Assembly: GCA_014800845.1 (NCBI GenBank)
Contig: JAAVFJ010000031.1
Span: 1-39,178 of the forward strand
DNA: 39,178 nucleotides
Direction: 5' to 3'
Source: Bacteroidales bacterium
GTDB taxonomy: Bacteria; Bacteroidota; Bacteroidia; Bacteroidales; Muribaculaceae
In this document: one piece after another, positions 1 to 39,178 of the stretch
Numbering within the stretch: position 1 is the stretch's first letter
Layout: every line of letters starts with the position of its first letter
Position numbers and translations under genes: made by a program
The notes under the pieces: model-generated
The model's database searches: none
Told to the model about the DNA's origin: nothing
Seen by the model: only the letters and a program-made list of their open reading frames with translations

Positions 1-53
1 ATCTGTGAGGGCAGAACTATCTGCGCCAACATCTGTAAGTAGTCGTTTCCCAT
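1..53 (-). CDS. Partial ORF, possibly the N-terminus of an IS transposase
   Basis: An ATG at 53-51 on the minus strand opens a frame that stays open to the window edge, giving 17 residues that begin MGNDYLQMLAQIVLPSQ. The run of hydrophobic residues ending in LP followed by a polar residue resembles the start of ISAon1-type transposase N-terminal region proteins of Bacteroidetes. That resemblance is from memory and rests on very few residues. No terminal inverted repeat can be shown because the rest of the element would lie outside the window. It could equally be an unrelated gene or a chance frame. Confidence 0.3.
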   Translation of the reverse strand, partial: MGNDYLQMLAQIVLPSQ

Positions 54-149
54 ACCTCAAAGTTCGTAAGAATCTTTGGATATGAAAAATTTATCCCCAC
101 TAATTTTCTACTGAGCCCTATGCAGCGGGCTAACAGATTATTTAGGTAT

Positions 150-249
150 AAAAAAGTAGCGTAGGAATCTGTATCTATTGCCGTCTTATATTCTGAGGCT
201 TCTCGCATTGCCCATTCAAAGTAAGACGGCAACGAAGAAGCCCACGCTA
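150..249 (-). terminator. Intrinsic-terminator-like two-tier stem
   Basis: On the minus strand an inner 11-bp perfect stem (178-188 with 222-232) sits inside an outer stem (157-165 with 241-249). A run of six T's at 155-150 follows directly. This is the likely 3' end of the candidate RNA above. Confidence 0.5.
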
Positions 250-481
250 TATATGCAATATCCTACGTCTGAGTGCAGCGGCACGTTGGACAACGAGCCA
301 CCACTCCCTGCGCAGTGAGATTACAAACCACGGGCGTCTACCGTTGCTTATCCTTGACTTTGAATGAAATTTTGCGAGAATCTCAGAATATCAAGAATCA
401 GCGCTGATATACGCTTTATTAATATGTCTTTTGCAGACTCCCTCCCTCAATCCCTCGGCCGGGGCTTCTTTGGTAGGGCCT
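150..481 (-). ncRNA. Candidate structured RNA of about 330 nt
   Basis: A consensus promoter on the minus strand at 488-519 would start a transcript near 481. The stretch has no convincing reading frame and ends in a stem followed by six T's (minus strand) at 155-150. Visible structure includes an imperfect hairpin at 280-299, a stem pairing 178-188 with 222-232 (11 bp, perfect), an outer stem pairing 157-165 with 241-249 (8 of 9), and a competing 15-bp stem pairing 197-212 with 228-242. The last excludes the first two, as in a terminator/antiterminator switch. I recognise no family: the RNase P core motif and the tmRNA tag frame are absent. It may be a free RNA or a leader for the gene starting at 53. 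Confidence 0.45.
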
Positions 482-487
482 GCGCTG

Positions 488-519
488 CAAAGTTATAATA
501 TTTTTTCCAATGTGGCAAT
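488..519 (-). promoter_or_regulatory. Bacteroidetes promoter for the 150-481 transcript
   Basis: On the minus strand ATTG (519-516) is followed by exactly 20 bp and then TAACTTTG (495-488), close to the TTTG/TAnnTTTG consensus. No protein start lies within 400 bp downstream, so it most likely drives an RNA. Confidence 0.6.
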
Positions 520-802
520 ATTGAACGCTCCTTTTTAACATTTTTACGATTCTCGGGCTTATCGATTATTTGAGGGATGTGGCAAGGATTGCCTGACAAG
601 AGGGCATTTCTGGGTGTATATTTGTGGATGCTGTAATGGGTCGGCTCAACTGTGTTTTATCTTGATTTCGGTTTGTCTCGCAAGAGTGCCACGTTGCGCC
701 TACACTCTTATGATAAACAAGCATCAATTAAGTATAAAGATTTGATTGAAAGGCGTTGCGGTGTATGTCAGTTTTTCGCTCGAAGTGGCTTTAGTACATT
801 AC

Positions 803-834
803 AAAAAATCCCGCAGGCTGTGCAGCCGGCGGGA
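803..834 (-). terminator. Intrinsic terminator of the sigma factor operon
   Basis: TCCCGC (809-814) pairs with GCGGGA (829-834) and GGCTG (816-820) with CAGCC (823-827), with one mismatch between them and a 2-nt loop. On the minus strand six T's (808-803) follow. It lies 59 bp beyond the DUF4252 stop codon. Confidence 0.85.
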
Positions 835-892
835 GATCCTTCTTGCGAAGTACATTCATATAATCAGTATGGGGAAACTTGTGCGGGTGGAG

Positions 893-1354
893 TTAGCGAA
901 TGTTGGACACCGTGAGGTTGCCGCGCATGATGACGATTTGGATTTCGTTGACATCGTAGTTGCAGACTACCAGTATCTTAGCGCTGTTGGAGTCTTCGTT
1001 CATCTTGCCGTAGATGGCGGTCCAGGAGTAGCCTTCCTCCTTGGTGAGCAGGGTTTCAAGGTGCTCATCGTTGATGAATGATTTCATGATGGTGTAGGCG
1101 CTCTGCACATCGCTGCTGCCTACGGCGCTGACGGTTTCGAGGCTTTCGAGCCGGGCGTTGTCGCTGATGGTAAGACCAAATTGGTTGCCGAGGTTGTTGT
1201 TTATTCTTCCGGCGGCTTTGAGCAGGGTTTTGCCTATGTAGACTTTTTCCACGTTTGGCCCCGAGGGGAGTTTTGTAAAGACTCGGTCATCGGCGTGGAG
1301 GGAAGTTGCGCTGAGAATTATTGCTGACAGGATGAGGGTTAGGATGCGTTTCAT
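893..1354 (-). CDS. DUF4252 domain protein, exported
   Basis: This 153-residue protein begins with a signal peptide (hydrophobic residues 4-19, likely cut after the ADD region near residue 22). The rest matches the general look of DUF4252, a Bacteroidetes family of about 150-180 residues usually encoded beside an ECF sigma factor. Its function is not established; the family is thought to act in the cell envelope. The start overlaps the stop of the anti-sigma-like gene by ATGA (1351-1354), so the three genes are translationally coupled. It is the last gene before a strong intrinsic terminator. By position it may be an output or sensor of the sigma/anti-sigma pair, but nothing in its sequence proves that. 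Confidence 0.75.
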   Translation of the reverse strand: MKRILTLILSAIILSATSLHADDRVFTKLPSGPNVEKVYIGKTLLKAAGRINNNLGNQFGLTISDNARLESLETVSAVGSSDVQSAYTIMKSFINDEHLETLLTKEEGYSWTAIYGKMNEDSNSAKILVVCNYDVNEIQIVIMRGNLTVSNIR

Positions 1355-2079
1355 ATTGAGTTAATGGTGTTAGCTGTAATGTCTATAATCTGTTCCATGC
1401 CGCGGTGACTTTTGTTTATGGCGTCCTGCAGGTCGCGGCCGGCCTGGTTGCTTGCCTGGGAGGTAGTGGCCTTGGCGTCGTCCAGAGTTTCGGTGAAGAC
1501 GGAGGCGAAGAGTTGGAGCGTCTCGTTTAGAATTTCGCTGGCCTCGTCGGGTGATGTTGGGGTGATGTAATCGTTGGCGGAATCGGCCGCGGGTGTCTTC
1601 TTGCGTTTAGGGGCGTGACGCTTTCGGGGCGTGGCCGGGGTTGTGCACTCAGCTGTCGGGGACGCGAGAGGGACCGGGGAGATATTCGGTGCGGGAGCCT
1701 CGGGCTGCGTGGTGAGTGTGGAGGCTATCATAGGTTGTAGGCATGACTGCGATGTGAGTCTGTGGGAATTGAACACAAATACTCCGGTCAGCAGGGCCGC
1801 AGCCAGTGATGCCGCTATGCCGGTGTAGAGGAGGCGGCGCGGAAATCTCTTGCGGGAGCCTATGGCGAGGGCTATAGCTTTGTCTGCCTCTATGGGAGTG
1901 ACGGATACGTTTGTGACCATGCTGCTGAAGATGCGGTAGTCGGGAAGCAGGTCAGCAGGCACGGCATCGGCAGGGAGGGTGCCGAGGGTGTCTATCAGCA
2001 CCTGCTCTTGCTCGGGTGTGGTCAGCGCCTCGTACCAAAGCGGGAGCAATCGTCTTATTTCTGTGAAGTCCTGTTTCAT
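1351..2079 (-). CDS. Anti-sigma-factor-like membrane protein
   Basis: The 242-residue product has a cytoplasmic N-terminal part of about 80 residues, a single transmembrane helix (about residues 83-103, rich in Ala, Leu and Gly, preceded by RKRFPRR), and a long outside part rich in Pro, Ala and Thr with a basic patch (RKRHAPKRKK). This layout is that of a single-pass anti-sigma factor in the position expected for one, between the sigma gene and DUF4252. No zinc-binding HxxxCxxC motif is visible, so it is not a classical ZAS protein. Both ends overlap neighbours by ATGA (2076-2079 and 1351-1354). The assignment rests on topology and context rather than a recognised domain. Confidence 0.6.
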   Translation of the reverse strand: MKQDFTEIRRLLPLWYEALTTPEQEQVLIDTLGTLPADAVPADLLPDYRIFSSMVTNVSVTPIEADKAIALAIGSRKRFPRRLLYTGIAASLAAALLTGVFVFNSHRLTSQSCLQPMIASTLTTQPEAPAPNISPVPLASPTAECTTPATPRKRHAPKRKKTPAADSANDYITPTSPDEASEILNETLQLFASVFTETLDDAKATTSQASNQAGRDLQDAINKSHRGMEQIIDITANTINSI

Positions 2080-2537
2080 AATTTGGAGAGAATATTTCTT
2101 AGTTGTCGCCTGCCTCGGGATATGAGTTGGCGCACGTTGTCATGATTAAGATTTAGAAGCGAGGCAATCTCTTGGTTTGAGAAACCGCGCATGCTCAAGG
2201 TTATGGTTTTCCTATATGATTCTGGTAGGCTTTCTATGGCCTCATAGATATAGGTGTTGTCGGAGTGAGGCGGTGCATGCAGTGGAGGCGCTTCGTCGAT
2301 TCTTACGTTGGGATGAGCGGAGCGGATAGTGTTGAGGCACCGGTTTCGCACGCTCACCATGCAGAGCGATTTTACGTTTGAAGCATTGAGAGCCTCGCGC
2401 CGTTCCCACAGATGGGCCAGCGTCTCCTGCACTATGTCGGCTGCAGAGTCAGTGTCGCCCCCCGTCATGCGGGTGGCAAGAGCTAACATGCCGGAGTATA
2501 GAGGTACTATCAGTTGCTTAAATTCCAATGCATCCAT
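2076..2537 (-). CDS. ECF-type RNA polymerase sigma factor
   Basis: This short sigma-70 family factor (153 residues) has region 2 around residues 8-70, including the core-binding helix DIVQETLAHLWERRE. Region 4 spans about residues 98-150, with the recognition helix-turn-helix around FSNQEIASLLNLNHDNVRQL. There is no region 1 or 3, which defines the ECF group. It heads a three-gene operon with an anti-sigma-like membrane protein and DUF4252, each overlapping the next by 4 bp. A second ATG lies two codons inside (2533-2531), and I keep the longer start. No TTTG/TAnnTTTG promoter is visible upstream, so the operon may be read from an ECF-specific, perhaps self-regulated, promoter. Confidence 0.85.
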   Translation of the reverse strand: MDALEFKQLIVPLYSGMLALATRMTGGDTDSAADIVQETLAHLWERREALNASNVKSLCMVSVRNRCLNTIRSAHPNVRIDEAPPLHAPPHSDNTYIYEAIESLPESYRKTITLSMRGFSNQEIASLLNLNHDNVRQLISRGRRQLRNILSKL

Positions 2538-3126
2538 CGCCGGGGAGGGAGAGGAAAGAGAGTGAACCTAAATTTTGACCGGTAGCGTGACCTCTTGCTT
2601 CGCCTTGTCAGTGGCTTTTGCAGAGCTCGGGTCAGACTGAATAAGGGCTTGGCTTCGCCGGTGTCGGGGGGGAGACAGATCGCTTCTCGGCCCAGACTTG
2701 GGCTTCTTAGTTCTGTCTATTACCTCGCTGCCCTTTCTGTTGCTTCTCAGCGCGGTCGGTTGCCTCGTAACGCTGTCTTGGGCTTCTCGTCTGCCGTTGG
2801 GAAGCAAAATCTCCAGTCTAAGATACCTGCTGAGGGGAGCCGGTCAGAGTTGTGGTTTTTTTGAGTGCTTTATAAGTTTAACGAATTTAATTGTAAAAAC
2901 CATATACGCGCTGTTTGTGACAATGACTGTGCTAAAATTTTTTAATCGCTAATTTCGGTCTGACTGATTAGGCGTTTTTCGGCCTCGGCGCTGTTCCGGA
3001 ATCTATGTTTTGTCGCTAAAATCTGAAGTGGATGATGCCTTAGAACTTTTCAATTTTGATAGCGTTTACATGGTAAGGCGCGTCGCTCTCCATGCGCTTT
3101 CCCCTCAGTCTGTAATCCCTTTAGTT
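2538..3126. other. Intergenic stretch without a convincing gene
   Basis: Open frames cross 2568-2952 on both strands but look like composition artefacts (Arg/Ser-rich, no domain). The sequence is full of GGCTTC/GCTTCTC words, and the 11-mer CTTGGGCTTCT occurs at 2697-2707 and 2777-2787, suggesting decayed repeats. From about 2860 it turns AT-rich. The region must hold the sigma operon promoter, but no consensus box is seen. Confidence 0.4.
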
Positions 3127-4416
3127 ATGGAAAATATAATGCTGTCTTCTCAAGAAATTAGAACTCAAATGATGCAGTTATGGAAAGATACCTTCCATGA
3201 TTCAGATGATTATATCAATCTAATTTTTAATAATTATTTTGATATTAATTTGGTGGAATATGAAGAACGTGATGGTAAATTGATTGCTGCGATGTTGGCT
3301 ATACCTTATACTTTTTATGCTTTAGATTCTGATAAAACTGTTAAGGGGTTATATCTGTGTGGATTAAGTACGCTGCCTGAATATAGATCTATGGGGTTAA
3401 TGTCTAAGCTGATTGAAAATATTAATAAGCATGCTTATAATGATAATTACGCATTTACTTTTCTGATACCTGCTAATGTTGGTTTACAAAGATATTACGA
3501 AGATAGAAACTATATTAAATCGTGTTTTAAATCTGAGAATATCTATATAGAAGATTATGACTTTAATAAGCTTATAACAGACAAAAATATAAATGTAGAA
3601 ATCCTTTTAGGTAGTGATTGTTTTATTAATAGGGTTGCTTTAAGTGATATTGTAACATATCTAAATACGAGAAATACTGTCGCTGATAGTTTTGATATCT
3701 ATAGAACAGAAGAGGATGCTAAAGTTATTTTAGAAGAAAATAGTATGGCAGGTGGTACTGTTCTGGTAGCTTTAAATAATGCTAAAAATATAATAGGATT
3801 ATTATTTTCAACTATTAATTCTGATTCTAAAGTTAGTGTACAAAAATTAGTGGCAGATAGTTCGGATATTAAATACCTACTGCTTCAAAAACTTCAGTCA
3901 TATATTCATGATAAAGATGGATTAAAATCTAAGGAGATTATAGTACAGTCTGAATCAGCTGATGACATAAAGCAGATTTATTCACCTTACGTAAATGAGT
4001 TTAGTGATGAGTTTTCTGAAGGTGTAATTACAGAACATGATGAGGTCTACAATCCCTTATCTGCGCAAAAAGTCTTTGCAATGTCGCGAATCTGTAAACT
4101 CTCTGAGGTTTTAATATTTGCGACCGCCTTATGTCCCGCACGTGAATATTCGATTCTCGTAAAAGAGGATGATTTTGCAGAAAATAGGGGGTTGCACGTG
4201 TGCAAAGATGGAAAATACAGCTACACGCCCCTCGACAGTTTCACTACTGAGGAGTTGACTTCTCTGGAGAAGAAATTGGCAGAGGATTTGAATGGATATG
4301 TTTTGTCTGTTAGGGGAGTGTCCGAACTGCTATGGCGTCATGGTTCCGATCCGCTGGTTGATGATGTTATCTCTATTCCGCGCCTCCCTCTGAATATTTC
4401 CCTAATGCTTGAATAG
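3127..4416 (+). CDS. GNAT acetyltransferase with Eis/SCP2-like C-terminal part
   Basis: From the ATG at 3127 the product has 429 residues. Residues 5-130 form a GNAT domain: the start resembles many Bacteroidetes GNATs (LWKDTFHDSDDYI), and the acetyl-CoA loop is LSTLPEYRSMGLMSKL. A middle part of unclear fold is followed by about 100 residues ending in an SCP2/Eis-like pattern (VLSVRGVSELLWR). Substrate unknown. The frame is open back to a TTG at 3010, but those 39 residues do not resemble the family, so I chose 3127; ATG 3139 is also possible. Codons from 3120 to about 4030 are strongly AT-rich, whereas the 3' third matches the rest of the genome. This points to recombination or transfer. 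Confidence 0.65.
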   Translation: MENIMLSSQEIRTQMMQLWKDTFHDSDDYINLIFNNYFDINLVEYEERDGKLIAAMLAIPYTFYALDSDKTVKGLYLCGLSTLPEYRSMGLMSKLIENINKHAYNDNYAFTFLIPANVGLQRYYEDRNYIKSCFKSENIYIEDYDFNKLITDKNINVEILLGSDCFINRVALSDIVTYLNTRNTVADSFDIYRTEEDAKVILEENSMAGGTVLVALNNAKNIIGLLFSTINSDSKVSVQKLVADSSDIKYLLLQKLQSYIHDKDGLKSKEIIVQSESADDIKQIYSPYVNEFSDEFSEGVITEHDEVYNPLSAQKVFAMSRICKLSEVLIFATALCPAREYSILVKEDDFAENRGLHVCKDGKYSYTPLDSFTTEELTSLEKKLAEDLNGYVLSVRGVSELLWRHGSDPLVDDVISIPRLPLNISLMLE

Positions 4417-5721
4417 TGTGCCTCCCACCCGGAGGGAAACATGGCGGATAACAAAGTGGCCAGGCTATGTGATTACCGCCGGAGTCGTAGACATTCCCAG
4501 GGGGATAAACCGTCCCCCCGCTGCAAGCATACTCGTGCTGGATGTACGCACGCGCTTTGAATATGCCCGCGCAGCAAGCATCCGATTTCTGTAAATTCAA
4601 CTAAAAGTAAGTCGCTTTAGCTACAAATAGTTAAGGTTGGGTTTGTAAAGAGCGGTTTTACTGCGTTCTTAGTGGGCTGTTTTCGGCATTATGCAAATGT
4701 AAAGTCCTGATGTTAAGGATTATACAAAATACGTACTTCTATATTTTGTTCTTGATTTAATATTGAAATTCCCTCTTGCGGCGACTTATCCCTATGGCGT
4801 CTGTGCGTAGGTCATCGGGGGCCAACAGAACTTCCGAACAGGTTTCGCTCCGGTCGCAAGCGGATATTTTAGGGGAAGGAATATAGTTGAGGGGAGGGGA
4901 GAGGTATGTTTTGATGTAAATTTGCATGTTTAAATTCTATTTCGGTCTGATTTACGAACACGATTATACTGATGTAATAGACTGATATACAGAAGTATAT
5001 ATGTAAATTTCGTGTTTGTAAACCCTCTGAGAATGGGACAGAGGAATTTTTACGTAAAATGGGCCATGAATTTGTAAACGTGGAAGAGTTGAGCTATTTT
5101 TTAGCCGTATCAGACGCTAAAATTTCAGATTCCATTTTCTGCGATTGGTCAATATTTCCGCACGCCTCTACGCGCAGTTGAGAGCCTTCTGCCGGTGATC
5201 TTGGTTGGTAGGGGAGGGATGGCTCGCGAACGGCTCGGAGTGTCCTATTTGCGAAATTTGAAATTCTCGTGAGTCGGCTATATTTGCCCTGTGTGCAAAA
5301 TAATTCCGTAACGCAAATATTAGGAAAGTAAACAGTGTAGTTTGCATAATATCGTGCGTAATCGTAAAGCAAGAGCGTTAAATTCGCTCTTCAAAATCGC
5401 ATGTTATCATAAGAGAATTTAGTTATGCAACTGTAAATCGCATGTCTTAAATTCTCATTAGTATTTATTAACATGGCTTTTAAATACTTGAATACATGAT
5501 TGTTATGATATATAGTTAATCTATAATCATAAGGAAAAGCACATTTAAGCTGGTGTATAGCTGTTTTTAAAGGTGGTTTATTGATAAACGTTTGGTTATC
5601 AATATTTACCCTGAATTACCTCTATTTATGCTCTAAATTGAAGTGAGGCAATAATGTAAATATGAATAGCTTATATTTTAAAATGCAAATGAGGGCTGCT
5701 GTTTAGAATCTCATAAATTTA
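4417..5721. other. Long intergenic region, no gene recognised
   Basis: About 1.3 kb without a credible gene. It opens with a GC-rich patch (4430-4580) containing small stems such as CCTCC/GGAGG, then alternates AT-rich and mixed stretches with frequent TGTAAA words. A perfect 7-bp stem AAGAGCG/CGCTCTT lies near 5374-5394, and the 11-mer AAATCGCATGT occurs twice about 43 bp apart (near 5394 and 5437). A 9-bp inverted pair GAGAATTTA/TAAATTCTC lies near 5412-5458. Words shared with 6395-6438 (TTTGCGAA, GTGTGCAA, ATTCCG) appear in the same order at 5245-5312. It looks like decayed inserted DNA. Confidence 0.4.
5580..5603. promoter_or_regulatory. Perfect 8-bp inverted repeat, possible operator
   Basis: ATTGATAA (5580-5587) and TTATCAAT (5596-5603) are exact inverted copies with an 8-nt spacer. 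The site lies about 120 bp upstream of the promoter of the XRE regulator gene. Dimeric XRE proteins bind such sites, so it may be an autoregulatory operator, but the distance is long. Confidence 0.35.
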
Positions 5722-5753
5722 ATTGTGTGTTTGCAAAATATTGATTATATTTG
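5722..5753 (+). promoter_or_regulatory. Promoter of the XRE regulator gene
   Basis: ATTG (5722-5725), 20 bp, then TATATTTG (5746-5753). The predicted start near 5760 leaves a 5' leader of about 26 nt before the ATG at 5786. Confidence 0.75.
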
Positions 5754-5785
5754 CACTGTTAAATTCATACATTAAAAAACGCACT

Positions 5786-6295
5786 ATGTCGGACTCCACA
5801 GTGGCAACTCGCCTAAAACACTTCATAGATTTCAAGGAACTTCCGGTCACACAATTTGCAGATATGTGTGGCATTCCTCGCCCTACCCTCTCGCAGCTGC
5901 TCAGTGGTCGAAATAAGAAATTGAGTGATGTGGTGGTCGGGCTGATTCATTCGCAGTTTCCAGAGCTCAACGTACTTTGGCTGATGTTTGGCGAAGGAGA
6001 GATGTTGGTGCCCGCACCCATAAATCCGTCGCTATTGACCGAGGGTGAGAAATTCCTGGATGAGGCACAGGCGTTTGATGATGACGCTAATCTCAGCGCG
6101 TTAAATATGTCCTTAAATACACCTAATGCCCCTGTAAATAAGGTTGTTAGGGAGGTAAATAGGCCGATACAATCCATAGATAAAATAGAAATTCTGGCTC
6201 AAAAATGCCGAAAAGTGACCTCGATAACCGTTTTCTTCGATGACAACAGCTATGAAGTGTTCGTTCCGGAGAAATCAAACGAGAAATCGAAGTAG
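5786..6295 (+). CDS. XRE-family helix-turn-helix regulator
   Basis: The 169-residue protein starts with an XRE-type DNA-binding domain (residues 5-60) with the helix-turn-helix VTQFADMCGIPRPTLSQLLS. It is followed by the WLMFGEGEM segment common in Bacteroidetes XRE regulators of this type. The C-terminal half has no recognised domain and lacks the Ser/Lys pair of a LexA-like protease in any obvious place, so it is unlikely to be an autocleaving repressor. The frame extends up to 5723, but the ATG at 5786 sits 33 nt after the -7 box and is the natural start. It stands alone between two long gene-free stretches, as might a leftover regulator of a lost mobile element. Its targets are unknown. 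Confidence 0.8.
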   Translation: MSDSTVATRLKHFIDFKELPVTQFADMCGIPRPTLSQLLSGRNKKLSDVVVGLIHSQFPELNVLWLMFGEGEMLVPAPINPSLLTEGEKFLDEAQAFDDDANLSALNMSLNTPNAPVNKVVREVNRPIQSIDKIEILAQKCRKVTSITVFFDDNSYEVFVPEKSNEKSK

Positions 6296-6340
6296 TGCTC
6301 TGCCTGTAATCCTTCCCCACACCCTACCGACACAAAAGTA

Positions 6341-6495
6341 AATCTGTGAATAGAGAGCCCCAGAAGAGAGCACTCCCAATCCCGAAGTCGCAAATTTGCG
6401 AATTGAGATACCGAGGATCAGTGTGCAACAAATTCCGGAGTAGTATATCTGTGAATTGAGAGACCGAGAACAGAATACTGCAAATTCTGCAGAGG
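6341..6495. repeat. Imperfect tandem repeat, three units of about 52 bp
   Basis: Each unit starts with a variant of ATCTGTGAATTGAGAGACCG (anchors at 6345, 6397 and 6450, spaced 52 and 53 bp). Units two and three are closest to each other; unit one is more diverged. Confidence 0.6.
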
Positions 6496-6770
6496 CAAAG
6501 ATCTGATGCCGGTTGAGATGAGCTGTCAATAATGATTGCCCAAAGTCCAATTGCAGGGCAGTGGTTGCACGCCCTTAGCCACTCACATTCCCTCTCTCCT
6601 CCGCATAATGAGAGAATATGGTCCAGAAGAGCGCGAGGAGGGGAATTTAAGGGCATGACAAGGATAAAAATCCGCTCATCGGGCCGACATTTTCTTTTCA
6701 GTTTATTCTCAGAGCGTCAAAATAGATGGAATTAGGCCCTAATTAACTGAGTGCGTGAATGTTAATAAGG

Positions 6771-6799
6771 TTTTGTAAATGTAAATAAAATTTACAAAA
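6771..6799. repeat. AT-rich inverted repeat, 10-bp arms
   Basis: TTTTGTAAAT (6771-6780) and ATTTACAAAA (6790-6799) are exact inverted copies with a 9-nt spacer. A T-run follows at about 6804-6809. It may be a protein-binding palindrome or a weak terminator-like hairpin. Confidence 0.45.
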
Positions 6800-6895
6800 T
6801 AAGTTTTTTCACCCCTCTTCCCCTTGAGTCCGGCAGTTTAGCGAATGAAGTCACCAACCAGCCACAGCACTTCCAGGTTATCAGGACGTTCAAGA

Positions 6896-6986
6896 CTGTC
6901 ACTGCTCTCCGGGGCTATGCCTCGTCATAACTGCCATGTCTCTCCCCGTGGCTATCATGCTCCCCCTGGCTGTCACGCTCTCAATG
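6896..6986. repeat. Degenerate 18-bp minisatellite, five units
   Basis: Units at 6896-6913, 6914-6932, 6933-6950, 6951-6968 and 6969-6986 follow a loose consensus GCTRTCAYGCTCTCCCTG. One minus-strand frame through the last units reads as a repeating Gly-Glu-(Arg/His)-Asp-Ser-type pattern but is broken by a stop, so it may be the remains of a repeat-protein gene. Confidence 0.55.
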
Positions 6987-7722
6987 ACAACATGAGTATA
7001 TGATGGAAATAGTAGATAAGTTTATATCCACGCAATATAGATGCCAGAATATAACAACCTTCTTTTTGATTACGTTACAGTTGAACTAAGTTATAATAAA
7101 ACAAGTAAATTTGAATCAAATTATATTAAGCTTTCTATTAAAAAATATAATGCGACACAATAACAGATATTCGTACTTGCAGGTGTATAATACTATATAA
7201 TTCAGGCTTAAATCACACGTTATTTATTTAGGCTAAATCATCTATAGAATAATATTGTTATTAAAAATTATGACTTATATAATAAGCTATTTGTGCTTTA
7301 TATATGTGTGTATTATTAAGATTAATATGTGTAGATATATTTAAACAAAGAATATATTCCACGTCTATATTAACGATTAATAAACTCCTGAATCATTACT
7401 CTAAGAAGAGTAAAAAATATATGTTAGCCCATCGAATTTTAAGTTTATGTTGAGATAGTTTATGTATAGAGAGAAAATATAAACAGCATAACAAGGCCGC
7501 CTGATGGTTGCTAAGGATAGTTTGCTGTTCATGATGCTATGCGCGAATACTGGAGCAGTTGCACATATCCTATGCCGCGCATGCAGATTTATAGCCAATT
7601 TTTCTTGCAACTACCTATCTTTTAGCCGACTGTTCTCGCTTAGCATCTACGCCTGTTAAGCAACAGAAAACCTTGGTGGGGCGCAGTGTAAAGGCAAGAT
7701 AGTGAGAACGAAAGGAGGAGTT

Positions 7723-7754
7723 TATGGCTTAATAAAAAAAAATTATTAATTTTG
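7723..7754 (+). promoter_or_regulatory. Promoter of the ddl-ileS cluster
   Basis: TAATTTTG (7747-7754) is a good -7 box. The -33 element, TATG at 7723-7726 with a 20-bp spacer, is weak. The transcript would carry a leader of about 117 nt before ddl. Confidence 0.55.
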
Positions 7755-7791
7755 CACTATTAATGTAACGCGTGTGCGCGCGTAGCGCGAG

Positions 7792-7811
7792 GAGAGAGCT
7801 GGTGCTCTTTT
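7792..7811 (+). promoter_or_regulatory. Leader hairpin before ddl
   Basis: An 8-bp stem (7792-7799 with 7804-7811, three G-U pairs) with loop TGGT forms within the ddl leader; its 3' arm ends in TTTT. It could be a short attenuator-like hairpin, but the stem is weak. Confidence 0.3.
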
Positions 7812-7877
7812 GACCTGCCCGAGTGTGGAGTCTTACCCCTTGCGTCATGGTAACAGACTAATATACTGATAGATAGA

Positions 7878-9074
7878 ATGAAAACAAATGTAGCCGTATT
7901 CTTTGGCGGTCGCTCAGTTGAGCATGAGATTTCAGTGATTTCAGCGCTTCAGACCATCAACGCCTTCGACAGCGAAAAATATAACATCGTGCCCATCTAC
8001 ATCACCAAACAGGGCCGTTGGTTCACAGGTCCCGAACTCCTTAACATGCGCAATTACAAGGACATGAAGGCCCTGACAGAGAAATGCACAGAGGTATTCA
8101 TGCGCCCCGAGTATGGCGATTTCAATCTCTACAAAGCCGAGATAGGACGCTTCAGCCGTCGCAACCCCGTAGTGGCCGAGCTGCATGTGGCCCTCCCCGT
8201 GCTCCACGGCACCAACGGTGAGGATGGCATCTTCGAAGGCTTGCTTGAGACTATCGGTATACCCTTTGCCGGCTGCAACACACTGGCCAGCGCCAATGGC
8301 ATGGACAAAATCACCATGAAGATGATACTCCGCTCCGAAGGGATTCCCGTGGTAGACTACGTGTGGTTTACCGACAACCAGTGGAGCGCCGACCGCGAAG
8401 CCATCATCAAGAAAGTGGAAGAGCGCCTGGGCTACCCCGTGATAGTTAAGCCTGCCAACCTCGGCTCAAGCGTGGGCATAGGTAAAGCTGCCAATCGCGA
8501 GGAACTGATAGAAAAGATAGACAATGCCGAGCGCTTCTCCCAGCGCATCATCGTGGAGCACATGATAGAGCAACTCAAGGAGATCAACTGCTCTGTGCTC
8601 GGTGATGCCGACGACCATCAGAGCAGCGTCTGCGAAGAGCCGATAAAGACCGGCGACTTCCTCTCCTACGAAGACAAATACATGGGCGGCTCCAAGAGCG
8701 CCAAGGGCATGCAGGCAAGCGACAAACGCATCCCCGCACTGCTCCCCGAAGAGGTGAGCGAGAAGATTCGCTTCATAGCCGGCGAGACCTTCCGCGTGCT
8801 CTCCTGCCACGGAGTGAGCCGCATCGACGTGATGATAGATGAAAAAGATGGTGAGATATATGTGAACGAAATTAATACCATACCCGGTTCACTTTCATTC
8901 TATCTCTGGGAAGCCACAGGCATCACATTTGCCCAACTCATGGACCGCCTTGTGGCCCTCGCCCTTAAGCGCAAGAGAGCCATAGAGCGCAAAACCTTCA
9001 CCTATGATTCCAACATCTTCGCGATGGGCGGCGGCGTGAAAGGTGCCAAAGGAGCGAAAGGAGCCAAGCTCTGA
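7878..9074 (+). CDS. ddl: D-alanine--D-alanine ligase
   Basis: This ATP-grasp enzyme joins two D-alanines for peptidoglycan precursors in the cytoplasm. The N-terminus VAVFFGGRSVEHEISVISA is the family signature. The ATP-binding segment VKPANLGSSVGIGKA lies at residues 190-204, and the metal/substrate motif YVNEINTIPGSLSFYLWEATG is near residues 333-353. At 398 residues it is slightly longer than the usual 340-370. The last 15 residues (GGGVKGAKGAKGAKL) are a low-complexity basic tail made by a short tandem repeat, not part of the fold. It is the first gene of a plus-strand cluster and lies 46 bp before ileS, behind a consensus -7 box. Confidence 0.95.
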   Translation: MKTNVAVFFGGRSVEHEISVISALQTINAFDSEKYNIVPIYITKQGRWFTGPELLNMRNYKDMKALTEKCTEVFMRPEYGDFNLYKAEIGRFSRRNPVVAELHVALPVLHGTNGEDGIFEGLLETIGIPFAGCNTLASANGMDKITMKMILRSEGIPVVDYVWFTDNQWSADREAIIKKVEERLGYPVIVKPANLGSSVGIGKAANREELIEKIDNAERFSQRIIVEHMIEQLKEINCSVLGDADDHQSSVCEEPIKTGDFLSYEDKYMGGSKSAKGMQASDKRIPALLPEEVSEKIRFIAGETFRVLSCHGVSRIDVMIDEKDGEIYVNEINTIPGSLSFYLWEATGITFAQLMDRLVALALKRKRAIERKTFTYDSNIFAMGGGVKGAKGAKGAKL

Positions 9075-9120
9075 TACCGACAAACTCCTCCACAAATATT
9101 AAAATAAAAATTAACGAAAT

Positions 9121-12100
9121 ATGAAGTTTAAGGAATATAACAGCCAGCTGTCACTTAGTGATATCAACAAGCGCATGCTTGAGCTTTGGGATGCCAACCA
9201 TCTCTTTGAGCGCAGCATGAGCGAGCGCGAGGGATGCCCCTCATTCGTCTTCTACGAAGGCCCTCCGAGCGCCAACGGCATGCCCGGCATCCACCACGTG
9301 ATGGCGCGCACCATCAAAGACATCTTCTGCCGCTACAAGACCATGAAGGGCTTCCACGTGAAGCGTAAAGCCGGCTGGGACACCCACGGCCTCCCCGTGG
9401 AGCTCGGCGTAGAGAAAGCCCTCGGCATCACCAAGGAAGACATAGGCAAGAAAATTTCCGTAGACGAATACAACGCAGCCTGTCGCCGCGAGGTCATGAA
9501 ATACACCAAAGAGTGGACTGACCTCACTCACAAAATGGGCTACTGGGTAGACCTGCGCGACCCCTACATTACTTACGACAACCGCTACATCGAGAGCGTC
9601 TGGTGGCTCCTCAAGCAGCTCTACGACAAGGGCTACCTCTATAAGGGCTACACCATCCAGCCTTACTCCCCCGCCGCAGGCACCGGCCTCAGCACCCACG
9701 AGCTCAACCAGCCCGGCTGCTACCGCGACGTGAAGGACACCACCTGCACAGCCCTGTTCCGCATCCTCGAACCCCTCGAGGAGATGAAGGGCTGGGGTGA
9801 GGCCTACTTCTCAGCATGGACCACCACCCCCTGGACCCTCCCCTCCAACACAGCCCTCTGCATAGGCCCCAAAATCAAATACGCAGCCATCCGCACCTAT
9901 AACCCCTACACCGGTGAGCCCATCACCGTAGTGATGGCCGAAGACCGCATCTCCGCTTACTTCAAGAAAGAAGGTGAGGAGACACCCCTCGAGGCTTACG
10001 AGAAGGGTGCGAAGCTGCTCCCCTGGCGCCGTGTGGCCACCTACAGCGCTGACCGTCTCATAGGCATGCGTTACGCGCAGCTCATCCCCTGGGTGAAACC
10101 CCTCGAGAAGCTCAGCGACCTCTCACCCGCTTTCGTAAAAGAAGCCGCAGAGCGTCAGCCCGAGAAAATCTTCGAAGTGGGCACAGACCGCTTCATAGAG
10201 CTCGCCGATGAGGCCTTCCGCGTAATCCCCGGCGACTACGTGACTACAGAAGATGGTACCGGCATAGTGCATATAGCCCCCACCTTCGGTGCCGACGATG
10301 CCAAGGTGGCCAAGGCCGCCGGCATCCCCTCACTGTTCATGATCAACCACAAGGGTGAGACACGCCCCATGGTTGACCTGCAGGGCAAATATTACACGCT
10401 GCCTGACTGCGACCTCACCTTCGTGGAGCGCTGCGTCGACGCACCCCTCTACGAGCGCCACGCCGGTGACTACGTGAAGAATGCCTACGACCCCCGCTTC
10501 AATGTAGATGGCCGCTTCGATGAGAAGGCTGCCGAAAAGACCGAGAACCTCGACGTAGTGATCTGCATGGAGCTCAAGCAGGAGGGCAAGGTGCTCAAGA
10601 TTGAGAAGCACGTGCACAACTATCCTCACTGCTGGCGCACCGACAAGCCCGTGCTCTACTATCCGCTCGACTCCTGGTTCATCCGCACAACCGCCTCGCG
10701 CGAACGCCTCATAGAGCTCAACAACACCATAAAATGGAAGCCCGCCGCCACCGGTTCCGGCCGTTTCGGCAAGTGGCTTGAAAACCTCCAGGACTGGAAC
10801 CTCTCCCGTTCCCGCTACTGGGGTACCCCGCTCCCCATCTGGCGCACCGACGATGGCCGCGAAGAAATATGCATAGGCTCCTATCAGGAACTCTCCGACG
10901 CCATCGACGCCTCAGTAGCCGCCGGCCTCATGAGCGAGAACCCCCTTAAAGCGAAAGGTTTCCGTCCCGGCGAGATGACCTGCGAAAACTATGAGCAGAT
11001 CGACCTGCACCGCCCCTACGTGGACGACATCATCCTTGTCAGCCCCTCAGGCAAACCCATGCACCGCGAACTCGACCTCATCGACGTGTGGTTTGACTCC
11101 GGCGCCATGCCCTACGCACAGATTCACTATCCCTTTGAAAACAAAGAGGCCTTCGACTCCCGCGAGGTTTATCCGGCCGACTTCATAGCCGAAGGTGTGG
11201 ACCAGACACGCGGCTGGTTCTTCACGCTCCACGCCATAGCCACCATGATCTTCGACACCGTGAGCTACAAAGCCGTGATATCTAACGGCCTCGTGCTCGA
11301 CAAAAACGGCAATAAGATGAGCAAGCGCCTCGGCAACGCCGTTGACCCCTTCGGCAACATTGAGAAATATGGCTCCGACCCCCTACGCTGGTACATGATT
11401 GAAAACTCCCAGCCCTGGGACAACCTCAAATTCGATGAAGAGGGGGTAGTGGAAGTGTCACGCAAACTCTTCTCCACCCTCCACAACACCTATAAATTCT
11501 TCGCTCTCTACGCCAACGTTGACGGCTTCACCGGTCGCGAGCCTCAGGTGCCCTTCGCCGAGCGCCCCGAGATAGACCGCTGGATTCTCTCCCTGCTCCA
11601 CAGCCTCGTCAAGGAGGTAGACACATCGCTGGCCGACTACGAGCCCACACGCGCTGCGCGTGCCATCTCAGAATTTGTGGGCGACAACCTCTCCAACTGG
11701 TACGTGCGCCTCAACCGCAAACGCTTCTGGGCAGGCGAGATGACCGAGCAGAAGCTCTCGGCCTATCAGACCCTCTACACCTGCCTGCTCACCGTGGCCA
11801 AACTCATGGCACCCATCGCGCCCTTCTATGCCGACGCCCTTTACTCTGACCTTATGGCCCCCGTAAACGGTGAAGACTACACCCCCGTACACCTCGCCCT
11901 CTTCCCCGAAGTCTGCGAAGAGGAGATTGACAAGGAGCTCGAAGCTCAGATGCGTTTGGCTCAGGACCTCACCAGCGCCGTGCTCGCCCTGCGCCGCAAG
12001 GTCAACATTAAGGTGCGTCAGCCCCTGCAGACCCTGCTCGTACCCGTCAGCAGCGAGACCATGCGTGCCCGCGTGGAGGCTATGGCGCAGCTCGTGGCCA

Positions 12101-12681
12101 CCGAAATCAACGTCAAGGAGCTCAAAGTGGTCAACTCCGAAGAGAGCAACCTCGTGAAGCGCGTGAAGGCCGACTTCAAGAAACTCGGCCCCCGCTTCGG
12201 CAAAATCATGAAGCAGCTCGGCGCAGCCATCAAGGAGATGAATCAGGCCGACATAGCCACCCTCGAGCGCGAAGGCAGCTTCTGCTTCCGCGAGCTTCCC
12301 GGCGAGCCTGTCATCACCACCGACGACGTGGAGATACTGGCCGAAGACATCCCCGGATGGGCTGTAGGTGGCGCCGGCGACCTCACCGTGGCCCTTGACG
12401 TAACCATCACTCCCGAGCTTAAAGCAGAAGGCTTCGCCCGCGAACTGGTCAACCGCATCCAGAACATCCGCAAGGATTCCGACTTCGACATCACCGACAA
12501 AGTAAGCGTACGCCTGGGCCGCACCCCCCTCACCGAGAGCGCACTGGAACTCTTCGGTGGCTACATAGCCTCACAGGTGCTCGCTGCCGACCTGCAGCTT
12601 GCCGAGGCCGGTGAGCTCACCGATGCCCGCGTGCTTGACATCGACGGCATGGAAGTGCCCGTAACCGTTACCCGCGTATGA
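9121..12681 (+). CDS. ileS: Isoleucyl-tRNA synthetase
   Basis: This class I synthetase of 1186 residues charges tRNA-Ile. The HIGH-type motif appears as GIHH at residues 56-59 (after GPPSANGMP), and KMSKR is at residues 732-736. WDTHGLPVE and the editing-domain stretch TTPWTLPSNTALC are present, with the anticodon-binding region after about residue 800. The GIHH and KMSKR variants and the length fit the longer, eukaryote-like IleS group found in Bacteroidetes, some of which are less sensitive to mupirocin; whether this one is cannot be told from sequence. The stop overlaps the next start by ATGA (12678-12681), the first of a chain of such overlaps. Confidence 0.96.
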   Translation: MKFKEYNSQLSLSDINKRMLELWDANHLFERSMSEREGCPSFVFYEGPPSANGMPGIHHVMARTIKDIFCRYKTMKGFHVKRKAGWDTHGLPVELGVEKALGITKEDIGKKISVDEYNAACRREVMKYTKEWTDLTHKMGYWVDLRDPYITYDNRYIESVWWLLKQLYDKGYLYKGYTIQPYSPAAGTGLSTHELNQPGCYRDVKDTTCTALFRILEPLEEMKGWGEAYFSAWTTTPWTLPSNTALCIGPKIKYAAIRTYNPYTGEPITVVMAEDRISAYFKKEGEETPLEAYEKGAKLLPWRRVATYSADRLIGMRYAQLIPWVKPLEKLSDLSPAFVKEAAERQPEKIFEVGTDRFIELADEAFRVIPGDYVTTEDGTGIVHIAPTFGADDAKVAKAAGIPSLFMINHKGETRPMVDLQGKYYTLPDCDLTFVERCVDAPLYERHAGDYVKNAYDPRFNVDGRFDEKAAEKTENLDVVICMELKQEGKVLKIEKHVHNYPHCWRTDKPVLYYPLDSWFIRTTASRERLIELNNTIKWKPAATGSGRFGKWLENLQDWNLSRSRYWGTPLPIWRTDDGREEICIGSYQELSDAIDASVAAGLMSENPLKAKGFRPGEMTCENYEQIDLHRPYVDDIILVSPSGKPMHRELDLIDVWFDSGAMPYAQIHYPFENKEAFDSREVYPADFIAEGVDQTRGWFFTLHAIATMIFDTVSYKAVISNGLVLDKNGNKMSKRLGNAVDPFGNIEKYGSDPLRWYMIENSQPWDNLKFDEEGVVEVSRKLFSTLHNTYKFFALYANVDGFTGREPQVPFAERPEIDRWILSLLHSLVKEVDTSLADYEPTRAARAISEFVGDNLSNWYVRLNRKRFWAGEMTEQKLSAYQTLYTCLLTVAKLMAPIAPFYADALYSDLMAPVNGEDYTPVHLALFPEVCEEEIDKELEAQMRLAQDLTSAVLALRRKVNIKVRQPLQTLLVPVSSETMRARVEAMAQLVATEINVKELKVVNSEESNLVKRVKADFKKLGPRFGKIMKQLGAAIKEMNQADIATLEREGSFCFRELPGEPVITTDDVEILAEDIPGWAVGGAGDLTVALDVTITPELKAEGFARELVNRIQNIRKDSDFDITDKVSVRLGRTPLTESALELFGGYIASQVLAADLQLAEAGELTDARVLDIDGMEVPVTVTRV

Positions 12682-13049
12682 CAGATCCCGTAATCAGATA
12701 TTCCGACGCCGAGCTGGAAGAGTTTCGCGAGCTAATACTCGCCAAACTCTCCCGCGCTCGTGAGGAATATGAATCACTCAAATCGCTCGTGGTCAACGAT
12801 GCCGGCAACTCCGACACCGACACTGCCCACACCTTCAACGCTCTCGAAGCGGGAGCCGAGACCTATGGTCGCGAAGAGGCCGTGCGCCTGGCGCGCCGTC
12901 AGGCCGACTTCATCCAGAAGCTGCAGGCTGCCCTCGTGCGCATTGACAATAAGACCTACGGCATCTGCCGCGTCACCGGCAAACTCATCCCCAAAGAGCG
13001 CCTGCGCCTCGTGCCCCACGCCACACTCTCAATCGACGCCAAGAAATGA
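12678..13049 (+). CDS. DksA/TraR-family protein lacking the zinc cysteines
   Basis: The 123-residue protein has an N-terminal coiled-coil region (about residues 10-90) and a C-terminal DksA/TraR segment, YGICRVTGKLIPKERLRLVPH. Only one cysteine of the C4 zinc finger remains (C97), so a classical zinc site cannot form; this is typical of the Bacteroidetes branch as I know it. DksA-type proteins enter the RNA polymerase secondary channel and adjust transcription during starvation; a similar role here is inferred. It is translationally coupled to ileS upstream and lspA downstream by 4-bp overlaps. Confidence 0.85.
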   Translation: MTDPVIRYSDAELEEFRELILAKLSRAREEYESLKSLVVNDAGNSDTDTAHTFNALEAGAETYGREEAVRLARRQADFIQKLQAALVRIDNKTYGICRVTGKLIPKERLRLVPHATLSIDAKK

Positions 13050-13678
13050 AACCCGCTAACCACAAAGGCCTGCTGGCCCTGCTCATAATCCTTGCCGTCA
13101 TCGTGGCCGACCAGGCGCTCAAAATCTGGGTAAAGACCCATTTCTATTTCGGTGAAGACTACCCCATAACCTCCTGGTTTCATCTCAAATTCATCGAAAA
13201 CAACGGCATGGCATTCGGCATGGAGCTCACCAGCAAAATCATCCTTACGATGGGGCGCCTCGCCGCCGTGGCCCTGCTCATCTGGTTCATCAGCCGCGTA
13301 CGCCGTCTGCCGAGAGTGCGCACAGGCTTCATGGTCTGCATAGCGCTCATCACCGCCGGTGCCCTGGGCAATATAATCGACTGCGTCTTCTACGGCGAAA
13401 TCTTCAACAACCCTCTCCCGCCCGCTGTCGCCACACTCTTCCCCCCCGACGGCGGCTACTCCACCTGGTTTGAAGGACGAGTGGTCGACATGCTTTACTT
13501 CCCCCTCTTCACCGTAGACATAGCCGGCCACAGCTGGGAATTCTTCCAGTACATCTTCAACATAGCCGACTCAGCAATCTGCGTGGGTGTCTTCGCCCTC
13601 ATACTCTTCTACTCGCGAGACTTCTCCCGCGCATGGGAAGGATTCATCCACCGCAAAAAGACCCCCGACCCGCAATGA
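13046..13678 (+). CDS. lspA: Lipoprotein signal peptidase
   Basis: This inner-membrane aspartyl peptidase (210 residues) cuts the signal peptide from prolipoproteins. It has four hydrophobic segments (about residues 8-26, 64-84, 94-112 and 168-190). The conserved motifs are ENNGMAFGM (51-59), GNIID with the catalytic Asp112, and RVVDM with the catalytic Asp148. It is longer than the E. coli enzyme (164 residues) because of a loop between the two catalytic motifs and a C-terminal extension, as is common in Bacteroidetes. It overlaps both neighbours by ATGA, and the next gene encodes a lipoprotein that would be a substrate. Confidence 0.93.
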   Translation: MKPANHKGLLALLIILAVIVADQALKIWVKTHFYFGEDYPITSWFHLKFIENNGMAFGMELTSKIILTMGRLAAVALLIWFISRVRRLPRVRTGFMVCIALITAGALGNIIDCVFYGEIFNNPLPPAVATLFPPDGGYSTWFEGRVVDMLYFPLFTVDIAGHSWEFFQYIFNIADSAICVGVFALILFYSRDFSRAWEGFIHRKKTPDPQ

Positions 13679-14484
13679 AGCATACCCCCTTCATCCTCCT
13701 TTCCTGCGCCCTCACGCTTGCCGCATGCCACCGCAAGCCTGAGGGTGTACTCTCTGAGGAGAAACTCGCCAACCTGCTCGCCGACCTCAATGTGGCCGAT
13801 GCTTACATTATGACCGAAGGTCTCCCCGGACAGTCCCGCGCAGGTTATGCCGACTCCGATTCTCTCAACAAAATCATGCGCCAGAGCGTAATGCTTCAGC
13901 ACGGAGTGAGCGAACAGGACTTCGCCCGCACCCTCGACTGGTATGGCCACCACCTCGACCGCTACGAAGAGGTCTGCGAGCTGCAGCTTCAGGCCATACA
14001 GAAGCGCAAAGGGGTGGCAGGCCAAGCTGCCGGTCCCTCGGGCGACAATCTCTGGAATCAGAGCATAAGCCTGAGAATGGGGGGAAATACCGGTCGCGAC
14101 ACACTCACCTTCACCATCCCCGCTGAGGGCCTGAAGCCCGGCGACCGCCTGGAACTCACCTTCAATACTACTGCACTCACGGCCCCCCTGACAGCTGTTG
14201 TGGCCGCCGACTACACCGACGGCAGCTCCGTGCTTGCCAGCTCCAACATAACCGGCGCTGCACGCACCGGCACCTCGCTCCAGCTCGACTCCACCCTCAC
14301 TCCCCGAAGCATCTACGGCTACATAGCCACTCCCCAGAGCTCCACGCTACTGCTTGACAGCATAGCGCTGCGTCGCCTGCCACTCAACGACGTTAAGTAT
14401 TATGACATCCACTCCCAACGCCGCCTACCGGCACCTGCCGGAGCGGCACCTAAGCCGGCTGATAATAGAGCAAAAGGAGGGTGA
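13675..14484 (+). CDS. DUF4296 lipoprotein
   Basis: The ATG at 13675 overlaps the lspA stop (ATGA) and gives 269 residues. The N-terminus is a lipoprotein signal with lipobox LAAC at residues 15-18. Residues 25-110 (VLSEEKLANLLADLNVADAY and onward) match DUF4296, a Bacteroidetes family almost always found next to lspA. The C-terminal part is Thr/Ser-rich with beta-type patterning and no recognised domain. The function is unknown; the context suggests an envelope role. The C-terminal 83 bp overlap the start region of the next small gene in another frame. Confidence 0.85.
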   Translation: MKHTPFILLSCALTLAACHRKPEGVLSEEKLANLLADLNVADAYIMTEGLPGQSRAGYADSDSLNKIMRQSVMLQHGVSEQDFARTLDWYGHHLDRYEEVCELQLQAIQKRKGVAGQAAGPSGDNLWNQSISLRMGGNTGRDTLTFTIPAEGLKPGDRLELTFNTTALTAPLTAVVAADYTDGSSVLASSNITGAARTGTSLQLDSTLTPRSIYGYIATPQSSTLLLDSIALRRLPLNDVKYYDIHSQRRLPAPAGAAPKPADNRAKGG

Positions 14485-14656
14485 GGAGGCCATGCACCAC
14501 ACCCTCAGCGTAGTGGAGCTACACCGCGATGACAGCGGCAGCATAAAAAGCTACGCCATCACCCCCTACGCCGGCGAAACCCCCTTCACAACCTACCACG
14601 ACCGCCCCCTGCAGCTAACAGTCAGCGCAGCTGGGAAGATAGGTTTTAGGTTTTAG
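14402..14656 (+). CDS. Small conserved-looking protein of unknown function
   Basis: An 84-residue frame overlaps the end of the DUF4296 gene. It reads as a plausible small protein (basic N-terminus, helix RLIIEQKEGEEAMHHTLSVV, then a short beta-rich part). A shorter version could start at the ATG at 14492, which has an unusually good Shine-Dalgarno-like stretch (AAAGGAGGG) just upstream. The last three codons fall in a telomere-like AGGTTTT repeat, so the true C-terminus may have been altered by repeat expansion. No family is recognised. It ends the plus-strand cluster, convergent with aroE. Confidence 0.5.
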   Translation: MTSTPNAAYRHLPERHLSRLIIEQKEGEEAMHHTLSVVELHRDDSGSIKSYAITPYAGETPFTTYHDRPLQLTVSAAGKIGFRF

Positions 14657-14663
14657 GTTTTAG
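14641..14663. repeat. Three AGGTTTT heptamers
   Basis: Three perfect head-to-tail copies (14641-14661) followed by AG. The run includes the stop region of the preceding small ORF. Confidence 0.8.
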
Positions 14664-14673
14664 AGTGGGTCGG

Positions 14674-14715
14674 AGAACTCCGAGTACTCCGAGAGCTCCG
14701 AGCACTCCGACTCCG
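14674..14715. repeat. 9-bp tandem repeat AGNRCTCCG
   Basis: Units AGAACTCCG, AGTACTCCG, AGAGCTCCG and AGCACTCCG, then a partial ACTCCG. It lies in the 71-bp gap between convergent genes. Neighbouring GGAG and CTCC words can pair, so it may form small hairpins. Confidence 0.75.
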
Positions 14716-14727
14716 AAAGCCCAAGCT

Positions 14728-15474
14728 CTAAACCCAAATCGCATAAGCGGCGTCAGCCTGCAGCCGGAGCATCTGCAAGCCGTTTCTCACCAGCGCGCCC
14801 TGCTTGAGAGCTTCTTGCAGGAAGCGGGTGAGCGGCGGATTATAGACCAGGTCATAGCAAATATGCGCAGGGGTCAGCCGGCTGTAGTCTATAGCTGGCG
14901 CCGCATCAGTGGCCGGAAACGTGCCGAGCGGCGTCGCGTTAATGATTATGTCGTAGTCGCGGTAGATGCCCTCATCCAGCTCGCCGTATGTTATTCGCCC
15001 CGGAGCGCTCTTGCGACTCACTATAAGGCTCTCTACGCCCAGTTCGCTAAGCGCATGGCTAACGGCCCGCGAGGCGCCTCCGCTGCCGAGTATGAGCGCG
15101 CGGTGAGGCCGTGAGGGGTTGAGCATAGGGCGGAGGCTTTCACGAAATCCTGCTACATCCGTATTAAATCCGCAGAGCTCCGTGCCGAAGTCCGTGCGGA
15201 CTATTTTTACCGTGTTGACAGCCCCCACCGCCACCGCTTCAGGAGAGAGCCGCGCGAGATAGGGGATAACCGCCTGCTTGTAGGGCGCAGTCACATTGAA
15301 GCCTATGAGCAGAGGATGCTCGGCCAGCGCCTCGGGCAGCTCACTGATGTCGCGCAGAGGCATATTGATATAGCGTCCCGGGATTGACAGACGATTGAAT
15401 CGGGAGTTGAAATATTCCGCAGAGCGAGAGTGAGTAAGCGGTTGGCCGATGAGGCCGAGTTCAAAAGGTTTCAT
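14728..15474 (-). CDS. aroE: Shikimate dehydrogenase
   Basis: This 248-residue enzyme reduces 3-dehydroshikimate to shikimate with NADPH in the aromatic amino acid pathway. The substrate-binding start LIGQPLTHSRSAEYFN, the catalytic Lys66 in FNVTAPYKQ, the Asp106 in NTDVAGF, and the nucleotide loop GSGGASRAV are all present. It is slightly shorter than the E. coli enzyme (272 residues). It is transcribed towards the ddl-lspA cluster and lies 104 bp downstream of serA, with an intrinsic terminator between them, so it probably has its own weak promoter or depends on readthrough. Confidence 0.93.
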   Translation of the reverse strand: MKPFELGLIGQPLTHSRSAEYFNSRFNRLSIPGRYINMPLRDISELPEALAEHPLLIGFNVTAPYKQAVIPYLARLSPEAVAVGAVNTVKIVRTDFGTELCGFNTDVAGFRESLRPMLNPSRPHRALILGSGGASRAVSHALSELGVESLIVSRKSAPGRITYGELDEGIYRDYDIIINATPLGTFPATDAAPAIDYSRLTPAHICYDLVYNPPLTRFLQEALKQGALVRNGLQMLRLQADAAYAIWV

Positions 15475-15485
15475 GCGTACACCTT

Positions 15486-15535
15486 AAAAAAATAGTCGGG
15501 GCTAACGCCCGCAGACAGAAAAAAATAGTCGGGGC
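15486..15535. repeat. 17-bp direct repeat at terminator foot
   Basis: AAAAAAATAGTCGGGGC occurs at 15486-15502 and again at 15519-15535. The second copy is the 3' half of the serA terminator. The first copy can form only a short stem (GGGC-TAAC-GCCC) and may be a duplicated, weaker back-up terminator. Confidence 0.7.
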
Positions 15536-15559
15536 GCACCTTATGGCGTGACCCCGACT
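15519..15559 (-). terminator. Intrinsic terminator of serC-serA
   Basis: On the minus strand AGTCGGGG (15559-15552) pairs with CCCCGACT (15534-15527), followed by A and seven T's (15525-15519). It lies 20 bp beyond the serA stop. Confidence 0.9.
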
Positions 15560-15578
15560 CATTTGAGTATGGAATTGC

Positions 15579-16496
15579 TTATTTGTTTACCTGATATTTG
15601 TTCCAGCCATCCTTGAGGTAAGCCACAGTCTGCTCGGCAGCGGCCACACCGGCGTTGAAGTTAGCTTCAGCAGTCTGGGCACCCATCTTTTTGGGAGTGA
15701 AGAACACACGTGCAGCGAACTTCTCTTCAAACTCCTGAGCAGCGTCAGGCTTGATATCGCTCACATAGCGCAGGTCGGGGCGCTCTTCCAGAGCTTTCAG
15801 CAAGCCAGCCTCGTCAATCACCTCCTTGCGGGCAGTGTTGATAAGCACGCCGTTTTTGGGCATACGCATCACCAGGTCATAGCCGATAGAGCCGCGGGTC
15901 TCCTTCGTAGCGGGGATGTGGAGAGACACGAACTGGTTCTGCTCAAAGAGCTCAGCGGGAGTATGGAGCGGAGTTACACCCTCAGCCTCCATCACTTCAT
16001 CTTTCACGAAAGTGTCGAGAGCTGAGATCTTCATGCCGAAGCCTTTGGCTATGCGGTTTACGTTGCGGCCAACCTGACCGAAGGCATATATGCCCAGAGT
16101 CTTATCCTTGAGCTCACCGCCGGAGGTGCCGTTATACTGGTTGCGGATCATCATGATAATCATGCCGAATACGAGCTCAGCCACAGCGTTAGAGTTCTGG
16201 CCGGGGGTGTTCATCACGCAGATACCGTGGGCGGTAGCGGCAGCCAGGTCAATGTTGTCATAGCCTGCGCCGGCGCGTACAATCACACGGAGGTTCTTGG
16301 CGTGGTCCATAACTTCGCCGTCAATCTTGTCAGAGCGCACGATGAGGCCATCGGCGTTTTCCACAGCGCGGAGCAGGTCCTCGCGAGTGCCGCGTTCCAC
16401 GAGCTCCAGGTCAGCACCGGCAGCGTTAACAGCATTTTCAATAGCCTTAACGGCAGCGGGAGCAAAGGGCTTTTCGGTGAAAACTAATATCTTCAT
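15579..16496 (-). CDS. serA: D-3-phosphoglycerate dehydrogenase, Bacteroidetes-type
   Basis: This enzyme oxidises 3-phosphoglycerate with NAD, the first step of serine synthesis. It has 305 residues, with no C-terminal ACT domain, so serine feedback through ACT is absent. The substrate loop VRAGAGYDNID (73-83), the NAD motif GIYAFGQVG (135-143) and Arg223 in NTARKEVID fit the 2-hydroxyacid dehydrogenase fold. The usual catalytic His motif (TPHIG) is replaced by TPKKMG at 267-272, and the usual DVFxxEP Glu motif is not seen. The pairing with serC, 14 bp upstream, supports the role. The start is the only ATG fitting the family. Confidence 0.88.
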   Translation of the reverse strand: MKILVFTEKPFAPAAVKAIENAVNAAGADLELVERGTREDLLRAVENADGLIVRSDKIDGEVMDHAKNLRVIVRAGAGYDNIDLAAATAHGICVMNTPGQNSNAVAELVFGMIIMMIRNQYNGTSGGELKDKTLGIYAFGQVGRNVNRIAKGFGMKISALDTFVKDEVMEAEGVTPLHTPAELFEQNQFVSLHIPATKETRGSIGYDLVMRMPKNGVLINTARKEVIDEAGLLKALEERPDLRYVSDIKPDAAQEFEEKFAARVFFTPKKMGAQTAEANFNAGVAAAEQTVAYLKDGWNKYQVNK

Positions 16497-16510
16497 GACT
16501 GTCTGGCGAT

Positions 16511-17584
16511 TTAAGCGTTCTTAGCTTCAAATTCTTTCATGCAGGCAATCAGAGCCTCAACGCTCTCCATGGGCAGCGCGTTGTAGAGCGAAGCGCGGAA
16601 GCCGCCTACGTCGCGGTGACCCTTGATGCCCATCATTCCCTGAGCGGTAGCAAACTCGATGAAGTCCTTCTCGAGGTGAGCATATTCGGGCTTCATCACG
16701 AAGCATACGTTCATGATAGAGCGGTCCTCCTTGTTGGGCACAGTAGCCACGAAGATCTTGCTCTCGTCGATAGCTGCATAGAGCTTGTCGGCCTTGGCTA
16801 TGTCCATCTTCTCGATTTCGGCCACACCACCCAGGCTCTTGTAATATTTCAGAGTCTGAAGAGCAGCGAAGATGGGGAGCACTGGAGGAGTGTTGAACAT
16901 AGAACCCTTGTCCACATGGGTCTTATATTTCAGCATGGTGGGGATTACGCGGCTCACCTTGTCGAGAGCGGCATCCTTCACGATGCAGATAGTCACGCCT
17001 GAAGGGGCCAGATTCTTCTGAGCGCCGGCGTAGATGAGGTCATACTTAGACACGTCCACGGGACGAGAGAAGATGTCGGAACTCATGTCGCAGATCATGC
17101 GCACGGGCACATCGGGATCCTTGCGGATTTCTGTACCGTAGATGGTGTTGTTGGAAGTATAGTGGAAGTAGTCCACGTCAGTGGGCACTGTGTAGTCTTT
17201 GGGGATTACGGTGTAGTGAGAGTCCTTGCCTGAGGCCACTACGTCAACCTCGCCGAAGAGCTTAGCCTCCTTGATGGCTTTTGAAGCCCATACACCGGTG
17301 TCGAGATAAGCAGCCTTGGTGTTGAGGAAGTTCATGGGGGCCATGGCGAATTGCAGGCTGGCGCCGCCACCCAGGAAGAGCACGCTGTAGCCCTCGGGCA
17401 CATTGAGCAGCTCTTTTACGAGTGCCACGGCTTCATCTACTACAGCCTGGAACTGTTTGCTGCGGTGAGAGATCTCGAGGATAGAGAGACCCATGTCGGC
17501 AAAATTGAGCACTGCATCAGCTGTGTTCTTGATGGTGTACTGGCTCAGAATTGAAGGGCCTGCATAGAAATTGTGTTTCTTCAT
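16511..17584 (-). CDS. serC: Phosphoserine aminotransferase
   Basis: This PLP enzyme of 357 residues converts 3-phosphohydroxypyruvate and glutamate to phosphoserine, the second step of serine synthesis, and serves pyridoxal phosphate synthesis in some bacteria. The N-terminus [10 protein letters not shown], the phosphate-binding GGGASLQF (72-79), and the PLP lysine K190 in [11 protein letters not shown] are family hallmarks, as is [14 protein letters not shown] near the C-terminus. Length matches the family. It is the first gene of the serC-serA operon; no phosphatase (serB) gene is in the window. Confidence 0.96.
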
Positions 17585-17736
17585 GACTTGGTACTAAAGG
17601 TGTTGTTTTATGTGGGTTATTAAATGTCTTTCAGTGGCCGCGGGCTGTGGTTTGCAGCAGCCTCGGCTTTCAGTTGCGAAATTAATCATTAATCTCGTAA
17701 TGACCGAATTTTTTCGCAAAAATATTTTGCAAAAAG

Positions 17737-17744
17737 CAAAGTTA
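17737..17744 (-). promoter_or_regulatory. Probable -7 box of serC-serA
   Basis: TAACTTTG on the minus strand (17744-17737) matches the consensus, but no TTTG is seen at the expected distance upstream, where the nitroreductase terminator stem lies. The leader to serC would be about 145 nt. Confidence 0.5.
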
Positions 17745-17774
17745 AAGCCGACCCCCTTCGAAGGAATCGGCTTT
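17744..17774 (-). terminator. Terminator of the nitroreductase gene
   Basis: AAAGCCGA and TCGGCTTT (outer 8 bp, 17767-17774 with 17744-17751 in plus coordinates) close a GC-rich hairpin 20 bp after the stop. The tail is only moderately T-rich, and its 3' foot touches the serC -7 box. Confidence 0.6.
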
Positions 17775-17794
17775 ATGCTTAAAATCAGTGCGGA

Positions 17795-18547
17795 TTAGTG
17801 CTTGATGTCGTAGCCCTGGGCGCGCAGATAGTCGAGAATGCGGTAGTCCATGGCGTGGCGATAGTAGTCAATGATGTGAGCACACCAGTCATTGTCGGTG
17901 GTGCCGCCGGCGCGGGTGCGGTTGTAGTGCTGCACGAGGGTGTCGTAATCGGCCATCTGCTGAGTGAGCTCCTCCTTGTCATTATTATAATGATTCTGGT
18001 GGAACACCACTGACAGTGGCTCTTTCGGCTTGAGGTCGGGCTGCTCGCGAGGCACGCCGATGGCCAGACCGCACACCACAAAAACACCTCTGGGGAGCTT
18101 CAGCATCTCAGCCACTTTTGCGGGGTCCACAGTGCGCAGATAGCCTATGCAGTTAGTGCCGAGGCCACAAGCCTGCGCAGCCACTACGGCACTCATCATA
18201 GCCAACGATGCATCGATTATGCCTATGATAGTTCCATCCATAGTGTCGGTGAAGGGGGGCATGTCCACACCTTTGCGCTCAGCCAGAAGCTGAATCTTAT
18301 TGTAGTCAGAGAGGAAGACCATGAAGTGATTACAGGTCTTAATCTGCTTCTGGCCCGTGATGGCATAGAGCTCCTCCTTGAGGGCCTGGTCAGTGATGTC
18401 AATCACAGAGAACTGCTGACCATTGTAGCTGGTGGGGGTGTTCTGCACGGCGCGGTAGATGAAGTCGAGGTCTTCAGCTGACACGGCTTCGCGCTCATAT
18501 CGGCGCACTGAGGTGCGCTCAAGCAATGCTGTCTTTACGTCTTTCAT
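17795..18547 (-). CDS. Nitroreductase family flavoprotein (NfsA-like)
   Basis: This 250-residue FMN-dependent oxidoreductase has the N-terminal RTSVRRYE motif that contacts FMN phosphate. It also has TPTSYNGQQFSVI (about residues 37-49), the dimer-core stretch ASLAMMSAVVAAQACGLGTNCIG, and the C-terminal extension typical of the NfsA/FRP group. Such enzymes reduce nitro compounds, quinones or flavins with NAD(P)H; the true substrate is unknown. A structured 300-nt RNA lies upstream on the same strand, so the gene may be read from readthrough of that RNA; no separate consensus promoter is visible. Confidence 0.88.
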   Translation of the reverse strand: MKDVKTALLERTSVRRYEREAVSAEDLDFIYRAVQNTPTSYNGQQFSVIDITDQALKEELYAITGQKQIKTCNHFMVFLSDYNKIQLLAERKGVDMPPFTDTMDGTIIGIIDASLAMMSAVVAAQACGLGTNCIGYLRTVDPAKVAEMLKLPRGVFVVCGLAIGVPREQPDLKPKEPLSVVFHQNHYNNDKEELTQQMADYDTLVQHYNRTRAGGTTDNDWCAHIIDYYRHAMDYRILDYLRAQGYDIKH

Positions 18548-18576
18548 ATTTTGGGTTTTTGTTTGTAGTCTGATAG

Positions 18577-18624
18577 CCGGGGGCTAAAATAGCTAAGTAG
18601 CTAAAATAGCTAAAAAAGCCCCGG
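18577..18624 (-). promoter_or_regulatory. Hairpin with TAGCTA repeats in the nitroreductase leader
   Basis: CCGGGGGCT (18577-18585) can pair with AGCCCCGG (18617-18624, one G bulged) around a loop made of repeated TAGCTAAAA words. It lies between the ncRNA terminator and the nitroreductase start, 30 bp from the ATG. It could act as an attenuator or mRNA-stabilising hairpin. Confidence 0.4.
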
Positions 18625-18628
18625 GGAG

Positions 18629-18665
18629 AAAAATCAGAGCCGGTAATCGCGAGGAAAACCGGCTC
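18629..18665 (-). terminator. Terminator of the candidate RNA
   Basis: GAGCCGGT (18637-18644) pairs with ACCGGCTC (18658-18665), 8 bp with a 13-nt loop. On the minus strand TGA and then five T's (18633-18629) follow. Confidence 0.6.
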
Positions 18666-18929
18666 CGTATAAATGCCACACCAAAGGATGCGATGAAACT
18701 CCGAATGACAGGATTTGAGTGCTCCTCCTCTCTGTAATCCGCCGTGCCTTAGTTAAGGCAACCTCCCGAGGGAGGCGCGGCCCGCCATTAAGTAAGTAAG
18801 CTTGTCTCGGTATTTCATAAAAATTTGATGAGTTTCCCAATCTACTTTGATGTGGTATGAGTTAATTCATTGGGAGTCTCCGGCTCGCTTGCCGGAGCGG
18901 AGAGGGCTTTTCAGTCGCTCTTTGTAATT
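18629..18929 (-). ncRNA. Candidate structured RNA of about 300 nt, own promoter and terminator
   Basis: A perfect promoter (18936-18967) sets a start near 18929 on the minus strand, and an intrinsic-terminator-like stem ends it near 18629. Between them helices are dense: CTCCGGC/GCCGGAG (18878-18884 with 18891-18897), CCCAAT/ATTGGG (18836-18841 with 18869-18874), CCTCCC/GGGAGG (18762-18767 with 18770-18775), GCCTTA/TAAGGC (18746-18751 with 18754-18759), and GGATT/AATCC further on. The third and fourth sit side by side inside a CCGC/GCGG closure, a likely three-way junction. No tRNA, RNase P core or tmRNA tag is visible. A 68-residue frame (18634-18840) crosses it but looks incidental. It could also be a long 5' leader of the nitroreductase gene. 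Confidence 0.6.
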
Positions 18930-18935
18930 ACAACG

Positions 18936-18967
18936 CAAAGGTAGGAATAAAAGTTGGCACTGCCAAA
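18936..18967 (-). promoter_or_regulatory. Consensus promoter of the candidate RNA
   Basis: On the minus strand TTTG (18967-18964), 20 bp, TACCTTTG (18943-18936): an exact match to the Bacteroidetes consensus. The nearest coding start downstream is about 380 bp away. Confidence 0.8.
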
Positions 18968-19091
18968 TTTTTTAACATTTCCTTTCCGTCTTTTATCGCC
19001 ATGAATCCTCAAAATTTCCTGATATCTCAGAGCCTCAGGAGGCTAAAGACACAGTTCATTTTCAGTGCCGCGACTCTCGAAGAACTGAAGC

Positions 19092-20384
19092 CTACTTCAG
19101 TCTCAAGTAAGAGTAGCCGAAGCGTTCGGCAGCCGCGCGGTCGAGCTCTTCGCGGAATTCGGGTGCAGCTACACTTATAAGGAGCTTGGCTCGCTCTGCC
19201 AGATTTTTGCCCAGCAGGTTAACTGCGCCATATTCCGTCACGATGTAATTAGTCTGGAAGCGGGTTGTCACTACGCCGGCACCCTCAGTGAGCACAGGTT
19301 TGATTTTATTGTGACCCTTGTTAGAGGTAGCCGTCATAGCCAGGAAGGAGATGCCCCCCTGCGAGCGTGAAGAACCGTAGACAAAATCATGCTGACCACC
19401 CACGCCGGAGAAGATACGTGTGCCGATGGAATCGGCGCAAATCTGACCGGTGAGGTCTATCTCCAGACAGGAATTGATGCTCATCACCTTCGGATTCTGA
19501 CCGATAATGAAGGGGTCGTTGGTCCAGGCTACATCGCGGAAGATTATGTCCTTATTGTAGTTCATATAGTCATAGAGGCGGCGGGAACCGAGAGCCAGCG
19601 AGGCTACACTCTTGCCGGGTTCTATGACCTTCTGAGAGTTGTCAATGATACCCTTCTCCAGCAGCGGGAGCACACCATCGGTCATGGCTTCTGTGTGGAG
19701 GCCGAGGTGCTTATGGTTAGAGAGGGCGGCAATCACAGCGTTGGGAATACCACCTACGCCAATCTGCAGAGTGGCGCCGTCGGGGATAAGCTCGGCTATG
19801 TAGCCACCAATCTTGATTTCCTTCTCGTTGGGGGCAGGGGTGGGCACCTCCACCAGAGGCTCGTCCACCTCCACAGCGGCGTTGATGCGCGACATGTGCA
19901 CCACCGGGTCACCGTAAGAGAAAGGCATGTTGGGATTGACCTGAGCTATCAGAATCTTTGCACACTCCACAGCGGAGCAGGCCACGTCGCCCGACACACC
20001 GAAGCTCATGTAGCCCTCCTCATTGGGCAGAGAGCAGTTGAGCAGCACCACGTCTATGGGCCAAATACCTTTGCGGAACAGTTCGGGCACATCGCTGAGG
20101 AAACGGGGAGTTGTGGAGCCATAGCCCTCGTTGATCCAGCGGCGCACGGAGTTGTTCACGAAGAATGAGTCAACATTAAACGCCTCCTTGTATTCCGGGC
20201 GGCAGAAGGGAGCCTCCCCTTTAGTCACGCCGAAACCGGTGTAGATAGTCACATCGCGCAGCTCATGCCCGCGGCGAGCGAGAGCTTCAGCGAGCACCTC
20301 GGGGGTGGAAGTTGAGCCCTGCAGATAGACGTAATCGCCGGACTTAATGAGGCTTACGGCCTCGTCTGCACTTACATATTTCAT
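19092..20384 (-). CDS. Acetyl-CoA hydrolase / CoA-transferase family protein
   Basis: This 430-residue enzyme belongs to the Cat1/butyryl-CoA:acetate and 4-hydroxybutyrate CoA-transferase group. The catalytic glutamate is E232 in HTEAMTDGV, and the CoA-binding loops GVGGIPNAV (209-217) and FSGVGGQHDFVYGS near residue 330 are present. It would move CoA from an acyl-CoA to acetate, or hydrolyse it; which one cannot be read from sequence. Its start overlaps the aminotransferase stop by ATGA (20381-20384), and it closes the operon with iorA and iorB. The natural substrate is therefore likely the acyl-CoA made by IorAB, such as phenylacetyl-CoA or indoleacetyl-CoA. Confidence 0.88.
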   Translation of the reverse strand: MKYVSADEAVSLIKSGDYVYLQGSTSTPEVLAEALARRGHELRDVTIYTGFGVTKGEAPFCRPEYKEAFNVDSFFVNNSVRRWINEGYGSTTPRFLSDVPELFRKGIWPIDVVLLNCSLPNEEGYMSFGVSGDVACSAVECAKILIAQVNPNMPFSYGDPVVHMSRINAAVEVDEPLVEVPTPAPNEKEIKIGGYIAELIPDGATLQIGVGGIPNAVIAALSNHKHLGLHTEAMTDGVLPLLEKGIIDNSQKVIEPGKSVASLALGSRRLYDYMNYNKDIIFRDVAWTNDPFIIGQNPKVMSINSCLEIDLTGQICADSIGTRIFSGVGGQHDFVYGSSRSQGGISFLAMTATSNKGHNKIKPVLTEGAGVVTTRFQTNYIVTEYGAVNLLGKNLAERAKLLISVAAPEFREELDRAAAERFGYSYLRLK

Positions 20385-21730
20385 AATGCACAGGCTTTAG
20401 CGGGACACTCTTTTTTGAATTCAGAAGCATGGTCGGCATTGAAGGCTGCCAGACGCTTGCGCAGAATCTCAAACTCGGCATCGTTCTTAATCATGGAGAC
20501 GCAGACACGCAGTCCATCCTGTTCGCTGCCGGTGCCGGGCAGGGAGATGGCAGCCACACCGTAGCGGAGCAGAGCTTCCTGCAGCTGTTCGCTGGTCATG
20601 TTGCCGTAGCCGGCGGTGAAGAAGAAGCCGTCGGAGATATCCTTATTGCCATCCTTGTCGTAGACGATGTGGAAACCGTTGGATGTAAAGATTTCTTTAG
20701 CGAGTCCGCCGCGGCGTTCATACTCGCGGCAGTCTTCCACGAAGTTGAGGCGTCCGTCGGCAGCTGCACCGAGCATGGTGGCAAATGCGTGCTGAGCGGA
20801 GTGAGCGGTGCCTGAGGAGAGGGCGTAGAGCACACCAAACACAAAGGCGCCGATCATGGTGGGCATGCCGAAGAAGTTCTGGAGCTCGGGGCAGACGCGC
20901 TCTGCCACTGCGGGTGAGAAGCAGGTGATGGCTATGCGCTGGCCGGCGTAAGAGAAAATCTTGGATGCGGAGAGGAAGAGGATGTAATTGTCAGTGTAGT
21001 TAGCCACGCTCGGCACGAAGGGGGCCACTCCGGGAGTGCCGAAGTTGTTGCGGAAGTCCATGCCTAAGTAGGCCAGGTCCTCCATGATGATAACATCATA
21101 CTTGGTGGCCATGCGCCCTATGATTTCCAGCTCCTCGTCGGTGAGATTAATCCAGGCGGGGTTGTTGGGGGTGCTGTAGATCATAGCGGTGATGTTGCCC
21201 TTGGAGAAATACTCCTCTAATTTGGCCTCCAGGGCTTTTCCGCGGTAGTTATATATGTCAAATGATTCCTCTTTGAGGCCGATGAGCTTGGCCTGATAGC
21301 GCTGAGCGGGGAATCCGGGGTTGATGAAGAGCATGGTGTCCTTCTTCGGGTCTCGATGAGCGCAGAGGAGCATGGCGGCGTAGCCACCCTGCATGGAGCC
21401 CACGGTGGGGATAACACATGAGCCGGGAAGCTCTATGTTGAGATAAGCCTTTATGAAGCGAGAGGCGTTCTCCTTGAGCTGGGGGATGCCGCTTATGTTA
21501 GGATACTGATTGGCAATACCTTTGCGGAGCACTTCGCGTTCAGCTTCCACGCCGAGAGCGTTGGCCGGTATGCCGGGGTTGCCGATTTCGAGGTGCACCA
21601 CCTGTTCGCCGGTCTTCATTTCCAGCGTGCCGGCCAGAGACGCGATCTGGCGGATGGTGGCGTCAGTAATATTATTTATATTGTGGCGAGACATCAGCTC
21701 GCGGAGTTCTTGGTCGGTAATAGGAAACAT
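20381..21730 (-). CDS. PLP-dependent aminotransferase, class I/II
   Basis: The 449-residue fold-type I aminotransferase has the PLP lysine K257 in SASKIFSYAGQRI, Asp218 in IIMEDLAY, and the Asn pair in STPNNPAW (187-192). The N-terminal substrate loop is LEIGNPGIPANA. It is longer than typical class I enzymes (about 390-400) through an extended N-terminus and a Cys-containing tail. In this operon it likely takes the amino group off an aromatic or similar amino acid, giving the 2-oxoacid that IorAB oxidises. The start follows iorB after 95 bp without a visible promoter, and its stop overlaps the CoA-transferase start. Confidence 0.88.
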   Translation of the reverse strand: MFPITDQELRELMSRHNINNITDATIRQIASLAGTLEMKTGEQVVHLEIGNPGIPANALGVEAEREVLRKGIANQYPNISGIPQLKENASRFIKAYLNIELPGSCVIPTVGSMQGGYAAMLLCAHRDPKKDTMLFINPGFPAQRYQAKLIGLKEESFDIYNYRGKALEAKLEEYFSKGNITAMIYSTPNNPAWINLTDEELEIIGRMATKYDVIIMEDLAYLGMDFRNNFGTPGVAPFVPSVANYTDNYILFLSASKIFSYAGQRIAITCFSPAVAERVCPELQNFFGMPTMIGAFVFGVLYALSSGTAHSAQHAFATMLGAAADGRLNFVEDCREYERRGGLAKEIFTSNGFHIVYDKDGNKDISDGFFFTAGYGNMTSEQLQEALLRYGVAAISLPGTGSEQDGLRVCVSMIKNDAEFEILRKRLAAFNADHASEFKKECPAKACAL

Positions 21731-21825
21731 GTCGATGAGTCTTTAAGAGCGTAGGTGAAAGTCAGGTGTCAGACGTTGAGGTCCTGATAAAATAAATTAG
21801 GAGAGAGGAAAGAACATTTCAATTA

Positions 21826-22407
21826 TTACATCTTGCTCTTGGCAAATTCGAGTCCGGCGCGGAATGCCTTGAGGTTGCTTTCCACGATTTTCTCACCCTT
21901 GGCGCCGAATACGGTGCGGATGCCCTGCTCGATTTTCTCGGTTTCGAGGTCAATGAAGGGGGCGGCAGCGCCGAGGAGCACCATGTTGCTTGAACGCTGG
22001 GTGGCTACCTCCTTGGCCATCTCCTCCATGTCGAAAGCCACAGTGTTGGGCCAAGCATTGAGCTCAGCTTCCAGAACTTCCATCTCGGGATAGTTGGGGA
22101 TGTTTACGAAGGGGGCGGTTGAGGTCACGATCCAGCCGTTGGGCTTCAGATACTCCACATAGCGGAGAGCTTCCATGGGCTCGAGACTCACGATGAGGTC
22201 GGCGCCGCCGAGGGGAATAAGGTCAGAGGCTATGGGGGAGGAGCTGATGCGTAGATTGCTCTGCACGTCGCCGCCGCGCTGGCTCATGCCGTGCACCTCG
22301 GCCTGCTTGATGTAAAGATCTTCGTTGAGGGCTGCGGCACCGAGTATGGTGGCTATTGAGAGAATGCCCTGGCCGCCTACACCGGCGAGTACTATATCGG
22401 TTTTCAT
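21826..22407 (-). CDS. iorB: Indolepyruvate oxidoreductase beta subunit
   Basis: The 193-residue protein is the gamma-type domain of 2-oxoacid:ferredoxin oxidoreductases. It starts DIVLAGVGGQGILSIATILG and continues with the conserved EVHGMSQRGGDVQSNLR stretch (residues 38-54). With IorA it converts aryl pyruvates (indole-, phenyl-, hydroxyphenylpyruvate) and CoA to aryl acetyl-CoA, CO2 and reduced ferredoxin. Its start is 21 bp after the iorA stop. Length matches the family (about 190-200). Confidence 0.93.
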   Translation of the reverse strand: MKTDIVLAGVGGQGILSIATILGAAALNEDLYIKQAEVHGMSQRGGDVQSNLRISSSPIASDLIPLGGADLIVSLEPMEALRYVEYLKPNGWIVTSTAPFVNIPNYPEMEVLEAELNAWPNTVAFDMEEMAKEVATQRSSNMVLLGAAAPFIDLETEKIEQGIRTVFGAKGEKIVESNLKAFRAGLEFAKSKM

Positions 22408-22428
22408 TGTGTCTTCAGGATTGAGAAT

Positions 22429-24039
22429 TTACTTTTTTGCTTCTTTGGCTTTGGCTGCAGCATGGCGGCGAGCTGTCTGTATGCACTCGCGGCGGCAGAT
22501 TATGACTGAGAGGCCGGGGTATTCAATCTCCTCGCGCATGAGGTCCATGAGCTCAGAGTGGAGCTTGGGCAGAGCGTCGATGGTGCGCACATGCTTGGGA
22601 TCGGCGCCGAGACCTATGCAGATATCTTCGAGCTTGCCGGTGCCCTGAGAGTCCTGACCGCCGGTCATGCCGGTAGTGAGGTTGTCGGAGATGATGGCCA
22701 CCATGTTGTTGTTCTCATTGATGGCGTCGAGCAGCGGGGTCATGCCGGAGTGGGTGAAAGTGCTGTCGCCGATGATAGCCACCGAGGGGTGCTGGCCGGC
22801 ATCGGCAGCGCCCTTGGCCATAGAGATGGAGGCACCCATGTCAACCACAGTGTCGATAGCATTGAAGGGTGAGAGCCAGCCCAGGGTGTAGCAGCCTATG
22901 TCGCCAAACACTTTGGGATTCTCATATTCCTTAAGCACGTCGTTGAGAGCGGCATACACGTCGCGGTGGCTGCAGCCCTGGCAGAGAGCCGGCGGACGGG
23001 GCATAACCACCTGTGAAGCGCCCTGCTTGGGGAGGGCGGGCAGGCCGAGAGCCTCGCGCACAGAGTCGGGGTTGAGCTCCCCGGTGCGGGGAAGGTCACC
23101 CGAGAGCTTGCCGCGGATAGGCTTGGGAGTGCCGAGCATACCCTTAACGCGCTCTTCGATAAAGGGCTGACCCTCTTCCACTACGAGGATAGAGTCGCAC
23201 TCATCCACGAGTTTCTTGATTTTGCCGGTGGGCAGGGGGTACTGGGAAATCTTGAGCACGGGGAAGGGGCAACCCTCAGGGAAGCACTCCATCACGTAGT
23301 TGTAGGCTATGCCGTTGGCTATGATGCCCATAGACTTGTCGGTGCCTTCGCTCAGAGTGTTGTATGGGCTGTTTTCAGATTCCTGTTCACACTTGTCCCA
23401 ATCCTTGAGGAGCTCTTTGTAGCGCACCTTAGAGTTTCCGGGCATGAGCACCCACTGGCGGGTCTTTTCGGGATATTTCAGGGGATTTTCAGCTCTAACC
23501 TCACCTTCGGCCACAACGCCGCGGGAGTGGGCCATGCGGGTCACCATGCGCATGAGCACGGGGAGCCCCATACGCTCCGAGAAGTCGAAAGCGTAGCCCA
23601 TCATATCGTAAGCCTCCTGCTGGCTTGAGGGCTCGAAAGTGGGGATGAACGCAAATTGGCCGTAGTAGCGTGAGTCCTGCTCATTCTGTGAAGAGTGCAT
23701 GGAGGGGTCGTCGGCAGCCACCACCACCAAACCGCCGTTGGCGCCGGTGAAGGCAGAGTTTACGAAACCGTCGGCAGCCACATTCATGCCCACATGCTTC
23801 ATGCAGACCAGAGCACGCTTGCCGCAGAAGCTCATGCCGAGAGCCTCCTCCATAGCTGTTTTCTCGTTGGCACTCCAGTGAGAGTGGAGCTTCCGCTCGC
23901 GAGCCAGAGGGTTGAGCTGGATGAATTCAGTAATCTCAGTAGAGGGTGTGCCGGGATAGGCGTAAACGCCTGAAAGACCGGCATTGATGGCGCCGAGTGC
24001 AAGAGCTTCGTCGCCCAGCAAAAGTCGTTTGCTATTCAT
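22429..24039 (-). CDS. iorA: Indolepyruvate ferredoxin oxidoreductase alpha subunit, no ferredoxin domain
   Basis: This 536-residue thiamine-diphosphate enzyme subunit has the pyrimidine-binding domain first (GDEALALGAINAGLSGVYAY, then YPGTPSTEI and NEKTAMEEALG). The ThDP-binding domain follows, with GDIGCYTLG and GDSTFTHSGM. Many IorA proteins carry a C-terminal domain with two 4Fe-4S clusters (CxxCxxC motifs). Here the chain stops after RRECIQTARR and a basic Ala/Lys tail, so those clusters are missing and electrons must leave by another route. It heads a four-gene operon with iorB, an aminotransferase and a CoA-transferase. A consensus promoter with an internal palindrome lies about 100 bp upstream. 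Confidence 0.92.
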   Translation of the reverse strand: MNSKRLLLGDEALALGAINAGLSGVYAYPGTPSTEITEFIQLNPLARERKLHSHWSANEKTAMEEALGMSFCGKRALVCMKHVGMNVAADGFVNSAFTGANGGLVVVAADDPSMHSSQNEQDSRYYGQFAFIPTFEPSSQQEAYDMMGYAFDFSERMGLPVLMRMVTRMAHSRGVVAEGEVRAENPLKYPEKTRQWVLMPGNSKVRYKELLKDWDKCEQESENSPYNTLSEGTDKSMGIIANGIAYNYVMECFPEGCPFPVLKISQYPLPTGKIKKLVDECDSILVVEEGQPFIEERVKGMLGTPKPIRGKLSGDLPRTGELNPDSVREALGLPALPKQGASQVVMPRPPALCQGCSHRDVYAALNDVLKEYENPKVFGDIGCYTLGWLSPFNAIDTVVDMGASISMAKGAADAGQHPSVAIIGDSTFTHSGMTPLLDAINENNNMVAIISDNLTTGMTGGQDSQGTGKLEDICIGLGADPKHVRTIDALPKLHSELMDLMREEIEYPGLSVIICRRECIQTARRHAAAKAKEAKK

Positions 24040-24143
24040 TATATTAGATTAAAGAGTTAGATTATTCGGTAGTAAATCTATCGCCCGCGCTCGCCGGACC
24101 GGCGTAGAGTGTGCCGGTGTGTCAGCAGTCGCTAACGGGTGTG

Positions 24144-24175
24144 CAAATATAGTGAGATTCTCACTCTCTGCCAAA
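24144..24175 (-). promoter_or_regulatory. Promoter of the ior operon with a palindrome in the spacer
   Basis: On the minus strand TTTG (24175-24172), 20 bp, TATATTTG (24151-24144), a perfect consensus. The spacer contains AGTGAGA-T-TCTCACT (24151-24165), a 15-bp palindrome with exact 7-bp arms that touches the -7 box. A repressor bound there would block polymerase, so this is a strong operator candidate. Confidence 0.8.
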
Positions 24176-24247
24176 TCATTTGTTAACTTTTTTTGATAAT
24201 GGCTCAGAAAGGGGTTTCAGAGCCTCCGGAGCCGGGGGTAAACTTTT

Positions 24248-24263
24248 TGGCACGAGTATTGTT
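24248..24263 (+). promoter_or_regulatory. Sigma-54-like promoter before nhaA
   Basis: TGGCACG (24248-24254), four bases, TTGTT (24259-24263) matches the sigma-54 pattern TGGCACG-N4-TTGCW except for T instead of C at the -12 position. It lies 36 bp before the nhaA ATG, and no usual Bacteroidetes promoter is seen there. The mismatch is at an important base, so the call is tentative. Confidence 0.4.
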
Positions 24264-24299
24264 AATAATGCATAATTAAACGGTAAAATACTACAGAAA

Positions 24300-25664
24300 A
24301 TGTCAAACGTACTTTACACCATCCGCAAGACACTGAAAAACTATGCCCAAGGGGGCAATGTGCTCATTGTGGCTACCGTCCTGGCGCTACTGATAGTAAA
24401 TCTGCCCTGGACGCGCGACTTTTATAACTCACTGTGGACCCATGAGATAGCCCTGCAGGTCGGCTCCTTCAATCTGTTCAGCCACGAGGGACACCCCATG
24501 AGTATCCTCGACTTTATCAACGACGCTCTGATGGCCATCTTCTTCTTCAGCGTGGGCTTGGAAATCAAGCGTGAGGTGCTGGTAGGGGAGTTGCGCTCGT
24601 TTCGTCAGGCCCTGCTCCCGATTGTAGCAGCCATAGGTGGCATGATTGTGCCGGTGGTGATTTATTATCTCTGCTCGCGCGGCACTGCCTACGCCGGCGG
24701 CGCTGCCATACCGATGGCCACTGACATAGCCTTCTCGCTCGGTGTGCTCGCCATGCTGGGCAAGCGTGTGCCCATCTCGCTTAAGATTTTCCTGACCACT
24801 CTGGCTGTGGTTGACGACATAGGGGGCATCCTGGTGATTGCTATCTTCTACTCCACACACATCAACTATTGGATGCTGCTCGTGGCTGCCGCACTGCTCG
24901 GTGTGCTCGCACTGGGTGGAAAGATGCAGATTCAAAGCAAGATGTTTTATATAGGTATAGGCGCCATAATCTGGTTCCTCTTCCTTAACGCCGGTATTCA
25001 TCCCACCATAGCCGGTGTGCTCATAGCTTTCTGCGTGCCCGCGCGCCCCATCTTCGCTCCCAAGAAATATATTCAGACCATCCGCGAGAACATCTCTCAC
25101 TTCGCAGCTGAAGATGACGAGACTCTCAACAGCCGCACCATCCTGGACCACGATCAGCTCAACTGGCTCAAGGAGATAGAGTCAGCCTCCGACAAGGTTA
25201 TCTCCCCTCTGCAGGATTTGGAAGACACCCTTCACCCCGTGGTCAACTGGCTGATTGTGCCCCTGTTCGCTTTCGCCAATGCCGGCATATATCTGGGTGG
25301 CCTCGATCCGTCGGCCATAGTGAGCGGTGTGAGTCTGGCCATCATACTCGGCCTGGTTGTGGGCAAATTCCTCGGCATCCTGTGCTTCTCCTGGTTGGCT
25401 GTCAAACTCAAATGGGCACCCATGCCCGCTGAGGCTAACTGGAAGATGATGGCATCCGTGGCATTGCTTGGCGGCATCGGCTTCACCGTGAGTCTGTTCA
25501 TAGCCAACCTCTCATTCGGCACCGGCGATCCCTACCTCTCCGAGCTGCTGAACGAAGCTAAACTCGGCATCCTCGTAGGCTCCCTGCTCGCAGGCGTGCT
25601 CGGCTGGCTCATTCTCCACCTTACACTCCCCAAACACCCTCTCCATCCCGCTACGGAGGATTAG
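24300..25664 (+). CDS. nhaA: Na+/H+ antiporter NhaA
   Basis: This inner-membrane antiporter exports Na+ (or Li+) in exchange for protons. It has about 12 hydrophobic segments. The conserved ion-binding aspartates D172 and D173 lie in LAVVDDIGGILVIAIFY, and PMATDIAFSLGVL (138-150) and LHPVVNWLIVPLFAFANAG are further NhaA signatures. At 454 residues it is longer than E. coli NhaA (388), mainly through a charged cytoplasmic loop (about residues 255-310), as in other Bacteroidetes. It is divergent from the ior operon, sharing a 260-bp region, and a small gene follows 37 bp later. Confidence 0.95.
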   Translation: MSNVLYTIRKTLKNYAQGGNVLIVATVLALLIVNLPWTRDFYNSLWTHEIALQVGSFNLFSHEGHPMSILDFINDALMAIFFFSVGLEIKREVLVGELRSFRQALLPIVAAIGGMIVPVVIYYLCSRGTAYAGGAAIPMATDIAFSLGVLAMLGKRVPISLKIFLTTLAVVDDIGGILVIAIFYSTHINYWMLLVAAALLGVLALGGKMQIQSKMFYIGIGAIIWFLFLNAGIHPTIAGVLIAFCVPARPIFAPKKYIQTIRENISHFAAEDDETLNSRTILDHDQLNWLKEIESASDKVISPLQDLEDTLHPVVNWLIVPLFAFANAGIYLGGLDPSAIVSGVSLAIILGLVVGKFLGILCFSWLAVKLKWAPMPAEANWKMMASVALLGGIGFTVSLFIANLSFGTGDPYLSELLNEAKLGILVGSLLAGVLGWLILHLTLPKHPLHPATED

Positions 25665-25701
25665 TAAGTATCAAAAATTAATAGCTTAAACTGAAAGAAT
25701 T

Positions 25702-25938
25702 ATGAATGACGTATTAGACACAGCGGAGCGCAGAGAGCTCCCTGACAGCGCTTACGGATTGCCCGAGCGCCGCGAATATCCCATGCCCGACGCCGCGCAT
25801 GTGCGGGCTGCCGAGGCTTACTTCCGCTATTGTCCCGAGGACCTGCGTCCGAAACTTGCACGTGCCATCCTTTTGAAGGCCCGCGAATTCGGTGTAGACG
25901 TAAAGAGCCCCACCATTCTCAGCTACGCCGCAGAATAA
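25702..25938 (+). CDS. Small DUF6582-like protein
   Basis: A 78-residue, highly charged protein containing the pattern LPERREYPMPDAAHVRAAEAYF (written here in part: PMPDAAHVRAAEAYF), which resembles the DUF6582 motif found in phage and bacterial small proteins. In those the motif reads roughly YPIxDxxHARNA. Its function is unknown. It lies 37 bp after nhaA in the same direction with no promoter between, so it is probably cotranscribed. The tRNA-Leu promoter begins only 4 bp after its stop codon. Confidence 0.65.
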   Translation: MNDVLDTAERRELPDSAYGLPERREYPMPDAAHVRAAEAYFRYCPEDLRPKLARAILLKAREFGVDVKSPTILSYAAE

Positions 25939-25941
25939 ACA

Positions 25942-25973
25942 TTTGCGAGTAACAGAAAAAATGCTTAACTTTG
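25942..25973 (+). promoter_or_regulatory. Promoter of tRNA-Leu
   Basis: TTTG (25942-25945), 20 bp, TAACTTTG (25966-25973). Exact consensus, 34 bp before the mature tRNA 5' end. Confidence 0.85.
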
Positions 25974-26007
25974 CAGCGTCTGCGTGAAGAAGCAGACGCT
26001 GAGACAT

Positions 26008-26088
26008 GCGCACGTGGCGTAATGGTAGCCGCGCCAGACTTAGGATCTGGTGTCGAAAGACGTGGGGGTTCGAGTCCCTTCGTGCGCA
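26008..26088 (+). tRNA. tRNA-Leu, anticodon UAG
   Basis: The acceptor stem GCGCACG (26008-26014) pairs with CGTGCGC (26081-26087), with discriminator A26088. The anticodon stem CCAGA/TCTGG encloses loop CTTAGGA, giving anticodon TAG (reads CUN Leu codons). The long variable arm (TGTCGAAAGACGT region) and T-loop GGTTCGAGTCC confirm a class II tRNA. The 3' CCA is not encoded. Confidence 0.97.
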
Positions 26089-26097
26089 CGAGTTTGC

Positions 26098-26137
26098 AAA
26101 AGAGGAATTTCCGCAAGGATTTTCCTCTTTTCTCTTT
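26098..26137 (+). terminator. Intrinsic terminator of tRNA-Leu
   Basis: AAAAGAGGAA (26098-26107) pairs perfectly with TTCCTCTTTT (26122-26131), followed by a T-rich tail through 26143. Confidence 0.85.
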
Positions 26138-26163
26138 TTATTTATAGGACCGATTGTGAGAGG

Positions 26164-26195
26164 TTTGCATATTCGACTAAGTTTTTGTAACTTTG
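26164..26195 (+). promoter_or_regulatory. Promoter of valS
   Basis: TTTG (26164-26167), 20 bp, TAACTTTG (26188-26195). Exact consensus; the ATG of valS is 25 bp downstream. Confidence 0.85.
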
Positions 26196-26220
26196 TGCAC
26201 TTATTACTGATTTGTACATT

Positions 26221-28914
26221 ATGAATGAATTAGCTCCACAATATGACCCTTCGCAGGTGGAGGGTAAATGGTATGACTACTGGATGCAGCACCGTCTGTT
26301 CCATTCCGAGCCTGACGAGCGTGAGGCTTACACTATTGTCATCCCTCCCCCCAATGTGACAGGTGTGCTCCACATGGGCCACATGCTCAATAATACTATT
26401 CAGGATATCCTCATCCGTCGCGCCCGCATGCAGGGCAAAAACGCGCTATGGGCCCCCGGCACTGACCATGCCTCTATCGCTACCGAAACTAAGGTGATAG
26501 CCAAGCTTGCCGACGAGGGGATCAAGAAGACTGATCTGACCCGCGAGGAGTTTCTCACGCATGCCTGGGAGTGGACTCACAAGCATGGTGGCATTATCCT
26601 GGAGCAGCTTAAGCGACTGGGCGCCTCCTGCGACTGGGATCGCACGGCGTTCACTATGGACGAGGAGCGTTCGGAGAGCGTGCTGCGTGTGTTCTGCGAC
26701 CTCTATGACAAGGGCCTGATCTATCGCGGTCTGCGCATGGTGAACTGGGACCCGAAGAACCGCACCGCCCTGTCTGACGACGAGGTGTTCTACCGCGAGG
26801 AGCAGAGCAAGCTCTATTACCTCCGTTACTATCTGGCTGACGATGATGCTCCCGACACCCCGGCTGCCGAGGGTGAGGTGGTGCATCGTGACGCCGAGGG
26901 TCGCCGCTACGCTGTAGTGGCTACCACTCGCCCCGAGACTATCATGGGCGACACAGCAATGTGCATCAACCCCAAGGACCCGAAGAACACCTGGCTTAAA
27001 GGTAAGAAGGTAATCGTGCCTCTGGTGGGACGCGTGATTCCTGTAATCGAGGATCGCTATGTGGAGATAGATTTCGGCACCGGCTGTCTGAAGGTCACTC
27101 CCGCTCACGATGTCAATGACTATCGTCTGGGGCAGACTCACTCGCTGGAGACCATAGACATATTCAATGAGGATGGCACTGTGTCGGAAGAGGCCGGCAT
27201 GTATGTAGGCATGGACCGTTTCGATGTGCGTAAGCAGATAGTGAAGGATCTGGAAGCCGCCGGACTCGTTGAGAAAATCGAGGACTATACTAATAAGGTG
27301 GGTTGCTCGGAGCGCACCAGTGTGCCCATTGAGCCGAGATTGAGCAAGCAGTGGTTCATTGACATGAAGCACTTTGCCAAGATTGCTCTTCCCCCCGTGA
27401 TAGACGACCTCATCAAGTTTGTGCCCGCAAAGTATAAGAACACCTATCGTGTGTGGCTTGAAAACATACAGGACTGGTGTATCTCCCGTCAGCTGTGGTG
27501 GGGCCACCGCATCCCTGCGTGGTTCATAGAGAACGCAGAGGGTGAGGAGGAGAAATTCGTAGTGGCGCTCAACGAGGAGGAGGCCCTGCAGAAGGCACGC
27601 GAGCTTACCGGAAATCCGGAACTCCCCATGGAGAAGCTTCGCCGCGATGAGGGTGCACTCGACACCTGGTTCTCCTCTTGGCTCTGGCCGATTTCGCTGT
27701 TCAAGGGCATCACCGAGCCGGGCAACAAGGAGATAGAATATTACTACCCCACGGCTACACTCGTGACCGGCCCGGACATCATCTTCTTCTGGGTGGCACG
27801 CATGATTATGGCCGGCTACGAATACATGGGCAAGATGCCCTTCAAGAATGTTTACTTCACCGGCATAGTGCGCGACAAGCTCGGCCGCAAGATGAGCAAG
27901 AGCTTGGGCAACAGCCCCGACCCCATAGAGCTGATGGAGCGTTTCGGCGCCGACGGCGTGCGTATGGGTCTGATGCTTGCAGCCCCTGCCGGCAACGATA
28001 TTCTCTATGATGACGCCCTCTGTGAGCAGGGTCGCAACTTCAATAATAAGATATGGAATGCATTCCGCCTCGTTAAGGGTTGGCAGATTGATGAGACTCT
28101 GCCTCAGCCCGAGAGCGCGCGTCATGCCTGCGAATGGTTTGATTCGCAGCTCAACCGCACTATAGCCGAGGTAGATGACTCCATGGAGAAATTCCGCATA
28201 TCAGAGGCTCTTATGAGCATCTATCGTCTGTTCCGCGACGAGTTCTCATCATGGTTCCTGGAGATGATCAAGCCTGCCTACGGCACCCCCATCGACGGCA
28301 AGACCTATGAGGCGGCTCTTCGCTATTTCGACGCCCAGCTGCGTCTGCTTCACCCCTTCATGCCCTTCATCACCGAGGAACTGTGGCAGCACCTCGCTCC
28401 CCGCAAGGATGGCGAGAGCATAATGCTCGCGCGTATGCCGCAGGCCGGTGAGGTCAACGAGGGTCTGATCCGCGATATCGACACAGTGAAGGAGATTGTG
28501 GCAGGTGTGCGCACCATACGCAAGCAGAAGCAGATACCTGCCCGCGAGCCCCTCACGCTGCTGGTCAACGGCGCGTGGCCCGAGGCGCTTGCTCCCGTGC
28601 TTGAGAAGATGGCCGGCCTTGAAGCCATCACAGCCATCAGCGAGAAGCAGCCGGGTGCCGCTACCTTCCGTGTGGATGCCACTGAATATGCCGTGCCCCT
28701 TCAGGCAAATGTGAATGTCGAGGAGGAGCGCGCCAAGATAAATGCCGACCTGGAGCACCTGCGCGGCTTCCTTAAGAGTGTGGAGAAGAAGCTCGGCAAC
28801 GAGCGCTTCGTGGCCAACGCTCCCGAAGCCGTGGTAGCTCTCGAACGCAAGAAGCAGTCTGACGCTCTTGAAAAGATTGCCGCTCTCGAAGCATCTCTGC
28901 AGGCACTGGGTTGA
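26221..28914 (+). CDS. valS: Valyl-tRNA synthetase
   Basis: This class I synthetase of 897 residues charges tRNA-Val. The HIGH motif is HMGH at residues 51-54 within [16 protein letters not shown], and KMSKS is at 557-561 in [22 protein letters not shown] marks the editing domain. The last 70 residues form the ValS coiled-coil arm ([17 protein letters not shown] and onward). I use the ATG at 26221; the frame could be extended by three codons from TTG 26212 with no support. It has its own consensus promoter and is closed by a terminator, so it is a single-gene transcript, perhaps with some readthrough to the peptidase gene. Confidence 0.96.
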
Positions 28915-28943
28915 GCTCATGACACACCTTGAATAACACGCCC

Positions 28944-28990
28944 GGAGCCGGCGGCGGTCTTCGCGGACTGCTTCCGGCTCCATTTTCTTT
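28944..28990 (+). terminator. Intrinsic terminator of valS
   Basis: GGAGCCGG (28944-28951) pairs with CCGGCTCC (28974-28981), then ATTTTCTTT. It lies 30 bp after the valS stop. Confidence 0.8.
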
Positions 28991-29019
28991 ATACTGAATG
29001 ATAGAACATTTACATTACC

Positions 29020-31539
29020 ATGAAAAAGATACAGATATTCGCAGCTATGGCGTCGCTCGCTTTGCCACTGATGGCTGCCACACCTTTCACCATCTGGCAC
29101 ACCTCGCCAGTGACAAGAGTGAGCATGCCCCTGATGCTTGATTCCACCGATGTCAAGGGTGCCAAGTTCGACAAATCGGCTCTGCTGGCCTCTTCGCGTC
29201 TGCTGACTCCGGCTACTTCGTGGCCGGTGATTAATGGCGCTGACTCCACCGGCACTGTAAACCTGCAGGCAGGGGAGGGGATAGAGTTGCGTCAGCTCAT
29301 GACACGCCTGCGCGCCGAGCGCTTCGCCCAGGGCAAGCTGGTGATTGAGTCGCCGCTGCTTTTTGAGGTGTTTGTCGATGGCAAATCAAAAGCTAAACGC
29401 ACTGATGCCTCAGCCCCCACTACTACAAAAGTACCCCTCACGCTCGCGCCCGAGCAGGCTTACACAGTGACCCTGCGCATCCTCACCGACGGTACGGACA
29501 CGGTGGCTCCGGAAGTGGCCATGCGTTGGGAACCGGAAAAGGATTTCGAGCAGGTGGCTGTCGTTACCAATCCTGATGCCAAGCGCCGTTTCATGCTTGA
29601 TGACACTATGTTCGGATCGCGCGTGAGCCGCGTGGACATAAGCCCCGACGGCCGCTGGCTGCTGACCTATTACGCCGACATGACCGATCTGGACCGCACC
29701 CTCTCGCGCACTACTCTGACCGATCTGCGCAGCGGCAAAGTGACTGACATGACCGGCCGCAAAGGGCTGGCATGGATGCCCCGCAGCTCCAAGCTCTATT
29801 TCAACGAGAAGGGGGTGAACGGCCAGGACCTCAAGACCCTCGATCCCCTGACTATGACCGAGACCGTTGTGGCTACCGATGTGCCTGATGAATCCATGTT
29901 CTGGAACCCTACGGAGACCCGCCTTTATTACACCAAGAGGGAGGAGCCCGAGGCACAGAAGGGTCCTGTGAAGAGGCTGACCAGCACTGCCGAGCGTGTG
30001 CCCGGCGCAGCTTCGAAATATAATCTCTACGAATTTGACCCCGCAACCGGCATTGAGCGTCCGCTCACATTTGGTCGCCAAATGCTGGGTGTGGCCGACA
30101 CTCACCCCGACGGAATCCGCATGTTGCTGATGAGCTCCGCAGAGACCCCCACCAAGCGCCCCTTTGAGGAGGTAGGCCTTTATGAGCTCAATACTCAGAC
30201 CCTGCAACTCGACACAATTGTGGCTCCCACCGGTTTCCTTAACGATGCCTACTATAGCCCCGACGGCAGCAAGATTGCCCTGGTTGGCGCTCCCGATTTC
30301 GCCAATGGCCTCGGCAAGAATTACGGCGACCACCCCGTGGGCAATGACTACGATAAACAGCTCTACATCCTGGACCGCAAGTCCGGCGCTATCACTGCCG
30401 CATCCAAGGATTTTGACCCGTCGATTGATGGGGGAGTGGTCTGGAACAAGACTGACGGCAATATTTATTTCCTGGCCGATGAGGGCTTCGACAACCCCAT
30501 CTACCGATACAATCCCGCTACCGGAAAATTCACCCGTCTGCCTATGCCCGAGGGGGTAAGCGCTGCTAAGGCTATGAGCCTGCCGGCTGCCTCACCGCGC
30601 ATAGCCTACACCGCGCAGGGTGCCGAGACTAATGGCGGTGCTTACACCTATGACCTGAAGAGTGGCAAGACGGTGACTCTGGCTGACCCTATGGCAGACC
30701 GCCTCTCAGAGATAGAAATGGCTAAGGGTGAGCCCTGGAAATTCACTGCCTCCGACGGTACGGAGATTGACGGCTACATCTTCCTGCCCCCCGATTTCGA
30801 TGCTGATAAGAAGTATCCCCTCATAGTTTATTATTATGGTGGCACGCTCCCCACACAGCACACTCTGACCTCACCTTACAGCCCGCAGGTGTTTGCCTCG
30901 CGCGACTATGTGGTCTACGTGCTTAACCCCTCCGGCACCGTGGGCTACGGTCAGGAATTCTCTGCCCGCCACTGCAACGCATGGGGCAAGCGCACGGCCG
31001 AAGACATCATTGAGGGTACGCAGAAATTCCTTGAGGCACACCCGTTTGTCAATCCCGACAAGGTGGGCTGCATAGGCGCCTCTTACGGTGGCTTCATGAC
31101 ACAGTATCTGCAGACAATCACACCGATGTTTGCCGCGGCTGTGAGCCATGCCGGCATATCCGACGTTACCTCCTACTGGGGCGAAGGCTATTGGGGTGTG
31201 GGCTACAACGCAGTGGCTGCTCCCGACTCCTATCCGTGGAGCAATCCCGAGCTGTTCACCAAGCAGGGAAGCCTGTTTAATGCCGATAAAATCAACACTC
31301 CGCTGCTGCTGCTTCACGGCACAGCCGACACCAATGTGCCGGTAGGCGAGAGCATACAGCTCTATAACGCACTGAAGGTGCTCGGTCGCCCCGTGGAGCT
31401 CGTGACAGTAGATGGCGAGAACCACTTCATAGCCGACTACGCCAAGCGCCGCCAGTGGCAAGACACCATCATGGCATGGTTCGCCCGCTATCTGCAGGAT
31501 GACCCCAACTGGTGGAACAACCTCTACCCCGCGAAGTAA
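29020..31539 (+). CDS. Secreted S9-family prolyl oligopeptidase-type peptidase
   Basis: The 839-residue protein starts with a signal peptide (residues 1-20, ending MAA), so it acts in the periplasm or at the surface. An N-terminal beta-sandwich-like part is followed by a propeller region (about 190-580, with repeated SPDGRWLL/SPDGSKIAL type blades). The alpha/beta-hydrolase domain comes last. The catalytic triad is visible: Ser688 in GASYGGFM, Asp770 in HGTADTNVPVGES, and His802 in GENHFI. Members cleave after proline or alanine in peptides; a DPP4-like or acylaminoacyl activity cannot be chosen from sequence alone. No consensus promoter is seen in the 30 bp after the valS terminator. Confidence 0.88.
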   Translation: MKKIQIFAAMASLALPLMAATPFTIWHTSPVTRVSMPLMLDSTDVKGAKFDKSALLASSRLLTPATSWPVINGADSTGTVNLQAGEGIELRQLMTRLRAERFAQGKLVIESPLLFEVFVDGKSKAKRTDASAPTTTKVPLTLAPEQAYTVTLRILTDGTDTVAPEVAMRWEPEKDFEQVAVVTNPDAKRRFMLDDTMFGSRVSRVDISPDGRWLLTYYADMTDLDRTLSRTTLTDLRSGKVTDMTGRKGLAWMPRSSKLYFNEKGVNGQDLKTLDPLTMTETVVATDVPDESMFWNPTETRLYYTKREEPEAQKGPVKRLTSTAERVPGAASKYNLYEFDPATGIERPLTFGRQMLGVADTHPDGIRMLLMSSAETPTKRPFEEVGLYELNTQTLQLDTIVAPTGFLNDAYYSPDGSKIALVGAPDFANGLGKNYGDHPVGNDYDKQLYILDRKSGAITAASKDFDPSIDGGVVWNKTDGNIYFLADEGFDNPIYRYNPATGKFTRLPMPEGVSAAKAMSLPAASPRIAYTAQGAETNGGAYTYDLKSGKTVTLADPMADRLSEIEMAKGEPWKFTASDGTEIDGYIFLPPDFDADKKYPLIVYYYGGTLPTQHTLTSPYSPQVFASRDYVVYVLNPSGTVGYGQEFSARHCNAWGKRTAEDIIEGTQKFLEAHPFVNPDKVGCIGASYGGFMTQYLQTITPMFAAAVSHAGISDVTSYWGEGYWGVGYNAVAAPDSYPWSNPELFTKQGSLFNADKINTPLLLLHGTADTNVPVGESIQLYNALKVLGRPVELVTVDGENHFIADYAKRRQWQDTIMAWFARYLQDDPNWWNNLYPAK

Positions 31540-31559
31540 GCCGATTTATTTTAGCTACA

Positions 31560-31591
31560 TTTGGTTGTAACTCAATTTTTTACTATCTTTG
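31560..31591 (+). promoter_or_regulatory. Consensus promoter of a 60-residue ORF
   Basis: TTTG (31560-31563), 20 bp, TATCTTTG (31584-31591). Exact consensus, about 55 bp before the ATG at 31646. Confidence 0.8.
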
Positions 31592-31645
31592 CACAACATT
31601 TGGTATAATACATTAGTTATACTATTAATCAATAACATCTTAGAC

Positions 31646-31828
31646 ATGTGCAAGGTAATTTCAAGTGAAAGCTTGCGAAGAGCAAACGAAAGGTCTATCC
31701 GTGGATATAGCAAGCATGTATCTATGGACAAGAAGACTGCTCAAATTTCTTGCCATACATTGTTTGGTACGCAGACCATCACAGTCTCTCGGGATGCGAT
31801 ATCAAGAGCCGGCAGAGGGCACAAGTAA
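31646..31828 (+). CDS. Small ORF of unknown function, 60 residues
   Basis: The ATG at 31646 lies 48 nt after the predicted start site of a perfect promoter and opens a 60-residue frame beginning MCKVISSESLRRANER. It is rich in Ser, Arg and Lys, basic overall, with no transmembrane segment and two cysteines (C2 and C35). No family is recognised. The transcription unit runs into a long hairpin at 31854-31892. An overlapping frame (31665-31856) exists, so the unit could instead make a small RNA; the promoter, not the reading frame, is the strong evidence here. Confidence 0.5.
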   Translation: MCKVISSESLRRANERSIRGYSKHVSMDKKTAQISCHTLFGTQTITVSRDAISRAGRGHK

Positions 31829-31853
31829 TGGAAAAGTGACAGAACAATATATC

Positions 31854-31892
31854 TAATCCCCGACGCAGTATTGAGCACTGTGCCGGGGATTA
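31854..31892. terminator. Long hairpin between convergent genes
   Basis: TAATCCCCG (31854-31862) pairs with CGGGGATTA (31884-31892), and CAGT/ACTG pair inside. T-tails are short on both strands. Its place between convergent units suggests a shared terminator. Confidence 0.6.
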
Positions 31893-31912
31893 TTGTGGCT
31901 AATCCGGTGGCC

Positions 31913-32404
31913 TTACAAGTTGAAGTAGTAGGTGCCGGTGGAGAGGGGAGTGTAGAAGTTGTAGTTGTTGCCGTTGATGAAGTAGGAGGTGTTGTAGGCC
32001 GGTTGGTCCACGTTGTAGTTCCACATGTCGCTCCAGGGGTTCCATGCGTTGACTACGGTCACGTTATATTGTAGGCCATTGTAGCTGTAGGCCACCTTCA
32101 GCGGTATCACTCGCCATACGCCCTGAGCGTCGTAGCCGCAGGCCATCACGTTGGCGTAGCCGGAATTTTGCCAGTTCCAGTTAGAGGCAGGGCCGTAGCC
32201 CCAGCTGCTCTGCCAGGGGCTTCCCCAGTTGCCACCGGCCACACCGCCGGGGGCCGGCATTGAGTTGCCACCCCATCCGCCGGGACCTCCGTGGCCGTGG
32301 CCACCGGCTACACCGCCGGGTGCCGGAAGAGAATTCTGGGCTAAAGCGCCCACTGAGGTAAGGAGCCCCACTGCGAGAATTGCGATATTTCTTAAGATAT
32401 TCAT
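31913..32404 (-). CDS. Secreted Gly/Trp/Asn-rich repeat protein
   Basis: From the ATG at 32404 the product has 163 residues with a clear signal peptide (ILAVGLLTSVGALAQ, cut near residue 23). The mature start carries two copies of PAPGGVAGG separated by a GHGHGGPGGWGG stretch, then a Trp/Asn/Ser-rich part and a Tyr/Asn-rich end (NNYNFYTPLSTGTYYFNL). No catalytic motif is visible. Such aromatic, glycine-rich chains are typical of surface or extracellular structural proteins; this is inference. The frame extends 19 codons further up, but that part would destroy the signal peptide. No clear consensus promoter was found upstream. Confidence 0.7.
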   Translation of the reverse strand: MNILRNIAILAVGLLTSVGALAQNSLPAPGGVAGGHGHGGPGGWGGNSMPAPGGVAGGNWGSPWQSSWGYGPASNWNWQNSGYANVMACGYDAQGVWRVIPLKVAYSYNGLQYNVTVVNAWNPWSDMWNYNVDQPAYNTSYFINGNNYNFYTPLSTGTYYFNL

Positions 32405-32448
32405 AATCAACAGGATTTTATTTGATAAACAATTTTTAGCCCGAATGT

Positions 32449-32479
32449 GTTGGAATTTCATTAAAATTTATTACCTTTG
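32449..32479 (+). promoter_or_regulatory. Promoter of the lipoprotein-pepT-miaA unit
   Basis: GTTG (32449-32452), 19 bp, TACCTTTG (32472-32479). The predicted start lies about 20 bp before the lipoprotein ATG. Confidence 0.65.
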
Positions 32480-32504
32480 CCTCGCTAATAATATATGCTT
32501 CGAC

Positions 32505-32846
32505 ATGCGAATCTCTACATTACTTCTATCCATATCTGCGGCAGTGGGCATAGGTTTCTGTGCTTGCAGTTCTCCGGACACCAAGCAAATAGAGCAGGGG
32601 GAGGCTGAAAGTGCTGATATTGAGACTGCAATCATGCAGGGGCGCACGGCCGCCCGCAGTTTTCTGGATGCAGATCCCTCTGACACTCTCGCGCTGCAGG
32701 ACAAGCTTCTTGAGGCCCGTGCCATTCAGAGCAAGTATGTGACTGCCGGGCAGCATGACCATGCCGAAGCTTTTGACACAGCATTTATTCACACTCTGAG
32801 AGCTGCGAAGCCCGAAGTGGCCCGCGCTATCGAAGCCTTACATTAA
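32505..32846 (+). CDS. Small putative lipoprotein
   Basis: The ATG at 32505, just after a -7 box, gives 113 residues. The N-terminus MRISTLLLSISAAVGIGFCAC is a signal with a lipobox-like end (FCAC, Cys at residue 19 or 21), so it is likely lipidated. The remaining 90 residues are acidic and helical (IETAIMQGRTAARSFLDADP and onward) with no recognised domain. A longer frame upstream belongs to the GC-rich repeat of the opposite-strand gene and is not coding. The gene sits 6 bp before pepT and is probably cotranscribed with pepT and miaA. Confidence 0.7.
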   Translation: MRISTLLLSISAAVGIGFCACSSPDTKQIEQGEAESADIETAIMQGRTAARSFLDADPSDTLALQDKLLEARAIQSKYVTAGQHDHAEAFDTAFIHTLRAAKPEVARAIEALH

Positions 32847-32852
32847 TATTCC

Positions 32853-34073
32853 ATGAACATTGTTGAACGTTTCCTCGACTACGTTAAGTTTGACACACAG
32901 AGCGATGAGCTCACTAATCTGACCCCCTCCACTCCCGGGCAGATGATTTTTGCACAATATCTCGAAAAGCAGCTGCGTGCTATGGGACTTGAGGATATCA
33001 GTCTTGATGACAACGGTTATCTGATGGCTACCCTGCCTGCCAATATCGACAAGGATGTGCCTGTGGTAGGTTTTATTGCCCACCTCGACACAAGCCCCGA
33101 CATGAGCGGCCGCCACGTGAATCCCCGCATCGTGAAGGATTACGACGGCAAGCCCATTGTGCTCAATGAGAAGGAGGGCGTTGTGCTCAGTCCCGATGAA
33201 TTCCCCGAGCTGCTCCACTATGTGGGTCAGGACCTGATTGTGACCGACGGCACCACGCTGCTCGGCGCCGATGACAAGGCCGGTGTGGCTGAGATTATCT
33301 CTGCAGTGCAGTATCTCCAGGAGCATCCTGAAATCAAGCATGGCAAGATTCGCATAGCATTTAACCCCGACGAGGAGATAGGCCTCGGTGCTCATAAATT
33401 TGATGTGGAGCGCTTCGGCTGCGAGTGGGCTTACACCATGGATGGCGGCGAAGTAGGCGAACTGGAGTATGAAAACTTCAATGCCGCCGGTGTGAAAATC
33501 ACCATCAAGGGTCGCAATGTTCATCCCGGCTATGCCAAGCACAAGATGATCAACTCCATCCGCGTGGCCGGCCAGCTCATGCAGATGCTCCCCCGCTGGG
33601 AGACTCCCGAGCACACTGAGGGCTACGAGGGTTTCTATCACCTGGTAGGCATAGAGGGCACTGTGGAGCAGACCACTCTCTCCTACATAATCCGCGACCA
33701 TGACCGCACTCGCTTCGAGAGTCGCAAGCGCGAGATTATGCATCTGGTCAACAAGATTAACAATGAGTATCCCGACTGCTGCACTGCTGAAATCAAGGAT
33801 CAGTATTACAACATGCGTGAGAAAATAGAGCCCGTGAAGCACATTATCGACATAGCCATCAAGGCTATCGAGGATGCCGGCGTGACTCCCAAGGTGCAGC
33901 CCATACGTGGCGGTACTGACGGCGCCCAACTCAGCTTCAAGGGGCTGCCCTGCCCCAATATCTTCGCCGGCGGCCTGAATTTCCATGGTCGCTACGAGTT
34001 CCTGCCCATCCCCTCCATGGAGAAGGCGCGCGACGTAGTTGTGCAGATAGCACGCATCGTAGCTGAGCGTTGA
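32853..34073 (+). CDS. pepT: Peptidase T (tripeptide aminopeptidase)
   Basis: This 406-residue cytoplasmic M20-family zinc enzyme removes the N-terminal residue from tripeptides. Metal and catalytic residues are visible: His77 and Asp79 in [11 protein letters not shown], Asp140 in LLGADDKAG, the Glu174-Glu175 pair in NPDEEIGLG, Asp197 in [10 protein letters not shown], and His378 in [10 protein letters not shown]. Length and motif order match E. coli PepT (408). It follows the small lipoprotein gene by 6 bp, and its stop codon overlaps the miaA start. Confidence 0.96.
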
Positions 34074-34975
34074 AGACTCTGATCGTATTGACCGGTCCTA
34101 CCGGTGTGGGTAAATCGGCTGTGGCGCTTGAGCTTGCATCGCGCCTCGGCACCGAGATAATCTCGGCTGACTCCCGCCAGGTTTATGCCGGAATCCCCAT
34201 CATAACTGTTGCACCCGGGCCTGAAGATTTGGCGCGGGTGCCGCATCATTTTGTAGGCACGCTCCCCGTCGATGCCTATTTCAGCGCAGCCGAGTTTGAG
34301 CGGCAGGCACTGGAAGTGCTTGAGGAGCTGTTTGAGAAGCACGATGTGGTGGTGGTCTGCGGGGGCTCCATGCTTTATGTCGATGCGCTCTGCCACGGCA
34401 TTGATGAACTGCCCACAATCAGCCCCGAAGTGCGCGCCCGGGTGGCTGAGATGACCCAGAGAGAGGGGGCCGAGGGTATGTTGAGACATCTGCGGGAACT
34501 TGACCCCGATTATGCAGAGAAGGTGGACCCGGCTAACCTGAAGCGCATAAGCCACGCGGTGGAGATATGCCTGCAGAGCGGACAGACCTACACGTCGCTG
34601 CGCACGGGGAGCAAGCGTGAGCGACCCTTCCGGATTCAGAAGTATTGCCTGACGGCCCCGCGGGAAGTTCTGTTTGACAGGATTAACAGCCGCGTGCTGA
34701 GAATGATTGAGGCGGGGGCTATGGATGAGGTTCGGCAGATGTATCCGCTGCGGCATCTGAACGCGCTTAACACTGTGGGCTTCAAGGAATTGTTTGAGGT
34801 GGTTGCAGGCCGATGGGAGCTTGATTTCGCGGTGGCGCGCCTGCAGAAGAATACTCGTGTCTATGCAAAGAAGCAGCTGACCTGGTATGCCCGCGACCCG
34901 CAGATTGAGCTGATAGACACAACCGACTTCGCAGCTCCGGCGGACCTGGCCGAATATCTGCAAAGCCGGTTATAA
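34070..34975 (+). CDS. miaA: tRNA dimethylallyltransferase, TTG start
   Basis: MiaA adds the dimethylallyl group to A37 of tRNAs that read UNN codons. The 301-residue chain begins [20 protein letters not shown] with the P-loop at residues 8-15. SADSRQVY follows at 33-40, and the tail has [10 protein letters not shown], a family signature. The P-loop is so close to the N-terminus that the start must be at or near the TTG at 34070, which overlaps the pepT stop as TTGA. This gives translational coupling with a rare start codon and probably low expression. It ends convergent to the HMA-like gene. Confidence 0.93.
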
Positions 34976-35022
34976 GAGAGTGTTTGAATTTAAACAAGTA
35001 AAACAGCTGTAAATCAAGCCGG

Positions 35023-35553
35023 TTACTTGGTAGCGCGGTTAGGGGACAGCGTAATCAATTTCTCTCGTGAGCGCCCCTCAGCATTGCCGTTTTTGCTCTG
35101 CTGACCGCGGTTTTGCCAGCCACGCGGGTTGTCGGGGTCCGTTTCCGTGGTAGCTTCTGAGGAAGACTCCTCGCTATTTTCGCCTATTTTCACCGGGGCT
35201 GTCCCGGGCTGCGAATTGAAGCGATTGCTTGCCTGAGAGGCCTGAGAGGCATCAGGCTTGAGGAGTTCATCGGTGAGCCGGGTGGCTTCGAAGCCGGCGT
35301 TCTTAAACATTTTCAGCAGTGCTTCCGGTGAGGTCTTGACCTGATTGAAAGTCACGGACACTACTTGCAATTCCGGCGAAGCGATTACGCGCGACACACC
35401 CTCGCCACGCAGCTGTTTCTGCAGCTTCGCAGCGGACTGGGTGGTGAGGGGAGGAGTGACTGAGAAACGCAATGTCGTGAGATTCAGTCCCTTGGCTGCT
35501 GCGCCGAGGCAGAAGACCGCAGTGAGCAGGAGGAGCAAGGATAGTTTTTTCAT
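35023..35553 (-). CDS. Exported HMA-like protein lacking the metal-binding cysteines
   Basis: The 176-residue protein has a signal peptide (residues 1-20). Residues 24-90 follow the beta-alpha-beta-beta-alpha-beta pattern of heavy-metal-associated domains: TTLRFSVTPPLTTQSAAKLQ, then VIASPELQVVSVTFNQVKTS, then LLKMFKNAGFEA. The usual metal-binding CxxC in the first loop is replaced by PPLTTQ, so it should not bind copper in the usual way. The C-terminal half is a Ser/Gln/Asn-rich, likely disordered tail. It is the last gene of the recR-GNAT-lysC unit, 13 bp after lysC. The fold call is from pattern only. Confidence 0.65.
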   Translation of the reverse strand: MKKLSLLLLLTAVFCLGAAAKGLNLTTLRFSVTPPLTTQSAAKLQKQLRGEGVSRVIASPELQVVSVTFNQVKTSPEALLKMFKNAGFEATRLTDELLKPDASQASQASNRFNSQPGTAPVKIGENSEESSSEATTETDPDNPRGWQNRGQQSKNGNAEGRSREKLITLSPNRATK

Positions 35554-35566
35554 TGAGAATATTTTC

Positions 35567-36943
35567 TTAGTGGAAAATCAGTGCATGGAGGGTGCGTAGA
35601 GCATCCTGGTGGCGGTCAGCGTTTACGAGCATGCTGAAAGTGAAGCCCGAAGCGCCGGTGGCAGAGGCGGGCACATCGATGCCGGCACCGTTGAGGGCGC
35701 CCAGCAGCTTGAGGCTGATGTCGGGATGGAGCTTAATGTTTTCACCCACCACGGAGATGGTGCTGACATCCTCACGCTCAGTAAACACGGGTGAGGTGCC
35801 TTCGCTCAGCTCCGGGGCGAAATCCTCGCGCAGCGCGCGGAGCGCACGCGGTGCATCGGTGGCACGCACAGCCAGCTTCAGCGGCGAGGTGGGGGAGGCT
35901 GCCGAGGTCAGCAGAATCTCTACGCCCTGCTTGGAGAGCACATTGAGCACACGAGAGTGAAGCTCAGGGAGCGGGAAGCGGGAGTCGGGAGCAGCCGTAA
36001 TCAGCGAAGTGGCGGCTATGGAGGTCACGCCGCGAAAAGTGTGGTCCGTCACGTCGTGGTGCTCATCGGTGATGAGGGTGCCCGGCGCCGAGGGATTAAA
36101 CGTATTGAGAATTCGGATGGGTATGTTCTTGTGAAAAACCGGGTAGATAGTGGGGGGATAAATCACCTTGGCGCCGAAATTGCAGAGGTCCATGCTCTCC
36201 AGGAATGAAAGATGCGGAATCACCTCGGCATCCTTTATAATGCGGGGGTCAGCGGTCATGAAGCCATCTACGTCGGTCCAGATGTCGAGCACCTGAGCAC
36301 CCAGCGAAGCGGCCAGCAGCGCCGCCGTGTAGTCCGAACCGCCGCGCCCCAGATTAGTGATGTCGCCCGTAGCGGCATCGGTGGAGATGAAGCCGGGAGC
36401 TATCGCCACCGGGCCGGCAAAGTCGCGGAAAGTGTCGCAGATGAGACGGTCGGTGAGGGGAGTGGCAGCTATGTTTTTGTCAAACCACTTTTCGGTCTTG
36501 ATGAAGTCCGGAGAATAGAATAGGCGTGCATCCTTAATAATGTGGCTTATAATGAAAGAGCTCATGCGCTCACCCATGCTGACCACATTACACTGGGTGC
36601 GGTCAGAGAAATCCTCGAGCAGCTCAATGCCGGTGTAATAATCCTTCAGGCGCTTCAGGAGAATCTCCACGCCGCTCCACACCTCCTGCTGCCGCTCGAG
36701 AGCCACAAGTTCGGAGAAGACCACATCATGGTGGCGGCTTACGATCAGGTCGTAGGTCTGCTGCCACTCACGGTTGCAGGCACACGCCTCGCGGGCCGCG
36801 CGCAGCAACAGGTCCGTAACCCCTCCAAGGGCGGAGACCACCACAATGACAGGTTCGGTAGCAGCCTCTTCTACAATCTTTTTCACATTGCGGAGACTGG
36901 CCACGGTGCCTACCGAAGTGCCTCCGAATTTCATAACTCGCAT
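35567..36943 (-). CDS. lysC: Aspartate kinase
   Basis: The 458-residue enzyme phosphorylates aspartate, the entry step to lysine, threonine, methionine and diaminopimelate. The kinase domain (1-290) has MKFGGTSVG at 4-12, GRGGSDYTAAL, DIWTDVDGFMTADPR and CNFGAKVIYPPTIYP. Two ACT domains follow (about 310-385 and 395-458), the usual site for feedback by lysine or threonine. It is monofunctional: no homoserine dehydrogenase part is fused. It sits 6 bp after the GNAT gene in the recR operon. The ATG is the only start that leaves the MKFGG motif intact; no leader riboswitch is present because the gene is internal to an operon. Confidence 0.95.
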   Translation of the reverse strand: MRVMKFGGTSVGTVASLRNVKKIVEEAATEPVIVVVSALGGVTDLLLRAAREACACNREWQQTYDLIVSRHHDVVFSELVALERQQEVWSGVEILLKRLKDYYTGIELLEDFSDRTQCNVVSMGERMSSFIISHIIKDARLFYSPDFIKTEKWFDKNIAATPLTDRLICDTFRDFAGPVAIAPGFISTDAATGDITNLGRGGSDYTAALLAASLGAQVLDIWTDVDGFMTADPRIIKDAEVIPHLSFLESMDLCNFGAKVIYPPTIYPVFHKNIPIRILNTFNPSAPGTLITDEHHDVTDHTFRGVTSIAATSLITAAPDSRFPLPELHSRVLNVLSKQGVEILLTSAASPTSPLKLAVRATDAPRALRALREDFAPELSEGTSPVFTEREDVSTISVVGENIKLHPDISLKLLGALNGAGIDVPASATGASGFTFSMLVNADRHQDALRTLHALIFH

Positions 36944-36949
36944 ATCTGT

Positions 36950-37480
36950 CTATTTAGAAATGTCCTTTAAGAATTTTTGCAACACAAAAGCGTCGGTCCA
37001 GCCATTGTCAGATGCAAGCCAGTGAGGCAACGAAGCAACCCGGCTGAAGCCTGCGCGCTCAAAGAGCGAGAGCGACGGCTCATTGTCGGCAGGCACATAA
37101 GCCAGCAGCTGATGCAGCCCCAGATGATGCTCGCAGTAGCGGCACAGAAGCCGCAACGCACGCAGAGCCAGGTGACGGCGCTGATGCTCGGGAGAGATGA
37201 TTATGCCCACATTGGCGCGCCTGTGCCTCACCTCCACCTCGTAGAGATCCACCAGGCCGGCCGGCACCTCGCCATCCTTAACCTCAATCATCAGCCGCAG
37301 CTCCCCGGAGTGAAACGGGTCGGCCTCGTAGCTCTGCAGATACTCCATCACATTACGCAGAGAGTAAGGGGCAAGAGTGGCCGAAGACCTCCACAGCTGA
37401 GAGAGATTCTCCAGACTGTAGATCACCTGCAGATCGCTCTTTTCAAGTGCCCGCAGGCGTATGATGTCGTCGTCAAGCAT
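36950..37480 (-). CDS. GNAT-family N-acetyltransferase
   Basis: From the ATG at 37480 the protein has 176 residues and looks like the RimJ/SpeG-type group: IIRLRALEKSDLQVIYSLEN at the start, the acetyl-CoA loop ISPEHQRRHLALRALRLL, and the closing DNEPSLSLFERAGFSRV. SpeG-type enzymes acetylate polyamines and RimJ types acetylate protein N-termini; the substrate here is unknown. The start overlaps the recR stop by 8 bp. A frame extension of 20 residues upstream runs inside recR and is not family-like. Confidence 0.85.
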   Translation of the reverse strand: MLDDDIIRLRALEKSDLQVIYSLENLSQLWRSSATLAPYSLRNVMEYLQSYEADPFHSGELRLMIEVKDGEVPAGLVDLYEVEVRHRRANVGIIISPEHQRRHLALRALRLLCRYCEHHLGLHQLLAYVPADNEPSLSLFERAGFSRVASLPHWLASDNGWTDAFVLQKFLKDISK

Positions 37481-38099
37481 TGGCAAAAGTTGAAGAGAAA
37501 AGAATACGTTGCTGAATGGAGCGCCCAAGCGTGAGCTCATCGGTAAACTCCAGGTCAGAGCCTACGCTCAGCCCCCTGGCCAGCATAGTGACCTTCACCG
37601 GGAGCTCCTGGAGGCGGCGGAAGATATAGAAATTAGTGGTGTCACCCTCCATAGTGGGGGAGAGGGCGAGAATCACCTCCTTCACCCCTTCAGCCTTCAC
37701 ACGCTCCACGAGCGAGTCAATCTCGAGGTCGGCGGGCCCTATGCCGTCGATAGGGGAGATAAGCCCCCCGAGCACATGATACAGACCGCGGTGCTGACCG
37801 GTAGACTCCACCGTGAGCACATCCTTCACATTCTCCACCACACAGACCGTGAGCTCATCTCTCGAGGGGGAGGAGCAGATGGGACACAGCTCCGAGTCGC
37901 TCACATTGTGGCAACGTCGGCAATACTGCATCTCGTGGCGCAGACGCGTGATGGCACCGGCAAGCTCATCGGCCATGGAGGGCTCCTGACGCAGAATGTG
38001 GAGAGCGAGTCTCAGCGCAGTCTTACGCCCAATGCCGGGGAGTCTGCCGAGCTGACGCACCGCGTCGTCAAGCAGTGGAGAATTAAAGGAATCATTCAT
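37473..38099 (-). CDS. recR: Recombination protein RecR
   Basis: RecR (208 residues) works with RecO and RecF to load RecA on gapped DNA. The helix-hairpin-helix LPGIGRKTALRLALHIL (20-36) is present, as are a zinc finger with Cys60, Cys63, Cys72 and Cys75, and the Toprim domain from about 83 (TVCVVENVKD). The Walker-like closing segment is LARGLSVGSDLEFTDELTL. Length matches the family (about 200). It heads the operon recR-GNAT-lysC-HMA-like. The -7 box is only 7 bp from the ATG, so the transcript may have almost no leader. Confidence 0.96.
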   Translation of the reverse strand: MNDSFNSPLLDDAVRQLGRLPGIGRKTALRLALHILRQEPSMADELAGAITRLRHEMQYCRRCHNVSDSELCPICSSPSRDELTVCVVENVKDVLTVESTGQHRGLYHVLGGLISPIDGIGPADLEIDSLVERVKAEGVKEVILALSPTMEGDTTNFYIFRRLQELPVKVTMLARGLSVGSDLEFTDELTLGRSIQQRILFSSTFANA

Positions 38100-38106
38100 A
38101 AGAGTA

Positions 38107-38114
38107 CAAAATTA
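38107..38114 (-). promoter_or_regulatory. Probable -7 box of recR, near-leaderless start
   Basis: TAATTTTG on the minus strand (38114-38107) matches the consensus. The -33 region is T-rich but lacks TTTG. Transcription would begin almost at the recR ATG (38099-38097). Confidence 0.5.
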
Positions 38115-38185
38115 CAAAAATCTTCCGAAACCTAAAAGCCGAGGCGCCCGACCGGTGCAAAATTCCCGCTGCGAGGGGCCGAAAA

Positions 38186-38217
38186 CTTGCACGGCTCGCA
38201 AAAACTTACTAAATTTG
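38186..38217 (+). promoter_or_regulatory. Promoter of tRNA-Ser
   Basis: CTTG (38186-38189), 20 bp, TAAATTTG (38210-38217), 19 bp before the mature tRNA. Confidence 0.8.
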
Positions 38218-38236
38218 CAGACCGAAAACAACCCGA

Positions 38237-38323
38237 GGAAAGATGCCGGAGTGGTCGATCGGGGCGGTCTCGAAAACCGTTGTGCCCTCGCGGGCACCCA
38301 GGGTTCGAATCCCTGTCTTTCCG
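38237..38323 (+). tRNA. tRNA-Ser, anticodon CGA
   Basis: The acceptor stem GGAAAGA (38237-38243) pairs with TCTTTCC (38316-38322), with discriminator G38323. The anticodon loop CTCGAAA gives CGA (reads UCG). A long variable arm (GTGCCC-TCG-CGGGCAC) and the T-loop GGGTTCGAATCCC are typical of class II serine tRNAs. CCA is not encoded (CAA follows). An integrase gene begins 541 bp downstream, so the 3' end is a likely integration target. Confidence 0.97.
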
Positions 38324-38358
38324 CAACCTTGTCAGACGCGAGTCGAACAAATCAAGTC

Positions 38359-38394
38359 AAACCTCAGACTTTCAATAAGTTCTGAGGTTTTTTT
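38359..38394 (+). terminator. Intrinsic terminator after tRNA-Ser
   Basis: AACCTCAGA (38359-38367) pairs with TCTGAGGTT (38381-38389), followed by five more T's. If the element ends at the tRNA, this terminator is element-borne. Confidence 0.9.
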
Positions 38395-38864
38395 ATGTCC
38401 TTTCCAACCACTTCCCGGACATAAATCAGCTAACCTCAGACCCATCTCAGACCATATTTTGCTACCCACACGCTACCCTTTTTGAAAAAGGGCAAATGGG
38501 TAGCAAAAGGGTAGCAAATAATGTATTAATAAACTAATAATCAAATTGTTAAATAGACATAAGTCGGTCAATTTGAGACATTTTAAAGACACATTTTTGC
38601 TACCCTTTTTACTTCAGACACTTTTGGTTAGCTGTTTGGTAGCAAATATGCCTATAAATCTCTGATTAACACATATATAAATCGCTCCGTTTTTCATTGT
38701 ATCAAATAGATTCTGCGACACTCAATGTCGTTAGAATGTCTTCTATCACAATTGTCTTATATCTGTCTGCATTAGTCTTTTATCCGTCTCAACTCAACTT
38801 AATCATTAATCGTTTCAATGCCAGACCACCAAATCCAGTGTTGAATTAAAATCATTAAGAAAAA
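38395..38864. other. Intergenic att-proximal region before the integrase gene
   Basis: No gene. It holds six GCTACCC-type words (see the repeat entry), a second copy of AACCTCAGAC (38432-38441; first at 38359-38368), and an AT-rich stretch with imperfect repeats near 38755-38790. No consensus promoter for the integrase was recognised. Confidence 0.6.
38457..38643. repeat. Six GCTACCC/GGGTAGC words, likely integrase arm sites
   Basis: Forward GCTACCC at 38461-38467, 38472-38478 and 38599-38605; reverse GGGTAGC at 38498-38504 and 38509-38515; and an imperfect reverse copy (TGGTAGC, 38637-38643). Most are flanked by T- or A-runs (TTTTGCTACCC). The first four form a symmetric block, two forward facing two reverse. 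Such arrays beside an integrase gene are expected for arm-type binding sites. Confidence 0.65.
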
Positions 38865-39178
38865 ATGAAACGGAACGTCTTTAGTGTCCTTTTCTATATC
38901 AAGAGGACCAAAGTTAATCGCTCAGGGGAAAGTCCTATAATGGTATCCCTGAACGTCAATGGAGACCGAGAAATGTTCGCGGCAAAACTGTCTGTCAAAC
39001 CGACCATATGGGATGCCAAAAGCGGACGAGCCATCGGAAGAACAGCGGCAATCAATGAACTGAACAGCCGCCTGACAGACATACAAATGTTGCTGAAACG
39101 TCACTTCTATGACATAGAACAGCAGCAAGGCTACGCAACGGCGGAGCAGGTAAAGAATGCCTATATGGGTATTACAGC
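38865..39178 (+). CDS. int: Tyrosine-type site-specific integrase, N-terminal part
   Basis: The ATG at 38865 opens a frame that runs off the window after 104 codons. The protein begins MKRNVFSVLFYIKRTKVNR and continues GESPIMVSLNVNGDREMFA, LSVKPTIWDAKSGRAIG, and a helical stretch from INELNSRLTDIQML on. This is the arm-DNA-binding domain and the start of the core-binding domain of Bacteroidetes tyrosine integrases carried by conjugative or mobilisable elements. The catalytic domain lies beyond the window. It reads away from tRNA-Ser, as is usual when the tRNA forms one end of the element. Confidence 0.88.
   Translation, partial: MKRNVFSVLFYIKRTKVNRSGESPIMVSLNVNGDREMFAAKLSVKPTIWDAKSGRAIGRTAAINELNSRLTDIQMLLKRHFYDIEQQQGYATAEQVKNAYMGIT

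What the first reader, a model, noticed from the sequence alone, without database searches (positions are those of the whole stretch)
18629..18967. Unassigned structured RNA behind a perfect promoter
About 300 nt with an exact TTTG-N20-TACCTTTG promoter, at least five strong helices including an apparent three-way junction, and an intrinsic-terminator-like end, but no credible protein. I cannot match it to tmRNA, RNase P or a riboswitch class I know. It may be an independent RNA or a very long regulatory leader of a nitroreductase gene; the extra hairpin with TAGCTA repeats just before that gene would fit control by readthrough.
Basis: partly seen in the sequence, partly recalled or inferred. 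Interest (0 to 1): 0.8.

Follow-up and report, generated by a model that had tools for sequence, protein, structure and literature searches.

The report
6S RNA gene of a Bacteroidales bacterium
The unassigned RNA is the gut bacterium's 6S RNA, a known small RNA thought to hold RNA polymerase in reserve, so the find is mostly ordinary; the few new details are a closing stem missing from the public model and a lineage-specific hairpin at its start.

Summary
Window 18668-18857 (minus strand) matches Rfam RF01693, Bacteroidales-1 ("6S-Bacteroidales RNA suggested"), at 132.7 bits against a cut-off of 60. This genome has one copy; 56 of 59 sampled same-family genomes have it. The promoter is real: TT(T)G-N18..21-TAnnTTTG precedes 67 of 73 homologues, against 5 of 639 control windows. 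It is not a nitroreductase leader: that gene follows on the same strand in 3 of 56 same-family loci and is convergent in one same-genus genome. Added here: (1) a long closing stem that Rfam leaves unpaired, with changes on both sides at 12 of 13 pairs; (2) a 5' leader hairpin, commonest loops AAGAGA and GAGAGA, whose strict form occurs only in front of this RNA in 59 genomes; (3) weak homologues that also match 6S-Flavo (3 of 3) or sit behind zapA (5 of 7), as ssrS does in proteobacteria (PMC7641849, passages). RNA polymerase binding and pRNA synthesis were not testable; evidence for pRNAs in B. thetaiotaomicron is published (PMC7366714, passages).

The parts
18936..18967 (-). sigma-ABfr-type promoter: TTTG (18967-18964), 20-nt spacer, TACCTTTG (18943-18936)
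   Evidence: exact match; same architecture at 67 of 73 homologues versus 5 of 639 control windows
18858..18929 (-). 5' leader, start at about 18929 inferred from the promoter; outside the Rfam model
   Evidence: position inferred; leaders of variable length between promoter and model start in homologues
18878..18897 (-). leader hairpin CUCCGGC-AAGCGA-GCCGGAG, one of a group with RAGNGR hexaloops
   Evidence: 16 of 52 same-family leaders versus mean 0.41 in shuffles; stems pair beyond arm swaps; pairing probability 0.99
18668..18857 (-). 6S RNA core, RF01693 Bacteroidales-1
   Evidence: 132.7 bits, cut-off 60, E 6e-24, full model 1-179
18845..18855 (-). closing stem P1, 5' arm CCACAUCAAAG
   Evidence: 11 bp with 18676-18686; changes on both sides at 12 of 13 pairs in 73 homologues
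18676..18686 (-). closing stem P1, 3' arm CUUUGGUGUGG
   Evidence: as 5' arm
18830..18836 (-). helix P1b, 5' arm GAAACUC (pairs with 18695-18701)
   Evidence: per-pair table, mostly invariant, one pair changed from A-U to G-C in 2 of 73
18695..18701 (-). helix P1b, 3' arm GAGUUUC
18708..18719 (-). conserved CUCAAAUCCUGU, proposed 3' strand of the central bubble
   Evidence: CTCAAA[TC]C[CT]TG in 64 of 73 homologues; role inferred from other 6S RNAs
18741..18781 (-). apical three-way junction
   Evidence: MFE and pairing probabilities; same topology in the Rfam structure line
18629..18667 (-). intrinsic terminator: 10-bp hairpin 18635-18667 and U tract
   Evidence: terminator-like hairpin at 47 of 56 same-family and 15 of 17 other loci, 30 of 355 control windows
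17795..18547 (-). downstream nitroreductase-family gene, a neighbour and not part of the RNA
   Evidence: PF00881, E 3.7e-15; not conserved next to the RNA

Best explanation
It is the 6S RNA gene (ssrS equivalent, Rfam Bacteroidales-1) of a Bacteroidales bacterium. Shown by sequence: a sigma-ABfr-type promoter of its own, a rod closed by a covarying 5'-3' stem with an apical three-way junction, and an intrinsic terminator. Inferred from E. coli, B. subtilis and B. thetaiotaomicron: the rod mimics an open promoter, binds the housekeeping RNA polymerase holoenzyme when growth slows, and releases it when the enzyme copies a short pRNA from the bubble. Also inferred: the roughly 72-nt leader is trimmed or acts as a 5' module, and the mature RNA is close to the Rfam core.
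For: RF01693 hit at 132.7 bits. Single copy in the own genome and in 56 of 59 same-family genomes, 51 of 51 of those at least 90% complete and at most 5% contaminated. The own genome has no RF00013 and no RF01685 that would be another 6S. Promoter 67 of 73. Terminator 62 of 73. Closing stem covariation. RF01693 and 6S-Flavo match the same place and strand at 3 of 3 weak class-level loci. zapA lies upstream of the 10 fetched 6S-Flavo loci (of 11 genomes with a match) and of 5 of 7 weak order-level RF01693 loci; ssrS follows zapA in beta- and gamma-proteobacteria (passages of PMC7641849). B. thetaiotaomicron 6S RNA and evidence for pRNAs came from dRNA-seq (passages of PMC7366714).
Against: Rfam itself only says 'suggested'. 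No transcript, polymerase binding or pRNA was tested here. None of the 73 homologues above cut-off has a ZapA hit in the fetched flanks, and zapA of this genome is on another contig. The proposed 3' bubble strand holds no TAnnTTTG. The links to 6S-Flavo rest on RF01693 scores of 38-41 bits, below its cut-off of 60. Of the 10 6S-Flavo matches, 10 hold ACTCAAC but only 5 hold GGAGTT, and none fits my pattern for the CAAAUCCUGU core. I did not confirm that the 6S RNA of PMC7366714 is RF01693; it follows by elimination from the control genome Bacteroides ihuae, which rings for RF01693 but not for RF01685 or RF00013.
Confidence: 0.93

Rival explanations
1. A long regulatory leader (riboswitch or attenuator) of the nitroreductase gene, controlled by readthrough of the terminator and the TAGCTA hairpin.
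For: The gene starts about 80 nt after the terminator on the same strand, and a second stable hairpin lies between. A same-strand nitroreductase gene also follows in L014 (same genus) and L077.
Against: Same-strand nitroreductase neighbour in only 3 of 56 same-family loci, convergent in same-genus L092. Promoter and terminator flank most homologues irrespective of neighbour.
Confidence: 0.04
2. A Bacteroidales-specific RNA that shares only shape and short motifs with 6S RNA and has another target, as Ms1 does in actinobacteria (abstract of PMC9130861 in the listing).
For: Rfam calls the 6S assignment 'suggested'; RF00013 does not match in this genome.
Against: Near-universal single copy in the family, 6S-Flavo overlap, zapA synteny of weak homologues, published B. 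thetaiotaomicron 6S RNA with evidence for pRNAs.
Confidence: 0.03

Closest known systems
Bacteroidales-1 RNA (RF01693)
   Same: Full-length match 1-179, 132.7 bits; same apical junction and internal stem.
   Different: The Rfam consensus leaves both ends unpaired, whereas they form a covarying closing stem; this RNA also has a leader hairpin and a separate terminator beyond the model.
6S-Flavo RNA (RF01685)
   Same: Three class-level loci match both models at the same place and strand; ACTCAAC in 10 of 10 fetched 6S-Flavo matches and GGAGTT in 5 of 10.
   Different: No RF01685 match in this genome or the other 38 same-family genomes searched; shorter model; lies behind zapA, unlike here.
E. 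coli / B. subtilis 6S RNA (RF00013)
   Same: About 200-nt rod with closing stem, central single-stranded zone and apical arm, as described in passages of PMC8876501.
   Different: No RF00013 match in this genome; partner would be sigma-ABfr holoenzyme; apical three-way junction.

Membership tests
Bacteroidales-1 RNA (RF01693) | covariance-model score at or above the gathering score of 60 bits | tested here: met
   132.7 bits, full model
6S RNA (functional class) | rod closed by a stem of 5' and 3' ends | tested here: met
   P1 825 of 949 cells paired in 73 homologues; double changes at 12 of 13 pairs, 0 of 500 shuffles reach it
6S RNA (functional class) | central bubble resembling an open promoter | tested here: inconclusive
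   an A/U-rich 5' strand and a conserved CUCAAAUCCUGU 3' strand lie between P1b and the apical arm, but the MFE pairs part of them
6S RNA (functional class) | independent gene, one copy in nearly every genome of the lineage | tested here: met
   56 of 59 same-family genomes; promoter 67 of 73
6S RNA (functional class) | binds housekeeping RNA polymerase holoenzyme and templates pRNA | not testable with these tools
   evidence for pRNAs reported for B. thetaiotaomicron 6S RNA (passages of PMC7366714)
6S RNA RF00013 (Rfam family) | covariance-model match | tested here: not met
   no match in the own genome; control rings in 5 of 14 genomes
6S-Flavo RF01685 (Rfam family) | covariance-model match | tested here: not met
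   0 of 39 same-family genomes including the own; its control rang nowhere, but the model rings in 11 of 99 phylum genomes, 2 over cut-off
cis-regulatory leader of nitroreductase | conserved association with the gene | tested here: not met
   3 of 56 same strand

The most novel reading that the evidence does not exclude
In this family (inferred Muribaculaceae) the 6S RNA carries an extra 5' domain: a hairpin with an (A/G)AGAG(A/U)-type hexaloop and a varying but paired stem, whose strict form is found only in front of this RNA. Such a domain could recruit a processing nuclease or protein, or tune when 6S RNA matures, which would be a lineage-specific layer of control on the polymerase reserve.
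Probability: 0.4. Interest if true: 0.4.

Novelty: new member of a known kind. Interest (0 to 1): 0.22.

Why it matters
It removes a false novelty. It also gives small, checkable additions to a known RNA: a covarying closing stem that the Rfam model lacks, evidence that Bacteroidales-1 and 6S-Flavo belong together and share the zapA neighbourhood with proteobacterial ssrS, and a leader hairpin that recurs in front of 6S RNA in one gut-bacterial family.

Tried and rejected
Nitroreductase leader or riboswitch: rejected on synteny. Other Rfam classes: within 18500-19100 only RF01693 was above its cut-off; BMV3_UPD-PK1 (20.7 bits, cut-off 38) and CcsR1 (16.1, cut-off 65.3) are at chance level. A second 6S-like RNA in the own genome: none by RF00013 or RF01685, and no Rfam match at E up to 0.05 in the 3.2 kb around its zapA. 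General use of the leader hairpin: in 59 same-family genomes the strict pattern matched 13 times, in 13 genomes, and all 13 places lie just upstream of the RF01693 places. Looser forms were not searched genome-wide, and the window's own hairpin (loop AAGCGA) does not fit the strict pattern. sigma-70-type promoters in 18400-19200: 0 found.

Results against my reading. Promoter missing in 6 of 73 by my rule: L008, L023, L070, L092 (same genus as the window), L037, L046; the 639 control windows come from further upstream and are probably coding for the most part. Terminator missing in 9 of 56 same-family loci, L092 among them, and in 2 of 17 others. Most leaders lack the hairpin by the strict count: 16 of 52 have a stem of at least 3 and a RAGNGR loop (shuffles keep base composition only). 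Two of 15 leaders outside the family (L040, L043) also show a 3-pair A-U/G-U stem around AAGAGA, so specificity to the family is not absolute. In the loop-only test, 37 of 52 leaders contained AGAG/AGCG; taking the first occurrence gave 84 stem pairs, against a swap mean of 37.0 and a maximum of 55 in 1000. The window's own row scored 0 there because an earlier AAGAGC was taken. In one search the 5' arm of L041 was mis-anchored and was left in. RF01693 was found in 27 of 119 order genomes and 4 of 198 phylum genomes, both counts including the own genome and both under strict filters. Rows dropped before the counts on 73: L051 (cut by contig end) and L053-L059 (below the Rfam cut-off).

Literature limits. 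Wehner 2014 (PMC4615782) is not held, so what it says on Bacteroidetes 6S structure is unknown to me. Of PMC2864571, PMC7366714, PMC9723704, PMC5581868, PMC6808178, PMC5771137, PMC7641849 and PMC8876501 I saw only passages, of PMC9130861 only the start of the abstract. Supplements were not available. I make no claim that the closing stem, the zapA link or the leader hairpin are absent from print. The searches were those.

Full report
What is there. On the minus strand the window holds TTTG (18967-18964), a 20-nt spacer and TACCTTTG (18943-18936), then a strongly structured stretch that folds at -102.5 kcal/mol (z = -4.6, 0 of 100 shuffles as stable). It ends in a 10-bp hairpin followed by AUUUUU at 18629-18667 (-20.7 kcal/mol). 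No ORF of 80 aa or more lies in the gap between the neighbouring genes.

What it is. Rfam assigns 18668-18857 to RF01693, Bacteroidales-1, described as "6S-Bacteroidales RNA suggested": 132.7 bits, cut-off 60, whole model. It is the only copy in this genome. In a sample of the same family 56 of 59 genomes have it, 51 of 51 among those at least 90% complete and at most 5% contaminated; in the order 27 of 119, 20 of them above cut-off; in the phylum 4 of 198, one of them (the own genome) above cut-off. These three searches used stricter filters that lose weak matches, and all three counts include the own genome. The own genome matches neither RF00013 nor RF01685 6S-Flavo, so no second 6S RNA was found in it.

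Independent gene. I took 73 homologues above the Rfam cut-off (56 same-family, 17 other families; dropped: L051, cut by a contig end, and L053-L059, below cut-off). TT(T)G with 18-21 nt to TAnnTTTG lies within 140 nt upstream in 52 of 56 and 15 of 17, against 5 of 639 control windows from further upstream. This is the sigma-ABfr consensus quoted in passages of PMC7366714. A hairpin with a T run follows in 47 of 56 and 15 of 17, against 30 of 355 control windows. A nitroreductase gene follows on the same strand in 3 of 56 same-family loci (L001, L014, L077) and is convergent in same-genus L092; a weaker homologue lies on the other strand upstream in L091. The RNA is thus not a conserved leader of that gene, although some readthrough cannot be excluded.

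Structure beyond Rfam. The Rfam structure line leaves the ends unpaired. The minimum free energy fold closes them: CCACAUCAAAG (18855-18845) with CUUUGGUGUGG (18686-18676), pairing probability 0.97 or more. In a fixed register over 13 positions (the register of 68 of 73), 825 of 949 cells of 73 homologues form standard pairs. Twelve of 13 pairs show changes on both sides, in 94 cells, and 0 of 500 shuffles reach any of the four measures. Slides of 1-3 columns give 359-411 paired cells. The 17 homologues outside the family alone give 188 of 221 paired and 13 of 13 pairs with double changes. Duplex energies agree: native arms -17.3, swapped arms -12.7 kcal/mol on average, native lower in 3855 of 5256 comparisons. 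A closing stem, a central single-stranded zone and an apical arm are the described shape of 6S RNAs (passages of PMC8876501).

Link to other 6S RNAs. The three class-level loci with weak RF01693 scores (38-41 bits) each also match RF01685 6S-Flavo at the same place and strand, one of them above its cut-off. Of the seven order-level loci below the RF01693 cut-off, five (L055-L059) lie just downstream of a zapA gene, as do the 10 fetched 6S-Flavo loci of 11 genomes with a match; these 10 include the three just named. ZapA was confirmed by Pfam for three of the five order-level proteins. In beta- and gamma-proteobacteria ssrS directly follows zapA (passages of PMC7641849). None of the 73 above-cut-off homologues has a ZapA hit in its flank, even with a profile that includes this genome's own ZapA (two of the 73 have an upstream flank under 1 kb). 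In this genome zapA is on another contig with no Rfam match around it. So the gene probably moved in this lineage (inferred). B. thetaiotaomicron 6S RNA and evidence for two classes of pRNA came from dRNA-seq (passages of PMC7366714); that this is the same Rfam family is my inference. P. gingivalis strains have been annotated with one Bacteroidales-1 RNA each (passage of PMC5771137).

A leader hairpin. Between promoter and Rfam core the window has CUCCGGC-AAGCGA-GCCGGAG (18897-18878). Among 52 same-family leaders with a promoter, 16 have a stem of at least 3 pairs with a RAGNGR hexaloop, against a mean of 0.41 and a maximum of 3 in 200 shuffles; the commonest hexaloops with such stems are AAGAGA (9), GAGAGA (6) and AAGAGU (5). 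When sites are chosen by loop letters alone, the stems still pair: 84 stem pairs over 37 leaders, against a mean of 37.0 and a maximum of 55 in 1000 swaps. A strict promoter-plus-hairpin pattern occurs in 13 of 59 family genomes, once each, always in front of this RNA (one search compared). Two of 15 leaders outside the family show a weak 3-pair version. Its role is unknown; processing, protection or protein binding are guesses.

How it most likely works. By analogy (inferred), the rod is taken for an open promoter by the housekeeping holoenzyme, which it withholds from sigma-ABfr promoters in slow growth; pRNA synthesis from the bubble frees the enzyme. I see no TAnnTTTG in the proposed 3' bubble strand, whose conserved core is CUCAAAUCCUGU (64 of 73 in the form CTCAAA[TC]C[CT]TG), so the exact mimicry remains open.

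Verdict. A known RNA family, correctly seen and wrongly thought unassigned. Small additions: the closing stem, the joint placement with 6S-Flavo and zapA, and the lineage-specific leader hairpin.

Noticed in passing
window 18577-18625 (-): Second stable hairpin (GGGGCU...AGCCCC, -21.2 kcal/mol, z -3.3) with TAGCTA repeats between the 6S terminator and the nitroreductase gene; a pattern of two of its repeats occurs once in this genome.
   Followed up: partly
window 18954-18966: Inverted repeat TTGGC-AGT-GCCAA overlaps the -33 element of the 6S promoter and is terminator-like on both strands, though two such sites are within chance for this region; it may be the terminator of the upstream CoA-transferase gene or an operator.
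   Followed up: no
RF01693 model; L031, L032, L033: Rfam's Bacteroidales-1 and 6S-Flavo show no clan yet match the same three loci; the Bacteroidales-1 consensus lacks the closing stem.
   Followed up: yes
L055-L059: Weak 6S homologues behind zapA in other Bacteroidales; three of the five (L055, L058, L059) have TTCTTT between zapA and the RNA, boxA-like by eye.
   Followed up: partly
L119, L148, L172: Metagenome bins titled Lachnoclostridium, Lachnospiraceae and Clostridium carry the Bacteroidales 6S pattern; the titles are probably wrong.
   Followed up: no
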